Part shown: positions 1-64,000 of the stretch, one piece after another
How the letters are laid out: each line of letters opens with the position of its first letter
Numbering within the stretch: position 1 is the first letter of the stretch
Assembly (NCBI GenBank): GCA_001574975.1
Contig: KQ965740.1
Coordinates: forward strand, 669,591-733,590
DNA length: 64,000 bases
Direction of reading: 5' to 3'
DNA from: Gonapodya prolifera JEL478
Lineage: Eukaryota; Monoblepharomycota; Monoblepharidomycetes; Monoblepharidales; Gonapodyaceae
The notes under the pieces: model-generated
Database searches by the model: none
The model's input: the letters and a program-made list of their open reading frames with translations, nothing else
Told to the model about the DNA's origin: nothing
Made by a program: the position numbers and the translations under genes

Positions 1-1
1 T

Positions 2-545
2 CGGCTCGGGATCACCACGCTCGGAGTTCCGCGGGCTGTGGCGCGGGCGGATTTCTCAAAGGAGGGTGTACGCGCGTTGTGTGGGAGCGTTGAAGTACCA
101 AAGGGAGATGGAAAGGGAGAGTACGAGACGCATGTGGTGCTGGGACGGCATGTTCCGAGGCTTTTCTTGTATGGGCCCGGGGATGTGCTCATGTGAGTTG
201 CTTCTCTCATCGCTTCCCAGATCACGTCACTGACCCGCCCCGCGCCAACGATTTCTCACCCACTCCCCCTCCCCACCGACCACCAGCGACGCCACTTTCG
301 TTTCCCACTTCCACACCACCATCCTCCCCACCATCCTCTCCCACCCCGCCTACGCTACACCTACTGGGTGCATCAACCCCCTCCCCGGCCCCACGATACT
401 GCACACCAGGTTTGGACCCGAATCGGCCCACGTGCAGCACGCGCTCACGTTCCCGGCTCAGTATTGGGGAAGTGTGGCGGACGCGTTGGATGGGGCGGCG
501 TTGGGGAGGGAGAAGAGGGGTGTGGATGTGGGAGCGAGGTTGTGA
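2..545 (+). CDS. TMEM53/DUF829-like alpha/beta hydrolase, 3' part
   Basis: This is the C-terminal part of a gene that begins left of the window. Exon 2-193 reads in frame to VPRLFLYGPGDVLM, the intron starts with GTGAGT at 194 and ends with AG at 409, and the last exon gives SAHVQHALTFPAQYW and stops at 543-545. A 'LYS/G..D.l' strand followed by 'S.HV.H...yP..Y' is the C-terminal signature of the DUF829 family (TMEM53, PaxU), which have an alpha/beta-hydrolase fold and are often anchored to the nuclear or ER membrane. The His of SAHVQH would be the triad histidine. The substrate is unknown. The family call rests on this C-terminal motif only, since the nucleophile region lies outside the window. 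Confidence 0.7.
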
Positions 546-1498
546 CGTGTCGCACAGCCCAAGAGTGGACGAGGGGGGTGGCGGGTGGCGGATGGCGGTA
601 GATGGGGGAAGATTAAATGACTTCACACTTGTTTGAATGCACGTTGGTTTGACACTGGAGTACTCTTTCGGGGGCAAAAAAAGTTAAACCACGTGAGAGA
701 GCGCGGGCCGCTGGGCCGGGCAAGATATTTGTAGTTGTACGGATGCGAGGAGAGTCAGATGATTTGGAGGAGTATGATGCTTGAGTGATAACAAGTAGAT
801 GATGGATCGGATGGTGAAATTATTGACTTTTTCGATTGGTAAAATTATTGATTTTCAAATAGGTAGAGTAAAAAAAGAGGCTCGGATGCGTGCAGAGAAT
901 GTAACTCTGTGTCGGTTCGATTCCCTGAAATTTTCCCCGAACACATGGCCTACCTTCGCGACGAGGGGCGTTTTATGGGCCTTACTTTCAACAAAACTGT
1001 CGAGGCTCTCAACCCCAGGTGGTCCGAGGCGTTGGGTGGGATACCAGGTTTCCTTGTAATCAGTAGGGAACCGATTGATGTGGAAACCAGTGAAGAATCC
1101 CCCCGCGGACACTGAAGAGAAACTCCACCGTCTTCTCCCGAAGATGTTACTACATGACTTACATGTGCGAAGTGGGATTGCTGGTGCCCACGGGTAGACA
1201 ATAATATGTTCTACTGTCCCCCATGTAATGAAACAACTTTTCAATATCTGACTGTATCGTGTAATTTGCGGATGCGTCCCAGATAAATCTGAGACCAATC
1301 CGCAAAGCTATTCCATACTTCCCATGAACATTCCAACCGAAATTCCAATGACCACATTCATGTATCCGTGTCACGTGATCGACTCAACCACAAGAGATCC
1401 CGCATGTGCTCCGCTACAGATTTGCATCGTCATCCAACAGTGGAGAAGTCACGATTTTGTCAAATTTTTACCACGTTATGCATTGCACCGGCCGAGAA
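546..1498. other. Intergenic, no supported gene
   Basis: No reading frame here shows a family motif or a plausible exon chain. A short plus-strand frame at 909-1115 has a protein-like composition but no recognisable domain. Confidence 0.4.
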
Positions 1499-1790
1499 TG
1501 GGATATTGGGGTGCAACTCCTGTTGATCCCAGTGTGAGTCTTACAAATGACATTAAAAGTGTTTTAGGATGTAATGTTATTCGAATTGGTATGAAGTGGG
1601 AAACGCTGCAGCCTGGTCTAGGGGGTAGTCTCAATAACAGTGAATAAAGCAAGGCCCTTACGAACATCAAGAACGTAGTAAACGCTGGGATGAGTTGTGT
1701 CGTCGCGCAACACACCAGATCGTCGCTTCCATCAAGTGATGGATCAAAAGTGATCGAAACTCGGAAATTGTCTGCGACACCACCAGATCA
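1499..1790 (+). pseudogene. Possible GH5 (endoglycoceramidase-like) remnant
   Basis: A plus-strand frame contains SLTNDIKSVLGCNVIRIGMKW followed by ETLQPG. This matches the start of GH5 glycosidases, where 'D...l...G.NvvRl.v.We..eP' precedes the second barrel strand. That frame stops at 1645-1647. About 10 bp later a second frame continues with LTNIKNVVNAGMSCVVAQH, the expected position of the 'yl..i...v..a...gm.vvl..H' segment. No catalytic Glu motif, signal peptide or further barrel strands were found, so this looks like a short broken fragment of a secreted glycosidase. It may be a chance resemblance. Confidence 0.35.
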
Positions 1791-2584
1791 ATAATAAACC
1801 ATGTAATTTATTGATTCCGTAGTCGAACGTTCAAAGGTTTCGAAAGTTCGTCAGCAAGTCATCCTCCAAATTCGAAAAGCGTGACGGCCGACCCACCTTC
1901 AACGTTGCTTCTGTCCTCGTTTTCCAAGTTGTCGAGGGACTGTGCAGCTTCAGATCCAAGCGTCTTGCTCTTTGCTTGGCAAGTATAGCATATGCATGGA
2001 AACACAAGGTTCAATCCCGCGACACCGGCGCACAGATGCATGTAACTAGGGTGAAAATGTGTTCCCGGAGGTGCTGAACCCCCAATTCATACCTCTACTC
2101 CCGACAGGTCTATCGTCCCCGACCCCCGACACTTCCACCTCTCCTTGACTTCAACTCACCTGTCCCCCTCGACCGCATTCCTCTTCACCCCATTGCATTC
2201 AGGACTCTTTAAAGCCAGCGTTCGCGCGATACCCAGACCGCCCACATGTATTGTATCATGATGCAAGTATGTACGCCAAACTGCGAGGTAGCAACGGTAC
2301 AGTATTGTTTGGGGGGAGGCCGATGCGTTGCTTCCCGTTCCTCTTCCGCCGGAGTATCAATAAATAAAATCCGGGTATCGATACATACTGCCACCGACCC
2401 GCGGCGTCCTTGCCACCTCTCCCATGAGCACATCCAACGAATCAAAAAAAGAAGGGAAAGAAAAGGGGGCAGTTGTGAAAATGAAAATTTGCAGCCATGC
2501 GTGTGTAAGTCGTGGCGGTCGTGCGTCCCTCAAGAACTTCCCCCCAGCATGTAAGTGTACGCTCTGCTCAGACGTTATGGTTGT
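1791..2584. other. Intergenic, no supported gene
   Basis: Nothing recognisable is seen. The right end lies downstream of the minus-strand ankyrin gene and probably holds its 3' UTR. Confidence 0.4.
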
Positions 2585-4241
2585 TCAGGCCGTGGGTGTG
2601 TATTTGGGCCCGCGGCGTCGTCTGAAGGGGAAACACCATGAAGGGTCGGTGTCGTCGGTCTTGGGAGGTCCAACGCTGCAGGGAACGAGTGAAGGGCGAG
2701 GGAGAATGCAATCGTCGGTTCACCGCTTTGGGATAGCGGAAAACAATAACCAAAGACGCTCACCTTACAGCAGCTGCAGGAGGAGGGAGATCTGTAGATT
2801 TTGCAACAGGCGGGACAATCTGCATCGCCACTTGGTTCAACCCCACTGGCTGAACGGGCACGACCTCGATATCCTTGGTGATTGGAAGTGGCGGAAGAGC
2901 CGGCGCGATTCCGACCCCTCCCAATTCAACTTGTCGTTTGCCCCACATCGTGGTCGACGCCCTACTGAACGGCCGCCGCACTTCGGCGAGCTGCCTCCTG
3001 AGCGAGTCCGCCTCGGCGCCTTGCTGATTGGCTTGTTGGGTCAGCATGGCGATCTGATCCCGCTGGTTCGCAATGACCGTTTGCAGTTCCGACTGAGTCT
3101 TCACGAGCACCTCGATCTGGTGCTTCAGGATCGTCTCGCTCTCCGCCTTCGCCCTGGTCGTGGAACTCAGCAGGGTCTTCGCCTCGATCACGTCCCGCTC
3201 AAGAGCTTGCTTGTACTTAAGCCACCCGTTGCGTTCCTTGGTCATTTCCCACACCCGCTCCTTGTGGTCCGTCAGCTGCCGCCGGATTTCGTCCACCACT
3301 CTGGTTTGGTCGGCCAGCGACTGCGCCAGGGAGATCGCGTCAGGGTCCACCGTCGCCGCCCGGGCGATGGCCTCCATCTGCTGCTGCGTGAAGTACTCGT
3401 CGTAGCTCTGTCCTTTGCGGTCCAGAGGCGACTTAGCGCGCGTTTTGTACTCCGTCTTGTCGATCCGTGCGTTGTGGAGAATGAGGAGGCGGATGACGTC
3501 GAGGTTGGGTTGGAGTGTCACGGTGTCGCACACGTCGGAGAGTTTAAGAGGGTCGGTGATGGTGACGTTCGCTCCGCGCTTGTTGAAGGCCCAGCCGTCA
3601 CCGCTTGCGAAAGCAAAGTCCAAAAGGGAAGAAAAGGGCGCGGTCGTGTTCCAACGCGTTTGATGGTCCCATCGAAGCTGCGTCCACGGCGGCAAAAGGG
3701 GATACGCAGGGAACTTCCACTCGATGTGTGTGTTGGGGTCGTAGCCTGTGGAAGCGTTTGAGAAAAGTCTGAAATAATTCTCGAATTGGCAGGTAGGATT
3801 CAAACACCCTGCGCCTTCTCGTTGCAGTTCCAAAAGTCCATCACGGGTTGGCGGACAATATAATCTGTGCTAAGGCATATCCGACCGCATTTAATGAATC
3901 TCCTCTCGCGTGACGAAGCACTCTCCCAAGAACTTGGGACCCCTCAAACCATAATCATAATCGTCCTCACCTGCTTCCAACACCGCCTCCACGATTCCAA
4001 AATTCGCTGACCGTATCGCCAAAGTCATGGCGCCCTCTCCAAATGCCGACTCTGCGTTGACCTTGCCGTCAATATGGACGACCAGGGTGATGCGTTTCCG
4101 GGCCAGCCGCACGTCCGCGCCGTCGCTAATGGCCTCTCTGACCGCATCCAAATTATTCGCTTCAATCGCCTCGAGCAGGCGCGCGTTTGCGCCCTCGGAA
4201 GGGCCGTGGGTGGATGTGGGGGCGGATGTGGTGGTTGCCAT
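2585..4241 (-). CDS. Ankyrin-repeat / coiled-coil protein
   Basis: Three exons (4241-3971, 3745-2764, 2675-2585) keep one frame and give 447 residues. The start is the ATG of MATTTSAPT. Residues 20-110 form ankyrin repeats (RLLEAIEANNLDAVREAIS..GADV; GIVEAVLEAG|YDPN, the last split by intron 1). A Trp-rich insertion (WKFPAYPLLPPW, LRWDHQ) sits inside a repeat before SLLDFAFASG. Another repeat, DVIRLLILHNARI, follows at about residue 190. Residues 230-350 are a long heptad coiled coil (SLADQTRVVDEIRRQ, LKHQIEVLVKTQSELQ). The tail is Pro-rich and ends in a basic patch (FRRRRGPK). A scaffold or adaptor role is likely but no partner can be named. A broken relative with the same ankyrin and Trp-rich layout lies at 48183-49049. 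Confidence 0.75.
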
Positions 4242-4973
4242 GAGATGAGTGGCGTTTGGGCCCTGTCAAGAGTCTTGCACGGCGAATTGCGGGGGTCAGC
4301 GTTGCCGATGGTGAAAATAGCACAATAAGATTTAGAAACAGCACGTCAAAGTCGGATGTACGCTCGAGGAGAACCCACCGAGTGTGGTTGCAGGTGAGGA
4401 GTTGTGATCTGCAACGTTTGGTTCCGGTCCAGGTCCGTGGTCTTCAGCGATCACGAGCACCGTCTCGCGTGCGGATTGAGTAACGTGTCGCCGGGGGAGG
4501 GTGCTGCAAAGCTGCGTTTTGGGCGATGGTATGGCCAGGGATTTTTGCAAGGCCTGTCACAACAGGTTCCAAAACCGGATCGCCGCTTGCAGACGAAAAA
4601 TATACCTCGTGCAGCAGAGACCCACGTTGCCGCAAGGGTGGGAGGCGGGGAGATTGGCGGGATGGACGAGGTTGAGAGTGGCTGGGAATGAACTGACTGA
4701 GGACACCGTTGAGCGGCAGGTCACTCTTCCCCCACCCAACAACAAACACCAGAGACCATGTTACACAACACTTTGTGATTGCACATTTCAAACAAAACTT
4801 TGTAACTTCAGTAATCGCAAATATACCAACATCAAATTGGTGAGACGGTGTCAAGACACGGGTAATGCTTTTGCCCCCTTCCCCCTTCCCCATCGTTTCT
4901 TCAGACATAGCTCGCGAAATTGCTCAAGGTCGAGGATGAAGGAAGAGACGCCACGACAACACGAAGCATGACG
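4242..4973. other. Intergenic, no supported gene
   Basis: The 730 bp between two minus-strand genes hold short frames on both strands but none with a domain or splice-consistent extension. Part should be the promoter of the ankyrin gene. Confidence 0.4.
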
Positions 4974-5952
4974 CTACTCCAACCCCCCAATCTCGTCGTC
5001 CAAATCGTCCTCGAACCGAATCTCCCACACTCCATGTTCCAGCTCCCGGACCTCGGCTTCTTTCTTTCGCCCGGACTCCTTCCTCGACAACAAGCTCGAC
5101 GCGCTCAACGGGCTCCCCTGTTCGGGGGTTCCGGCTCGAGATCTCCCCGGCGGAGGACCAAAGTGGTTCCCACCGGGCGGCGTCCGTGAAGAAACGAGGA
5201 AACGGCCCAGTCGATCGCCGGCGGGGCTGGACGACAGGTAGGAGCGGCGGGCGCGAGGGCTTTCGCGGAAAAAAAGGTCTTCGTGCCAAAGGAAGGCTGG
5301 TGACGGCCCAGAGCAGAGCGGTAAGTCCGCCCCATTCTCGGTCCATAATTCTCCCCAAACAAAACTCACCGTGTGTTTCAACGCAGCTTTTGACGTAGTC
5401 TTCCGACTCGGTTAAATCGATCAGCTCGTCCGAGTGATGGTCGTGCATACGCCTGTACCCGTACCCCAGACCGTTCCCAAACGCTGCACCGGACGAAGAA
5501 GATGTGGAGGATGTCTGGGGAGGTGCTGCAGCGGCGGAGGAGGAGGAGGAAGAGGAGGAAGCTTGAGCGGCTGCAGCGCGCCCAAAAGCCGAGTGAGATT
5601 GGGTCGGCATCGACTGGGAAACGGGATGAAGAGGGCGCTGTGGGGTACGAGGCGGGCTTGTAGCAGGAACCTGATCCTGTGCAGACTGTTCGGGAACGAC
5701 TGCTGCAGGAAGCTCCTGGGGCACAGCTTGAGCTGTTTCTGCTTCCGGTGACAATCTCTCGGGGGAGGGAGAGCTCCTGCTCGAGTTACTCGCCGAGTCC
5801 TCGTCCGACGATTCTTCCGCTGCAAGCTGCTCGAGCGGTTCCCCCTCTTCGACTTCCGCAGCACTCGCCCGTGGGATTCGGATTGGAGACGACGGGGGAC
5901 GCGAGAGCTTCGTGGGGGTCTGCGAGGGCGGCACTGTCGCTGCCGAGGCCAT
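4974..5952 (-). CDS. Ser-rich protein with SUMO-interaction motif
   Basis: Two exons (5952-5370 and 5296-4974) give 301 residues from the ATG of MASAATVPP. The intron is GTGAGT...CACCAG, and the phases agree. The N-terminal half is acidic, Ser/Pro-rich and includes poly-Ser and poly-Ala runs. Near residue 180 it carries DELIDLTESE, a textbook SUMO-interaction motif (hydrophobic I-D-L-T followed by acids). The second exon has a basic low-complexity stretch and ends in an acidic segment (WEIRFEDDLDDEIGGLE). No enzyme domain is visible. A nuclear, SUMO-binding regulatory or scaffold protein is an inference from the motif alone; the protein family is not recognised. Confidence 0.6.
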
Positions 5953-6183
5953 GAGACGCGCGCAACGGGGTGTCGAACGCTCACCCCCAAAATAACGTGG
6001 AAGGGTATGTGGTCACGAGACTTGCCGTGGCCTTATCCCTTGAACAACCGTTTAGCCGGATAGCATCATTGACGACACGTAAACTTATGATTCCCATCTT
6101 TCTTTCTCCGATTCGCCATTCTACATATGCGACGCTCCTCGTTTCTGTGTACAGAATGGCTTTTATCCTTAATTACGTATCAC

Positions 6184-8108
6184 TTAGATCTTCCCTTCAG
6201 CGTCCCCCTTTCCCACCACACTCCTCACAACCCTCTCGCCCTCCCTCCGCCCACTCATCCACGCGCCATGTACCGTACTCCAGTCCGTCTCGGAAGTATG
6301 CTCCCCCGCGAACCCAACCACGCCCGCGACAGGCTCGTGGAACGGCAAGAAGAGACTGTCCTGGATTGACCGGAACGACCCATGGCCTTGGGGGACGTAG
6401 GAGTAGGAGCAGAGGGAGTAGGGGTCGGAGAGCCATTTCGTGATCTGGAAAGAGTGGGGGGGTGGTCATGTGGTCACGTCATGGAAAGAAATGCGAACAC
6501 GGAAAACCGGCAAAGCCTCACCTTAACATCCACCGGCTCCGTCACCTCGACTCCCTCTTCCCCCCCAAACGCCTCCCTAAACGTCTCCATGATCGTCCCC
6601 ACCACATCCCACTGGTCCGCCGTTTCGGCCGCTTCGGCCCACGCGCGGTAGCACAGGATCATCAAAACGGGCACGTCGAGCAGGCGCTGGAGGTTCACGA
6701 TGTACAGGGGGTAGATTGGGTATGGCGTGAAAGGGCCGTGGGAGGGGAGGAACGTGGGGGGAAGTTTGGGGAGGAAGAGGGAGGTGAAGTCGGTGTCGTC
6801 GGGCCCTGGTGGCGGGGTGCAGTTTGTGGGGGCAAGGTGAGCTGGGTGAGGTCGAGTGCGATAGGTTTTTCGCCGAATCACTCGGACTCACACCACGCCT
6901 TATCAAACTTCAACACAACCTTATTCAACAGGCCCGTCCCGAGCCCATTAATCGCGCTCGCAAGCCTTTCCGGAAGAGCCGGCTGGAACAGTGCCCCGTG
7001 GTGTGCTTTGAGCACCCCGATCGGCAGGGTCACGATGACGTGGTCGCAGGAGTATGTGGTGCCGTCCTTGCACGTGATCACGACGCGTTCAGCCGCCGCC
7101 GCCTCAGCGGTTGTTGCGGCACTTGTGTAGTCGATCGTGGAAACCTCCTTGCTCAGCAGGATGTCTATCCCGATGGAAAGGTTGACGTCCTGCATGATGT
7201 TGTCGACGAGGACTTTGTACCCATCCAGAGCGAACACGTCGGTGACGCCTTCTTCGCCACCGTAAGAGTTCCAGTCGACGCCCACGGTTGCGGCTAGGCG
7301 CAAGCAAGGGGTTTCATATTTGTCAAACAAAACAGACTCATTAGGTCGCTTGGTTTACCACAAACTCACCCGACGTGTCTGCCGCCGTCATACTAGCATA
7401 TGCCTCCGACTCCGCCGTAACAATTTCGACCATCTCCTTGACCTCCTCATCCGCCGCTCCTTTCTCCTTCATTTCGTCCACGACCTCCTTCAATTTACCG
7501 CCCAACCACGTCTGCACGCTTTGGTCGTTGGATGCGTCCACGTGGTTCTTTTGCCGCTCCGCGAGCTCCCCGAGAAAGGTTTCGAATATCGTGTAGTACT
7601 TGAGCAAATCTTCGGGTTCCAGGCGTTTGTGCGTGCGTGGGTGGTGCAGGGATTCGTCGTCTTCGGTGTATAGGCGGCCGGTGTACTATAAACGTGTTCG
7701 ACTGGATTATTTAAAAGAAAGCCAGCAGTAGGAAAGGTGAGCAGAAGGCTCACAAGAGGTGGTTCTGTGGAGTCAAGCAGCGGATTTCCTTCGGTTCCAT
7801 GGACCCAGCTTGCGCCAAGGTCCAGCGGCAGGCCGAATCCATTCCACGTAAACGTTCTGGCGATTCGATCAATTTATTTATTGTCACAGAGCAGTGTCAC
7901 GATGTATGTAATGTGGTGGTGGACCTTCAGCACGACGCGAACAAGCTACCACACCCGCGCATCCACGTCACCTGCCACCAATCCTATCGCGTGCTTCCAA
8001 GACCGCCACCCCAACGCCGGCTTTCTTGACAGCGTGCGCGGCTGCAAGACCGGACACGCCCGCGCCGATGACAATCACGGGCACGTGGTGCAGAGCTGCT
8101 TGCAGCAT
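6184..8108 (-). CDS. Flavin amine oxidase (polyamine oxidase / LSD1-like)
   Basis: Six exons (8108-7972, 7856-7754, 7685-7370, 7293-6892, 6805-6522, 6444-6184) keep one frame for 500 residues. The FAD-binding Rossmann motif VIVIGAGVSGLAAAHA is at residues 11-26, followed by EARDRIGGR, with the Gly-Gly-Arg split by intron 1. DLGASWVHGTEGNP follows at about 60. The C-terminal FAD motif GFAGEHTSETDWSTVHGA is at about 460, with SGRREGERV after it. These are the diagnostic blocks of the amine oxidase superfamily that oxidises polyamines or methyl-lysine with release of H2O2. There is no SWIRM domain or signal peptide, and the size fits a polyamine oxidase (about 500 residues). It shares a 350 bp upstream region with the divergent reductase gene. 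The exact substrate cannot be told from sequence. Confidence 0.9.
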
Positions 8109-8456
8109 TGTGGGGCTGGGCGGGTGTGCGATCGGTGGTGATGGCACGTTTTCAGCGATGCCGAGACGTGTGCTGCCGACCTGCCGCGCCGCAACCCCCG
8201 ACCGTGTGGCAACACGGACTTCAACACCCGTTTTGGACAGAGAAAGCGCTGCGATAAGCGATCAGCCGCGAGTGATTCAGAGTGATTCAACGTGATTGTG
8301 AGTGTTGGAGAAAGAACCGAAGAGAAGCGGTCGATCCATATAATCCAGTATATTGGTGCGGCAGTCTCGACGCCACAAGGCAAAACATATCCCAGGTTTC
8401 CCCAACCCCACCCCACACTCTCAACCGCTTACTCCTCACTGGACGCTGGACGCGAC
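8109..8456. promoter_or_regulatory. Shared divergent promoter region
   Basis: The 348 bp separate the start codons of the minus-strand amine oxidase and the plus-strand reductase. The spacing implies a bidirectional promoter. It holds repeated GTGATT/GAGTGATT words near 8270-8295 but no clear TATA box. Confidence 0.5.
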
Positions 8457-10034
8457 ATGGAACCGAGACACGCAGCCGACAGCGGCCCCTCATTCCCCGA
8501 TGCGATCCATGCTTTGCCAAATACAATTGCACCAGCGGCCGAACCGGCACTCGAGCCCCTTGTGGAGGCAACGGACGTGGAGCTGCAAGACATCACGGTC
8601 TACGAAGCTCTCGCCGACTCGCAGATCCTCGTCACGGGAGCGGCTGGATTCGTCGGGACGGCTCTCCTGCACCGCTTGCTCCGCGATGCCAAGTTCCAGG
8701 TCAAAACAGTTGTCGCGCTTGTCCGGGCCAAGTCCAAGGTGGACGCGCTTCAAAGAATCCCCAAAACGCTCCACCATTTTGCCGACAGTGTCGATGCAAA
8801 AGCGGCTCCTAAACTCGTGGTTCTGAGCGGCGACAGCTCACTTCCTAACTTTGGGCTTGCGGGCCAAGATCTCGCCCTTCTGCGGAAAACCGACGTCGTG
8901 ATCCATGCCGCTGGAAACACCCAATTTACGCTTTCGCTTGCTCAGGCGTTTGAGTTGATGGTGATTTTCCATTCATCTCTTTGCCCAAAAAATAACGCTT
9001 GTGTGAATATGTAACCAACTCAAACTCATTTCCAGGTCCCACTCGCATTCTTCGGAGCCCAGTTCTCCCTCCTAACGCCCAACGTCAAAACCCACATCCA
9101 CATCTCTACCACCTTCATCGGCTGGTACCTCTCCGACGGCTCCGTCGTCTCCGAAACCCTCTGCCCCACCGCCGCCACGTCGTCACCCCAGCTCGGAAAG
9201 CACGTCAATAGCTACTTCGAATCCAAAACCTACGCCGAATCCACCGTCAACACGCTCTTCACCGCCCAGGCGGGCCGCAAACCGCACGGTAAGACCGCCC
9301 GCATCGTGCGTCTCGCCACTCTTGGCCCCGCCGCGGAATTCCCCCGCCCCGGGTGGGGCTCGGGCCACCCAGCGAGCCCGATCTGCGCCGCCCTTGCCGC
9401 CGAGCAGGTCGAACAAAAGCTGCTCATGCCCCACGCCGCCTTGGACGTTGTGCCCGTCGACATCGCCGTGAACCAGATCCTGGCGCTCACGGCGTCCGCA
9501 TACGCCATGCACCGCCTCCCCGCCACACACCACTTGCACCCGCTCAGCCCCACATGCCCTACAAACAAGCATCTCGCCGAAGTGCCCTGCTACCACGTAG
9601 CGAACGGGCGGAACCCGCAGTGTATGATCACGCTGCGCAAGCTCAACAGCGCCGAGTTTAAGATCTTAAAACCGTACGTGCCCGGAAGCAGTGCAAGGAA
9701 GGTGTACGAACCCTTCTTTGATAAGTGCGTGTGGTTCGATGTCATAAAGACGAGGGCCGTGCTTGGGCTTGGGATGGAGGGGCAGGTGCAGGTGCAGGAG
9801 GTGGAGACCTCCACTCTAAAGGGACGTGCCAGTGCCAATGCCAGTGCCAGTGCAAAGGGCGAGGCGGCATTGGCAGACCTCCCCATGCGCGCCGACGACA
9901 CACTCAAGTTAGACGCGTTGAAGGTGGTGCGGGACAACTGGAAGGAGGAAGGCTGGGGCGGTTACCTGAAATTGGTCAGAGACGAGATGGAGAAATTGGG
10001 GCCGCGCGCGGATTGGGAGGATTTCGTCAACTGA
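8457..10034 (+). CDS. Fatty acyl-CoA / thioester reductase-like (NAD_binding_4)
   Basis: Two exons (8457-8960, 9036-10034) give 500 residues; the ATG of MEPRHAADS is the first in frame. ILVTGAAGFVGTALLHRLL at about residue 60 is the NAD(P)-binding GxxGxxG motif of extended short-chain reductases. The 'iHisTTFigw' block (HIHISTTFIGWY) and YFESKTYAE, the catalytic YxxxK, follow. This pattern is that of the male-sterility/fatty acyl-CoA reductase domain, also found as the terminal reductase of alpha-aminoadipate reductase and NRPS. It stands alone with no adenylation or carrier domain, so an acyl-CoA or acyl-ACP reductase is most likely. A short Ala/Ser-rich tandem patch (ASANASASA) near residue 435 looks like a recent microsatellite in the coding region. 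Its partner gene is the divergent amine oxidase. Confidence 0.85.
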
Positions 10035-10140
10035 GATGTGTTCATGTATTGATCAAGTCAACTTATTCGTAGAAGTAGCAAAGGGTATGTATTTTTTTTT
10101 GTTTTAGTTGTGTTAGTCGGGGACAACATAAGAATAATAA

Positions 10141-10312
10141 ATAACGGTGCTCAATCGGGGAGAGTAAAAGGAATTGGATGGCGGTGCTCATTCGGGGAGA
10201 ATAAAAATAATAAATAACGGTGCTCAATCGGGGGAGAGTAACAGGAATTGGATGACGGTGCTCATTCGGGGAGGGTAAAAAAATACATGCCGGTACCCAT
10301 TCGGGGAGAATT
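10141..10312. repeat. Short tandem repeat, five degenerate copies
   Basis: The word CGGTGCTCAWTCGGGGAGA recurs starting near 10145, 10182, 10218, 10256 and 10291, followed each time by a TAA-containing A-rich spacer. Spacing is 35-38 bp. Alternate copies are closer, so the array is really two 73 bp units plus a diverged fifth copy (CGGTACCCATTCGGGGAGA). Confidence 0.85.
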
Positions 10313-10692
10313 AAAGCAATTAGAGTGATAAGTCTGTTTGCTGCACCTTGTGGAACTTGGTATGTATTTGGCTTGCAATGTCTTAAAGTCTTGGTGCCCT
10401 TCATGCGGAACGCTTCGACTCGGGATGGGGTCATCGCACGCTTGCAAAAAGTGGTCTCATCGCACGCCCACAAATAGCCAAATATGGTTACCGTGCTGCT
10501 TTTCAGCCATTTCTACATTGTAAGTAGATACTCTAATTTGTACATATTAGACACTTTTAGATCGAAACTTTTTCAAGAAGGAGGAGAGGCAAAAAATAAA
10601 CTTCCGTCGTCAATCTACGCGGTCTCGTTGAGCGCAATAGCTATAGATTGGGAATCGATGGGAACATTGTATCACGATCATTGACGCACCAC
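10313..10692. other. Intergenic, no supported gene
   Basis: This is the 3' flank of both converging genes, AT-richer than its surroundings, with no coding signal. Confidence 0.4.
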
Positions 10693-12725
10693 TTAAAACT
10701 CACTCTCAGGCTCGGCCTTCTTTCCGGCGGAGATGGGCTTCTCAACACCGAAAATCTCGTCCATCTGCTCGAGCGAGTGGCCGCGGGTCTCGGGAACGAA
10801 GAGGTACACGTACGCGGCCATGGCGATACCAGTGCAGCCGAAGACGATGTATTGGTAGGCACCGAGGTTCTGGGCGTATGCTATTGACGGACGGCAACGA
10901 TGAGAGACCGAAGTGGACAGGTGAACGTATTGCAACTTACGCCACACTTTTCCGAGGATGAGGTTGTTGATCCAGTTGGACATGGTGGCAAGACCGGCAC
11001 CCTTTCCGCGGACACGGAGAGGGAAGATCTCAGACTGGTACACCCAAACGACAGGTCCCCAAGTTCCGGAGACTAATAAAAAAGAATCATGAGCATCGGG
11101 AAATGTAACGCGAGGACTCAAATAAAACTCACAGCTGATGACGTAGAGGTACATGAAGATTGCTCCCATAATACCGAAGGCCTTGCCGGTAGCAGAGTTG
11201 GGGTCGGCCATCATGGAGCCCGGGTTGGCCGGGTCGGGGATCTCGGTGTTCTGGTAGAGCTTGACCCACATGACGAGCATCCACATGAAGAAGGACATCA
11301 AGAGACCACCACCGATCATAAGCCTGCGGCGACCGGCCCATGGGCGCTCGATGAGGTACATGCCGGGGAAAGTGCCGAGAACGTTGATGATGGACTGGAG
11401 AGTGGTGTTGATGGTGGTGGCAGTGTCGCGAGAGAAACCCATTCCGATGAAGAGGGCGGACGAGTAGTACATGGCGGCGTTGATACCGGTCCATTGCTGG
11501 AAGAATTGGAGCACAATGCCGATGATGACCTGATCCAAAATATTCGTGAGTAAGGCACAAAAAACGACGTATTCCGTGATCAACTCACCCTGTTGAGGAT
11601 ACCCTTNNNNNNNNNNNNNNNNNNNNNNNNNNNNNNNNNNNNNNNNNNNNNNNNNNNNNNNNNNNNNNNNNNNNNNNNNNNNNNNNNNNNNNNNNNNNNN
11701 NNNNNNNNNNNNNNNNNNNNNNNNNNNNNNNNNNNNNNNNNNNNNNNNNNNNNNNNNNNNNNNNNNNNNNNNNNNNNNNNNNNNNNNNNNNNNNNNNNNN
11801 NNNNNNNNNNNNNNNNNNNNNNNNNNNNNNNNNNNNNNNNNNNNNNNNNNNNNNNNNNNNNNNNNNNNNNNNNNNNNNNNNNNNNNNNNNNNNNNNNNNN
11901 NNNNNNNNNNNNNNNNNNNNNNNNNNNNNNNNNNNNNNNNNNNNNNNNNNNNNNNNNNNNNNNNNNNNAAGGAGAACAACTCTTGCGACTCACCATAAGC
12001 TGCTGGATGGCAGTGATGCGTCCACGGTAGGGAGTTGGGGAAACTTCAGCAATGTAGAGAGGGACGGTTCCGGAGAGAATACCGACACCGAAACCGCAGA
12101 AGAAACTAGAGGGAGTACATTAGCCACCGTGAAGACCGTGGCAAAACGACACTCAAAGCTCACCGGCCGGCGTAGAGTGATCCGATTCCGTTGGCAAGAC
12201 CTTGGAGGATACCACCGAGACCAAAGAGTGCTGCACCGATGATAATACTGCGTTTACGACCAATAAGTTTGGAGTCGGCAAGAAGAGTGACAGCAGCGGC
12301 ACCGGGAATGCAACTAACCAAAAGAACATCATGTCAAGGACAGAAGCGATGGAAGCGAGATGTGAAAGAACTCACCCAGCCAAGAAGAGCGATACAATGT
12401 TTCCTTCAAGATCGGCAGATCCGTCAAGGTTCTGGAGAGTTCCGTTTCCGAGACGGGTGGTGTTCGAAAGGCTGGAAGGAAGATACGACGGAACAATTAG
12501 ACTTCAGACCGGAAAACGATTGGTTCCGACTGCAACTCACCCAAAGAAGACACGGAAGGAGTCCATCTGAAGGACCTGGTTGATGATACCGATTTCATAA
12601 CCGAAGAGGAAGCCGCCGACGGCGGACGTGCTGACGGGGAGAGAGGAGCAGGGATGAGGAGGAGAACCATATCACATCGGCAGGCCTGGGACTCACAAGG
12701 CGATGAACCAAACTCTGAGATTCAT
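10693..12725 (-). CDS. MFS hexose transporter, copy 1 (interrupted by gap)
   Basis: Nine exons are visible (about 12725-12697, 12630-12541, 12471-12376, 12313-12164, 12105-11994, gap, ...-11589, 11529-11133, 11072-10941, 10880-10693). The start is MNLRVWFIAL. Sugar-porter family motifs are clear: GGFLFGYEIGIIN at the first helix, DSKLIGRKR in the cytoplasmic loop 2-3, FQQW-GIN in helix 7, and PETRGHSLEQMDEIF at the C-terminal loop. The protein would import hexoses across the plasma membrane by proton symport. One exon and parts of its flanking introns are hidden by 362 N. The gene is an inverted relative of the copy at 22742-24791, and a central block is almost identical between them. It ends in EPESEF, shorter than copy 2. 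Confidence 0.93.
11607..11968. other. Assembly gap (362 N) inside transporter copy 1
   Basis: The bases are unknown. The flanks (atacccttN on the left, Naaggagaac on the right) are exact reverse complements of the flanks of the gap in copy 2, and both gaps have the same length. Confidence 0.99.
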
Positions 12726-13076
12726 TGTGGATGTGTTTCGAGGATCGAAAGGCGGACAATGGGCCAAGTTTTGGGGGATTACGTTTGATTTGATAATGAT
12801 GGGGTACCGGATGGCAGGCGGCCTTATATAGGAGAAAATGAATCATTTTGTTACCTCATTCCATGTCAGAACCAACACGCGGAAAGGGCGGGGAAGGGCC
12901 CGCCACAGCAAGGGGTCTTGGCGGCCTGACGGTTGTGACTCACATCCACGTTGGATTTGGTACATTCGTGTCACCCGATCTTTAATTTATCCTTTTCCTT
13001 TCCGATTATTCTATCCGAGAAGTGTTCCTTTGTAGGACAAGGTACGCTGTGCGTAAGGAATATCACAAGCCGAGTG
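12726..13076. promoter_or_regulatory. Transporter copy 1 promoter with TATA box
   Basis: On the minus strand TATATAAGG lies at about 12823-12831, roughly 100 bp before the ATG at 12725. This is a normal distance for a fungal TATA box plus 5' UTR. The rest of the 350 bp shows no gene. Confidence 0.55.
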
Positions 13077-14312
13077 TCAAATTACCTCCGTTCCTTCCTC
13101 AATCACCACAATTCCGCCTTCTTCGGTCGCTCCAACACAAGCACCAATCATTCCGCACACCGCTTCTGCATTTTTCGGTGTTTTACCAACATGTTGTCGC
13201 ACCGCCTCGAGTCCATGGCTCAACTTCACTTTTTTTGTGGACGGTTGCTCCGACCCCCCACCCTTGTTAGTTGCACGCCCGCCTTTTGCTTTTACGCGGG
13301 CACTTTCATATGCTTCCAGCCAGGATGCAACGCTTTTGACAGGGACGCCCACCAACGGGGCGACCTTTTGTGCTGCTTGCGCCATTGTGCTGCACTCCCC
13401 CGCATGACTCCAAAGTGCACCAATGGCAACATGTTGCCGTCCTTTTTTTGCTTGCGCTGGGCGAAGCAGAAATCGGTAGGGCGCTTTCAAATATCTGGCT
13501 CGGAGCTGGAGGAGTTCATCCGTGTTCAGTTTTGAAGGAGGGAGAGTCAAACCAACGCGCGGACTGGTGTAGAGGGTAGCAACTGGGGGAATGCTAACTG
13601 AAAATGACTCAAATAACGACGCTGGTAAAAGACACAGTGGCGCCGCCGTTGACGTCACGATTGTGGGAGGGCTTCCACCACCGAGGCGCTCATCCACAAA
13701 ATGCTTAATAGATGGAGAGTCAAGAACACCCAAGAGATGGTCAACACAAAGCGAAGGACCCTCAATGAGGCTTTGTAACGCTGACGAAGGCGTGAACGTG
13801 GGTGTTGACCCTGGAATTACAGCGTCCGATTCTCCCGACTCTTTAGGAACCACAAGGGTCCCGTAGGGCTCAAGCGCTCTGATCAGTAATCCACCGAACG
13901 TGTCATTTCCATCTTCTTCCTTTGTTCCTCCCGCCCCATCACTTCCATCGCTCCCGCTCTCGGTGGAGCCCTGCCGTCCTCCGAACGTGATATCCAACCC
14001 CTTCCACGTCCCCCCTCGGTAGCTTCCTCCAAGCTTATGAAAATACCAGCGCCCTCGACTCCTCTGATCGGGATGCCGGTGCGAAAATGGGTCCGGGTGA
14101 TCTGGTTCCCGGTGCAAGTAGAATTCGAGCTCGGCGAGACGGAAGACTTTGAATGCGGTTGTCGTCGCGGACGAGGTCGACGGGGATTGCGCGCAGAGGA
14201 GCCATGAGTGAGTGAGTGAGGTGGCCGTGGTGGTGAACCAGTCCTGGAACTGGGACAGACTCGCACTGGAGGGAGGTATGAGCAACCGCGCGAGTTCCTG
14301 GTCGCCATCCAT
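13077..14312 (-). CDS. Conserved fungal protein of unknown function
   Basis: A single uninterrupted frame of 411 residues starts at the ATG of MDGDQELARLL; the frame upstream of it has no other ATG. The most conserved-looking block is at about residues 85-120: EFYLHREPDHPDPFSHRHPD, then GRWYFHKLGGSYRGGTWKG. From memory this resembles uncharacterised fungal proteins in which an aromatic and His-rich segment precedes GGLLIRAL and a GPSLCVDHLL helix. A relation to DNA-3-methyladenine glycosylase folds is possible but not shown. The C-terminal third contains a Lys-rich stretch (GRATNKGG, TKKVKLSHG) typical of nuclear proteins. No signal peptide or membrane segment is seen. It is unusual in being intronless among intron-rich neighbours. 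Confidence 0.7.
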   Translation of the reverse strand: MDGDQELARLLIPPSSASLSQFQDWFTTTATSLTHSWLLCAQSPSTSSATTTAFKVFRLAELEFYLHREPDHPDPFSHRHPDQRSRGRWYFHKLGGSYRGGTWKGLDITFGGRQGSTESGSDGSDGAGGTKEEDGNDTFGGLLIRALEPYGTLVVPKESGESDAVIPGSTPTFTPSSALQSLIEGPSLCVDHLLGVLDSPSIKHFVDERLGGGSPPTIVTSTAAPLCLLPASLFESFSVSIPPVATLYTSPRVGLTLPPSKLNTDELLQLRARYLKAPYRFLLRPAQAKKGRQHVAIGALWSHAGECSTMAQAAQKVAPLVGVPVKSVASWLEAYESARVKAKGGRATNKGGGSEQPSTKKVKLSHGLEAVRQHVGKTPKNAEAVCGMIGACVGATEEGGIVVIEEGTEVI

Positions 14313-14703
14313 TGTTTTACGGGCGATGGCCTGCAGATCGACCGGTTGAGCTGTTTGCGGCCACCGTGGCCTTGTCAAGTGTTACCGCAGCACCGCTCCC
14401 AGACTTGATTTCGTTTTTGAAGAAACATGTTCTGACACAATATACATATCTATATAGCGCGTGTAAGATTAAAGGTGTGTGTGATATTTCGTAAGCAAAA
14501 ATGTTCACTTTGCATCGTGCAGACCAACGTCACGATACGGGGTGCATGCAGGGGCACCTACACAAACAAAAAATGACGGAAAAGAAGAAAAGAAGAACCG
14601 CGTCCGAAGAAGATAGAAGTCCGTTAAAGTCAAAGTCTCGAAGCCTCAAACCAACGTCCGTCCCGGGTCCGGGACTCGGGGGTAAAACAAAGTATCCAAA
14701 GTC
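14313..14703. other. Intergenic, no supported gene
   Basis: The 390 bp between the unknown protein and the cyclin 3' end contain no coding signal. A/G-rich stretches occur near 14570-14640. Confidence 0.4.
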
Positions 14704-16217
14704 CTAATGGTACTGCTGCCGTAGCGAGCCTGGCCTCCACGTGCCCACGATCTGCCAGTCCTGTGGTGTCAGTGGAGGTGTGAGAGGGGTGTATGTCGAC
14801 GCTTCGACGCCCTGCAATCCCGAGCCTGCTACAGGCTCTTCGGAGGGCGTGCCGGGTCCAGTGGGACGAGGTCCCATGAACCACGAATTGCGTTTGCGGC
14901 GAGGAGGGGCAGGAGGGGCTACGTCAAGCCTACAGGTCGTGGGTCAGATGAAGCAATGGTGCGACGCTCTTAAGTGGTGGTGGACTCACATCATGCTTGA
15001 CATGCTTGAGACTGTGGAGAAGTCTCCGGAAAAGCGAGACGAGGCGCGAGAGGGAGACGCCGGGTCACTTGGGTTTGTCGTAGCGGGCGACAAGGGTTCG
15101 GGGAGTGATGCCGACGGAATTGGGTGGAAGATGGGGTGGATGGCTGAGAGCTTGGTCGACACTTGAGAGACAAGCACCGGGTCCGCAAACGGTTGCTTTA
15201 AAAGAATGGACGGGTTTAACCTTCTTTGACGCGGAGGAGTACCGCCGATCGAGTCACTCACAGACAAACCCAACCCGAATGCACTTCCTGCAAGTTGAAG
15301 TGAAGCAAGCGCAATGATGGACCGTAGACTGCCAATAAACTCTTCGTAGTGAAGAGCACGATGCGACAGATTGAGCGCAAGCTCCAGAATGTTCCACAGC
15401 TTTGCGTCATCGCGACGCCGAGATTGCCGTGCCCGTGAGAACTCGGCCGGATCCAGCTGGCAGTGCAGGACCGCGTCCAAGAGTCCGAGCTTTGCAGCAA
15501 ACGTGTGCACAAAGTTATCGGCGGTAGGCCGGTCCACCACAAAGTCCAAGGTTGTCAGCATTGTAATCTCCATCTGGCGAAGGTCGCCCCTGCTGTACCA
15601 CCGACAGCACAGGTCTTCCACGACTCCGATAGAGAGAACACGCTTGGGAGATTCTTCGAACTTGGAGGCAATCCAGAGGGCGACGATGCCCACGACTTGG
15701 AGTTCGCGCCGCGGAACCCGCCGCAGCGAAAGATACCGGTCCAACAGGTCTATCGAGCGATGCAGGGTGGTGGAGCATTGCCGATACTCGTTGGCAATAT
15801 CTGAATCGTTGCGATACGGAGGGTGGTGGAATCCAGGTTGAGAAACGGCAAGGATGCACACCTCGCGACACCCAACGCCACTCACCCGAAAGCCATTCCA
15901 CCAGCGTGTACCGCACTGGAGAGTACACGGCAGTATAAATTAGTACGAACGTCCCAGGCTACTCGCGACTCGACAAATCGCTCACTTTCTGCGTTGATTT
16001 CTGGCTGCAGCGATAGGTAGTGAGGAAGCGGCCCAAACTGCTGCTGGATACGCGGCATCGTTCCAAGCGACGCAGCGTGCAGGATTCGACCGAGCGCATC
16101 GGTGCATTTCGGGGTGGCAGCGTGATAAGGGATTTGAGCTCACATCGCTGGTCGCAACGCAGCCCTTCGCGCTCTCACCTCCTCGTCGAACAGGCAGCCG
16201 GCGTCCAGGTCTGCCAT
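14704..16217 (-). CDS. Mitotic-type cyclin
   Basis: Five exons (16217-16179, 16043-15986, 15915-15886, 15800-14990, 14929-14704) sum to 387 residues in one frame. The cyclin box begins at LQPEINAE|MRYTLVEWLS and continues with STTLHRSIDLLDRYLS, LQVVGIVALWIASKFEE and MLTTLDFVVDRPTADNF. These correspond to the 'MR.iLvdWL', 'LDRyLs' and 'AsKyEE' blocks by which A/B cyclins bind a cyclin-dependent kinase. The N-terminus is short (about 35 residues) with no destruction box, unlike classic cyclin B. The C-terminal tail is long, Pro/Ser-rich and partly carried on a separate last exon (LDVAPPAPP to LRQQYH). The first exon (MADLDAGCLFDEE) joins in phase but is the least certain. It could act in G1/S or G2/M. 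Confidence 0.88.
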
Positions 16218-16602
16218 TTGTTGCAGGGCAGCTCCGTCGGTGCACAGCGCACGTTGGCAAGGCCGATTTTGTTTTGTTCTTATTCGGGAAGGTGTGGTGT
16301 TGAAAGGGTGAGAGCACTTTTTTGGGTTGACCACAACCGCCCCGTTCAAAACAGACCCCCGCACGCCTGCGTCACCGCCGATCTTCTCGGGGGGGTTGTG
16401 TTTGAAAAGGCGGGTGGCTGCTTGTCTCTTGATTTTCTATTTTGCAACAAAAGGCATGTATGATGAAATAGTTTTTTCGTGAAGTCGATGCCAGGAGGGA
16501 GTAATCGGGCGTTGTTTGATTGCGGGTTCGAATCCAAACTAAGCTGATGTGGTGCGTGATGGCACTTCCGGATTTGGAAAGAACGGCAGCACGGCCCACG
16601 CC

Positions 16603-16604
<2 letters not shown>

Positions 16605-16640
<36 letters not shown>
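16605..16640. repeat. 36-bp poly-C homopolymer
   Basis: An uninterrupted run of cytosines lies 390 bp upstream of the cyclin start codon. The rest of 16218-16831 shows no gene. Confidence 0.95.
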
Positions 16641-16642
<2 letters not shown>

Positions 16643-16831
16643 CTCACTTCCACGCAAAATTTCCCGCGTTCGACCACACGTCTCAGCGACTACCGAAATC
16701 GAAGTTGCTCTTTGGTGTGATCGAATGCTGCCAGCACATGAGAACGTGAACGGTAGATGCATCTTTAGCACTTGTATTTACAATGTAGTATTAATATCAA
16801 TTCAGTGCAATGACCAGCAAAGACGGTATTA

Positions 16832-17704
16832 CTAGTCCAGTATAATCACACCATCCTCTTCAACAAAGGCGAACGGCTCCGGCCAATGTATCACGAAGGG
16901 TGGGGGACGGGGAGTAGTAGGGTTGACAGGCAGAGCACCGGTCCGCGCTGATTCGCAGGAAAAGCGCTCGGGATCATCCACATCTTCGGACACCACAATG
17001 GGGGACGACGTAGCCCTGCTGATCGGTGCGCCAAGGCTTGGTGACGATCCTGTCCGAACGACCGATGGAGGAGGGTGCGGGAGCTGCTTGCGATTGTCCA
17101 CCACGACGTCGTCGGCGTCCTCGTCGTCGCTCTCCACCTCTAAGCCAAATGAGTCCATCTCCACTTTCGTACTCAGCGCGAGCCTTGGCGGGAACGATCG
17201 ATACGCGCGACCGGGTCCTATGGGCGCTCGCTGAGATCGCATGGAACGCTCCCGCTCCTGGTGCGTTCCCGACGACTCTCCATCCGGCGACACAACACCA
17301 ACAAGGGTCACCTCCTCCGACACGCGCTCCGACCGCCGGGAGAGATCAATCATGGGAGCACTCAGCCCCAGCGCCGTCAGATCTACATCTCCAGCACGTC
17401 CCTGCGCCGACGCAGACGCAACGGAAAAATCAGACCCGGACCGCGCAATGGTGTCCGTTGCTGAGCGGTCGCTGCCTGCCACTGTCACTGCCACTGCCAC
17501 TGCCGGCGAAGATGGAATCGATGATGGCGGGGAAGGTGCAGACGGGCGCGATTCGGCGGGCGAGTGGATAACGGGGGACGATCGCTTCGAGGGAGGACTT
17601 GGATTCGAGGCTTCGTCTCGTAGATGAATGTCCCCGTCGGAATCTCCAGAGTGTTTTCGCTTCAGAGAGGGACCTGAAGTCAATTCCGACGGAATCAATT
17701 TCAT
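16832..17704 (-). CDS. Low-complexity ORF, likely 3' exon of the SET gene
   Basis: An open frame of 290 residues starts with MKLIPSELT. It has a basic, nuclear-signal-like patch (LKRKHSGDS), long Ser/Pro-rich stretches, an acidic cluster (VESDDEDADD) and the short hydrophobic tail FVEEDGVIILD. It begins only a few bases after the stop of the SET-domain frame, separated by a T-rich tract ending in AAG that looks like an acceptor. It is therefore probably the last exon of that gene. I could not find a donor in the right phase, so a separate gene or a frameshift remains possible. Confidence 0.5.
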   Translation of the reverse strand: MKLIPSELTSGPSLKRKHSGDSDGDIHLRDEASNPSPPSKRSSPVIHSPAESRPSAPSPPSSIPSSPAVAVAVTVAGSDRSATDTIARSGSDFSVASASAQGRAGDVDLTALGLSAPMIDLSRRSERVSEEVTLVGVVSPDGESSGTHQERERSMRSQRAPIGPGRAYRSFPPRLALSTKVEMDSFGLEVESDDEDADDVVVDNRKQLPHPPPSVVRTGSSPSLGAPISRATSSPIVVSEDVDDPERFSCESARTGALPVNPTTPRPPPFVIHWPEPFAFVEEDGVIILD

Positions 17705-17711
17705 TATATCC

Positions 17712-20244
17712 TTAAAAAAAACAGCACATACACTCACTCATCATACGTTCAGTTAGCTGCAAGGGTGGAGGCAGTTCGCGGCCGTCGCGTCGCCTTGCCT
17801 CTTCGTCAACGTGACTGCTACTTGCCCTTTGTTCCCCCCTTATAACGCTGGGAACTAGCGAAGACTGTTCCACCCTTGCAACACTCGGAACTAACGACGG
17901 CTGTTGCGCACTTGGAATGCAGGGAACTAACGCCGTCGGAAGCCTATGTGAAGGACCGCCCATATGACTGCTACTTTCCAGAGCCGCAGCCAGTGCCTCC
18001 AAACATCCTTCCCCTTCCAGCTCATCGATTTCGTCGTCGCTGATGATGATAGGGTCGTCTTCAGAATCGAGAGTCTCCTCTTCCTGGGCTGGGGTCACAT
18101 CAACGAGTTCCCGTAAAGGAGGCTCCGGGGTCTCAGTGGAACACACGCTGAGCGAGTCGTCAGAATCAGTGGTGAACACAAGGTCGGCGAGTGTCGGCAC
18201 GCTCCGCAAGGAATTCGTCACGATGGATTCACGAACTTCAACGACTGGAGCCCCCTGGGCGGTATCCTTCGCTGGAACCTCCGCCATAATTGAATCACCT
18301 TTTGACGTGGGAACGCCGTGCCCGTTCCCACTTTCCGGCACCCGCCCCGCGCGAATCTCTGCAAGGATTCCCGATGCATCCCTACTCCACCGGTCCGCCC
18401 TCGCGTCCCGCTCCGATCTCGCCTTCACCCCATCCAGATGCTTCGCCACCCGCATGACAAGGTTGCTGATGGCGCTTTCAAACTCGGCCGGTATTGTGCC
18501 ACTACCGCTCGAGGTTCCACCGCCGCCTTGTGTCTTGAACAGATCCTTGACTGGGTTCAACGCCTTTTGCAAAAGGTCCGCTTCGTCCCTGTCGCGTTGA
18601 TTTTCGCTCTGGGCAATGTTTTGTAGGACTGCATTGTGACGATAGATTGGGATCATCTCCCGCCAATAACCTTCACCTGAAAAATCAAGGGCATATGAAA
18701 CATGGGGTGACAGAGAATTGTGTACCACTTCAAATTTACCATAATCCAAAAGGATTTCGTCCCCATCGTTAATCTTCTTTGAAGCAACGACAAACGAAAG
18801 AGGAAACCCAAATACCACAATCTCACACAAAAGGACATTATCGCTACGATCTCGCGACGGATCCCTGGTAAACCAGAAGATATGGGGCACAGGTCTGAGA
18901 CAGTGAAAGGTTTCCTTGACAAACCTCATTTCATTCCAAACATCGCCGACTCTGATGAACAAAGATGTTGGCTTAGGGGCAGGTACAGTGTAAAATAGAT
19001 GATACAATCTCACCTGCAGTCATTAATTTGCGTGGTCCAAAAGAACGGCGACCTGGTATCCGCCGTACTTCCGTCGACGACGTACTGCGGGAGATCTGTG
19101 GTGGCCACACCGCGATGAAATCCGCACTGTTCGGAGAAACCCTCTGGAAGGAATGGTGCTCGAAAATTTAGTCTGTCGTCCACACAAAATGCCTCAGGGA
19201 GTGTCAATTCGACCGCAAGAGATTCACGGAGCCGACGGTTGAATGGTTGGATTTGTCGTTTCTTGGGAAAAGGAGCAGAACGTTAGAAGCGTCAGCAACA
19301 ATGATCTCCCGACCAACGAGCTTACATGTTCGAAATACAAAGAGCTTGTCCCGTCGTAAAATCCAAGAATCTCTCCCTGCTCAATGGCGTCGGTCGCAAC
19401 AACTTTGCAGCATACCCCATCTTTAACTCTGGGATCTTCTGGAGATACGCTAACGACACCGGTTTTCTGACGGAAGGGAAATGGTTGATTGTTGAAGGTA
19501 AGGTTTGGATGTCGCGACTTTCCCGGAACTTTGGACCAGCTTTGTGAATGGGAGATGAAGCAAGGCAGGTGAAACCATTGTCAACGTCAGTAGTCTCACC
19601 TCTTGCCATGAAATTGTTTCATGATAAGATATCCAAGGACACTGGCGCGAACTCTGGTGTAATCATCACTGTCGACGGGGCTCGGACTCCGTGCGGCGCC
19701 ACCTGGTAAAAAATTTCTTGAATTCGAGTTGTCGGAAGCGTTCCGGCGTTTGCTCTGTGACTGAACTGCAGGTTTCTGCCTGGCTACAAGGACAAACTGG
19801 TTTGAGCGGCACATAATGCTGTGGGAGCACCACACGCAGGAACACACCAAGAAAGGCTGAAGCTTCCGGCGACAATTTTGCCTTTTCAACCCACGAAAAC
19901 AGGTTTTGCTGAGAGAAAGGGAGTCGCGTTCGAGCGGCGAACACCTCCTGCGTCCTGTGTGTCCACTACGCCAGCCGATGGTACGGTCAAGGAACATTTG
20001 AAACCTCACAGGTGAGTGTCTTTTCGCTTACAGTCATGTACCGCGTGTAAAGTGTCCTGAGCAGTGGTGACATCCGTGGAAGGCCCTCCGCTTCTTCTGC
20101 CTGCCAGCCCACTTCATTCTTACGACCTGCACCCTTCCGGTCTCCTGCACTCGTTCGCAATCCAGGGGGCATCTCTTTTTGCTTCCGTTTCTGTCTCTTT
20201 CTGCGGCCTTCTTCGCCATCGGTGGAATCACCGAAGCGGAGCAT
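17712..20244 (-). CDS. SET-domain protein
   Basis: Exons 19466-19326, 19261-19014, 18951-18740 and 18676-17712 join in phase. They form a SET domain: CKVVATDAIEQGEILGFYDG at the start, YVVDGS and FFWTTQINDCR in the middle, and SKKINDGDEILLDYG|EGYW at the end. The last block matches 'GeELl.dYG..yW', the lysine methyltransferase cofactor and tyrosine motif. The usual NHSC box is replaced by INDCRVG/NEMRFVKE, as in divergent SET proteins. The C-terminal half is acidic with a SUMO-type PIIISDDEIDEL segment. Upstream, a basic exon starting at MLRFGDSTDGEEG (ATG at 20244; RRKRQKRKQK) and a segment near 19666-19944 look coding, but their junctions are unresolved. The N-terminus is therefore tentative. 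Histone or other protein lysine methylation is the likely role. Confidence 0.7.
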
Positions 20245-22741
20245 GTCTGGAACGCTCCAGAGCACGCTCAAGGTTGGATTCGTGCGCGAGGACGCAAAGG
20301 ATGATGACTCTGGCCTCAGTGTTACGAAAATCCGTTCTCAAGGGGGGGGGGGGGGGGGGGAAGAGACAGTAGCCCATTCATATGCAGGCCTTCACTGCAC
20401 TTGTACAGAAATGTCTGTATTATCTTGCCTGGTTACCCAACACTTCTCCTCCCTCTCTGTTCCATACCGTTGGTCTACTAGTGCTACTTACTGTTCGCAC
20501 TGACGCTAAAACGGTGGGACGAGTTGATTTATCGTCCTTTTGAGTATCCTCAGTTCCTGATTCGATGAAGAGTGCAAGGACAAAGGAAAGGATGTTAGGA
20601 AAGGATGTTGGTGTAAGATATTCGTGAGGGTATCGAGGAGAAGGGAGCAACCGAGTACAATTGAGTATTCCCATCTGCTTTACCCAGCAAGAATCAACAT
20701 CCACGAGCCTTCTTCCGGAGCAGCTTTTCTCAAACGTTGAGCTAGTGTGCTTTCGCTCTCTTCTGCGTTTCCCCGGCACATACTACGTCAATTGATTCCT
20801 CCCGAAGTTGCCTGCTGGCCCAAATCTCTACGCTATGTGCTGAATGGTGGTTGTCCGAAGAGTGTTTGTGCAGTTTTCCAACGACTCGGTGCAGTGGTTG
20901 ATGAATGCGGCAGCTCGGTAGCAGTGAGTTGCTCGTTGCTGCTTCAGCCCCATTGCGAAAGGATCTGACGCGTACAAACCCACAGCAATCTCTCTTGCTG
21001 ACACTCATCAGACGGTCGATTTGTGACCTCAAAACTTCCGCAGGTACAAACTCGAACGCAGACCGACGGACAGCTTCGTTGCTCCGTCTTCTAGCGACAC
21101 CTTCGAAGAGAACATTCGGCTTCGCAAATCGCAATCGACACCATCTTTCTTCCAGTGGGAGCACAGAGCAAGTGCGTTGCCAGCATTGAGTAGCCATATG
21201 TATCAATCAATCGCTGGACGTCCGCCTCACGTCCGCTTCCATTTCGCCATTTCGGTGTGCTGCGCATTGAGCTTGGATTTGGAGGTGGACGTGAAGCGAC
21301 TGATGGAGACAGACGGTCGTGACTTGCAACGAGGCCGTGCCATTGCTGCACCCCAACAAGATGGTGGTCACCGCAGTATTTCGGAGTCGGGGTGAGTGTG
21401 TAGCGGGATATTCAAGAGTTTTCTTCATTCGAAACACCCCAACGTGAGGGTGTGCCAAGGTTTCATTTGTGCTTTTCATTTCACCGATCCAACTCTTTGG
21501 ATCTCACTACCAGTTTACAAATTACAGCAGGGAGTTCGCCGTGGAAGGCTTTACCCCCAGAACGAAATGCAAAGTCGCCGCCGAAGCGGTGTCTCGTACG
21601 GCGCGATAAAGACAATAAGGTGGACGATGGAGTGGACAATGAGGAGACAATTGGTGGTGTCACAGTGCTATCAGAGACGGCCTTTGAATTGCAAACGTAG
21701 TGCACGCAACGGCATAGCTACGCCGATGCACTGGGAGCTCCTGCGTTGTCAGGATACGACTTCCGAGCAGTTTCCCCATGATACAGTTCGAAAGGCTTGT
21801 TGGCTGCTTTTTGAACCAAGACCGAATCAAATCGGCAGTAATCAATAAAAATAAAGGGTGCGGGGAGCACTCAGCCACCCACGCTGTGCATCACCATCCG
21901 TAAGTAAAGTTCATTTTTGCGAAAACATAGGGAGTTGCATCTTTACGTCGAGACCGAAGAAATCTCACCCAGCGACGATCTTAACAAGGGACTTACTTGT
22001 CAACAGCCGTGAGCGTTGGTCAAAAACGTTAGGAGACGCTTATGTTTTGTCTGAATTTTTGCTTTCGCTGGAAAACCTTAAAACAAAATCGCACCCCTTA
22101 GCAAAGCTAATCCCGCCTTTGTGGTGCTCTTCCGCACGAAATGAAAGCATGCAGGACATTTGATAGATCGATTGGCTTATGCCGTAAACATGGTTTCTGC
22201 CAAACAAGTTGCTACTTCTACGTGGGACATTGTGCTCCTGTTGTGGCCATCTTGTTGTTGGGTCGGAACTTCGTCCTGTGGATCAAGGTGAATTTGAAGC
22301 CAAATTGATAAAGGTCGGGGTGATCGAGAACAGGTGCTGCACTCTGGCGGGACTCCACGTGGAGTGCGTCTCCCAGGTAGGATACAATCACGTTCCTTCT
22401 TGCCTGATGTGTTCCCCGCCGCGGGCCAGAGCATTGTCACGAGAGTCCCGCACACCACTTCAATTTTATTTATCAATTCCATGAACTCCACGTGGGGAGA
22501 CTCGTTTTATGCTCAGACAAATAGGGCGGATTCGTGTATGGGGCTTCGAGGGCTTGGGCGGAACCCTGGTGAGCTGCGGCCCAGATCAACAGTCTGAGTT
22601 GGCATCAGGTTCGTCCATGGCACACCGTCTGAGTTGGCAAGTGACTCCGAAGGTTCTACAAAAGGACGCTCGAACCTTCCAAGACAAAGTCGCACTCTTC
22701 AACCGACCAGTCACCCTACTCATAGTCGGAACACAGCGACA
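20245..22741. other. 2.5 kb with no recognised gene
   Basis: Many short frames occur on both strands but no domain motif or splice chain could be assembled. It contains a run of 19 G at 20342-20360. The right end must include the promoter of transporter copy 2; no clear TATA box is seen there. Confidence 0.4.
20342..20360. repeat. 19-bp poly-G homopolymer
   Basis: An uninterrupted G run lies 98 bp upstream of the proposed SET gene start; on that strand it reads as poly-C. Confidence 0.9.
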
Positions 22742-24791
22742 ATGAATATCAGAATTTGGTTCATCGCTTTGTGAGTCACAAGTCTGTCACCGTTGGCCTT
22801 CTCCTTTTCAACCATTCCTCTCCTTTCGCCTTCAGCACGTCCGCCGTCGGCGGCTTCCTCTTCGGTTATGAAATCGGTATCATCAACCAGGTCCTTCAGA
22901 TGGACTCTTTCCGTGTCTTCTTTGGGTGAGTTATTGACGAAGTTGTTTCTTGGCATGTGGAAATTTCATCGCCCATTCCCTTTTTCCATTAAGCCTTTCA
23001 AACACGAACCGTCTGGGCAATGGAACCCTCCAGAACCTTGACGGATCTGCCGATCTTGAAGGAAACATTGTATCGCTCTTCTTGGCTGGGTGAGTTCTTT
23101 CACATTTCGCTTCCATCGCTTCTGTCCTTGACATGATGTTCTTTTGGTTAGTTGCATTCCCGGTGCCGCTGCTGTCACTCTTCTTGCCGACTCCAAACTT
23201 ATTGGTCGTAAACGCAGTATTATCATCGGTGCAGCACTCTTTGGTCTCGGTGGTATCCTCCAAGGTCTTGCCAACGGAATCGGATCACTCTACGCCGGCC
23301 GGTGAGCTTTGAGTGTCGTTTTGCCACGGTCTTCACGGTGGCTAATGTACTCCCTCTAGTTTCTTCTGCGGTTTCGGTGTCGGTATTCTCTCCGGAACCG
23401 TCCCTCTCTACATTGCTGAAGTTTCCCCAACTCCCTACCGTGGACGCATCACTGCCATCCAGCAGCTTATGGTGAGTCGCAAGAGTTGTTCTCCTTNNNN
23501 NNNNNNNNNNNNNNNNNNNNNNNNNNNNNNNNNNNNNNNNNNNNNNNNNNNNNNNNNNNNNNNNNNNNNNNNNNNNNNNNNNNNNNNNNNNNNNNNNNNN
23601 NNNNNNNNNNNNNNNNNNNNNNNNNNNNNNNNNNNNNNNNNNNNNNNNNNNNNNNNNNNNNNNNNNNNNNNNNNNNNNNNNNNNNNNNNNNNNNNNNNNN
23701 NNNNNNNNNNNNNNNNNNNNNNNNNNNNNNNNNNNNNNNNNNNNNNNNNNNNNNNNNNNNNNNNNNNNNNNNNNNNNNNNNNNNNNNNNNNNNNNNNNNN
23801 NNNNNNNNNNNNNNNNNNNNNNNNNNNNNNNNNNNNNNNNNNNNNNNNNNNNNNNNNNAAGGGTATCCTCAACAGGGTGAGTTGATCACGGAATACGTCG
23901 TTTTTTGTGCCTTACTCACGAATATTTTGGATCAGGTCATCATCGGCATTGTGCTCCAATTCTTCCAGCAATGGACCGGTATCAACGCCGCCATGTACTA
24001 CTCGTCCGCCCTCTTCATCGGAATGGGTTTCTCTCGCGACACTGCCACCACCATCAACACCACTCTCCAGTCCATCATCAACGTTCTCGGCACTTTCCCC
24101 GGCATGTACCTCATCGAGCGCCCATGGGCCGGTCGCCGCAGGCTTCTCATCGGTGGTGGTCTCTCCATGTCCTTCTTCATGTGGCTGCTTGTCATGTGGG
24201 TTAAGCTCTACCAGAACACGGAGATCCCCGACCCGGCGAACCCTGGTTCGCTGATGGCCGACCCCGCCTCCGGTCCCGGCAAGGCTTTCGGTATTATGGG
24301 AGCCATCTTCATGTACCTCTACGTCATCAGCTGTAAGTTTTAATTTCGGTGATCGCGTTACATTTCGTGATGCTCATAATTCTTTTCATCAGTCTCCGCT
24401 ACTTGGGGACCTGTCGTTTGGGTGTACCAGTCTGAGATCTTCCCTCTCCGTGTCCGCGGAAAGGGTGCCGGTCTTGCCACCATGTCCAACTGGATCAACA
24501 ACCTCATCCTCGGAAAAGTGTGGCGTAAGTTTCACGCCGCTCACCTTCCTCATTTGTCTACCTCACCGTGACCATCCTTCACCAGCATACGCCCAGAACC
24601 TCGGTGCCTACCAGTACGTCATCTTCGGCTGCACTGGTATCGCCATGGCCGCGTACGTGTACCTCTTCGTTCCCGAGACCCGCGGTCGATCCCTCGAGCA
24701 GATGGACGAGATTTTCGGTGCTGAGAAGCCCATCTCCGCCGGAAAGAAGGCCGAGCCCGAGAGTGAGTTGGAGTGGTGCGCTGCTATCTGA
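22742..24791 (+). CDS. MFS hexose transporter, copy 2 (interrupted by gap)
   Basis: Exons 22742-22770, 22836-22925, 22994-23089, 23152-23301, 23360-23471, (gap)-23876, 23936-24332, 24393-24524 and 24586-24791 follow the same plan as copy 1. The start is MNIRIWFIAL. The sugar-porter signatures are GGFLFGYEIG, LIGRKR, FQQWTGINAAMYYSS, the GRRRL loop and FVPETRGRSLEQMDE. A plasma-membrane hexose:proton symporter is expected. From the end of exon 3 to mid exon 7 it is nearly identical to copy 1, introns included. Outside that block the introns, flanks and coding sequence differ. It ends ESELEWCAAI, about nine residues longer than copy 1. Confidence 0.93.
23497..23858. other. Assembly gap (362 N) inside transporter copy 2
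   Basis: The bases are unknown. Length and flanks mirror the gap in copy 1. One transporter exon (helices about 4-6) must lie inside. Confidence 0.99.
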
Positions 24792-25254
24792 CGTGCAGTG
24801 ATTTAATCGATTCCCTTCCCGATTTTTAGCCATCGCGCTCAACGTGACTGCCGTTTGAGGTAATCGCCTCCCAATCTTATGTTAATATTTTTAGAAGATG
24901 GTGGAGAAGTAACTGATTTATCATAGAAGACGTTCTTCTGTAAAAAGGAAATTGAAAATTTTGGTTCTGCTACTCAAAATCGAATCCTTCCGAATGCTCG
25001 TCCAAGTCCACTGCCTCTTGTCTTTAGTTCCAAGTTGCGGTTACGACTTTAACTTATCAAGCCAGCAACCGCGAAAATTATACAGTCTGAGTACCGTCGA
25101 CGCACTCGTCGACGGAAACGGCTCAATGAGTGAAGAGGCTTTCCTCCACCGAACGTTTATCTATTTACAGTTTACAATCTCGTCGCTGCTTTCGCTCTGG
25201 ACGAGACCCCACCGGCCTTTTCTCGGGCGGCAAGAACACCAAGTTGCTTCCCCA
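24792..25254. other. Convergent 3' intergenic region
   Basis: The 460 bp between the 3' ends of the transporter and the thioesterase gene show no coding signal. Confidence 0.4.
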
Positions 25255-26358
25255 CTATGAAGAACAAGAACGCAAAACGAGAGAGCGGAATGAAATTCGA
25301 CCTTGGCAAGCATCACACGCTTCTGCTGACTGCTCACCAGCAAGAATCTTCCCCTCCCTATTCCAAGCTGTCACCACCAACTCTGCCTGTCCTGCATGAG
25401 TCCATGTCAAGGCCGCATCCACGATTGCGTGCGTCCCATTATCATGCCCAGCATTGAAAAAGTGGATGGAGTACGAAAGTGTCGACCAGCCAACGAGGTG
25501 CGATGGAGAGGCTGGTGAGAGTGCCAGTGCCAGATTGAGAGGGACGATGGCGTCGAGGAGCCAGATGAGGGCAATGGTGTCCAGCTTCCGCGGTGTGCGG
25601 AATCCTGGTCGTTTTTTCAGCTTTCGGCAGATGTTGCAACAGTGGTTTGCTTCACCCACCTCCCCACACGTAACTTGGGAAGTCGAAGCGACGTTGACGT
25701 TCACTGAGATCAGAGGAGCCCCGGTGGCCCGAGGTCTCATCCGCCGTCACCATATCCTCAACCTGTTTCGTGTGGGTGGTGGATATGCGAAAGTCTCTCA
25801 GAGCGGAAAATGGCGGCTCTGCAGCACCTCGAGCTCGTCCCATCGGTCCTTCGTATGGTACACATTCTTGAAGAGCCGGGAGTACTGGTGGAGCGCGGTA
25901 ATGCGCTGATTCTAGTGAAGGAAATGCCGAAGAATCGGATGCTTTTAGCGACTGCACCGTTGCATTGATGAGCACCACGGTAGTGCCATTTTGAAAGACT
26001 CTCAGGTCCAAAAATGCAAACCTGGATCCGCACACGAGTTTAAGATGATGAATCGTCAACTACGGAAAACATCTTACCGGCGAGTCCTCCGAACAACATC
26101 AATGCGAACTGTGCCATCCACCCCTCCAACAAATCCGGCCAGAAAGCTCACGTGCAAGGCACTGGGCACGGCATCGAAGCCATCCGATGCGAGTTTGTGC
26201 AATGCCGCACTGACTGCGGCAGCAACCACGACTCCCCCGACCGCCGTTCCATGCTGGTTGGACCACTGCGCGGGTATCGACAGGCGATAAGTCGCTGCAG
26301 AAGATTCGCTCGACACGGTTGCCGGATGGGGCTGGATTGCGTCGTCAAATGGGTGCAT
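25255..26358 (-). CDS. Acyl-CoA thioesterase-like (double hot-dog, TesB/4HBT_3 type)
   Basis: Three exons (26358-26078, 26021-25660, 25604-25255) sum to 330 residues from the ATG of MHPFDDAIQP. The first hot-dog unit starts with YRLSIPAQWSNQHG, GGVVVAAAVSAAL and LHVSFLAGFVGG, then FAFLDLRVFQNGTTVVLINATVQ. These match 'GG...a....A', 'l...fl.p' and 'r.v.v.Q.g..v..a.a.f' of TesB-like thioesterases. The second unit holds LDAIVPLNLALA, STLSYSIHFFN and ALTWTHAGQAELVVTAWNREGKILAGEQ. The family hydrolyses acyl-CoA to free fatty acid and CoA. No signal peptide or peroxisomal SKL end is present (the end is RSCSS). It lies only 100 bp downstream of the MoaA/MoaC gene on the same strand, so the two are tightly spaced but not evidently linked in function. 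Confidence 0.8.
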
Positions 26359-26457
26359 TGAAGATGAAGATGACAGGATGCTGTGGCCGGCCACATTTGA
26401 TTTCAAGAGACATTACACTACCACCATTTAATACGCCAGCTACAAACAGAACACCGA

Positions 26458-29400
26458 TCACTCTCCCCTCCAACCACCGCTCTTCCCACCGCTCTTCTCC
26501 ACCACCCTGACTCCCGAAATGACAGCTCCCCTGTCAGCCGCCTTGCACATATCGTACAGCACAACAGCGGCCACGGAACACCCGTGCACAGCCTCCATCT
26601 CGCATCCTGTGCGGTCAAGTGCGGTGACCGAGCACGAAACATGGATTGGGAAACGTGGCACCCGGCGCGGCAGCGTGTAGTTGTATTCAGCTGCCCGCGA
26701 GTCCGAAATGCGGGAAGATTCGGGGAGATAGTCCGTCGCACCCCCTTCCTCGCCCTCTTCGGGAACGTCGGGAATAACCACCTCCACATCCACCCTACCG
26801 ATATTGACCATATGGCACATGGGCACCACGTCCCACGTGCGCTTCGCAGCAGCGGTTCCCGCGACTTTGGCGACCGCAACCGCGTCGCCTTTCGCGAGGG
26901 CTCCCTTTCGCAGCAGACGTGCCGCGTGCGCGGAGAGGTACAGGGAGCACCGTGCAGACGCGTGCCGGAGAGTTGGCGGTTTTGAGAGAACGTCCACCAT
27001 GTGGAGCGCACCGGAGGATGTAAGATGAGTCAAAGTCGCAGAGTCAGGGGGAGATGCACTTGATGGCAGCGTTTGGGTGGTGGAGGGCTGGATTCCAGTT
27101 GGGGTCGACGAAGCCACCAGAGCTGGTTCCTCCTCCACTGCTGTGGACACTTTCGCTGACCTCCTCCCAGCAGCCTTTGTGGCAAAGCCCCTGAGCGACT
27201 GACCTCCTGCGTTGTGAGCTATCCCACCAAGTAAGTTCAAAGTAACCTTAATCGACGAAGAATATGAGGTTATGGGAAGTTGAGGCAAGCGTGCAATAAC
27301 ATGGGCGAGTGCAAAAGTGGCGGGAGAAACTGGAGTATCCGTTGTCGAAACCGTCGATTCCGGTCGAAAGAGTGTAGTATCGGTGGAGCGGGTATACTTG
27401 CTGCTGACGCTGAGGTGACGAGGGGCGTGGAGAGGCTCTGCGGTGTGACGTGAATGGGTAAAAGTATCAGAACCACATTGGAATCGTCATCCTCGCAGCC
27501 CAACTTCGACTTCGCTCCTCAAACTGCTCCAGCTGTTCGCCAGTCCTCCCCCATTCCCCCTTGACATCGCAGCTCACCTTGATCCCAATACACTGCGTCA
27601 ATCGCCTCCAATGCATTTCTCCGCACCAACTTCGCACCTCCTCATATCCCTCAACACCAAGCTTATATCCTCCATCCTTTCACGACACGGGCCCCTTTCC
27701 CTCTTTCCCCCTCCTCACAACTCCGCCTCCCTCACCCCCCGATCAACACCATGGGCCTGTTTCCCCCCCTGGCCAACTCACCCGCCCCCTTATGCCCGGC
27801 CTCCTTCTCCCACACCGCCTTGCCCACCACGCCCATGATCCTTCTCTCGGCCTCTTCCGCGCCGAGACTGGGGTCCCTCAGAGCGCCCCTCAGGTCGAGC
27901 TCCCGCCCCGAGTGGAGACAGGCCTTGACGTGCCCGTCGGCAGTGAGACGGAGGCGGTCGCAGGTGGGGCAGAAGTGAGACGTCATGGAAGTGATGAATC
28001 CAAGGCGTGTGGACGGGTCAGAAGGGAGGTGGAAGGTCTGAGGGCGACTGAGAGATCGGACGAGGAGTGACAATCACGACGACATACTCACCTTTGCTAC
28101 TTCCCCACCGCCATTGCCCTCCACCTCCACCAACTGTCCAAATTCGTTCTCGAGGACATCCCTCATCTCCCTGTACGACACCATCTCTGTCCTCTCCCAC
28201 CCATTGCCTCCAAACGGCATGAGTTCGATGAACCTCACCGGGATCTTGTGCTGACCACACCAACGCTCTCCGAGGGCAAATTCACGGATGAAGCTGACGA
28301 GGTGTGAAAGGTTTACGGAACGGAGGACGACGACATTGAGCTTGACACGGATGGAGTGGGCAAGGAGGGCATCGAGAGTGGCCAGGACGGAGGAGAGACC
28401 TGGCGAATGGACAGGACATATGAGTGGGTATGATGAAATGTCAAATGGCGACGAGCGGTTGACAATGTGCCAGCGTTTGGTGGGAAGCTCTCATACATGG
28501 GCGACGGGTTGCTGCTCTCTCTCTGCCCGAATGACATCTAGCCTCCCACCCCGTCAGAAGTTGCAACTCGAGTCGGTTTATGCGCTTCAGCGTCACCATC
28601 CAGAAGCCGGTCCCTCATTCCCCATTGACAATAAACCAAATGGAATCCTCACCTCTCCGCCTCGCTACCCTCTCAAACCCCTCCTCATCTAACGCATCCA
28701 AGCTCAGATTCACACCGTCCAGTCCCGCCTCCTTCCACCCCGCGACCTTTCTCGCGCCCGCGATGCCGTTCGTAGTCATGACGATCTCATTGAGTCCCAG
28801 CCCCTCCTTACGCATGGCGTCCAGAGCACGAACCACGTCAAGCATGTCCTTGCGCAGTGTGGGTTCCCCGCCCGTCAGTCGGATCTTGTCCACGCCGTGA
28901 GAGATGAACAGTCGGCATAGGGTCAGAAGTTCAGGGGTGGTCAGCAGAGAGGGCTGGGGCGAGAGTGGCGCGCCTTCCGGTGGCATGCAGTATGTGCCTA
29001 GAAGAAGGGAGTAGTGAGCGGGGAGTTACAAAATGTCATACGATAAAGCAGGGTAAAGAAAAGCGCGATCTGAGTCTACGCTCTTTCGGAAAATTTGATG
29101 TTCCAGTCAACCTTCCCTCTGGGGTTTCCCAATTTCGGATTACCAGCCTTGTTTCAATCTGTTTCGCCCCAACAGTAACTCCCCGAAGAAGAAAATTGTC
29201 CTTATTTGCAGTTCCAGTCCCCCGACACCAGCACTGAACTACTCACACCTCAAATTGCACCTCTCCGTCAGTGACACCCTCAAGTACCTGTGCCTCCTAT
29301 CGAATCTGTCTACCAGAGGATGAGGCTGTTTCGCCCTGTCGGCCGGCCACACTGGTGTCAGAGCGTCGATCGGTGCGGGTCCGAAGGGATCCTCCGCCGG

Positions 29401-29859
29401 GGGAGCAGGGGAGGACAAGGGGGGTGGGAAGAGTGGGTGAGGGTTGAGGCGGTCGATGGAGGCAATGCGAGCCTGGTGGTGGAGGTGGTGGGCGATTGGG
29501 GTCAATGAATGACAAAGCACCAACGTGGGATCGTAATCGACAAGGACCACTGGACGTCATTCCGGTGCCGAAGCCAGAAAATGTGGCTTTGACTTTCTCA
29601 TCTATCGCCTCGTACTCACCCGTGCCCGTTCCTTGGCCGCCATCATACCCGCAACAGCAACTCGGTCCGTGTCCGTGCCACCGAAGTCCACGTCAAAACC
29701 CTCTCCTCCTGCCAGTTCCTGACGGCTCAGTGCTGTCGCATGCGCCGATGCCAACGATCGAGAGCGTAAGCAGAGGGCGGGGATCGGGACGTGGAGTGTG
29801 GGGATGGTGCGCACTCTGGGACGAGAGTGCAGTGCGATGAGGGTGGGGAGAGCGCGCAT
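26458..29859 (-). CDS. Molybdenum cofactor synthesis MoaA-MoaC (MOCS1/cnxABC type)
   Basis: Exons 29859-29620, 29472-29247, 28997-28653, 28399-28092 and 28037-27736 encode MoaA, and 27409-26458 encodes MoaC. MoaA has an Arg-rich, mitochondrial-type N-terminus, the radical-SAM cluster CNLRC|TYC at about residue 151, RLTGGEPTLRKD, MTTNGI, SLDALD, the second cluster FCPTC...CLHS and the C-terminal IGG. MoaC has LTHLTSSGALHMVDV, AAKRTWDVVPMCH, GCEMEAVHG, YDMCK and EKSGGKSG. Together they turn GTP into cyclic pyranopterin monophosphate, the first step of Moco synthesis. Reading straight on from exon 5, MoaA stops after Gly-Gly (474 residues). Splicing at the GTGAGG there to AG at 27410 gives one 790-residue fusion in perfect phase. 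MoaC has no upstream ATG of its own, so the fusion is the likely source of MoaC. Moco implies enzymes such as nitrate reductase or sulfite oxidase elsewhere. Confidence 0.92.
27410..27735 (-). other. Putative retained/spliced intron between MoaA and MoaC
   Basis: The donor GTGAGG overlaps the MoaA stop codon: ATC GGG GG|G TGA. The acceptor CACCTCAG is at 27417-27410. Retention yields MoaA with a free Gly-Gly end, and splicing yields the fusion. The intron also contains a protein-like frame (ending ARMTIPMWF) of unknown meaning. Confidence 0.6.
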
Positions 29860-30296
29860 GGCTGGGACGGGGTATCGTATCTGAGCGGGCCGAAGGAACT
29901 TCGGCAGTGATCACGGGAAGGTCGGGGTTGCACTCGCGGAATTTTAGCTTCCGCTATCTTCCTGTGGTCGGCCCGTACAATCCATGAATCCACTCTCGCC
30001 CCATTACATAATATTGCATTACTCCCTGTTTTCGGTTGCTTCCTACTCCTTAAAGTAAGCGTACCATTTTACAAAGATTTGTCCACTCAGGCGCTTCTCC
30101 CCATTGTTTCAGAAAAGCTTATTTTCTTAGGTTGGCTGATGATTGGTTGCCACTTCCGTGTTCCTCTCTGCACATTACAGCCAGATTTTGCATATATTAT
30201 GAAACGAATCTACCGCAAATCATATCACAATTGAATGAAAAGACTTCCATATCAAGACTGCCATAATATTACCCCCTGCGTGCATCCGTCACGATC
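29860..30296. other. Intergenic, no supported gene
   Basis: The region is AT-rich in its right half and lies upstream of the MoaA/MoaC gene and downstream of the NADAR gene. No coding signal is seen. Confidence 0.4.
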
Positions 30297-31148
30297 TCAA
30301 GGTCCCCTCTGAACCACGCTCCGCTTCTTCTGCGTACGTCCCCGCGCTGAGCGAGGGGTGTCCTCTGGCTCATCCTCCCCGGACCGTCGTCTCTTCTCCG
30401 ACGGGCCCTCACCTACATGCGCCGAGTCCGTCCCTCCCGCAACCACAGCCGAGGCGTCACCTTCCTGCCTCAGTCTTTCCCTCACTTCCATCAGTGCGAA
30501 CCCCAGGAGGTTCGTTCCCTTCCACAGAGACGGTTTCCAAGCGTCCCGATTGCTGGCCCCCAACCCTATTCCCCATATTCTATCTCGTGGTGACGCTTCT
30601 ACCAGGACACTGTCCCCCGTGCTGAGCAGGTACTGCCCCATGTCCTTGTTTTGGGTAAACTTTGCGATGTTTCCCCTCACGACCAGATCATAACGCACTG
30701 CACTCCAAGTCTCCTCGTCAAACCCCGTCACACCTCGCCCAAGGGCCTTGGCCTCGGCTGGCTTGGACGCCACCAGGATAGCATCCAACGACTCCGTGTC
30801 GCCAAACGTTCGAGCCTTTTCTGCCATCATAAAGTGTTCTGCCGCGGGGTAGGTGACACCGTCAACCACGAAGCGCGCAGGGAAGAATTGGCTGAAGCAC
30901 GCGGCGTCGACGTGGTGAGGGTTCTTTTGCGTGTGTCCCCAAAAGTGGCGGAAGTCAATGTGTTCGCCCGCAGCGTCGCGGGCACGGAGCGCAGCAAGAC
31001 ATTCCGAGGGTGTCGGGTATGTTGTCATGATGGCAGATGGGCGAGAGAGGTATGGCTTGAACGATTGGTGGCTCAATAAGGGGAGGACGGTCTGAACGAA
31101 TGGGGATTGCTGAATGATTGAGGTTAAATTGGGGAGGGCAAGTGCCAT
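30297..31148 (-). CDS. NADAR / YbiA-like N-glycosidase
   Basis: One exon of 283 residues starts at the ATG of MALALPNLT; a later Met (MTTYPTPSE, about residue 41) is an alternative start that would remove a possible organelle-targeting segment. The NADAR domain spans about residues 60-215: HIDFRHFWGH, FFPARFVVDGVTYPAAEHFMMAEKA, AKALGRGVTGFDEETW, NIAKFTQN, LLSTGDSVLVEASPRDRIWGIG. The EASP and WGIG blocks and the FWGH aromatic region are family hallmarks. Family members hydrolyse N-glycosidic bonds in riboflavin precursors or ADP-ribosyl adducts, so metabolite repair or ADP-ribose turnover is likely. The C-terminal 70 residues are basic and Ser/Pro-rich (SEKRRRSGEDE, RTQKKRS), resembling a nuclear signal. 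Confidence 0.88.
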   Translation of the reverse strand: MALALPNLTSIIQQSPFVQTVLPLLSHQSFKPYLSRPSAIMTTYPTPSECLAALRARDAAGEHIDFRHFWGHTQKNPHHVDAACFSQFFPARFVVDGVTYPAAEHFMMAEKARTFGDTESLDAILVASKPAEAKALGRGVTGFDEETWSAVRYDLVVRGNIAKFTQNKDMGQYLLSTGDSVLVEASPRDRIWGIGLGASNRDAWKPSLWKGTNLLGFALMEVRERLRQEGDASAVVAGGTDSAHVGEGPSEKRRRSGEDEPEDTPRSARGRTQKKRSVVQRGP

Positions 31149-32234
31149 CTTCGCCAAAGTAGCGGTCTTCAGAATGTAATACTGTAGTCACAGACAGAAG
31201 TAACAAGGCGGACCCGTTTGGCCATTGCTCGCGTTGCATTTTCGCTTATATTTTATCGTCTAAATCTATGGTGTGCAAACTCTTCCGAATTTCAACCCCC
31301 TCACCAACCATAACGTAGCCAGAAAAGTCAACTGGACAGTGTTCGAAGCCTTTCTCAAGCCAAGTGCATAAACAACTCAGTTCTTGACACGAAATGTGGA
31401 GCTTGTTAATTTGCACTCGGCGAAAAATGCATGAGAACCGAACATGGCTGGGTCGTTTCGCTTATTCTTCTCCACGCCTCCTCCCCACCGCCGCCTCCTC
31501 TCTTTCCCCCCTTCACGTCAAAGTTCATCAACGTGCTAACTTGACGTTTCCCGCTTGCCGAGACGAGACGGGGTCTCGGTGAACAGGTAACGAAAGGGTT
31601 GTTTCCCGCCGAAATGAACAGGGAATAATAATGGTCTATGGAACTCCATCAAAGAGGCAAACCAAGAAACGCTGAATAAAATCCCAGTGTCGCCACTCTT
31701 TATTATCACTTTCTTGTGCTCACGAGGAAGAGACAGGGAGCTTTGTTGCAATAGATGCCCACAAAAGCCACCAGATAGATTTGTAGAACACTGACCGTTT
31801 GCTATGCGCTACATCCCCCGAAAACTTTCCGCTGCTGTCCTCTCCCAGCTGGAATCCCCAACTCGGTGGTCAGGTTCCAAACAGACCTTTCCCCAAGGTG
31901 ACAGAGTCTCCCAGCCACTACTGTACTCCTCTCCACGATTTCTCCCAAATTTCCACACACCATCCCCTCGAACGTGCGTCGATTCCTGGCCCGACCCGGA
32001 CCCCTATAAATTTCTCTCTCGTGTATTTCGCCAGGTGTCACCGTCACAGCCAACCTGTGCGCAGCATCCTCTACCTGCCAAGCGCTCGGACTGATCCAGG
32101 GACCCCCTGATGGCACCTGCCGAGACCGCCCTACGCCTCGGGGGTATGACGAATAAAAGCGGGCGGGGATTTCACGCCAAAGAGTCATCGGAAGCAGCCA
32201 GTTTTGCCATCCTCCCCCCGCACAGGACAAGAAC
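31149..32234. promoter_or_regulatory. Long upstream region of the first polygalacturonase gene
   Basis: No gene is seen in 1.1 kb. Near the right end a TATA-like GAATAAAAG (32151-32159) lies 75-85 bp before the ATG. It is followed by TTTCACGCC and GAACATGAGCGACCGAA, which recur before the second polygalacturonase gene, so the promoter was copied together with the gene. Confidence 0.5.
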
Positions 32235-33675
32235 ATGAGCGACCGAAACAGCAGCTGGAAGTTTCTCTTGGCCACGCTGGCAATCGTCCCGGCATTGGCG
32301 CAGGCGGTGAGTCGGCATTTTAAGGATGGCATTGTGGTTTTGACCAATACTTACGTCCGTCTGGTTTGGACACACCCCGATCCGCAAAACGCAGACCCCT
32401 CAGCAATGCGTGATCAAATCGTATGACACCGTCTCCAACTGCCTCACCTCCTCCAATATCGTAATCCAAGGCCCATTCACCGTTCCCTCGAACCAAGTGA
32501 TCGACATGACCAATCTGGTTTCGGGGGCCAAAGTGACCGTCAAGGGCACCATCACATGGGCGGCCGGGACGCTCAACAAGACCAATTGGCTCTTCAACAT
32601 TGGGGGATCCGGCGTCACGTTTGATGGAACTGGGGCGACGTTCGATGGTAACGGCGCTTCGTATTGGGACGGCAAGGGCGGGAACGGTGGCGTGCCCAAG
32701 CCCAAGATGTTCCGGTCCTTATTGACTGGCAACTCTCTCGTCAAGGGGATCAAGATCCTGAATGCGCCTGTGCACGTCTTTACGATCCTGGGCTCCGACA
32801 CGACCTTCGACCATATCACCGTGGACGACTCGGCGGGGACGAGCAAGGGCCACAACACGGACGCCTTTGGTGGGTACCTTGGGTGTCGCGCGTTGATGCG
32901 ACAAAGACTAACGGAACGCCTTCCCTCCCCCACACACACCAGACGTCAGCGCGACAAACATCATCATCCAAAACTGCATCGTCATCAACCAAGACGATTG
33001 CCTGGCCGTGAACTCGGGCTCCAACATTCGGTTCCTTAGCAATCAGTGCACGGGGGGCCACGGAATCTCCATTGGGTCTGTCGGAACAGGGCAGACAGTG
33101 TCGGATGTGCTTGTGCAGAACTGCACCGTGAACAGCGAGGATAATGGTAAGGGTCTTCGCCTTCATCTGTTGACGTGGAAAAAAGTCACTGAGTTGCGTC
33201 CACTGCCAATTTGCTTTCTATTTGTCCCTGCTTCCGCCACCAGGCCTCCGGATCAAGACGATCAGCAACGCGACAGATGGTTACGTGCGCAACATTGTAT
33301 GGAAGGACGTGATTTTGAACAGCATTGGCAAGTACGGTATCGTGATCCAGCAAGACTACCAAAATGGAGGTGTGTATCCGTTGCAATCTTGGTTTGGTTT
33401 CTTTCGGTCAAGCTTAATCACACGACGCCCTTCTTCCTGCATTGTCTTTACTCCTCAATGCAATTCCAGGACCCACTGGCACTGCAGGTTCTGGAGTCCC
33501 AATCACCAATGTGACTGCGATCAACGTGCACGGCACGATGGCGTCGGGCAGCCGCAGCAACATCTATATCCTGTGCGCCGCGTGCAGCGAGTTCACCTTC
33601 AGCAAGGTCGCGATCACGGGCGCCGCACCGAACTGCACGGGGATCAGCCCGGCGCCGCAAGGTTGCAGTGCGTAG
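32235..33675 (+). CDS. GH28 endo-polygalacturonase 1 (intact)
   Basis: Five exons (32235-32306, 32404-32869, 32943-33146, 33244-33369, 33470-33675) give 357 residues. Exon 1 encodes a secretion signal (FLLATLAIVPALAQA), so the mature enzyme would start near QCVIKSYDT. All four catalytic GH28 blocks are present: NTDAFDVS (Asp 177/180), NQDDCLA (Asp 197/198), [11 protein letters not shown] (His 219) and RIKT (Arg 250, Lys 252). The enzyme hydrolyses alpha-1,4-galacturonan in pectin outside the cell. The length and the C-terminal paired cysteines (ILCAACSEF, NCTGISPAPQGC) fit fungal endo-acting members. Codon use is strongly GC-ending, as expected for a highly expressed secreted enzyme. It is followed in tandem by a dead copy. 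Confidence 0.95.
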
Positions 33676-34752
33676 AAGTGGAGTGCGTTTGGTGTACTTG
33701 GTGGCGACTTGCCTGTGAGCAACGATTTTGTTTTTGCACGGACTGTGGGTGGACGGCGTTACGTAGATGAAAAATATCTCAATGTACATAGAAGCGAGTT
33801 TTGCGGAGCTTCTTTACGCTTGATCTGATGAATGATATGTGACAACGGAAATACGAAAGATAGACTCTTTCATTGCGTAGATGCATAACATCTTCCTCCC
33901 TTTTGCACTCCGATCGTACCATAAAATTATCCTGCCTGACAGTCTTCGGGGACGTCGAGAGCAGCACGATTAGCGGATTTCGGGTACAAGATCATTGATA
34001 CACAATTGGTGAGAGCAGTATGACCTTAGTGCTTAGGGGCTTTCAAACGAGAGAATGCCGAGTGTTTTCGGAATGAGGAAGAAAGCCTTTTCTTCCGAAG
34101 ATTGGAAAGGAGCGACAGTGAGGATGAGGCGAGGGGGGGGGGGGGGGAGGGGGCGTTCCGGGTCCAAGCCGTGAATGAAAAGGTTGGTCACTACCAACAG
34201 AAATAGTCTATTGCAGCAAAGAGCGAATTCAATCCATCTCCAAATAGAATCCTAGTTTCGGCTCCATGATGTCATCATCAAAGACAACAACCAGCTGTGA
34301 CAGCGAGCAAAGTCACCGACAGGTCCCACTGAAAATGGGCACAACGTACACTTGCACACCTCTGACACACGTTTTCATAAGAGCTGCATTCCGCGAAAGG
34401 CCCGAAACAGTCCGCACCCCGGGCCAACTTCATTGATCCCTTGAAAGGTTCAAACCTGAAGATCAGCTCACCAAATTACATGTTCTTCTCCCACCTTTCC
34501 CCGCCGCTGCCCATCCCGCCTGCGTCTCTCGCTGCCCCGTCCCGAAGCGCTTTTCATGTCATCCCGCCAGTCCCCGGCCTGTTGTGCAGTCGTCGGCGGT
34601 GCATTATCGACCTTGTCATTTCGACAGATCCACACGCCCTGATGGCACCGCCGAGCGCCCTTTATCGGCGGGGTATTAAAAAGCTGGCGGGGGATTCACG
34701 CCGAAGAGCCACATAACAATCAGCAGCTCATACTCTCGCACGGAACAAGAAC
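33676..34752. other. Intergenic between tandem GH28 genes
   Basis: No gene is seen. A G-rich run lies near 34133-34153. A TATA-like TATTAAAAAG (about 34674-34683) and ATTCACGCC precede the second GH28 gene and match the promoter of the first. Confidence 0.45.
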
Positions 34753-36271
34753 ATGAGCGACCGAAGAGCAGCTGGGCGTTTCTGGGGCGGCGCTGGCTAT
34801 TGTCCCGGCGTTGGCGGTGAGACGGCAGTGAGGTGGGGATGGCAATGTGCCATGTGGTTACGTCAACTCACGCCAGTCCTCAACTACCTCCTGTCAACCA
34901 CCAACTCCCCAGCAATGCGTGATCAACTCGTACGACACCGTCACCAACTGCCTCTCCTCCTCCAACATCGTCTTCCAAGGCCGCTTCACGGTCCCCTCGA
35001 ACCAAGTTATCAACATGACCAACCTGGTCTCGGGGGCCAAATTGACCGTCAAAGGCACCATCACATGGGCCCCCGGTACGCTCAACAAGACCAACTGGCT
35101 GTTCAACATTGGCGGGTCCGGCGTCACGTTCGACGGCACTGGTGCGACGTTCGACGGCAATGGCGCGGCGTACTGGGACGGTCTGGGCGGAAACGGAGGC
35201 GCGCCCAAGCCCAAGATGTTCCAGTCCTTTTTGACGGGCAACTCCCTCGTCAAGGGGATCAAGATCCTCAACGCTCCTGTGAACGTGTTCACCATCTTCC
35301 GGTCCGACACGACGTTCGACCATATTACGGTGGACGACTCGGCGGGCGACCCTGTAAACGGGCAAGAGAAGGGCCACAACACGGATGCATTTGGTGGGTG
35401 GTGTATTTTTCTCGCTCTTCGCTTAGGTCTGGACGTCACTTTTACCATGCCCCATGTGAACACATCTAGACGTCTCCGCTACCAACATCGTGATCCAAAA
35501 CTGCGTCGTGGTCAACCAAGACGACTGCTTGGCGGTCAACCAGGGTTCCAACATCAACTTCATCAACAACAAGTGCACGGGGGGCCACGGCATTTCGGTC
35601 GGGTCCATTGGAACAGGGAAGACGGTCTCAGACGTGCTTGTGCAGAACTGTACCTTGAACAGCGAGGATAACGGTGCGTTTGCGTTTCATCGTCCGGTAC
35701 CTGTCTTGCATGTACGGAGGTACGAAGTTGCGTCCACTTGCCAAACTGCTCTCCCCTTCCCCCCNNNNNNNNNNNNNCCTCTTCCCCTGCAACTGCGGCT
35801 ATGACGCGCAAGCCTCCGGATCAAGACAACCAGCAACGCGACGAACGGTTTCGTGAAGAACGTTGTGTGGAAGGATATCACGCTCAACAACAACGGCAAA
35901 TACGGCATCGTGATCTAGCAGGACTACCAAAACGGAGGTGGGTGTCCCGTGCTCTTGTTTTACGCATTTGTGCTTGCATCAGGCCCACTTGGGCATCTGT
36001 CAAAAACAGCAAATTAAAACATGTGCTGACATCTCCTTACCTCGTCCCCCTCCCCACACATCCAGGACCCACGGGAGTACCCGGCACGGGTATGCCCATT
36101 AGCAACGTGACCGCGATCAACGTGCACGGCACGATGGCGGCGGGCAGCAAGAACAACATCTACATTCTCTGTGCGGCGTGCAGCCAGTTCACGTTCACCA
36201 AGGTCTCCATCACGGGCGCTCCGCCCAACTGCACGGGCATCAACTCGGCGCCGAGGGGCTGCAAGGCGTAG
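34753..36271 (+). pseudogene. GH28 polygalacturonase 2 (decayed copy)
   Basis: The exon plan equals that of GH28 copy 1 (34913-35393, 35470-35673, about 35815-35939, 36066-36271). NTDAF, QDDCLA, GGHGISVG and RIK-equivalent sequence are all still present, and an insertion (GDPVNGQEK) precedes NTDAF. Three independent defects are seen. The ATG frame does not run into the signal peptide, whose AALAIVPALA lies in another frame. The acceptor before exon 4 reads CAA|GCCTCC where copy 1 has CAG|GCCTCC. The CAG of VIQQDY has become TAG at about 35919. Intron 3 holds a small N gap. Sequencing error could explain one defect but hardly all three. Exon bodies remain well conserved, so loss is recent. Confidence 0.8.
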
Positions 36272-36573
36272 ACGGCGCGCTCTGTTTGCATGGACGACTG
36301 TGAGATATTAGAAGTTATCAACAGGAAGAATCTGGGGGTTCTTTTGCGTTTGATCAATGAAATGCGCTGATCAACAAATCGAACAAATCGAAATTATGTC
36401 CGTGCAGGAGTTAAAAGGTGAAATGGTGTGAAGGTGAAGTGTGGAGTGAGGCTCATCAAATGACCCAAAAAAAACTGGCCGCAGCACTCATCGCAAAACA
36501 CTACACAACCCCGATTCGCCCATCACGCCACACGCATCGCCTCTTTTTCCTTTTTTCCACATCCCCTCCCGCG
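36272..36573. other. Intergenic, no supported gene
   Basis: The 300 bp hold the 3' flank of GH28 copy 2 and the 5' region of the next gene. An in-frame ATG at 36460 (MTQKKLAAAL) would extend that gene by 38 residues. Confidence 0.4.
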
Positions 36574-39500
36574 ATGACATCATCCCGTCTCGCATCCGCC
36601 CTTGCGCGTGGCGACCGCGTCGTAACATCGCTGACCCGCGCGCAGATGCTTCTCACGATCGGCGCACCCCCGGCACACGACGACCCCACAACGGAATGGC
36701 TACACGGCGTGCACGCGGAGCGCATGGTGCCGCATGTGGGCGAAGCACTTGCGCGACTGCCAGACAACGTGTACATTTCTGCGCTTGTGCAGGACGCGCA
36801 TGGGCTGAGCCAGAGCTGTCGTGCGATGTTTTCTCTGGTGGACTCGGACACGGCTCGCGCGCCGTCGCTGGCTGCGCGTAAGACGCAGGTGGAGGACACG
36901 CTGCTTGCGGTGCTCGGGCCATCCGCGTACCTGTACTCGTTCGCGTGTGTGGCACCACTGGCTGCGGCATCGCTGCACTCCCTGGGGCGAGACGCGGTTG
37001 ATTTGTTGATGCTGCCCTGCGTGGAGGCTGCGGCGGCGGTAGTTGACGTGTGCACGGCGGCGGCGGCGGTTCTCGAGCACGGAAACTGGACGCACACAAA
37101 AATCGAGCGGCAGCACTGGCGCGACGGCGGAATTGAGCTCGTCGAGGATGCCCGTGCCCGCATCTACGCCCCACACGGGTTGGCGGGGGACTCCTCCGCA
37201 CGTGCCGCGTCACACTGGCACACAGCCCGATCCGCCGTCCGCTCCGCAACATCATTCCTCGAGTCTGCGCTGGGAGCTCCCTCCCGCCGCCGTGACACTT
37301 CCCTCGGAGACCCCTTGCGTCCACTCGACCCAGCACACCCATCCTACCCTGTACTTGTCCACCCGTCCAACCCTCCGCCCTCGCCATACCCACTCACCCG
37401 CGTGCGCCCAGACATCATGGCCCGTCTGCGCGCGTCCTCTGTTCGCCTCGTCAACGTCATGCACGTTCTCGTTGACCGCGCATTGGCCGCCGCAATGGCC
37501 TTCTCGCGCGTTCCCGCCGAGTCACAGGAACACGGTATCGCATCCGCCGCGAGACTACTTGGACTTGAAATCCAGGCGTCGTCGCCGTGGGGGTCCCCGT
37601 CCGGGTCCGAGGGCAGGTCGCCCCAGCGTGAGAACGTGGGCAAGTCACCGTCGGGACGGCGGAGTGACCACGTCCCAATGATTGAGACACGCACAACGGG
37701 GCATGGAAACCGGGCCGACACAGCAAGGTCACGAAGTCGTCATAGACTCCCCAACCCCCGGATGGACCACCAGATCACGGTCGACACTTTGCCGGTGCCT
37801 GCACCAGTCCATGCACCTGTCCTTGCTGAACGCCCATCCATGAGTTCCGTGTACGTACTTCATTCCATTTACTTTTACTGTCTCTCCAACGTTCCCTCTC
37901 ACGTATTCCCCAACACCTTGTGCCACCCCATCACGTTCCGTCCGCACTCCTCGACCCACCAACTCCACCAGCCCATCCCACCCCTCCCCCGCACCATCCT
38001 CTGTGCTCCTGGCCCCCTCCCACTCATCCGCATCCACACCTCCCACAGGCCACCGCATGCCGCGCGCTTCCGTGTCCGCACCCTGCGTGCCCGCCCTCGG
38101 CCCCGGGACCACCACGCGGAGACCCCCACCGTTGGCGTCGTGGAATGCGCGCGTCCCCGCGCGTGAGGTGGCACTAGCAACGGCGGGCGACAAGGGCGGA
38201 ACCGAGGTGCAGAAGGCGGCCTTGTGCGAACCGGCTGCTAGCGGTGAGACCCTGCTGGGCGACGAGAACGAGGGCGAGCCAGAACCCACGCCTCCTACAG
38301 TGCCCACTCCACCTGCAATCTCCGCTCCCGACACCGCGGCATCTACATCTGCATCTGTACACCCCACCCACACAAGAGACACCTCCACCATCCGCCTCTC
38401 ATGCTCCGCGTCTTCCCTCGCCCCACCAAGCTCCACCACATCCCCTCCCGCCGTCACCTTCTCTACGCCCGCATCCACATCAGCCCCCACATCACCGCCC
38501 CTCCCGATACTCGCCGCCCCGCTGTCCCCGCCACACTCCCCTGAAACGCCTGCGCTGTCTCGGTCCCTCCCACGCACCCCGGCACCCCTCTCGCGTTCAT
38601 CCACAAAGTTGGACCTCGCCCCCGTGGAGGTCGTGCTTGTCCCGATGCAGCTGCCCCCCAACGTGCTGGAGGCACTGGCGAGGGGTGCGCTGGGAAGTTC
38701 AGGCGGCGCCGGTGCGAAACCGGGGGGGAGGGCGCGAGTGCGAACAGGGAGTACCGGCGTGTGCAGGGAGGATAAGGTCGCGGCTATGGGCGTGTCATGG
38801 AAGGACGAGGTCGGCACCGTAATGGGAAAGGACAGGACACGCGCACGAGGGAGGAGCAGGACCAGAACAAGGACGCGGACGGAGAGCGGCGAGAAACTTC
38901 TCAAAACCGGTTCGCGGGTGGCTCCGGCGTGGGAGCGTGCAAAGGCCCTCTCCCCACCTGCCGAGGTGGAGCTCACGGTGATCCCTATGGACTCTCCCCC
39001 CGTTGCAGATGCAGCACCCCACCCTGCCCTGCCCGACACTACCTGCGCCATCGAGCTTCCCCCTACACCGCCGTCATCCAGTGAAGATCCCTCGCCCGCG
39101 TCGCTGGGGCCACCCGCTATCCCACTCACACTGTCCCGCCCCGCCAGCACACCCCGCGGACCCCGCTCGCCGTCCCACGCGCGAGGGACCGTGCTCAAAC
39201 CCACACCCGCCGTGCCTCGTCCTCCGAGGCTCCAAACGACGGCCGTGCTGCTCTCCCGCACCTGCAACATGCACCTCTCGTGGGACGTCCCCGGGGCGAC
39301 AACCGCGCGGCCGCGGGGCGGCGTTATGGCGGGGGTGCTGGGGAGGCAGCCAGGGCGGGGCGAGACTCGGTGGCGCCGCGTGTGCGCGGAGTTGGTGGTG
39401 AGCTATGACGTTGGCCGCGCGGAGCGCGCCATGCGAGACGGTGGTGGCGGCGGGATGCCCCCGCTGGACGCCGCGGAGGTGCAAGTGTGGGATGTGGTCA

Positions 39501-39914
39501 AAGTGGCGACGGGAAGGGGGTGGGAGGATTTCGTGAGTTATGGTTGTGGGGGAGTTTGTGGCCCTGACTGTTCACACGGCTATCCCAAAGGTCGATCGCG
39601 CCGTCCCGCCCCCCTTGCACGCCTTCCCGCTTCAACACGCGCTGATCGACACGCCCAAGTCGGTCTCGTCAACACGGGACCCTGCCCACCTCGTGCGCGT
39701 GCGGCTTGTGTCGGGCGTGGACTGCGTGCTGGAGTTCACCGGGGACGAGGAGGGCGAGGAGCGCGCCAAGTGGGATAAAGCTCTGAGAGCCGTCGTGGAT
39801 GGGCTGCTCAGAGGGTGGAGACGCCGCGGAGGGGCGACAGGTGGTGGCGGTGCGGCAGCGCAAGGTTTGGCAAGGGTGGAGGGGAATAGTGGGGGTGGGG
39901 GGATGGTACGGTAA
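36574..39914 (+). CDS. Large Pro/Ser-rich protein with PH-like C-terminus
   Basis: The first exon (ATG of MTSSRLASALARG) encodes a predicted helical, Ala-rich region of about 420 residues (AHGLSQSCRAMF, LLMLPCVEAAAAVVDVCTAAAAVLEHG, RPDIMARLRASSVRLVNVMHVLVDRALAAAM). After an intron near 37850-38050, whose exact junction I could not fix in phase, a long disordered exon follows, rich in Thr/Pro/Ser with an Arg repeat (RGRSRTRTRTRT). The last intron (GTGAGT at 39533, AG at 39589-39590) joins WEDF to VDRAVPPPLHAFP and a segment ending LVSGVDCVLEFTG...KWDKALRAVVDGL. That last part resembles the final strand and helix of a PH domain ('W..al'). The GC content is very high. The family is not recognised; a membrane- or cytoskeleton-linked scaffold is one guess. 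Confidence 0.55.
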
Positions 39915-40215
39915 TCCTGTGGGTAGAGTACCGTAGACAGTGGTCCATGTCGGTTGGGTTTTGTTCGTACATTGATCTCTGTGAGCATTTTCTCTTTTTT
40001 GGCCACACTCCATAGACTTTTTTGTTATGATTCTAATTTCCGTAATAATCTATCCGGTTAAGAGTCACGCATGGTTCCGGTGACTCGTCAAGCGAAGGAA
40101 AAAAAGAGGGGGAAGTCGAGTTCAACGGGTAGAACAACAGCAACACACTCATTCATTAATCAAGATGTACATCACCAACGAAGGTACCAAAATAGACTAA
40201 AAAGGCAACAATTGC
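39915..40215. other. Convergent 3' intergenic region
   Basis: The 300 bp between two convergent genes show no coding signal. Confidence 0.4.
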
Positions 40216-41785
40216 TCACTTGTCCGCCTTTGTGAAGCTCTTCGTGGCCCTCTTCAACAACCACTCTCCCGCAGTGAGCACACCTCCGCTGTCGGACCTA
40301 AACGCGGGCGCCATGATATCCTCGCTTCCGTCCACTTTCTTTTCGGTGTTGATGAGCGGGCTGTTTATGGGCACGAGCGGGGTCGCAAACGCAGGTCGCG
40401 CAAAGTAAGCGATAGAGTAACGCCGAGAATACTTGTATTGCGGGTCTGCCGACGGCACGACGCGGTGCATGGTGCTGCGGAGGTATCCAGAGGACCAGAA
40501 TTGGATGATGTCGCCGCTGGTGCGGGGTGAACAATGGGTGTGAAGTGATGCACGCACAAAGAAGCAGATGTAAGAGACTCACAGGTTTACAACGCAAGCA
40601 TTGGGAACAGGGGGAACGTGGACCCATTCTTTGGTTTTGGGAAGTTGGATTTGCAAGCCGCCTGTCTTGTCGCCGAACAGGATGGTAATGGAACCCCAGT
40701 CGGTGTGTGCTCCGACTCTTACTCCAGCTTGCTCCTCGGTCCTGTCGGTGGTCGCAACAGGAGGAGGGTAGTGAAGGAACCGAAACGTGTCCCCGCTGGG
40801 TGCGTCGTAGCTGTGGGCTTTTTCAAAGGCGAGATAGCCTGGAGTTCCCTCAGAATCGGGAATGCGGAGACCGAGCGCGATAAGTTGAAGGCATTTGAGG
40901 GCAAGAGAGTGGAAGTGCTAATGGCATGGCATTGAGTGACAATTCCGTTTGAAAATGATCAAAGTACGTACGCGAGAGTAGTACTCTAGTTCCGTCCAGT
41001 ACTTTTTGAGCACTGCCGGGTGCTTCCGGTTCGAGTACCCTGGGTGTTGGTCTCCCCACTTGGCCATGTTGTACATCTCCTTGTCTTTCGACAGTGTTGT
41101 GGGGGACGGGGGGGGAGAGGGAGGGGGATAGGGGGGGGGGGGTCCATGAGACAAAATGCGCAACCTCCTTATTCTTCAAAGCAATCACTGTCAGTAATGC
41201 CCGACGGATCTAACGACTGGCCCCCGATGCCCATATATCCCTGGAATGGGGTTGAGAATGGGGCTCAGTTTGAAATTTCCAAATCCGAAAGATGTCTACA
41301 TACAATGTGGTCCTGATCCATCCAGTATGGCGTTTTCTCCTCGGCGGGTTCAGCAAAGTACTCTGCGGAGATGCGGAACATTTCTTCGATTTTCTCCCTG
41401 TTGTGTTGAGTGTGTTGAGGGGGGAGAATTAGATTGGGTTACATCATTACCCATCGAAACTGACATGTCTCAAGATGTCACCCACGTTTCGATGCCGAGC
41501 CCGGTCAAGTAGAAAAACCCTGCAAGAGTTTATGCAGATCTTAGCTCTCCTCGATGAGTCCCTTGTTGTGGAAGTGTGCAACCCACCAACTTCATTGGAT
41601 GCTTTTGTCAAGCGATCAGCGAGCTGACGCGACTGCTCTGGCTTGTTTACGGGATCAAAATCGCTCAAGTCCAGAACGGCCAGTGGCAACGTCGACGCAT
41701 CAATGTTTGAAGATGGTGCTGGTGCTATAGCTCCGGCCTTGGAGGTTGCCGTATGGACTGACTGAGTTTCGAGGGCGGGGGTCAT
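40216..41785 (-). CDS. 2-oxoglutarate/Fe(II) dioxygenase (isopenicillin-N-synthase-like)
   Basis: Seven exons can be chained from the ATG at 41785. The N-terminal DIOX_N domain has LPLAVLDLSDF, SRQLADRLTKASNEVG|FFYLTGLGIE and ISAEYFAEPAEEK. The catalytic jelly roll has VGAHTDWGSITILFGD (the HxD iron ligands), GGLQIQLP, WVHVPPVPNACVVNL|GDIIQFWSSGYLRSTMHRVV (the distal His) and RRYSIAYFARP (the Arg-x-Ser that binds 2-oxoglutarate). The size is about 390 residues, normal for the family. One intron (about 41080-41190) contains a long C-rich tract. Such enzymes hydroxylate or desaturate small molecules in secondary metabolism or xanthine/thymine use; the substrate cannot be read from sequence. A minus-strand TATA box (TTTATATAAG, about 41836-41845) lies 55 bp upstream of the ATG. 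Confidence 0.9.
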
Positions 41786-41835
41786 AGCGATCGAGCAATG
41801 GTGGAAAGCAGGGAATGGCGTCGCGATAATGTCCT

Positions 41836-41845
41836 CTTATATAAA
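41836..41845 (-). promoter_or_regulatory. TATA box of the dioxygenase gene
   Basis: TTTATATAAG on the minus strand lies about 55 bp upstream of the start codon at 41785. Confidence 0.6.
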
Positions 41846-42044
41846 GGCAATCGGCGGAGCGGAGGATGGAATTCCCGGCGTAACCGACATTCCGCGAACA
41901 TTCTTTTCTTGGCTTCTTCTATTCACAATATGCAATTTTGCCCATTTATGAGACGGAAAAGAATACAACGCTTCTTCGGAAACACAGCAACAGAGCCAAC
42001 TCTTCTTCCCATTTCGGGCCATAACCCAACATTCAGAAAACCTC

Positions 42045-43781
42045 TTAACGAACAACGACGACCTTGGGGTCGTGCGCGACGGGCGCGTAGCCTAAGCGGG
42101 ATGAAACGGACAGGGTTAGTTGGACTGCAAACAATCAGTTCCTCCGGGGACACTGACCGTAGTGAGGGGCCTTCCCACCACGCATCGAGGCAACACCGTG
42201 TGCATTGCGGTCATGAGTGAACCATTGGACAAGGCCACCAATGAGCGCCACAACAGCGAACCCGACGATCTGATGGAGGTGGGGCGTTGGGGTCATTGTA
42301 TGATCGCGGAGCGGCTACTGCAAAAAGACTTACCATAAGAATGAGCTTCCAGTCGAGGTTGTAACCGGAGTTGCTGACACCATTGTTGATGAAGCCCGAA
42401 ATAAGACCGGCGAACCCAGTCTTGGCGAACACGTCGATTCCGGTGAACAGCGAGTACGACCCGGAAATTGCAGTGCTGGTAATAATGAGAGGGTTCTCGA
42501 GGAAGTGGGCTGCAGGTCAAACAAAAGGCACTTCAGCACGCATTATTGTTGCAGTACAGCAAGGAGGAACCAACCCGCAATACCGCCGGCGATAACAAAG
42601 ACGGCAACCATGATCCAGAATCCCGTTTGGCTGGGAATAAGACCCTGCATTGATGACACGCTGTGAGAATCCTTATTGAAAGCCACTTCGTCAATGAAGA
42701 CTTACGCCTGGCCTCAGACCCTGAAGGAACACGGCCAAGACGAAGCCGCCTACAGCACCGAGGAGGACAAGACCCACGCGCCACAAGAAGAGCGCCAGGA
42801 AACCACACACAAGCCCAGCGACGAGGATGATGATCACTAGGGGACATACAACGATTGATTATATCGCAGAGTGTCAAGAGACAAGTTGCATCATACTCAC
42901 GGTAGAAGGCTTCGCGAGATATAGCGACCTTGTAACCACCATCAGGTTCCGCATTGGTGAGGATAGCAAAAGCAAGGTAGCCGCCGAACAACGCGCCACC
43001 TAACCATAAAGTTAGCACTACAAGTACGCGAATAAATGAAGGTGATGCGTACCAAGGAAGAGGACCGTTTTGAACAGACGGACTTGTTGACGGAAGCAAA
43101 TCAGAAACCACTCGTGAATGCACCCCGCAGCTGAGCTACCCACTTCCGAAGAACACAAAGAGAATGCCGATAACAATGTTGATTACGGCACCAATGACGG
43201 ATGACACCGTCAGGTCAGCGGTGGGGGCGACTGGATTTGGTTAATGGGGAAGAAATCAGACACTTCCAACACAATCGAAAAAAGTATCCATCACATGCAG
43301 GACTCATTTCAAGCGATTGCGGCGTCATCTGCCGTATCGCTAGGTCGGATACTCACATGGGTTGAACTTCGCGAGGGTGGAGTTGACTAAGGGCAACCAA
43401 CAAAACCAGTCACAAAGGCTGGTAGGGCGAAGCACAGCAGATTCACAGAAAACTCACTGTCACCGGTTGATGGTACAACCGTAGAGCTGCAGAGAGAAGA
43501 TTGGTGAGGATCCTGTGAGTACTACTTGGTCGCATCAATGAAATCACATCCAAAACCACGCCTTCCCAGTCCGACGAGAACCATATCCTCGTGAATCCCA
43601 TCATATCATTGTTTTGCTTTTGATCCTGAGCCGTCCAGGTTCATCCATCGAAGAGAACTGCTGGGACTCACGTTCCGGGGAAGGTCGGTGTGGACGATTG
43701 AGCGGCTGCCAGAGCAGAGAGAAGAATCACAGCTGCGCAGGCATGTGCGAGAAAGCGGGTGAGTTGGGAAACGCGGGACAT
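42045..43781 (-). CDS. TMEM198/DUF4203-like multi-pass membrane protein
   Basis: Many small exons can be read from the ATG of MSRVSQLTRF at 43781 to the stop at 42045-42047. A cleavable signal (AAVILLSALAAAQ) is followed by a short Ser/Thr-rich lumenal part. Membrane segments follow: SSVIGAVINIVIGILFVFFG, RLFKTVLFLGGALFGGYLAFA, VIIILVAGLVCGFLALFLW, RVGLVLLGAVGGFVLAVFL, TGFWIMVAVFVIAGGIAG and IVGFAVVALIGGLVQW. The Gly-rich helices and the 'R.fK..lFl.G' motif after the first helix are typical of DUF4203 (TMEM198). The tail is YAPVAHDPKVVVR. TMEM198 in animals supports Wnt receptor phosphorylation; its fungal role is unknown. The number of introns (at least eight) is the highest in the window. 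Confidence 0.75.
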
Positions 43782-44024
43782 CGGTGGAGAGGGGAAGTTT
43801 GAAGCCTAATAAACCGTTTTCCCTCCACACAGCACCGCCCCCACAAGCACCGCCTGCTGCTCATGAACCCAACCAAATCCTTCCGTACCAACTCTTGGTC
43901 GCACTTAGCATATTCTGTAATTGGAAAATATGGGGATTAAGCTCTCCCTTTCAAAGAGAAAAGGTTTGACTACTATGAATATTTACATTCATCTCGTGGA
44001 CTCAGCGTCGAGACCTCCACTGAA

Positions 44025-45385
44025 TCAGCACCCCTCAGGTGCCGGGCTAATACCACTGCATTTGGGAGATGCACCGGTGATAGAACCTTTGCTAAAAGTG
44101 AAGTCGTAGCACGCAGCGCAGAGAATGTAGATGTTGTTCCTGCCCTTGGAGGCCATGGTGCCTTGGACGTTGATCGCGGTGAGGTTCGAGATGAAATTCC
44201 AGAGCCCGGCTTGCCAGTGGAACCTATCGGACAAGCAAATGAATTCGTATATGAGCAGAAGGGGTAAAAGAGGGAAAGTACCTCCATTTGATAGTCCTGC
44301 TGGATCACGATACCGTCCTTGTTAATGCTGTTCAGAGTTATGTCCTTCCAGACAAAATCTTTGACAAATCCGTTGGTGGCGTCGCTAATTGTTTTGATTC
44401 GGAGACCTTCAGAAAAATCCGTCAGCAACAAACCATATACTGCGCGAGGAATGATAACCGTACCATTGTCATTGCTTGTGATGGTGCATCCTTGAACCAG
44501 CACGTTGGAGACAGAGTTTCCAGTTTTAACGGAGCTGGGGAGGGAGCAACGAATGAATTTGTTCCTCCAATGTGATCCAAGGGCGCCACGGCTCACCCAA
44601 TGGATTCCGTGACCTCCGGTGCACTGGTTGTCCAAGAACTGGATGCCAGATCCGGAGTTTACTGCCAAGCAGTCATCCTGCTTGATGACGATACAGTTCT
44701 GGATGATAATGTTGGTGGCAGAGACGTCTCCATGGACAGCAGCGATAGATTGTATTCGGGCGAAAGCGGAGCCTACACTTCAACTCACCAAAGGCGTCGG
44801 TGTTGTGGCCTTTCTCTCACCCGCTGTGTCGTCCACGGTGATGTGGTCAAAGTGGTGTCGGAACCGCTAATGCTGAAAACATGGACCGGCGCATTCAAGA
44901 TCTTGATCCCCTTCACCAACGAGTATCCTGTGAGCAGTGACTTGAACATCTTCGGTTTGGGAACGCCGCTATTCCCGCCCTTTCCGTCCCAGTGCGAAGC
45001 GCCGTTGCCGTCAAACGTAGCACCAGTACCGTCAAACGTGATGCCAGACCCGGCAATTGTGACCAGGCAGTTTGTTTTGTCAAGTGTCCCCGCCGCCCAC
45101 GTGATGGGCCCTTGACGGTGACTTTGGTGCCGGACTTGAGGCCGGACATGTCGATGACTTTGTTCGAGGGCATGGTGAATGGGCCTTGGATGACGATATC
45201 GGTCGACAAAAGACACTTAGATACAGAATCAAAAGAGTTGATAATACATTGCTGATGGGGAGCGGCGTTAGTCCGGAGAATGTTGGGAGGAGCGGGTGTT
45301 TAGTTCTCACCGCATATCCCTGAGAGCGAGACAGTTCGGTGAAGGCGAGCAGCGGCACTGGAATATGTAAGTAGCGCCGAGGCAT
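44025..45385 (-). pseudogene. GH28 polygalacturonase 3 (decayed copy)
   Basis: The layout matches GH28 copy 4: a signal-like exon (ATG of MPRRYLHIPV), then [52 protein letters not shown] and a C-terminus ending GISPAPEGC. The reading frame shifts at several separate points relative to copy 4: after KVTVKG, at SDTT, before KGHNTDAF-equivalent sequence, in GGHGI, at QDYQ and in the last exon. That is about six small deletions, so it is dead. It shares intron positions with copy 4, including the extra intron within the GHGISIG region that copies 1 and 2 lack. It is therefore a tandem duplicate of copy 4, older in its decay than copy 2. Confidence 0.85.
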
Positions 45386-46080
45386 TTTGCGAATGGGGAC
45401 TGGGACTGCTCGTTGAGAATCGACGTTCGTGAGAGTTAAGGGAGGCACGTGGACGTGGACGGAGGTCAGGGTTTGAAAGGGGCAGCCCCCAGGCACCTCT
45501 CCACTATCCGCTAGGCAACTTAATGCCCGAGAGGCTCGGTCCACTCTTGGAGGAGAGAAGTTTTACATGCGTATGCGCCAGGCGAATTATTCGGATGGCG
45601 GAACCGTCCAAGTTCCGGTGCTTTTCCGAGGGTGTCATGATTATTGATCTGATTGGCCGGTTTTCACACGAAAACAAGCATGTATGTATTCGATTTGCGA
45701 AACCTCAGGTAATTATGCACAGAGAGCAAAAGACCGCGAGAGCAAAGGGAAGTCTATGAGACACGTTAAGCGTTCCAGAATTGAATCTCCCTCCAATCAT
45801 CTTGATCCATTTAGCAACAGAAAACGTTGAATCACTGCCTCCCGTCAAAGAGAGAGAATAGCAAGCGGAATTCGGGAAGTGGACAGAAAACAAAAAATTC
45901 TCGTGGGCGAAAAAAAGATAAGGGTGTATTGTTTTTCGGCTGTCCGACAGTGGACAATTATTTACATATGTATCAGCGTACGATTGATCAATCCATAAAT
46001 ATCAAAACCGGACCACGGGGTTTCACACAGAAGACTGTTCCACCGTCGGACGCGACAGCACCCCTACGCAGTTCCTGCGT
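45386..46080. other. Intergenic between GH28 copies 3 and 4
   Basis: No gene is seen in 690 bp; it holds the promoter remnant of copy 3 and the 3' flank of copy 4. Confidence 0.4.
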
Positions 46081-47453
46081 CTAGCAGCCTTGCGGTTTCG
46101 GGCTGATGCCAGTGCAGTTGGGATTTGCACCGGTGATACCGACCTTGCTGAAGGTGAACTTGCTGCACGCAGCGCAGAGAATGTAGATGTTGTTCTTGGC
46201 GCCCGATGCCATGGTGCCTTGGACGTTGATCGCGGTGACGTTCGAGATGGGTATTCCAGCGCCAGGGATGCCAGTAGGACCTGTTGGACGCGAAATGAAT
46301 TCGCGTACCGAAAGCTCAACAAAATTCTGAGCGTACCTCCGTTTTGGTAGTCCTGCTGGATCACGATACCGTAGTTGTTGATGCTGTTCAGGGTAATATC
46401 CTTCCAGAGAACGTTCTTGACGGATCCGCCGGTTGCATCACTGATGGTCTTGATACGGAGACCTGGCGTTGCCAGAGTTTGTCACAAGAGTGTTTCAAGA
46501 AACTGGAATCTTTGAGAGAGGCTCACCATTGTCTTCGCTCGTGATGGTGCAGCCTTGAACCACCACATCAGAAACGGTTTTCCCACTTGCAATGGACCTG
46601 ACAGGGGAATGGGGAGTAAACAAAACTGCTCCTCTCCAATGCGATCGAGCAATTAACAACTCACCCAATGGAGATTCCGTGGCCTCCGGTGCACTGGTTG
46701 TTCAGGAATTGGATGTTAGACCCGGAGTTTATTGCCAAGCAGTCGTCCTGGTTGGTGACGATGCAGTTCTGGATGATAATGTTGTTGGCAGAGACGTCTA
46801 CATACATTCAATGATATTCGGTCAGGGTGAACTACAGAACCGAGACACAGCACTCACCGAAAGCATCTGTGTTGTGGCCTTTGCTCTTGCCTGCTGTGTC
46901 GTCCACAGTAATGTGGTCGAAGGTGGTGTCGGAACCGCCAATGCTGAAGACGTGGACCGGTGCGTTCAAGATCTTGATCCCCTTGACCAACGAGTTTCCC
47001 GTCAGGGTGGACCGGAACATCTTGGGCTTGGGCACGCCCCCGTTGCCGCCCTTTCCGTCCCAGTACGACGCGCCGTTGCCGTCAAAGGTGGCGCCGGTGC
47101 CGTCAAATGTGATGCCCGAGCCGCCGATGGTGAACAGGTAGTTGGTCTTGTCGAGTGTTCCCGCGGCCCACGTGATGGTACCCTTGACGGTGACTTTGGT
47201 GCCGGACTTGAGGCCGGACATGTCGATGACCTCGTTCTTGGGGACGGTGAAGGGTCCTTGGATGGTGATGCTGGTCGAGGCGAGACATTTGGACACGGTG
47301 TCGAACGAGTTGATAACGCATTGCTGAGAAGAGAGTGTAATCGCCCAAGTCTGAGAAGAAGCGGGCCCGATCTGGTTCTAAAGCTGTGAAACTCACCGCG
47401 TAGGCTTGAGAGCTGGCCAACGCCAGAGTCAACAGCAAGAGGATGGCGCGCAT
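46081..47453 (-). CDS. GH28 endo-polygalacturonase 4 (intact)
   Basis: Six exons (47453-47397, 47323-46858, 46797-46665, 46597-46527, 46462-46337, 46280-46081) sum to 350 residues in one frame. Exon 1 is a secretion signal ([19 protein letters not shown]). Catalytic blocks are complete: [24 protein letters not shown] and RIKTIS. Secreted pectin (homogalacturonan) hydrolysis is expected. Compared with copy 1 it has one more intron, splitting IGS after the catalytic His, and a different signal peptide, so the two intact genes belong to separate sub-lineages. A minus-strand TATA box (CTATAAAAC, 47526-47518) lies 65-73 bp upstream of the ATG. Confidence 0.95.
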
Positions 47454-47517
47454 GATTCAAAATGTTTCCGATGGGAGAGGAAGTCGGAGTACAGACAAGA
47501 CAGCAATTGGAACCCCT

Positions 47518-47526
47518 GTTTTATAG
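47518..47526 (-). promoter_or_regulatory. TATA box of GH28 copy 4
   Basis: CTATAAAAC on the minus strand sits about 70 bp upstream of the start codon. Confidence 0.6.
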
Positions 47527-48182
47527 TGTTCGTCGGCTTGGCAGGTCATACGCGCCGTGAGGGAAGTTTTAGGTTCAGGATCCACTAGAAAACGACCTCA
47601 AGGGCGTCGACGTGCAGCGGAAATGCCCGATCGCGCCTTTTTGCAGCCGCGGAACAAGAGGATCGCGACGGTCCGAGTTCAAACCGGTGGTGGATGGTGT
47701 CCGGTGACTTTTTGGGGAAAAGGTTAGTGTGCTCTCCAGTGGGAAACACAACAGGGAGGCAAGGGAACGTCAACGATCAGGTAGTACGTTACACGTCCAA
47801 ACAAGAGAGTGCACCGGCGGCTTGTATTAATATTCTGTACGCTCCGCAATCCACAGAACGAACTTCCAAATAATTCGGCGGTTTGTTTCGCAAATGCTGC
47901 CACCCGTCACATTTGGAACATTTGATTTCATCCATGAATCCCTTCACATAGGACAACGGGTGTATAATGGTGCGGGGAACAGTTCATTCCGACGATCAGG
48001 AGAAGGAAACAATACATGCCTTTCCCTCCTCCCCCTTTCTTTTCTGCATTGGGGTTGGGTCCCAAGAAGCAAGTTGTCGTTTCCGAAACTCGCCGCTAGC
48101 AGTCAGGTTAAACGTGACACATCACATCTTGGGAAAGAAAGCAAAAAGACCAATATCTATCACTGTAGCATATAACATCGTC
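47527..48182. other. Intergenic, no supported gene
   Basis: Upstream flank of GH28 copy 4; no coding signal is seen. Confidence 0.4.
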
Positions 48183-49049
48183 TCAGGTCTCCGAATATTG
48201 TGGAAGAGCTTCCGCAGATCGCAACCTGTCGGCGACACCGTTCACGTAGTCCCATTCGTTCTTAAACCTCCCAAGAGCTCTTACGGAGACCGCGGCGCCC
48301 CTCCGAATCAGTACCTTGACAATTTCCATATTGGCTTTCTTCTTGACCCATACATGGGCGATATTCGCCGACGGCTGCAGATCGGTCACAACCACAATAG
48401 CGCCAGGATGGTTGCACCGCTCCTCGTCGTTACTCAAGGCGTACTCCAGCGCAGACACGTACGTGTTCGAGTCGCGCCAGCGCCGAGCCTGCCACAGGTC
48501 CCAGGTCCAGTTGGTGCGGACCCGGCAGTCCCCTTGAACATTGCTGCGTCGCCTTTCAACACGGGCAACCCTTCGGTAGAGCCCGGCGTCCCGTTGCGTC
48601 CGGTTTGCGCCGCCCACTGCGATTTCAGAAGCTGCACGTACTCGAATGCGTTGGGGACGGCCCACGAGATGCGTTCGTTGGGGTCCGCACCTTGGATTAT
48701 TGATGTCGTCAAGGACTGTCATCAGTATCTTCCTATGTAGGTGCATCCCACCCCACATCCACACACTTACCTGCGATCAAGAGCTCATCGACGACGTCTC
48801 CTCCACGTATGGCCAAACAAAGCGCCGACTCGGTCACCTTGGTGTCCTCCCAGTAAGCATACTCATTTGCCTTGATGAATCGCCTTGACGACGTATAGCG
48901 GCCTTTTGTGGTGACCGATTTCCGAGCGTGTGGGCTGGCGCCGGCAGCAACCGCGGCCGGACGAGGTCCAGGTTGCATTCCTCGATGGCCGCGATCAAGG
49001 TAGCGTCATGGGCGGGTGTTGTGGACTCAGCTGGAGTTGCGATGATCAT
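48183..49049 (-). pseudogene. Ankyrin-repeat gene, frameshifted paralogue
   Basis: From the ATG of MIIATPAEST the sequence gives ATLIAAIEECNLDLV. It then continues in a second frame (AAVAAGASPHARK, ESALCLAIRGGDVVDELLIAG|ADPNERISW) and later in a third (TNWTWDLWQARRW, SALEYALSND, ANMEIVKVLIRRGA). The order and spacing equal those of the intact gene at 2585-4241: an ankyrin start, the repeat interrupted by an intron at AG|xDPN, a Trp-rich insertion, then another repeat. Two frame changes (near 48965 and near 48540) break the reading frame, and the coiled coil of the intact relative is missing. Either it is a decayed paralogue or the assembly has two indel errors. Confidence 0.65.
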
Positions 49050-49813
49050 GTGGGACGTTACAGTAAGAGATTTATATTACGGTTTAGCCGATATATGGAG
49101 GAGTCCTGCGTCACCCTCCACACTCGCCACCTCTCCCGCCCCGGTGCATCATTGGGACAACTCCTGGACAAGAAAGCACCTGCTGCAGTCGCTCTGCTCT
49201 CGGCTGCCACACAACTCTGTCCACGTCAACAGAGGCCACAGCACTGCCCCCGCGCATTGGAGAATCAACGACAGCGGTACAAGAGGGCACAAGCACCACG
49301 CCAAGACATCCGCGGCTTTGCTTTGCCGGTTACCGCTCGTTGTTTGTCAAATAGTGCGCAGGGAAGAAATGAAGAAACGGACGAAAGTGTAGCTCGGCTG
49401 AACACCCATCCCTCCCTGGAACGAGCGCGCACGGTGGTGGTTTGGCAAAGTGTTGCCCTGGGTGTTCTGCCGATAACGCTTACGTGTCCATGCAGAGATG
49501 AAGACTTGGAACGAATGTTTCGCGGTGATCACGTCGAGGAAGTTCGCACTTGTTTGCTCTGCAAGAGGACGACCCGCCGTTTTCACACCGGCACCTTTCC
49601 TTTCGCTTCCCGTGTGTCAGTTTATTTGCGTGGTAATGGACAGATGGATCACAAGAAGATTACATTCGGAAGTTGCCGTAAAGATGAGGAGGACGGAGCA
49701 CAAGGCAAATGTACCACAGGGTAAATTTGCATATATTTTTCCATTCAAAATTGTATTCTCTGAAGGAGAGTGAGATTTACCTATTCCCATGAAGTTCTCG
49801 CCCAAACCAACGA
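49050..49813. other. Intergenic, no supported gene
   Basis: No domain or splice chain was found in 760 bp. Confidence 0.4.
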
Positions 49814-51788
49814 TCAATACCAGGTCTTTTCGAAAGTGAGCATGGCAATCTCGCCAGCACCAAGCAAGAAAGTCTGGTTTGCAACGGCAGTCCTTCCAGC
49901 GGTAGCATTAAAAGTCACGTTCAAGGGAGAATCAAGGCTTTGTCCACCCCACGTGCTAATGAGGGTCGAACAGGAATCAGGTTCCATCCTTCACACTGTT
50001 CGCAATTGCAAAAATCAGACTCACAGGCCCGATGTAGAATTAGTGTACGGCGCCGAGAACTTCTTGGCGAAGATCTTGGTGTTGGCGAGCTTCCCAAGCA
50101 GCACAATCGGCACTGCCGGTGCCGTCACGTTCCCAGGAAAATTTGGCTGGTGGCTGATAAAGATGGCCCTGGCGATGTGGTCGTCCTCGTACACCCCGTA
50201 TGCCGCAACCGCGTTATTGTTGCTTGCAAGCTCGACGATCTTGGTTTGGGGTTTCGGCCCGATGAGCTCGCCTACGATGTATGCGGCGTAGTAGGCGGAT
50301 TGGACTTTGGGCGCCTCCGAAGCGTAGGGACCGATGGAGATCGCGCTCGGCTGGAGAAGACTGTACGCGTAGCCGATACCGTTATGTAAATGAATCTGCT
50401 TGATTCCGTTTACGGCGTACTGCAGTGCGTAGTCGACCAGGAAGATGACGGCCTCAGCGGCGTCACTCATTCCGATGATTCCGTGCCTGAAGACAACGTC
50501 ATGCGGGGAACACGTCGGGCTCGACTTCAACGCTTATAAAATGCAGATGACCGGTAACACACCTGGCAGCAGTGTTGGTTTCTCCCATTACAAGACCCAG
50601 GCCAGCACTGGCGACTTGGGCTCGGTGGGCTCCATGGATAGAGACGTTCGCACGAACGCCGTTTTTGCCGAGCAAAGATCCTTGGGGAGGGTTTAGGCCG
50701 GGACCGAGGTTCACAGTCTGTAAGGCCGCGGAGTCAGATGCGCCAAGAGCTATGATGTCGCCTTTCACCCAAAACTCACACTGTAAAAGTGCTTATTCCA
50801 CATGCCGAGGTACTTGGAGACCACGCTTTCGTTCGCGTTGAGGACGCTCGTGGGAGCGAATTGGCCGAACCGATACATGGCGTCCGAGAACGATCCGCCG
50901 TAGAACTTGGGGTGGCCGGTGCCCCAAGGGTCAACGGCTTTTGCAATAGCAGCCAATGTTGACGTCCACGCAGCCGTGTAGTTGAAGACGTCAAAGTCGG
51001 GGAGTTTGCCGCCAAAGAGGGTGACGCTATACAGGTCGGGCTGTTTCGATTGTGCGTTAGTTCCCAAAGAGGAGTCGGGACAATAAAAAGATGCAACCCA
51101 CTTCATTACCAAGTTCGAGGAACGATAGAGTCTGTTTTCCGGTGTATTGTTTCCCAGAGCCGTAGAAGGCATCAACGATAGCCATAGCCTGATTAACGGA
51201 CTCGGTAACGTTCAGGGATTCCAAATTGATCCCCCATACGCTTATTGAGGAAAACAATGATTCCGAAGACTCGAGATTCCGAATGACCGTGGAGGCACTC
51301 ACAACTGTGTGCCAGCAGGGAAGTTCCCACTCAGCTGGTAGAACTTGGGTGAGAGGTAGACGACACTTGCGGGCGGATACGGAGAGGTTTCGGTTGGAGT
51401 TGGGTAGGTAGAATTAACGTATTCCACAGACGAGGAGAGGAAGGCCTTGTCCTCTGAGCTTCCTGAATGGTGTAGACACCACTGGTAAGTATTCGATGCG
51501 CTCGATTTCCGTGAATTCACACGAACCTCCAACGCGAATCGGTGGTGCAACGCCCGTAAGTTTCTTGAGATTGTTGAGCGCGGTGTTCACGAAATCATTA
51601 GGCTTCCCCACGGCAGGTCCCGCCCACGCAGAAAAATCGCTCAGCTCGATGGACAAGCCGACCAAGTCTTTGGGAAGGTCCTGCGCCCAGGAGGGGGAGG
51701 TTGCGGGGATGTACGAAGTTGTGGTGGCCCAGACGGGATTCCCAAACAGGGACAGAGTGAGTGCGACAATCGGGGACGTGATGTGCAT
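49814..51788 (-). CDS. GH79 beta-glucuronidase-like, secreted
   Basis: Seven or so exons join in phase from the ATG of MHITSPIVAL. The N-terminus is a secretion signal (PIVALTLSLFGNPVWA). GH79 landmarks follow in order: VGLSIELSDFSAWAG, PPIRVGG|SSED, FLELGNE|PDLY (acid/base Glu), DPWGTGHPKFYGG, LVMGETNTAAR (nucleophile Glu in MGE), HGIIGMSDAAEA and a C-terminal beta domain (AAYIVGELIG, ELASNNNAVAAYGVYED, TFLLGAGEIAMLTFEK). The intron after GNE restores the GNEPD motif, which supports the exon chain. The first intron uses an unusual GTTCGT donor. GH79 enzymes remove glucuronate from arabinogalactan proteins or related glycans, fitting the pectinase neighbours. A truncated inverted duplicate of its 5' end lies at about 53215-53430. 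Confidence 0.88.
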
Positions 51789-53214
51789 TTTTCGGCGGTT
51801 AATTGGCTTTGGTGGAGCATTTTATTGCGCTGACAGATGACCATGTCGCCCGATCGGACATTTTCGCCTCAGGTAAGTTTTGTTTCGGCGTGATCAGGAG
51901 CCATTATAAACCCGGGAAGATGTGGCCGCTTATTCTCTGCTGACTCTCCAAAAGCAACAAGGGGATTCAGTATGTATCCCGTAAACATGGGAGAGAACTT
52001 CTCACAATCGATGCCCCCATCCCGATACTCCGGGAAAATGAAGATTGAGATTCCATGTGTACGAACACAGATCACATCATTAAGTCGTGAAGGAGACGAG
52101 ATGCTGTTGCCGTCAACTTGATTTTGAGGGGAACGCACACCATGTCACTGGAAAACTGGATGGTCCTTGTCACTGATCAAAGTCCTCTTTCGAAAATTTT
52201 GCAGGAAGCTCCGACCAAGATTCCATTAACAAGACGACGTCATCATTTGGAGCTCGGTCACAGCCATCTCCATCTGTTGTTCATCGTTAGTGCAAGCGAA
52301 GACTTCTTCCAACGCTTTGGAGGGCCTGACATCTTCGGAGGCTGAAGCGAGGGGCGGCGGCTTTGGTCAGGGTTCCGACAACCTCGCATCAGTCTCGCAC
52401 CTCTTCTCCACCTCTTTCTCATTCACTTGCACTCTCTTTATAACCAAAATTGATTTCAGTTGCTGTGGTAAGTAACCATGGTGGAACAATCAACACTCAG
52501 CTTTTCAACTGCGTTCAGAGGCAAACAGAGAAATGCGAGCGGCCATCGATCCCTCTTGGCATCCTGCGTCGTGCCAGGTTGAGGATTCCAAGATCAGGGT
52601 GACTAACGATGAATCGCTGCGATCGACCCCTGTTGCACAAATTCAAGCGTTGTCTCAACCAGCGGAACCATGCTTCTCTCATCGTATGGCGGCGGAACTT
52701 GCCTTAGAGAACCCTCTCAACCCATTTATCAGCAGCCTGCGTTGGGCAATGTCGACCAGTACATCCGTGCTCACCAGTCGATCGGCCCCACAATGTGTGG
52801 ATCTCAGCATTCTTACACTCCCAAAGAGAACGTCTGAAGAAACGAAAGTGGAACCACCAAAACTTGGACTTAAGAAGTGACAAGAGTTTACTACGCACAG
52901 CTGCGCGGACTTATTGGAACGGTGATTTGCGAGGATGTCTACACATGTGTTTTGGGAGGAATCCCGTTCTCAATAACAAAGATCTGTGAATACAATATTC
53001 CAACTCTCATGCATGTAGGCCAGATCTTTACGCTTCACTGCATGCAAAATAATGCGGCTTCGGCTTCTTCCAAATCAAATGCTGGTTGCGAGAGGACTAG
53101 CCGGCTCTGAGGCAAACTCAGTCGGCGATTTCCGTTTCTTATTTCAAATCATCTCTGATTTCTCCACCGGGTTTGTAATGGGCCCACCAAGGATTCCGGC
53201 AGTTACCTGAGGCA
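51789..53214. other. Upstream region of the GH79 gene, no further gene
   Basis: A minus-strand TTTATAAT at about 51903-51910 may be its TATA box. A short plus-strand frame near 52669-52830 (QPIYQQPALGNVDQYIR) looks protein-like but has no recognisable context. Confidence 0.4.
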
Positions 53215-53430
53215 AATAGTTAACCGATCAGGCGACATGTGATGTTAGCAACAAAACATGCAACTGCCAAAGCCAAGTAAGCACTGAAAATGCACATAAA
53301 ATCGCCGATTGTTGCGCTCGCCCTTTCCCTGGTGGGGAATCCCGTCAAGCCGCCACAACAGCGCACATGCCCGCCGTCGATCGAGCTGAGCGTCTTCGGA
53401 ACAAGCAACTTGTACGCCGTGAGTGTGGGA
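53215..53430 (+). pseudogene. Truncated GH79 5' fragment, inverted copy
   Basis: From the ATG at about 53288 the frame reads MHIKSPIVALALSLVGNPV, aligning with the GH79 start MHITSPIVALTLSLFGNPV, and continues with a degraded SIELS match. The 70 bp upstream also align with the GH79 5' flank (CCGATC..GCGACAT, GCCAAAGCCAA.TAA). Homology ends near 53430, so only promoter-proximal sequence and the signal peptide were kept. It points toward the intact gene, forming an inverted pair. Confidence 0.75.
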
Positions 53431-53617
53431 TAAACGAATAATCATTGCAAGTCCGTATCTACAGATTAGGATTACTTCCTACGATGCGCCAGTCATTTAC
53501 TGACGGCGAATACATGTCCTGTGTTGCAGTGAGACGATGATTCATTGTCCCTTCCTTGCAATAACGACCCATGTGGCATCCCGACGCACCTCCATATATT
53601 CCAACCTCTCGTCCACA

Positions 53618-54167
53618 TCACGCACTCCTATGATACAGGTAATTCCTCGCACCTGCCACAAGCAACGCCGTCAGGATCCAGAAACTCCAGTATTTTGCAC
53701 GTAACGGCTCAATGAGCGATTGCAGAGCACCACCGTCGGGGACGGGAATGAGTCGGTCAGACCCCATCATGAGTCCGGGGCGGTCGAGGTATCTGGGAGA
53801 GACCAGGATGCAGTGAGCAAGGTGAACGGTGAGGCCATTTGCCTTTGTCACCTCGGGTTCGCTTCGCGGGGCACTCGCCTCCGGCGGACCCCTCGATCAG
53901 TGATTCGCACCAACGCGTCAGGCTCGCTGCGCTCGCGGGGCTCGACTCTACTTCATTTGGCTTCGCCTCGTTCGTTCCGTCACGCTCCGCCTCGCCCCCC
54001 AAAGGTGACAAGACGAAAAGGATTGTAAACATACTTGGGCACACCATCCATGATGCATGCGGGGGTAAGGAAGGTGTCTAGCCGGCCTTCACAGTATACG
54101 CTGGTTGGATCGGGGTGCTTCGAGTGAGCAGATGTGCGGTGGCCGATGAAGGAGTCATGGAAGTGGA
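53618..54167 (-). CDS. Unknown membrane protein, C-terminal exons
   Basis: Two exons (about 54167-54035 and 53792-53618) join in phase across an intron with GTATGT donor and CCCAG acceptor. The first gives FHDSFIGHRTSAHSKHPD, VYCEGRLDTFLTPACIMDGVPK. The second gives YLDRPGLMMGSDRLIPVPDGG and a membrane segment (YWSFWILTALLVAGA), ending NYLYHRSA. The sequence is clearly protein-like, but I do not recognise the family. The upstream exons were not found and may overlap the GFA-like gene to its right. The intron is 242 bp, longer than most here, because it contains a 167 bp inverted-repeat element. Confidence 0.5.
53845..54011. mobile_element. Small inverted-repeat element in an intron (MITE-like)
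   Basis: Perfect 9-bp terminal inverted repeats TTGTCACCT...AGGTGACAA bound 167 bp. The inside is GC-rich and built from short palindrome-like words (CGCTTCGC, CTCGCCTCCGG, CTCGCTGCGCTCGCGGGGC, GGCTTCGCC, CGCTCCGCCTCG). It contains no coding capacity. Non-autonomous DNA element is the likely class; no target-site duplication is evident. Confidence 0.55.
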
Positions 54168-54349
54168 CTTACTGGGCCATGGGCTTCCACCACCCCACTC
54201 CTCGGTCGCTGCACGTAGGAGGAAAGAGCGTGCGCACGCCAAACTGTTTCGGCGGGTGAATGAAAACGGGAACATGACTTTGCACGATGGTCCATTAAGT
54301 CTCTGGTGAGAATCCACCGCCTCTGGGCGATTGAGCGTAGTACACACCA

Positions 54350-54632
54350 TTTCGCGCAGCTATGCCGCACCGTCTTGTCTTCGCGGTCTGGATCGGAGGT
54401 AAACGTGTCGGTAGCTCCGCTGATGGTGACATCGGTCTCCTTGAAGATTGCCGCCTCAATCATCGGCGCGGAGTGGATTCGTGTGCAGTCCGAGCAGTGG
54501 CACACTGTCATCATGAGCGGAGGCGCGAGAGTTGTAATCTGGAAAGAAGATGGATAAACGGTGCTCGTAGAAAGATGGACAGAGGGAACGCACTTTGACG
54601 CTACCACACGGGCACGAGAACTCGCGGAACAT
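54350..54632 (-). CDS. GFA/CENP-V-like zinc protein, 5' part
   Basis: Exon 1 from the ATG at 54632 gives MFREFSCPCGSVK. After an intron (GTGCGT...CCAG) exon 2 gives ITTLAPPLMMTVCHCSDCTR, EAAIFKETDVTISG and RHSCAK. CPCG, CHCSDC and the later Cys block are the zinc ligands of the glutathione-dependent formaldehyde-activating (GFA) fold. The last block reads SCAKW instead of the usual FC..CG, and I could not extend the frame cleanly past it. Either an intron of unusual phase follows or the gene is decaying. The role in the cell is unknown. Confidence 0.55.
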
Positions 54633-55042
54633 ATTTAGTGATGTCGATGGCCAGAGCGTGTCGTTGCAGCAATTTAAGCCAGTCAAGGGCCGTGGTCCTG
54701 TATTTGTGGTCGGGTGACACGTAGCCTTTGCTTCCGTGGGACCACGTCGGCACTTGATTCTTTGCCATCGGCATCGCGGCCCAGCGCGAAGACACTCGCA
54801 TCGTCAAGAATCCTCAGGTTCTTCCCGCAGAACATTGATTGCACATCTGCAAACTGGAATCTCCCGCATAGGAGTTCATCACATCACACCCTTCGCACAA
54901 ACCCTCTTTACAAACGAAAAGAAAGATCATGTATTCGTCGTTATCTTCATGAATGAAGTGCTTTCTGCAACCCCATCTCTTCGAATCAACCCTCGTTAAA
55001 CTCCTGCCTGTATCGATGACCCAAAACACCCACTCCCCATCC
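54633..55042. other. Intergenic, no supported gene
   Basis: The 400 bp between two minus-strand genes show no coding signal. Confidence 0.4.
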
Positions 55043-58000
55043 TCACTTGGGAACACCATCTCCCGAACCCTCCCTTGCCGGCGCAATAGCAATCGCAGCA
55101 GCTTCTTCTTCTCCCCACCTCACCTCTTTCCCCTTGGACTCCCCCTCCTGCCCCGGAGCGAATGACAATGACCGCCCGACTCCGCGCTCCCCGTCACCTT
55201 CTCTGCGGGAAATTTTGCTGCTACCACCAACACGCTCGGGCACATAGTAACGGTACTCGTACGACATAGGCTCCACCGATCCCCCCGACGGCTCCCGCGA
55301 CCGGAGAATGCCACGCTCGCGGCCTTGGCCTTTGGGCTCTTCCATCCTTGGGGGCGTGCGGTCCCTTGATCCGCTCCTGACCCTCGATGCGTCCGGCTGC
55401 CGCGGCGGGGACACGCTGAACGACCGCGATGTGGGGAACTTGCGTGGAGACACGGTAACGGCGTCCCTTCGTGTCTCGCGGAAATCGTCTATCTGGGGTG
55501 CCGGACGCCTTGGTGGAGACCCGGCTCTCTCCACGGCTTTGCGCGACACTGGCACATCCCCCGCCGACAACTCGGAAGGCGGGGCCCTTGCTGACTCGTG
55601 GGTGCGGCTTGTAGACAGGTACTCCTCTCTCTCCAAAGTCCCCGACGCATGCGGTCCCGCCGTGAGGAGTCCTCGCACCGCACGAGGCGGCGTGATGGGT
55701 AGCACCTACAATTCACACAGCACATATTGTCAGTCAGCGGAACCCCAACGAAAAGCCCCTGTCCTCTCGCAAAACGCGACTCACCGAAACGAACGTGGAC
55801 AGCCTCTGCAGAGCCCTCTGCGTCTCGTTCGCGTTGCGTGTCACATCCAGCAGAAACCGCTCCATCTCGGCCCGCTGGTCCTCAAGCAGCCCGCGGAGGT
55901 AGCTTGCCTCGTCAGACTTGTTCCTCAGTCGCGCAATAAGATCCTCACGCTCGCCAAGGAGACCTTTCAAGATTTGTTATTTGAGGATTTCCACGCACTC
56001 TCAAGTCTGAAGCCTGCAACTCCAACCGAAACTCACCGTCCATTGTCCTGGCCATCGACCGCCTCTGCTCCACTTCCTGCGCAATGGTTCTCTCGGCCTG
56101 TTGATTCGATAATTCTTGCCATTACCACCTCACACCACGACCCAATGCGCTCGACTCTCACCGTCAAAAGTGCATGGTCCCGCTCACCTAACTCCTCGTA
56201 GAGATTCCGTTGCGTTCGAAGCTTCAAGTTGACCTCGCGTTGCAGGCGATCGTTCTCGGTCTCAAGACGCGCGTTACCTTGGGAGTAAATAAGTTGTGCC
56301 AAATCAGCCCTTTGCTCTGTCCCGAGCCAGCAAAAGTGCAAAGGGGAACACGTACGACTAGCCTTCTCCTCCGCGGCGACTGTCTTGGCAGCAAACTCCT
56401 CGAGGCGGAGATGCAACTCGTCGGTTCTTGCAAGTGCGGCGCGCTCGGCGGCGTTTGCCTTATCGCAAACGAGGTCAACAAGGTAAGTAACCATAATTTC
56501 CATTTAAAGGAAGGCCCGACCCACCCTTTCGACCTGGGCCACCAGCTCTTTCACAACTTTATCCTCCATCCTCGCCGACCCTCGCAGGTCCACTCCGACT
56601 CTATCCCTCGTCCCCTCGATCATGGCCGCGAGTTCGTCACCCTTGCGGACCGCGATCTCCACGTTCTTCTGCAGGATCTTGATCTCCTGGTCCTGGCTCA
56701 ATATGATCTCGTCCACCGTCTTACGTTCCGCCAGAAGCTGCGCGATGCGGTCCTGAAGCGCCTTCACTGTCTCGCCGGGCTCGACCCTGGTGACGGGTTC
56801 GGGTTGCGTCACGGTGGCGACACCGGTACCGGCGCCGGGCTCGGGTGGAGCCGATTGGGGCAACGTCGAAAGGCGGTACTGGACGTCGGCCAGGCGGTTC
56901 CCAAGCTCGCGGTTCTCGATCCGCAGATGGTTGATCTTGGCCAGGAGACGCTCCATATCCTCCTCGGCGTCCTTTCTGTCGTATGAGTCGCGTTTGCGCA
57001 CATTCTCGAGCTCTTTTGCGTAACGGTCTCGTTCCACGGCCAGATCCCTCACTGCGAGCTGCCCTTTACGCAACTTGGCCTCAAGGATGGCCTTCTCCGC
57101 TTCAAGCTGTCTCACCGTGTCAAGACTCTCCGTAGAACCGGATGATGCCACCACGGGGCTCCACGCTCGGCCGAGTTCCTTGCGTTGGGTCGCGGGCTGC
57201 TCTCCCGTCAAAGAACCAATCTGGTCGGGTGGGTACGTGGCAGGTCCTGTGACTTCGACTTTGTGCTGCTGTGTTGTGATCGTGTCCACCGGCAGAGACA
57301 CAGGCGCTGTCTCAAAGTCGTGCGTGATCGCAGGAGCTTGCATGGTTTCCCTTGTGACAGCGTCAGAGGGAGGACCAACAGATACCCCAGTTTTGCGTTT
57401 CTCGTAGGTCACGGGAGGACTGACATAGCCTTCCGACCTTATTGTGGTGGTGGAAATGGCTTCCAAGGGTGTTGGCCGACTCTGGATCGCCGCAGTTGGC
57501 TCGGCAGAGAGTGCCGCGAGTGGCGCCGGTTGTGCTTTCTCGAGTTCTTGGAGCTTCAGGAGATGCAACAAGCAAATGCGGTTATTATACGTCAATGGAT
57601 TGTGTACTTTGTACCGCTACCTTCTCAGAAATATCTTTGTCGGCCTTCGCGAGTGTGACGCTTCTAACGACACCCGAGCCATCACCGCGTGGTGGGGCGA
57701 TGTACTCTGCCAGGACGAATCCTTCGTCTTCCTTGCCGTGAGTGGGAGACGCATCTTCTGCCACCGAGGTGGAAGGGAGTGGGGGGTCCGAGACAAAGGG
57801 TGACGAGGCGCTTGTGGATGGAGGTGGCGGCGTGACGTCTTCTGTCTGGAGAGACGATTGACCTTCAATAGTAGCTGCCATGTGTGCCTTTGGCAGCTTT
57901 GGAGTTGTAGCTGTCTCCGTTTCGTGCCGCGATAGCGTCGTGTGAGGACTTGTGGATGGTGACGCGGCAGATCTTCTGCGTGATGCCGTGATGGTTCCCC

Positions 58001-58240
58001 TCCTTTCAAGCGAGAAGTAGTCCTTAACCTCGTCCAAGCTCTCGCGGCCTGTGAAAAACGACGGAGTGTCCTCCGCGGTTGAAGCAGGGACTGGTGACGC
58101 GAGTGGAGTGTCCGCACCTAGGGCGATAGGAGGAGTCTGTGGCCCGGACGCGGCGAGAGTGACGCTCGATGTGCGGTCCAGGGAGAAGAAGTCCAGGTTG
58201 GTGGCGTCGCTCGTTTTGAAGAGAAGTGTTGGGTTTGTGT
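55043..58240 (-). CDS. Long coiled-coil protein
   Basis: A chain of minus-strand exons reads from about 58240 (TNLDFFSLDRTSS, GRESLDEVKDYFSL) to the stop at 55043. The N-terminal third is disordered, Ser/Thr/Pro-rich. A strong coiled coil begins near 57130 (VRQLEAEKAILEAKLRKGQ, ERDRYAKELENVRKR, MERLLAKINHLRIENRELGNRL). It continues through ALQDRIAQLLAERKTVDE, HLRLEEFAAKTVAAEEK, ARLETENDRLQREVNLK and REDLIARLRNKSDEASYLRGLLEDQ. The C-terminal exon is basic and Ser/Arg-rich (SRSFSVSPPRQ, YEYRYYVPERVGG). About 900 residues in all. The first exon and start codon were not resolved. The family is not recognised; a structural or tethering role at cytoskeleton, centrosome or Golgi would be typical. 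Confidence 0.65.
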
Positions 58241-58624
58241 GAAGCCTGTGGCAAGGTCGGTGACACCATTTCTCATTCTAAACCAGCGTTCTTTTTCATT
58301 TTCTTGTCTTCCCTTGATCTCCTTCCTTTATTTTCTTGTTCTGTGCGTTGTAATATTTGCTTTTTGGAGAGGAAGGCATAACATGACTTGCTCGCCTCTG
58401 AGGGTAATTGAGGCGGCGACTCAAAGAGAATGTCGTGCATCAGCAGAGAGCGGCAGGAAGGATACTCTGTGACTAGATAGGTTCTATCTCCTTCTTCAAA
58501 ACAACCTCCCAAAGTTGAAAAAAAGGAGAAGGCCACTGCCTGCCACCTGCGGCCACCAGACCGCCCACAGCAGCCCTCTCTCCCCCCTCTTCACGCTCTT
58601 CTCTTACCGTCGACGCAGCGTGCG
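58241..58624. promoter_or_regulatory. Probable bidirectional promoter region
   Basis: The 380 bp lie between the divergent starts of the coiled-coil gene and the ubiquitin-ZZ gene. They include a T-rich strand near 58285-58370 and no clear TATA box. The missing first exon of the coiled-coil gene may lie here. Confidence 0.4.
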
Positions 58625-59932
58625 ATGGTGTCATCGACAGTTCGCTACAGGCCGCAGCTCGCTCCACGCACACTCAAGTCGCAGTCCGCAACACACGACC
58701 ATTCGGACCCCGTCGCATTCTTCACGGTCGAAGTCCTGTTCAAGGAGTAAGAGCAACTCCCGACTATGTATGCGAGAGAAACGTGGTGTGCTTACTTCGC
58801 GGAATCAACCTGTGCAAAACACACCACCCCCGAAACACACCAATAACAGCAATATCGCCTATAAAGAAGGAGCCTACAAGGTCCGCTGCTGCTCAAAAAC
58901 TACGTGCGAATTGTTGCTTAAGAAGCTTGCAGAAAATGTGGAAGTCTCTTGGAGTGAGTTGCAAGATCAGTCACGCTTGTTGAAGGTTGGAACTGCCGCA
59001 CAACGATTCACCGAATGTTTCCCTCTTTCAATTCATCGCTCTGCGTGAATCCACACTGATTCAGCCGATCTAAATGCTTCGATTGCTTCGTCGGGGGAGA
59101 AACTCTTGTCAAGTGACCGCCTAACCTCGAACAACATCAAGCTTAGCGTGAAACGTGATCGCGAGGTATCGCATTTTACCTCAAGTGGTACCACTTCACA
59201 GTCGGTTGCTGTCACAACACTGACGGGCAAGCTAGTTACGGTGCAGGCCCCTGCAGTTGACCCAGCCCAGCGCAATCCCCTCGTAGGGGGAATGAGAGTG
59301 TTTGTGCGAACGCTGACAGGAAAGGCAATTACGATCTACGTCAATCCGAGCTCTACCACCGAGGATATTAAGTACAAAATCCAAGCGACAGAAGGGATAC
59401 CCCCAGATCAACAACGCCTCATTTTCGCTGGAAGGCAACTCGAAGATGGGAGAACCATGGCCGACTACAACATTACACCCGAGTGCACTATGCATCTTGT
59501 GCTTCGCCTGAGAGGAGGAATGGTGCGAGCAAAGACACATGGCAAAGATCGACAAATCGCTCATCACCAGCTTTATAGTATATGCCCTCGTCAGGACGCG
59601 TTGAGTTCGACGCGCTCCCAATGGACCCCCGTGCAGAATCTCCACACGTCGGAATTCGCTGTGACAACTGTGGAGCCGTTGACTTTAGTGGCCCACGATA
59701 TAAATGCACAGAATGTGTCGATTATGATCTTGTGAGTTTTACATTGGTTTCCCCCAGAGCAGCCACTTTCGCCTAAACTGCAGTTCACCTTCCCGTTCAG
59801 TGCTCGTCATGCGAGGAGCATTCTGACATTTTTCACCCTCTCGAACACCCTCTGGTCAAAATTGCCACGCCCAACGCGCTTCCTCAGATCTTCGAAGGAG
59901 CGAAGTACAAATCTACCTGGGATGAGGAGTGA
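58625..59932 (+). CDS. Ubiquitin-like domain / ZZ zinc finger fusion
   Basis: Five exons (58625-58746, 58850-58953, 59065-59522, 59579-59731, 59801-59932) sum to 322 residues in frame. The N-terminal 75 residues ([33 protein letters not shown]) are of unknown type. A ubiquitin domain follows at about residues 153-228: [37 protein letters not shown] and LVLRLRGG. Compared with ubiquitin, Lys48 is Arg, Lys63 is Pro, and Lys6 and Lys33 are also replaced, while Lys11, Lys27 and Lys29 remain. A ZZ zinc finger follows at about 245-290: [35 protein letters not shown] fingers bind N-terminal residues or histone tails. The joined intron phases make this one protein, not two genes. An autophagy or N-degron-type adaptor is a reasonable inference. 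Confidence 0.85.
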
Positions 59933-60168
59933 GAGGGAAGATTGTCTTACTTGCTATCGGAGAGGTGTTGTTCTTGCCTGCTTGTCGAACAGATGGTAGG
60001 AAGGGGCAATGGTGGCGTGCAAGCATGAATTTTTCAAATGCAAACTCGTTGTATTCCTTCACCGATTGAAAATCGTACTGGAAAAAGGGTGGTGGGGGGG
60101 GGAAAAATAGGTCCAAATTTGGAACCTTGAGCGGGTTCCGTCACGGAACCTCACGGGTGATCGCTATA

Positions 60169-63100
60169 ATGCCCACGACCTCTGATCCTTCAGAGGCCTC
60201 CGAAACAACTGGTCTGCTCGGTGGTACACCCGATGCCACGTCGAACAGCCGCCGTGTTTGGTCTCTCGGCCACCCACGGCCGTCCCTCGAGGATGTGGAA
60301 GACGAAGGGCCTGAGGGGGAGCCCGAAGAGGGCTTATGGCCCACCATTCGGAAAGTCGCCACGAGGCGGGCGTACAGACAGGTCAGGATTGTGATTGTCC
60401 TGGTGGCCATGGCGGTTGGTCTCCTCATCGGTGGGTTCGTGGTGCAAACGCTCACTGCGGCAGCAAAATGATTTAATCTGGACCTCACGACGGGTGCAAA
60501 GCTGGGTCGATAGTAATTTTTCGGAAGGCGAAAGCGATGTCAGCCCATCGCCGGCCGCTGTGGAGTAGACTCCGGCTTCCCTCCTCGGTTGTAAGTGACC
60601 GAGTCAACACAAATCGACATGGAAACGATTGGATAACTTTGGTATCCTTAGATCCCTTTGCACTATGATTTGGATTTCTACACTGACTTGAAAAACTTCG
60701 AGTTTGGGGGCACTGCCACGATCCAACTGACAACCCTCGAGGAGACCGACGTCATTGTTTTGAACACCAACTCGCTTCAACTAAGCGATGCCGAGCTGAC
60801 GACGTGGAGTGGTGCTGACCGCGTTGCCGCACAAGCTGGTTCCTCTTGGGAGAGCCCACTTTTCAACCAGACAATAGTTCACAACTCGCAAATTGCGTTC
60901 AAGCTTGCTGCTCTCCTTCCAGAAGGAGCGAATGCAACGATTCGTCTCAAGTACAAGGGTAACCTCACTGACTCTTTAAAGGGGTACTATCGATCCTCAT
61001 ACATTGACGATAATGGCAACAAACGTTGGCTGGCAAGCACTCAATTTGAAGTAAGTTATACTCGTCTGGTGAAGTACAATATCAGTGTGTGACCCTGGAG
61101 ATAGTCCACAGATGCTCGAGCAGCGTTTCCGTGCTTTGATGAGCCGGCGTTCAAAGCCACTTTCAGCGTCTCTATGCACGTTGAAAAGCCATACCACGCC
61201 ATTTCAAATATGCCCGTGCTATCCGTATCTGACTACATACCGGGGAATGGACAATCAGCCCTTCGGAAAGGCGCTTGGAAGACTTACACGTTCCAGGAGA
61301 GCCCCAGAATGTCGACCTACTTGGTAGCATTTGTTACAAGCGAATTTGAGTACATTGAAACGTTGACTCCAAGGGGAACAAAGTGAGTTATGTTGTTGCT
61401 GTCATTGAGTCAGTGTAGTAAACTCGAATGTTGAAGAATCCGAGCATACACCCAGCCCAATCATACCGCCCAGGCCCAATATGCTCTTGATGTTGCCAGA
61501 GATGTACTTCCGTACTATGAGGCGATGTACGGAATTCCATTCCCTCTCCCGAAGATGGACATGATCGCAGTTCCTGATTTTGCAGGTGAGATCAGAGGAG
61601 ACCACAAATTGCAGTTTTAGAGTCCATGCGTGACCAGATCCCCCTCTTTGTTCCAGCTGGTGCCATGGAAAATTGGGGATTGGTCACGTATCGCGACACG
61701 GCGCTCCTTTACGACCCTCAGCTCTCTTCTGCTTCTGATAAAGAGCGTGTGGCTGTGGTGGTTGCGCATGAGTTTGCTCACATGGTGTGTTAATTTACAA
61801 ATGTCGAGGTCTTTCCATGCACTCAACATATGCCGAATTTCAAGTGGACAGGCGACCTTGTGACCATGCAGTGGTGGGACGGTCAGTTCTTGCTTACGCA
61901 AATACAACCCCAACCAACACTAATATCGTCAACCTACCCAATCTTAACCCTCAAAAACCGCACCCTCCCGACCACCCCAACACTCAGACCTGTGGCTAAA
62001 TGAAGGCTTTGCAGACTTCATCGAACACATCGGGACAGATGCCGCCGCAAGAGCAAGCGGCGAGAACTGGCGTATGCAAGACCAGGCTATTGTTGACGCC
62101 CAAGTCCCGGCGTTCGACACAGACTCCAGCGCGTTCACGCATCCCGTTGCTGCCAGTGTCGTTGATCCTGTCGAGATTGATGCTCTGTTCGACGATATTA
62201 GCTATGCTAAAGGAAGTTCTCTGATTCGCATGCTCCGGGCATGGGTGAACGATCTCGGCGGCGATAAGGGAGGAGTTGGGGATGTACCAGATCGTGACTA
62301 TTTCTTCAGGTAATTTGGCTTGTCCACCACCTCGAATTCCATCTGTGCCAATTCCTTTCGTTTCTTTCTTGAAAACAGCCGAATGCACGAGTACTTATCA
62401 TCACACGCTTTTCATAATGCCCGAACAAGTGAGCTCTGGGAAGCCATGGACCCAACTGGATCTTTTGGAGTCAATGCGACAATGTCGACCTGGAGTGAGT
62501 CTTCGCCTTCTTGAAAAGTTGGTTATGGCGTTACACTTCACACACTTGAACGTGAACAGCGGATCAGCCAGGCCATCCTGTGGTAACAGTAAATTGGACG
62601 TCAGCAACCACTTTCACTGTCCAGCAACAACGATACACATTATCACACATCAATGGTGTCCGTCCCGGTGGCCAGCTCTGGACTATTCCGTTCACTTTCG
62701 AAATTTTTGACGCGGAAGGCCGTCTTATTCAGAGTTCCAAAACTCTTTTGCTCTCGGGAAGCGAGCCAGTAGAAATCCAGGTTTCTACTTCTTCGATTCC
62801 CATCTCTGCATCAGGATCACTCGTACTCAAGGCAAACGTCGGACAAACAGGATTCTATCGTGTCGTCTACCCATCTTCTACGTTTTCTTCCATCGCCAAG
62901 AACCCATCAGCATTTTCTCTTTCTCCGGCTGACCGGACAAGTTTGGTACTTGACGTTTTCGGAGCATCTCTAGGAGGACGTGATGATAATGTTGAGGGCA
63001 TGTTCGATTTCCTTACTTCTTTACTCGCCAAAGAGAACGACGTCATTGTGTGGTGGGCAACCTTCTCTCGATTGACTTTCGCATTCTCGCGAAACGGTGC

Positions 63101-64000
63101 TTGGAATCTTCACCCCGGTCTTTTCCGACTTCAGAAGTGGACTGCCAAAATTGTCAAGCCTCTTGTTGATACCGTCGGCTGGACCGAAGGCGGAGAACCG
63201 AACCACTTAAGGAGTTTGCTCCGCGCTCAAGTTTTGGCAGTGGCTGTAGCGGCTGGCGAACCCAGCACCGTCGCCGCGGCTCGTAAATTGTTTAAGGACC
63301 TCAGGGGCCCTAATCCTCCGACTCTGTCACCAGAGGTGCTGGACGTAATCTACGGTGCTGAAGTCCTTTAGTGAGTTGTGAATAATTGGACTGTCGCCAA
63401 CCTAATTGATACCAACTTGCAATGGCAGCGGTGGGGAGGAAGCATATGAATTTGTGTTCGACCTCTACCGGAAGGCCACCTTTGCCACAGAGAGGCAAAG
63501 ACTTATCCGTGAGTATGAAGCTGACCTCATGCGGTCAATGCGAGGTTTTTGTTCACCGGTCTATATCTTCAGGTGCCCTCGCAAAGACCCCAGATCCCCC
63601 CCTTATTTCTCGGAATCTTCATCTCATATTTTCAGATGAAGTCCGCTTGCAAGACAAGGGTTTAGTACTCAGTGTCACCGCATCATCTTCTCTAACTGCG
63701 ACACTCTTGGTGTGGGATTTCATGAAGGACAATTGGTCTTTGTTTTCGAGTCTGGTGAGCAAAAGTAGCTTATTAATTGCAATTTCATTTTCGACTCAAC
63801 TCCCATTTGAATAGGGCGGATCTGGTCTCGGTAATAGGATCGGACAGATTGTCGCCACCATCACGGAGCAGCTACCTTCCGAAGCCTCTGTACTGGATGT
63901 GGAACGGTGGTGGAAGCAAGCTCTTCCTGGTGGAAAGGAGTTCTGTGATACGTTTTCAAATGATGAAGCTTGCACCAGAAAGCTTCCCCCGGGAACGGCG
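60169..64000 (+). CDS. M1 zinc aminopeptidase, 3' truncated by window
   Basis: The first exon (ATG of [10 protein letters not shown]) encodes a cytosolic tail with a dileucine-like ETTGLLGG and a single membrane anchor ([19 protein letters not shown]), making a type II ectoenzyme. A short exon ending RLPSSV (splice sites near 60450-60590 not fully resolved) joins [13 protein letters not shown] at 60652. From there ten exons keep phase to 63754, and another runs to the window end. Family signatures are [49 protein letters not shown] and NEGFADF, giving the HExxH-x18-E zinc site split by two introns. Late blocks include QPGHPVV and [10 protein letters not shown]. It removes N-terminal residues from peptides outside the cell or in the vacuole. 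The ERAP-like C-terminal helical domain is cut off at the window end. Confidence 0.93.

Follow-up and report, generated by a model that had tools for sequence, protein, structure and literature searches.

A MoaA–MoaC gene of Gonapodya prolifera that probably acts as a splice switch of the nit-7 type

A single gene on the minus strand (29859–26458) of the window, which here means the whole 64,000-nt stretch that was analyzed, encodes a complete MoaA followed by MoaC, the two enzymes of the first step of molybdenum-cofactor synthesis. This gene is probably a fungal orthologue of Neurospora nit-7 and animal MOCS1 that acts as a splice switch. It has two domains, a stop codon at Gly-Gly of MoaA, two in-frame donor/acceptor pairs, and no ATG in the MoaC frame ahead of the conserved core. 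If the last intron is kept, translation would end after Gly-Gly and lead to active MoaA (GTP 3',8-cyclase) with the required free C-terminal Gly-Gly. Removal of the last intron would result in loss of the stop and in a MoaA–MoaC fusion of 784 or 790 amino acids. In this fusion, the MoaA part would have no free Gly-Gly at its end and should be inactive, and it may act as a carrier that brings MoaC (cPMP synthase) into the mitochondrion, where cleavage of the linker would set MoaC free. By analogy to nit-7, we assume that the gene gives rise to both RNAs, that neither protein is dispensable, and that MoaC is freed in this way. The initial annotation had also proposed MoaA synthesis by intron retention and MoaC synthesis by a spliced fusion. 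This part of the proposal fits the sequence and equals the mechanism demonstrated by experiment for nit-7 (PMC7232280), while the donor/acceptor pair on which it was built, 27735/27410, is not the sole in-frame pair.

MoaA and MoaC parts of the gene

Matches to PF04055, PF06463, and PF01967 were all found within one reading frame once the predicted introns were removed, and we infer that MoaA and MoaC share a single transcription unit. The exon junctions of MoaA were anchored on peptides. Five exons with GT–AG junctions result in a MoaA protein of 474 amino acids, which ends with RPMVLIGG followed by TGA. Exon 1 (29859–29620) starts with the ATG at 29859, and the Arg-rich N-terminus is free of acidic residues for 47 amino acids and resembles a mitochondrial presequence. 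This acid-free stretch includes an RSL|AS motif, and its length is not unusual (shuffle P 0.31). Exon 2 (29472–29247) ends within the radical-SAM motif CNLRC|TYC, and exon 3 (28997–28653) is followed by the donor GTGAGG, suggesting that this hexamer is used in the MoaA–MoaC gene. Exon 4 (28399–28092) is also bordered by GT–AG junctions, and exon 5 (28037–27732) ends in the unspliced reading with GGNRPMVLIGG and the stop codon TGA at 27734–27732. The remaining introns of the gene are up to 249–253 nt long, so a switch intron of 326–344 nt is only modestly outside that range.

The 474 aa protein matched TIGR02666 (GTP 3',8-cyclase MoaA) with an E-value of 1e-91 and 307.4 bits (cutoff 284.05). 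The alignment spans positions 1–336 of the 336 positions of the model and reaches the C-terminal Gly-Gly. That the unspliced product covers the model completely and over the cutoff supports the switch. Both cysteine triads for Fe-S clusters (CNLRCTYC and CPTC...C) are present in the aligned region. The protein also matched the structures 1tv7/1tv8 of MoaA from S. aureus (E 3e-45). When bacterial and archaeal genomes were searched for relatives, one bacterial MoaA with 40% identity was obtained, and none were found in viral contigs.

The MoaC reading frame extends from 27486 to 26458. The MoaC domain itself (27033–26458) comprises LTHLT...HMVD...KSGGKSGGWRGE and ends with the stop at 26458. PF01967 matched over its entire length (E 5.8e-40, model positions 1–136 of 136), and the match to TIGR00581 was barely over the cutoff (142.9 vs 141.5 bits). 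Compared to bacterial MoaC, the domain has an insertion of about 38 amino acids (26810–26650, around GEEGGATDYLPESSRISDSRAAEYNY), which separates the two conserved halves, and solved MoaC structures align to both sides of it. The identification of both MoaA and MoaC is beyond doubt. In the MoaC frame 151 open codons precede the start of the LTHLT core, and none of them encodes Met. The earliest Met is that of the conserved HMVD motif (codon at 27000), in agreement with the initial annotation, which had stated that MoaC has no usable ATG before its core. Consequently, it would be hard to make MoaC except as a fusion.

The adjacent upstream gene on the same strand (31187–30297) codes for a protein with a NADAR domain (PF08719, E 6e-53). 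Searches with Rfam and for tRNAs gave no matches. Elsewhere in the window, a sugar-transporter gene (PF00083) is present in two inverted copies (11120–12481 on the minus strand, 22984–24345 on the plus strand), which are 98% alike over 1362 nt. They are about 10.5 kb apart and each contains a stretch of Ns in the corresponding position of the gene, so the pair may have arisen either by recent inverted duplication or through an artefact of the assembly. A cluster of GH28 (polygalacturonase-like) genes apparently consists of four diverged copies on both strands (32344–33666 and 34832–36271; 43973–45216 and 46075–47331 on the minus strand), which are 73–79% alike in pieces. The copy near 44 kb appears irregular, with an odd insertion around GGHGI, and is possibly a pseudogene, and the stretch at 46.1–47.3 kb was recognized by DNA similarity only. 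The GH28 enzymes, the sugar transporters, the short GT–AG introns, and the MoaA–MoaC fusion gene are all in keeping with a fungal origin of the window.

Splice sites at the MoaA stop codon and the linker

The stop codon of MoaA lies inside a 5' splice site. In the sequence ATC GGG GG|GTGAGG, the GT at 27735 starts the donor and TGA at 27734–27732 terminates MoaA, and thus we reproduced the double function described in the initial annotation. This overlap is less improbable than it appears, because a protein end of Gly-Gly-TGA reads GGTGA whenever the final wobble base is a G, and this makes up most of a G|GTGAG donor. When a donor matrix derived from 16 introns of the window was applied, only two GTs in the region scored above 9, and both possess in-frame acceptors into MoaC, which also supports the switch. 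The donor overlapping the stop (27735–27730, GGG|GTGAGG, phase 2) scored 9.8 and is among the top 0.39% of all GTs in the window. The other donor (27781–27776, CGG|GTGAGT, phase 1) is located 46 nt further upstream and is slightly stronger, with a score of 11.1 (top 0.26%). Splicing from 27781 would drop the last 16 residues of MoaA (…ELARGGNRPMVLIGG) including Gly-Gly. An additional donor-like GTGAGG just past the stop (27718–27713) would leave Gly-Gly and the stop of MoaA intact, and an in-frame acceptor into MoaC is absent for it.

Two acceptors match these donors in frame. The acceptor at 27439–27438 (CACCGCAG|AG, phase 1) is the best of those in frame with donor 27781 and is out of frame with donor 27735. 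The combination 27781/27438 defines an intron of 344 nt and a fusion of 784 amino acids. The acceptor at 27411–27410 (CACCTCAG|CG, phase 2) is in frame with donor 27735 and out of frame with 27781. Here, 27736 is joined to 27409 and 326 nt (27735–27410) are removed, resulting in a fusion of 790 amino acids without an internal stop that keeps Gly-Gly internally. The initial annotation had proposed that the AG at 27410 restores the frame into MoaC, and this was reproduced. Donor 27735 is in frame with the AGs at 27404 and 27401 as well. The crossed pairs 27781/27410 and 27735/27438 were also tested; both shift the frame.

Neither of the two acceptors was outstanding by its matrix score, and the acceptor matrix, which is based on 16 introns, was too noisy to decide. 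The acceptors were weighed by the branch site and the AG spacing in place of matrix scores. The sole match to CTRAY within 27520–27395 is the branch-point-like sequence CTGAT at 27470–27466, with the branch A 29 nt before the acceptor at 27438 and 57 nt before that at 27410. The AG at 27438 is the first AG past the branch site, and the AG preceding it is 54 nt upstream, which is mid-range among the 16 reference introns. For the AG at 27410 another AG is present just 26 nt upstream. The splice-site evidence therefore leans to 27781/27438, because of the better donor score and the better acceptor context. The location with respect to Gly-Gly speaks for 27735, as the donor of N. crassa is located at the Gly-Gly codons, while the intron phase speaks for 27781, since the N. 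crassa intron is in phase 1, as computed from construct coordinates. Taken together, the sequence moderately favors the pair 27781/27438; 27735/27410 is a less likely but serious candidate, and a smaller share of the probability falls to other sites. The pair given in the initial annotation is in frame, but it has an in-frame competitor, 27781/27438, which had been missed and to which it is not clearly superior.

The RNA around both donors (27860–27640, minus strand) was predicted to fold better than shuffled sequences (z -2.7, 3/200; a single region was tested). In this fold, GAUCAUGGGC pairs with GCCCAUGGUGUUGAUC just ahead of the Gly-Gly codons, and the helix encloses donor 27781 and leaves donor 27735 outside.

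The linker between MoaA and MoaC (27437–27034) contains no Met. It is part of an open frame of 152 codons, for which the chance probability is 0.4–1.9%. The longest run of the fusion without Asp or Glu, 67 amino acids with 7 Lys/Arg, is found in the linker (shuffle P 0.03), and within this run RGF|AT resembles a presequence cleavage site (P 0.03). Motifs of this type (R-3 motif) are cut in mitochondrial presequences. Acid-free run and motif are suggestive, no more, of a cleavage or import signal ahead of MoaC. The codon usage of 27396–27172 in the MoaC frame resembles that of non-coding sequence, and codon usage does not clearly mark the start of the linker. This may be due to a fast-evolving linker or to a more distant acceptor (27330, 27207).

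Alternative explanations

A reading that goes further than the splice switch alone combines two mutually exclusive, phase-locked splice pairs with a linker equipped with a mitochondrial presequence and a cleavage site of its own, which would resemble the situation in animals and differ from that in N. crassa. One pair would produce a tail-less fusion and the other a fusion with embedded Gly-Gly, while crossed pairs would destroy MoaC. If true, a fungal retention switch would be joined to an animal-like import of MoaC, but we consider this unlikely. We regard it as improbable that the fusion is constitutive, with the intron being removed in practically all transcripts, a bifunctional MoaA–MoaC performing both steps, and the Gly-Gly-stop persisting as an ancestral remnant. 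In favor of it, the donors 27781 and 27735 are strong and the branch site is plausible. However, the MoaA tail is complete up to the final residue of TIGR02666 and the stop is exactly placed, which is hard to explain if this sequence is never translated.

Even less probable to us is a separately made MoaC. This could have a promoter of its own and an initial exon within the intron (e.g., ATG at about 27615, donor 27577, AAG|GTGAGC), or translation could reinitiate on a bicistronic mRNA. The intron does contain an ATG-started stretch of 13 codons, which is followed by a good donor (score 8.5). When such a MoaC start exon was examined, it was poorly supported: the nearest in-frame acceptors for an exon inside the intron are GAG/AAG, the others are deep in the linker, and MoaC has no Met before its core. 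Moreover, NIT-7B of N. crassa alone, starting from M623, failed to reach mitochondria, and NIT-7A together with NIT-7B failed to restore wild-type growth (PMC7232280). The lowest probability is assigned to the same switch with an intron end further downstream, at 27330 or 27207, and a shorter linker. The non-coding-like codon usage would agree with it, the top acceptor score is that of AG 27330, and both 27330 and 27207 are in frame with donor 27781. On the other side, the frame is open throughout, the linker length resulting from 27438 or 27410 agrees with nit-7, and the intron would increase to 452–575 nt, the longest seen here. A switch with one of the two pairs identified above remains our preferred explanation.

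Comparison to nit-7, MOCS1, and cnxABC

The study on the splice switch of nit-7 reportedly builds on earlier work by Probst et al. from 2014. The only intron of nit-7 in N. crassa is 237 nt long and carries the functional Gly-Gly motif as well as the stop (PMC7232280). The unspliced RNA leads to NIT-7A and the RNA lacking 1460–1696 to NIT-7AB, with the donor located at the Gly-Gly codons; the strain table lists NIT-7A as nt 1–1467 and NIT-7AB as 1–1459 plus 1697–2664 (PMC7232280). N. crassa needs both proteins, and a strain without the spliced form showed no significant growth on nitrate (PMC7232280). NIT-7B is freed from the fusion following mitochondrial import, and the unspliced form increases under nitrate induction (PMC7232280). 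Thus, there is a direct precedent in fungi (PMC7232280), and the animal-like arrangement that the initial annotation inferred for this fungus is not novel.

The Gonapodya gene shares with nit-7 the order MoaA-linker-MoaC in one gene, a (here predicted) MoaA product of the unspliced RNA with Gly-Gly encoded inside the intron and fusion product of the spliced RNA, a donor located at the codons for Gly-Gly, another donor close by, and comparable lengths of proteins and linker. The agreement in domain order and sizes supports the predicted switch. The proteins of nit-7 have about 488 and 808 amino acids as computed from the coordinates, compared to 474 and 784 or 790 amino acids in Gonapodya. The distance from the junction to M623 of NIT-7B is about 135 residues, and 136–145 residues separate the junction from the HMVD Met in Gonapodya, but M623 may be non-homologous to this Met. 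Different from the single 237 nt intron of nit-7, four extra introns are present in the MoaA part and the switch intron has 326–344 nt. Furthermore, the second strong donor is located upstream and has its own acceptor, and the linker of the MoaC frame has no ATG, while M623 is a candidate start in nit-7.

Most likely, the Gonapodya gene is a further fungal example of the known nit-7 mechanism. When the literature was searched for this switch in additional fungi, the Neurospora study alone was found (PMC7232280). No new kind of mechanism is opened, but the nit-7 switch would extend to a fungal gene whose introns are arranged differently, which suggests that the control of the initial step of molybdenum-cofactor synthesis by intron retention is conserved outside Neurospora. 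The gene also provides a concrete case for how the donor changes its place with respect to the Gly-Gly codons in evolution and for how MoaC gets freed from a fusion.

The cnxABC locus of Aspergillus nidulans, compared here by description only, likewise combines the two catalytic domains in one place in a fungal genome. The initial annotation had considered it a fixed fusion, while a bicistronic transcript is discussed for cnxABC in the literature (PMC7232280). In animals, alternative splicing at the 3' end of the MoaA part of MOCS1 results in MOCS1A or MOCS1AB, MOCS1B is cut from the fusion, and an internal targeting motif is present ahead of MOCS1B (PMC9607355). A splicing choice at the 3' end of MoaA is also predicted from the sequence of the Gonapodya gene. 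In human MOCS1, alternative splicing of exon 9 leads to bicistronic or monocistronic mRNA (PMC9607355), whereas retention of one intron is predicted for Gonapodya.
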